Source: an uncultured Dyadobacter sp.
GTDB lineage: Bacteria; Bacteroidota; Bacteroidia; Cytophagales; Spirosomataceae
DNA: 6,250 bases
Direction of reading: 5' to 3'
NCBI GenBank assembly: GCA_946481035.1
Contig: CAMLNK010000260.1
Span: 1-6,250 of the forward strand
Shown here piece by piece: positions 1 to 6,250 of the stretch. A program made the position numbers and the translations under genes. A model generated the notes under the pieces. It searched no databases. It was not told where the DNA came from and saw only the letters and a list, made by a program, of their open reading frames with translations. Position 1 is the stretch's first letter. Each line of letters starts with the position of its first letter.

Positions 1-61
1 CTTATTCAGTCATTCACTCATTCACTCATTCAATCATTCAATCATTCACTCATTCACTCAT
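1..61. repeat. 8-bp tandem repeat array directly after the susD-like stop codon
   Basis: Read on the minus strand, seven complete octamers run from 61 down to 6 with the pattern ATGA[G/T/C]TGA. The fifth base is the only variable one, in the order G, G, T, T, G, G, C. A degenerate partial unit (ATAAG) fills 5-1. The first unit begins on the last A of the TAA stop codon of the SusD-like gene. Because the period is not a multiple of three, the array puts TGA stops in several frames. It reaches the window edge and may continue. It has no hairpin potential and is not a terminator. Short intergenic tandem repeats of this kind are prone to copy-number change by slippage; a function is not shown. 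Confidence 0.9.
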
Positions 62-1503
62 TAATAATTGCTATTCTGCTTCAAAATCCCATTACTCAAA
101 TCCACCTCGCGTTGTGGAAGTGGGAAATAGTAATGTTTAGGTTTGATAAAATTGCGGCTTGGCTTGAATGGCCCGCGGGCGATTTTATAATGAGCGGCGA
201 TGTCGATCAGGCCGGCCTTGTCCCAGCGCATCAGGTCCTGGTGGCGTTCGTTTTCTCCTGCCAGCTCTACGCGGCGCTCGTGCATGATGTCGGCCATTTT
301 TGTGCCCGTTTTAGCGGCCAGTCCGGCGCGCTTGCGCACGGCATTCAATTCGGTATCACCACTCTGGCTCGAACGGATCTTCGCTTCGGCTACGAGCAGA
401 TAAACATCCGCCGACCGCAGGAAGGGTGCATTCAGGCTCTGGCTCATGTCGCCGGCGTCGGTGAAGCTGGTGTATTTACGGAACGAGTAACCGGTTACCC
501 TGGTCATATTAGCAGCAAATGTTGTCGTTCCTGCCGAACCGCGGTTCACCTTATCACCCGGGCTATAAATGGAGTACGAGCGGCGCGGATCGCCTTTTTC
601 AAACTCCTGTACGAGGTCTTCGATCGGTTCGTGGAAACCCCAGCCGCCAAATGCCTGCGGCGTGTGGTAGAAAGTCGGCGAATTATCTGTGGTCCAGCCG
701 GTTTCGTATTGCAGAGAGAAAAGGATTTCGGGATTGTTCTCGGTCGTAAGCTGGAAGTTTTCGTCGTAATTGCCAGCCAGTTTGTAGGCAGCATTACCAA
801 TCACCTTTTGTCCAAACTCAATCGCTTTCGCCCAATTTTCCTGGTATACGTACAATTTTGCAAGAAAACCGTTCGCGGAACCCTGCGTAACCCTGCCCGC
901 ATCGCCATCGGCGTAACTTACCGGCAACAGTGCAGCTGCTTTCAGGAAATCCGACTCGGCCTGGGCGCGTACCTCGGCAAGGGTTGCTTTGGCTTTGTTA
1001 TAGTTGTTGTTCAGCGCATCGTCTTCGAGGATAATGGGTACTTCACCGTAAATCAATGAAAGGCGCCAGTAAACAAATCCACGCAGGAAATACGCCTCAC
1101 CCATGCTGCGGTTGCGCAATGCGTCGTCCATTGTCACTTTCGGAGCATTGATGAGCACGGCATTGGCACGTGAAATCACCTCGTATTTGGTCGACCACGT
1201 AGCGAGAATGTGCGAGTTGGATGCATCGAATGTAAACATTTCGAGCGAAGTCTCGTCGGAATGGTCGCCTGCGCGGTTCATATCGTCGGAGCAGTTGTCG
1301 AAAGTGTATTCGGTGTGGGCAAAGCCGTCTTCGTTCAGCAACGGGGCATAGATAGCGTTGGTAGCTGCCACCACGTCGTCGCCATTGCGCCAGAACTGCT
1401 GGGAAGTCACCTGTCCGTAAGGCGTGCTTTCGAGCAGATCGTCGTTACAGCTGGTTACGGCCATCAGGAAAAGCCATCCGGCCAATACATATATTTTTTT
1501 CAT
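61..1503 (-). CDS. SusD/RagB-family outer-membrane nutrient-binding lipoprotein
   Basis: This 480-residue protein is the surface-exposed substrate-binding partner of the SusC-like transporter encoded 40 bases upstream. It starts with a lipoprotein signal peptide (MKKIYVLAGWLFLMAVTSC) with the lipobox cysteine at residue 19, followed by N-D-D, which fits export to the outer surface in Bacteroidota. Family hallmarks are the TPR-like stretch GEAYFLRGFVYWRL (about 135-148), the helix RSADVYLLVAEAKIR (about 363-377), the C-terminal ERRVELAGENERHQDLMRW (about 409-427), and the closing FPLPQREVDLSNG motif with a terminal asparagine-rich tail. The length is typical of the family. The frame is open up to 1608, but those 35 extra codons overlap the end of the SusC gene and lack a signal sequence, so the ATG at 1503 is chosen. 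No Shine-Dalgarno sequence precedes it, as is normal in this phylum. The ligand cannot be told from sequence: glycan, peptide or other are all possible. Confidence 0.95.
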   Translation of the reverse strand: MKKIYVLAGWLFLMAVTSCNDDLLESTPYGQVTSQQFWRNGDDVVAATNAIYAPLLNEDGFAHTEYTFDNCSDDMNRAGDHSDETSLEMFTFDASNSHILATWSTKYEVISRANAVLINAPKVTMDDALRNRSMGEAYFLRGFVYWRLSLIYGEVPIILEDDALNNNYNKAKATLAEVRAQAESDFLKAAALLPVSYADGDAGRVTQGSANGFLAKLYVYQENWAKAIEFGQKVIGNAAYKLAGNYDENFQLTTENNPEILFSLQYETGWTTDNSPTFYHTPQAFGGWGFHEPIEDLVQEFEKGDPRRSYSIYSPGDKVNRGSAGTTTFAANMTRVTGYSFRKYTSFTDAGDMSQSLNAPFLRSADVYLLVAEAKIRSSQSGDTELNAVRKRAGLAAKTGTKMADIMHERRVELAGENERHQDLMRWDKAGLIDIAAHYKIARGPFKPSRNFIKPKHYYFPLPQREVDLSNGILKQNSNY

Positions 1504-1543
1504 ATCGGGTTGTCTTTTGAGAGTACTTTCGGTCCGGATGTTG
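1504..1543 (-). promoter_or_regulatory. susC-susD intergenic spacer and susD translation initiation region
   Basis: Only 40 bases separate the TAA of the SusC-like gene from the ATG of the SusD-like gene. There is no hairpin or obvious promoter, so co-transcription is inferred. The 20 bases before the ATG contain an A-rich CTCAAAAGACAA stretch and no GGAGG-type ribosome binding site. Confidence 0.6.
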
Positions 1544-4500
1544 TTAAAATGACAGGGTTGCGCCGATCGTCCATGTACGTGCCTGCGGGTACTGGGCATA
1601 ATCCACATTCAACTGGCTGTAAAGACCGGCAGCTTTGGAACCGGCATCGGTGCCTACGTAACCCAGCTCGGGGTTCATACCGGTGTATTTGGTGATCGTA
1701 AACACGTTCTGGCCGGTAATGTAAATCCTCGCCTGCGACAGTTTCACCTTCTCGATCACGGTTTTAGGAATGCTGTAACCCAACGTGAAGTTTTTCAGGC
1801 GGAAGAAATCACCCTTTTCGATAAACAAATCGGAAGGACGGAAGTTACGGTTCGGGTTGTCGATGCTCAGACGCGGCACGGTGTTGCTGGTACCGGCTCC
1901 GTTCCACCGCTCGCTCGCTTCCTGATACAAATTGAAAGAATAGCTTGCGTCGAGGCCCTGCATGCGATCGGCATTGAAGATCGAAACGCCGCCAACACCC
2001 ACGAAGAACAGATTAAAATCAAATCCTTTATAGTTCACGCCTGCATTCAAACCATAATTAACCTTAGGCTGAGGGCTTCCGATAATGGTCCGGTCCTTGT
2101 CGTCAACCATACCGTCGCCATTCAGGTCCATGAAACGGACGTCGCCCGGGTGGATTTGTCCGTTGGTCTTGCGCGAATCGTTGGCAATGTTGGGATCGGC
2201 ATCGATTTCCGCCTGGCTTTGGTACAAACCGTTCGTTTTGTAGCCGTAGAACGTACCATAAGGGTTGTTCTCGTACGTGCGCACGATCTCCTGCTGCCCG
2301 CGGCCGTACAGCTGCGAAGCCAAGAAGCCGCCCGGCGTGGCAAGTTGGGTAATGCGGTTTTTAATGAAAGTAGCATTACCGCTCACATTCAGGGTCAGGT
2401 CGCCGAACGAGTGGCGATAGGACGCTTCGATCTCCACCCCCTTGTTACGCAGCTGACCGATGTTCTGATCAGGGATGACAGAGGTCCCGATCGTACCGAC
2501 AGACGGCGGGGCGAGCAGCATTTTCTTGGTATCCTTGATAAAATAGTTGACCGAGACATACAATGCATTCTTCCAAAGTCCGGCTTCTACGCCAAAGTTG
2601 CTCATTTCAGCCGTTTCCCAACCGATTTGCAGGTTGGCCAAACGGCTTTGCGCCGCACCCGAGATCGGGTTTTGCGTGCCGCCCGCGCCCAATGCGTACC
2701 GGTACGACGAGTTGATCAACGCCAGGTATTGCAGCGAATTCACATTCTGGTTGCCCAACTGGCCCCAGCCGCCCGTCAGCTTGAAGTTGCTGAACACCGG
2801 CAATGCATTTTTGAAAAAATCCTCTTCGGAAAGCCGCCATCCCAGCGAGAATGCGGGGAAGTAGCCCCAACGATTGCCCGGCGCAAATTTGGACGAACCG
2901 TCGGAACGGAACGTGGCCGTGAGCAGGTAGCGATCCATGAAAGAATAGTTGGCACGACCAAACCAGGAAGCCAGCGCGTCGTAGCTGCGGTTGCCATCCT
3001 CACCCGCCACGGATACGATCGTACCGGCATATTGCAGGTAGCGCAATGTAGGATCTTCGCTCGCGAAGTCGCGGCCTCTCTGTTTGGAGGAAATGCTGTT
3101 GAACGTCTGTGAAGTATAACCACCCACCAGGTTCAGGCTGTGCGCGCCGAATTTTTTGTCGTAAGAAAGAAAATACTCCTGCAAAAACGACCAGTATTTG
3201 CCGTGTGCCAGGTCGAGCTGGTTGTAGGAATTGGTACGGAACTGATCGTTGATCTTTACCTCGAAATTGGTACTTTCTGAAAAAGTCGCATCCATAGCCA
3301 GGTTTGCACGCAGTTTCAGTCCTTTCAGCAGTTCCAGCTCGCCGGTGAGACTACCCAGAATGCGGTTACGGATATTGTTCTGATCCTGTGTGTCGACCGT
3401 AAAAATCGGGTTATTGATATCCCCGAATGCACCGATACCCTTTGTTGAACTATAAGAGCCATCGGCATTGCGGATCGGCAGGCCCGGGTGGAAGCGGATT
3501 GCGCTCCAAAGCAAGCCGGTTTGCGACGAAGTCGTATTGGGTGAAGTATTATGTGTATTTGTGAATTGCAGGTTCTGCCCTATTTTCAGCCTCGACCCGA
3601 TCTTGTGGTCCGAATTAACACGGAATGTATACCGCTTATAATAGGATTTACCGATAATACCCTTTTCATTATAATAACCTCCCGAAATCGAGAAAGACGA
3701 ATACTTGCCTCCGCCGCGGATGGCCGCGTCGTAGTTCTGGGTAACGCCCTGTTTGAGCAATGCGTCCTGCCAGTTGGTTTTTTGGGTCTGGTATTGGGTG
3801 TCCTCCCAAATCGGCGGCACGGGCAAGCCGTCGTTTTTATAAGCTTCGCGCTTCAATGCGGCCAAATCGGGCGCTTCCAGCATGTCGAGGGTTTTAATGC
3901 GGTTGCTGATACCCGCATAGCCATTCAATGTCACACTAATCGGATTGTCGAAAGTGCCGCGCTTGGTGGTAATGATCACCACACCGTTCGCTGCACGCGT
4001 ACCGTAAATCGCGGATGCCGAAGCGTCTTTCAGAATTTCGATCGATTCGATGTCGTTCGGGTTCACGTCGTTCATCGAGCCGGCCGGAACGCCATCGATT
4101 ACCACCAACGGGTCGGCATTGTTTACCGTTCCGAAACCGCGGATCTGGATCGTACCCGCGTCGCCTGGGGCACCGCCGTTACGGATCACGTTCACACCTG
4201 CCGCGCGCCCCTGCAATGCCTGCTGCGCACCTCCCGAGGGAAGATTCTGAAAATCAGAACCTTTTACCGAAGATACTGCCCCGGTCACGTCTTTTTTCTC
4301 CTGGGTACCATAACCTACCACTACCACTTCTTTCAATGCACTCACGTCCGGAGCCATCGTGATATCAATGACGGAATTATTGGCAACCACGGCATCCTGG
4401 CTCACATAACCAATAAAGGAAAACCGCAGTGTAGCACCATTATCGGGTACAACGAGCTGATACCGGCCGTTCTGGTCGGATGTGGTGCCTTGCTGGCTGC

Positions 4501-4990
4501 CTACAATGAGGATGTTCACGCCCGGCAGGCCATCGCCTTTTTCGTCGACCACCTTTCCGGTAATGGTCCGGTCGGCTATTGTCCCCGCGCTGCCGGCGCT
4601 AAAAGGCGCTGCGCTTTGCGGGTCGATCTTTTTTCGCAACAGGATCCGTGCATTTCCCACTACCTCGTAAGAAACGTTCAAAGGCGTAAGCAGCTGGTCG
4701 AGCACGCGGTTCAGTGAGCCCTGGAGTTGTTTTGCGGCAACCGTGCTCCTGCCCTGGATACTACCCGAGCTGTATACGAATTTAACGTCGGCCTGCTTTT
4801 CGATCTGGCGCAATACCTGCCGGATTTCCAGCGACTCGACTTTCAGTGAAATCTCCTTATTGAGCAACTCCTGGCTATAAACGCCGTGCGCCATGGAAAT
4901 TCCGCAGCATATCAAAGCAAGCAAAAGTTGTTTAGCGGTAGCACTCATGACTTTGTAAACAACCCTTTTGTAGGGTATTTTTTTATGCAT
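1544..4990 (-). CDS. SusC/RagA-family TonB-dependent outer-membrane transporter with N-terminal STN signalling domain
   Basis: This 1148-residue TonB-dependent transporter moves a bound nutrient across the outer membrane using energy from TonB-ExbBD. Domain order: basic N-terminus and signal peptide (about 1-40, hydrophobic core LLLALICCG); STN/secretin-TonB short N-terminal domain (about 43-120); CarboxypepD_reg-like beta-sandwich (about 143-215, ITGKVVDEKGDGLPGVNI...GRYQLVV); TonB-box-like EVVVVGYGTQ (221-230); plug (about 231-345, with LQGRAAGVNV, IQIRGFGT and LKDASASAIYGTRAANGVVI); then a 22-strand-type barrel ending in the phenylalanine at 1148. The DLNGDG motif at 955-960 is conserved in SusC proteins. 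The STN domain marks the subset regulated by FecR/ECF sigma factors, as in FecA. The ATG at 4990 is used; Met15 (4948) is an alternative that still leaves a signal peptide. The gene is intact and operonic with the SusD-like gene. The substrate is unknown. Confidence 0.96.
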   Translation of the reverse strand: MHKKIPYKRVVYKVMSATAKQLLLALICCGISMAHGVYSQELLNKEISLKVESLEIRQVLRQIEKQADVKFVYSSGSIQGRSTVAAKQLQGSLNRVLDQLLTPLNVSYEVVGNARILLRKKIDPQSAAPFSAGSAGTIADRTITGKVVDEKGDGLPGVNILIVGSQQGTTSDQNGRYQLVVPDNGATLRFSFIGYVSQDAVVANNSVIDITMAPDVSALKEVVVVGYGTQEKKDVTGAVSSVKGSDFQNLPSGGAQQALQGRAAGVNVIRNGGAPGDAGTIQIRGFGTVNNADPLVVIDGVPAGSMNDVNPNDIESIEILKDASASAIYGTRAANGVVIITTKRGTFDNPISVTLNGYAGISNRIKTLDMLEAPDLAALKREAYKNDGLPVPPIWEDTQYQTQKTNWQDALLKQGVTQNYDAAIRGGGKYSSFSISGGYYNEKGIIGKSYYKRYTFRVNSDHKIGSRLKIGQNLQFTNTHNTSPNTTSSQTGLLWSAIRFHPGLPIRNADGSYSSTKGIGAFGDINNPIFTVDTQDQNNIRNRILGSLTGELELLKGLKLRANLAMDATFSESTNFEVKINDQFRTNSYNQLDLAHGKYWSFLQEYFLSYDKKFGAHSLNLVGGYTSQTFNSISSKQRGRDFASEDPTLRYLQYAGTIVSVAGEDGNRSYDALASWFGRANYSFMDRYLLTATFRSDGSSKFAPGNRWGYFPAFSLGWRLSEEDFFKNALPVFSNFKLTGGWGQLGNQNVNSLQYLALINSSYRYALGAGGTQNPISGAAQSRLANLQIGWETAEMSNFGVEAGLWKNALYVSVNYFIKDTKKMLLAPPSVGTIGTSVIPDQNIGQLRNKGVEIEASYRHSFGDLTLNVSGNATFIKNRITQLATPGGFLASQLYGRGQQEIVRTYENNPYGTFYGYKTNGLYQSQAEIDADPNIANDSRKTNGQIHPGDVRFMDLNGDGMVDDKDRTIIGSPQPKVNYGLNAGVNYKGFDFNLFFVGVGGVSIFNADRMQGLDASYSFNLYQEASERWNGAGTSNTVPRLSIDNPNRNFRPSDLFIEKGDFFRLKNFTLGYSIPKTVIEKVKLSQARIYITGQNVFTITKYTGMNPELGYVGTDAGSKAAGLYSQLNVDYAQYPQARTWTIGATLSF

Positions 4991-5059
4991 AATTTTAAAG
5001 GTTTTTGTGAACTGAACAACTCAAAAACAAACGGTATCCTTCTGCCAGGAAGGGTATTC
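4991..5059 (-). promoter_or_regulatory. leader and probable promoter region of the susC-susD operon
   Basis: This is the space between the hairpin terminator and the susC-like ATG. The last 20 bases before the ATG are A/T-rich (CACAAAAACCTTTAAAATT) with no Shine-Dalgarno, typical for Bacteroidota. A weak match to the Bacteroidota -7 element (TAnnTTTG) is TACCGTTTG at 5036-5028, which has one base too many. A TTG at 5061-5059 lies 22 bases upstream of it, slightly too far for a -33 element. A promoter is expected here because a terminator lies just upstream, but its exact position is not settled, and an ECF sigma factor would use a different motif. Confidence 0.4.
5033..5058. promoter_or_regulatory. 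imperfect dyad upstream of susC, candidate operator or leader hairpin
   Basis: TATCCTTC (5035-5042) and GAAGGGTA (5049-5056) form an inverted repeat with 7 of 8 positions complementary around a 6-base centre. In RNA, G-U pairs extend it to ten pairs (5033-5042 with 5049-5058). It sits between the weak -33-like and -7-like elements, where a regulator could act. No run of U follows it on the minus strand, so it does not look like a terminator. The regulatory role is inference. Confidence 0.35.
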
Positions 5060-5096
5060 AAAACGGCCGGACATGTTAGCGCATGGCCGGCATTTT
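5060..5096 (-). terminator. intrinsic terminator after the fecR-like tail
   Basis: On the minus strand the segment reads AAAA, a G+C-rich arm (TGCCGGCCATG), a loop of about six bases (CGCTAA), the complementary arm (CATGTCCGGCCG), then TTTT. The stem has one bulge and one mismatch. It begins about 20 bases after the TAG at 5116-5118. The A-tract before and T-tract after could let it work in both directions. It separates the upstream regulator-type gene from the susC-susD operon, or acts as a partial terminator in read-through transcription. Confidence 0.75.
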
Positions 5097-5115
5097 ATTA
5101 AGTTAACTTCCCTTT

Positions 5116-5211
5116 CTAATTCAAACTACCGCAGCCTTCGCCGGAAATAAACAGCGAGGCACCACGGCGCTCATATTCCACATTCACCGCCTTGCAGATC
5201 AGATCCAGCTG
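5116..5211 (-). pseudogene. 3' fragment of a FecR-like anti-sigma factor (DUF4974-type C-terminus)
   Basis: About 31 codons remain, reading QLDLICKAVNVEYERRGASL and ending ISGEGCGSLN. The pattern LD-hydrophobic-C-x-x-hydrophobic-N-hydrophobic-x-Y followed by hydrophobic-ISG-x-GC is what the last two strands of the FecR DUF4974 domain look like in Cytophagales. FecR proteins sit in the inner membrane, hold an ECF sigma factor, and sense the STN domain of a partner TonB-dependent transporter with their periplasmic C-terminus. A fecR gene immediately upstream of an STN-bearing susC is the usual order, which supports the call. The fragment is very short, so identity rests on pattern and context. 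Confidence 0.65.
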
Positions 5212-5472
5212 GTCGAACATCGGCAGTTCGGGAGCGGCGACGAACAGCACCTTGGCGCCTTCGGCGGTGGTCCAGTTCTGGATGTCCAGGGTGCGGCGGG
5301 TGGGTGTCTTGCCGCCCAGTTCCGCCAGGGATTGCAGGCCCTGGGCCGGCGCCGGAGTGGCGGTTTCAGCGATGGTGGTGGTCGGGCGATTGACGATGAA
5401 GGCCAGCACGCCGAGCAAGGCGATCAGGGCCAGGCCGAGCAGGCCGTAACGCAGGCCGTTGCGCTCACTCAT
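5116..5472 (-). CDS. chimeric reading frame: N-terminus of an M16-family protein fused to the C-terminus of a FecR-like protein
   Basis: This 118-residue open frame is not a natural single protein as far as I can judge. Residues 1-87 match the start of the non-catalytic M16-family partner found after an M16 peptidase in Pseudomonas: an N-terminal membrane anchor (GLLGLALIALLGVLAFIV), a Pro/Ala-rich linker, then TRRTLDIQNWTTAEGAKVLF and ELPMFD, where the M16 fold begins. In the family this is followed by an R/L...F.AGS strand and roughly 400 more residues. Here it is instead followed by QLDLICKAVNVEYERRGASL and ISGEGC, resembling the end of FecR anti-sigma factors of Cytophagales. The two halves also differ in base composition. 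The start at 5472 is secure: it has a strong ribosome binding site and overlaps the upstream gene by 8 bases. Whether any cell makes this protein is doubtful. Confidence 0.8.
   Translation of the reverse strand: MSERNGLRYGLLGLALIALLGVLAFIVNRPTTTIAETATPAPAQGLQSLAELGGKTPTRRTLDIQNWTTAEGAKVLFVAAPELPMFDQLDLICKAVNVEYERRGASLFISGEGCGSLN
5203..5217. other. breakpoint between Pseudomonas-like and Bacteroidota-like DNA
   Basis: On the minus strand the M16 signature ends at the codons for M-F-D (5220-5212), and the FecR-like signature begins at Q-L-D-L (from 5211). G+C content, codon choice, ribosome binding site style and gene family all change here. The exact base cannot be fixed because a few bases may be shared by both sources. 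No transposase, integrase, target duplication or tRNA is visible. Confidence 0.8.
5212..5472 (-). pseudogene. 5' fragment of a second M16-family (PqqL/insulinase-like, probably non-catalytic) gene
   Basis: The first 87 codons of an M16-family protein remain: a short cytoplasmic N-terminus (MSERNGLRYG), one transmembrane or uncleaved signal segment (about 9-27), a linker of roughly 30 residues, and the first strand of the N-terminal M16 domain (TLDIQNWTTAEGAKVLFVAAPELPMFD). In pseudomonads, tandem M16 genes like this lie next to ftsY and rsmD; the second member commonly lacks the HXXEH zinc site and is about 450-500 residues long. Everything after residue 87 is missing because a different sequence is joined here. 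I infer truncation by the chimeric join rather than by natural decay, since the retained part has no stop or frameshift. Confidence 0.75.
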
Positions 5473-6250
5473 TGCGGGCCTCCTCGGGCAGGATGTGGGC
5501 GACGCTCAGGCGGTCGCGGGTAAAGAAGGTCCTGGCGGCGGCCTGGATGTCGGCAGGCGTCACGGCTTCGAGGGCCGCGAGATCCTGGTCCATCAGCTTC
5601 CAGGACAGGCCGACGGTTTCCAGTTGGCCGATGGCGGTGGCCTGGCTGGTGATCGAGTCGCGCTCGTAGACCAGCCCGGCGATGACCTGGGCGCGCACGC
5701 GGGCCAGCTCCGCGGCGGACGGCGGATTCTGCTGCAGGTCCTGCAGTTCGCGCCACAGCCCGGCTTCGGCCTGCTCCAGGGTCTTGCCGAGCTGTACGTT
5801 GGGCGTGGCGGACAGCACGAACAGGCTGTCGCCGCGGGCGAAACCGTCGTACCAGGCCGATGCGCCGGAGACCAGTTCCTCGCCGCGCTCCAGGCGGCTC
5901 GGCAGGCGGGCGCTGTAGCCGCCGTCGAGCAGGGTGGCGATCAGGCGCAGGGCATGCACCTGGCGCGGCTGCTCGGCGGTGGCCAGGCCGGGCACGTTGA
6001 AGCCCATCAGCAGGTTCGGCAGTTGGGTTTTCACGTGCAGGGTGAGGCGCCGTTCGCCCGGGGCGGCCAGTTCGCGCGGGGTCTTGGCCGGCGGTGCGGC
6101 CCCCTTGGGGATGGCGCCGAAATAGCGTTCGGCCAGCGCCTTGACCTCGCTGGCGCTGACATCGCCGACCACCACCAGGGTGGCGTTGTTCGGCACATAC
6201 CAGGCCTGGTACCAGGCGCGCAGCTCCTCGACGGTCATGCGCTCGAGGTC
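5465..6250 (-). CDS. M16-family zinc peptidase (processing-peptidase/insulinase type), C-terminal part
   Basis: The frame is open to the right edge, giving 261 residues from DLERMTVEELRAWYQAWYV onward. The ATG at 6238 is internal, because the preceding in-frame codons (D-L-E-R) belong to the conserved motif. Visible are the end of the N-terminal M16 domain (YVPNNATLVVVGDV), a linker with PRELAAPGERRLTLHVKTQLP, and the M16_C domain (LLMGFNVPGL, LRLIATLLDGGYSARLPSRL, and the closing VTPADIQAAARTFFTRDRLSVAHILPEE). The catalytic HXXEH and downstream glutamate would lie in the roughly 190 missing N-terminal residues, so activity cannot be judged. The protein is expected to be periplasmic or envelope-associated, and its substrate is unknown. 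The stop TGA (5467-5465) overlaps the next start in ATGAGTGA, implying translational coupling to the partner gene. The sequence style is Pseudomonas-like. Confidence 0.92.
   Translation of the reverse strand, partial: DLERMTVEELRAWYQAWYVPNNATLVVVGDVSASEVKALAERYFGAIPKGAAPPAKTPRELAAPGERRLTLHVKTQLPNLLMGFNVPGLATAEQPRQVHALRLIATLLDGGYSARLPSRLERGEELVSGASAWYDGFARGDSLFVLSATPNVQLGKTLEQAEAGLWRELQDLQQNPPSAAELARVRAQVIAGLVYERDSITSQATAIGQLETVGLSWKLMDQDLAALEAVTPADIQAAARTFFTRDRLSVAHILPEEARNE
5479..5485 (-). promoter_or_regulatory. strong Shine-Dalgarno sequence for the gene starting at 5472
   Basis: GAGGAGG lies six bases before the ATG at 5472, inside the end of the upstream M16 gene. This fixes the start codon. 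It also contrasts with the susC and susD starts in this window, which have none, so it helps show that the two halves come from different phyla. Confidence 0.85.

Follow-up and report, generated by a model that had tools for sequence, protein, structure and literature searches.

The contig analyzed here, the whole 6,250-nucleotide stretch of which we refer to as the window, is most probably an artefactual three-way chimera produced by read assembly from a mixed sample. Comparison of its parts with other genomes shows a three-source make-up – P. benzenivorans-type DNA, DNA of a second Pseudomonas-type species, and Dyadobacter-type DNA – with the source changing at two places, referred to as join A and join B. 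The apparent fusion gene that spans join B is very probably not a gene, and should not be annotated as one. The artefact reading is strongly favored, and the original prediction, a chimera made from a mixed sample during assembly or library preparation, agrees with four observations: the best hits of the two halves lie in different phyla, none of the matches listed carries both halves, the parental genes are whole elsewhere, and both switches occur at look-alike stretches. The features of the window are as follows.

5592–6250, minus strand: segment 1, P. benzenivorans-type DNA with the later part of the first gene (gene 1) of a two-gene M16 pair; 652/659 identical to L006
5465–6250, minus strand: partial M16 peptidase ORF (gene 1), a two-species mosaic through join A (PF05193, E 8.4e-34; identity profile)
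5592–5634, no strand: join A, 43 nt over which P. benzenivorans and G201 are identical; L006 is exact down to 5592, and G201 is exact from 5634 down
5211–5634, minus strand: segment 2, from a second Pseudomonas-type species, with the end of M16 gene 1 and the first 87 codons of gene 2; 424/424 identical to G201
5116–5472, minus strand: fusion ORF, 118 aa with an ATG start, in which the M16 gene-2 leader (codons 1–87) runs in frame into a FecR tail (codons 82–116)
5211–5230, no strand: join B, a stretch common to both sources of at most 20 nt, CGAACTGCCGATGTTCGACC (minus strand); G201 identity ends at 5211
5116–5210, minus strand: FecR C-terminal tail of Dyadobacter type, including the stop codon; 94% identical to P0015
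1–5230, minus strand: segment 3, Dyadobacter-type DNA with the end of a FecR gene, then SusC and SusD; 87.4% identical to L003 (D. soli)
1544–4990, minus strand: SusC/RagA-family TonB-dependent receptor with an STN domain (TIGR04056, 901 bits; PF07660; PF07715)
61–1503, minus strand: SusD-family lipoprotein (PF07980, 1.4e-30) in an ORF extending to 1608, with a likely start (MKKIYVLAGW) at 1503 from a reading of the sequence

Three sources in one contig

Segment 1 is most similar to P. benzenivorans DSM 8628 (L006), followed by Pseudomonas sp. UBA2684 (L001; 599/659), and the next best among 59 genomes compared is 83% identical. Against L006 the window has 7 mismatches over the 659 positions of 5592–6250, after which 99 of the following 381 positions are mismatched or gapped; for Pseudomonas sp. 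JM0905a (L028) the pattern is reversed, with 113 such positions among the first 616 and 21 among the 424 that follow. All 18 genomes of the JM0905a genus that were searched with segment 2 match it, and G201 is identical over its full 424 positions; the counterpart in G201 lies at C1:275351-275774 on a contig of 6,056,953 bases, and the M16 gene-2 frame there runs uninterrupted for 494 aa. The M16 gene-1 ORF of the window looks ordinary, although its identity profile marks it as a mosaic of two species. A Pseudomonas-type source had been predicted for the N-terminal half, and the type is correct, but the Pseudomonas-type DNA is of two species joined at 5592–5634, and this second join was missed, as was the likeness of the sources around the joins.

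The Dyadobacter-type DNA of segment 3 has its best match in D. soli L003, which is colinear with the window from 5230 to 28 (87.4% over 5207 columns), and the alignment of a further relative, L053, extends to window position 12. The SusC/SusD operon that was expected to follow the fusion ORF is present, with SusC at 1544–4990 and SusD within an ORF at 61–1608; the two (TIGR04056 and PF07980) adjoin, as expected of a SusC/SusD nutrient-uptake pair. The identity profile against 10 relatives gives no clear further switch in segment 3, at 80–90% identities where a switch between equally distant Dyadobacter species would be invisible. An Rfam scan of the window at gathering thresholds gave no matches. 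Just downstream of SusD (window 4–62), the 8-base unit ATTCACTC is repeated in tandem about 7.4 times; a simple pattern count finds three to five similar units near the same place in the Dyadobacter loci L003, L053, L045, and L050, and none or one in the other six loci examined.

The parental loci exist elsewhere in uninterrupted form, and the adjoining parts of the window have their best matches in different genomes. D. soli L003 has a whole FecR gene of 330 aa (PF04773 and PF16344) with an ECF sigma factor and SusC alongside, and M16 gene 2 is present without the join in both L006 and G201. A genome scan with a query containing both parts gave 80 loci, which included Pseudomonas-type as well as Dyadobacter-type sequences; the window aligns to Pseudomonas-type loci from 6250 to about 5208. 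Within the P. benzenivorans genus, 149/149 genomes match the junction query, and none of the matches listed for them passes query position 1043; within Dyadobacter, 19 of 48 genomes match it, and no match there begins before position 1021. The original prediction had called for a separate taxonomic comparison of the two halves, and their best hits do fall in different phyla; it had also held that best hits of both halves in one genome would remove the claim, and no match crosses the junction among those listed for the 149 and 48 genomes.

The apparent fusion gene

The minus-strand open frame at 5116–5472 stands exactly where it was described, with its ATG start and 118 aa, and the sequence reads GAGGAGG, the predicted Shine-Dalgarno-like motif, six bases 5′ of that ATG. 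The predicted change from G+C-rich to moderate-G+C DNA along the frame is also evident: G+C falls from about 0.69–0.70 (5251–5550 and 5401–5700) to 0.46 (4951–5250), and third-position G+C is 86% in codons 1–84 versus 60% in codons 89–118. The M16 signatures attributed to the first 87 codons are supported in part, in that homologues align to this region as an M16 leader, but a Pfam scan of the 118-aa ORF finds no Peptidase_M16 or M16_C domain, and only the leader is represented. The FecR-like ending is confirmed by alignment of codons 82–116 to a FecR C-terminus at 94% identity; the same scan finds no FecR domain (PF04773) in the ORF, where alignment to P0015, a protein with PF16344, identifies just the last part of the FecR_C region.

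The two parts overlap at codons 82–87, which encode ELPMFD in both the M16 and the FecR proteins. LRLTFAAG is one continuation found beyond this word in the M16 proteins; in the FecR type the sequence is NELPMFDQLDLICKAVN. Because both proteins have ELPMFD in the same phase, the frame continues across join B and has the appearance of a fusion gene. The prediction of an in-frame join in a shared phase is thus correct as to phase, but the join is a stretch of at most 20 nt (5211–5230) and not a point.

When the fusion ORF was searched against about 5.8 billion proteins, only those of about 65–206 aa being eligible, 19 of 118 candidates were hits. Twelve of these homologues cover codons 1–87 and P0017 covers codons 8–87; the alignments of P0006 and P0008 end at codon 81, and P0018 and P0019 match the first 33 and 30 codons only. 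P0015 and P0016 cover codons 82–116 at 94%. None of the 19, within that candidate length range, covers both parts, and no second copy of the junction protein was seen among the proteins searched. The M16 gene-2 leaders P0006, P0018, and P0019 have other residues after codons 81, 33, and 30, respectively, which possibly reflects frameshifts or further joins in those records. The caution in the original prediction that an open frame is weak evidence for a real gene was well placed.

P0016 is from an 814-base public contig in which the start of an FMN reductase (PF03358) runs at ELPMFDQ into a comparable FecR tail; its relative P0020 continues DQEARDG instead of the FecR tail. This is apparently a second false fusion, and the ELPMFDQ word may mislead assemblers repeatedly. 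The FMN-reductase parent was not found among 40 genomes of the P. benzenivorans genus and plasmids, in a search run without a known-match control; the one relative recovered for the reductase side is the protein P0020.

Origin of the joins

Join A coincides with an exact 43-nt word present in both L006 and G201; of the 33 same-strand words of at least 20 nt that the two loci share exactly, it is the longest. The stretch at join B is at most 20 nt long because the flanking bases differ from the window on both sides: the base after it is T in 23/23 Pseudomonas-side loci and A in the window, and the base before it is A in 10/10 Dyadobacter-side loci and C in the window. The 23 loci leave out L051 (Burkholderiales), which is absent among the best 60 of 62 DNA hits, and the 10 are those with a DNA alignment into the FecR tail, the others aligning only from about SusC onward. 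The sources are certainly similar locally at join B, as G201 and the 10 Dyadobacter loci agree at 16–19 of the 20 bases there versus 3–7 of 20 on either side; the same 10 loci match the window at 16–19 of the 20. The true Dyadobacter parent is absent from the genomes searched, and these comparisons are with its relatives. The nearest, L003, shares an exact 15-nt word with G201 and agrees with it at 19 of 20 bases overall, with one mismatch, and is identical to the window at 75 of 80 positions just beyond the join. Between G201 and the Dyadobacter half of the window the longest common word is 20 nt, partly by construction, and the next is 15 nt and lies elsewhere. The exact word in the Dyadobacter parent may have the full 20 nt, 15 nt, or fewer.

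Words of about 15–20 nt shared between two such genomes are common. A count over 400 kb of P. benzenivorans and 400 kb of D. soli, on both strands (3.2e11 position pairs), gives 1088 matching pairs of 15-mers and 3 of 20-mers, and the latter scales to roughly 930 shared 20-mer pairs for the whole genomes, a rough figure based on the 3 seen. By arithmetic, a join made blindly would fall within an exact shared word of at least 15 nt about once in 2e7, and of at least 20 nt about once in 5e9. We conclude that the joins were guided by similarity.

In the reading that we prefer, an assembler working on a k-mer graph, presumably with k near 20, joined reads of three parents that presumably lived in one sample. 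A P. benzenivorans-type contig would have run through the 43-nt word that is identical in the second Pseudomonas-type species, and the 424-nt stretch of that species would then have passed, via a word of at most 20 nt, into the Dyadobacter FecR gene.

The main rival is an in vitro chimera, in which templates switched at look-alike stretches during library PCR or whole-genome amplification and the product was then assembled; we regard this as unlikely. A template switch can take place at short similar stretches despite a mismatch, or with a word of 15 nt, and needs no exact 20-nt word at join B, where the Dyadobacter relatives differ from G201 at 1–4 of 20 bases. It would, however, take two switches among three templates in the space of about 420 nt, and the position of join A in the longest identical word of its locus pair fits a k-mer graph at least equally well. 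The case for the assembler as agent is somewhat weakened, and that for template switching somewhat strengthened, because position 5212 of the window is not matched in 8 of the 10 Dyadobacter relatives and the longest exact words that the 10 share with G201 at join B are 8–17 nt, against a ceiling of 20 nt for the stretch; if the Dyadobacter parent also differs at 5212, a k of 20 would require an exact word far longer than the one available. On balance we infer that the k-mer graph of the assembler, rather than a template switch, was the joining agent.

That the join was made by real recombination in a living cell, placing Pseudomonas-type DNA beside Dyadobacter FecR, SusC, and SusD and creating a fusion gene, is very improbable. 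We give similarly little credence to its explicit form, in which a Dyadobacter-type chromosome took up Pseudomonas-type DNA already recombined between two species, by illegitimate recombination at short similar stretches, and expressed an M16-leader/FecR-tail fusion upstream of SusC/SusD. The frame is open and the upstream Shine-Dalgarno motif would permit translation, but the DNA of two Pseudomonas-type species would have to lie in a Dyadobacter-type chromosome, or the reverse, and segment 2 is unchanged from G201 over its 424 nt. Mobile-element genes are present in none of the 4 ORFs scanned, the junction protein has no second copy among the proteins searched, and the third-position G+C is Pseudomonas-like right up to the join. 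We rejected a real gene fusion on three grounds: no second copy was seen, the parental genes are whole elsewhere, and there is a second join. Blunt or adaptor ligation of unrelated fragments in library making, which would likewise yield cross-phylum joins, is the least credible explanation and was rejected because of the likeness of the sources at the joins: join A lies in an identical word of 43 nt, and join B in a stretch where a blind join would seldom fall, given the rarity calculated above for exact words of at least 15 nt.

Comparison with known loci and assembly artefacts

A cross-phylum fusion that is open, led by a Shine-Dalgarno motif, and seemingly translatable can thus come from a single coincidental hexapeptide word, and through such contigs databases gain false fusion proteins and false gene neighborhoods. 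A true join would be a striking event between phyla, but the evidence instead favors an ordinary artefact, which gives no ground for inferring gene transfer.

The paired M16 genes of Pseudomonas (L006 5269–6774 and 6743–8248) have the same gene order and overlap as the window, and the gene-2 leader MSERNGLRYGLLGLAL is common to both, but gene 2 of the window departs from M16 after 87 codons, whereas the G201 frame continues to 494 aa. The ECF sigma–FecR–SusC–SusD locus of Dyadobacter (D. soli L003, from 1666 on) is colinear with the FecR tail, SusC, and SusD of the window at 87.4% DNA identity, but the window has Pseudomonas-type DNA in place of the sigma factor and of roughly the first 295 FecR residues.

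The chimera also resembles the ‘chimeric nodes’ described in PMC8171044 for de Bruijn metagenome assembly, where they occur at common sequence and are wrongly resolved. In that account, sequence shared by two genomes becomes a node that has two entries and two exits, and if these are paired wrongly the parts of the resulting contig match different species. The cases described there concern evolutionarily similar species, whereas the window has a cross-phylum join within a word no longer than 20 nt and draws on three genomes.
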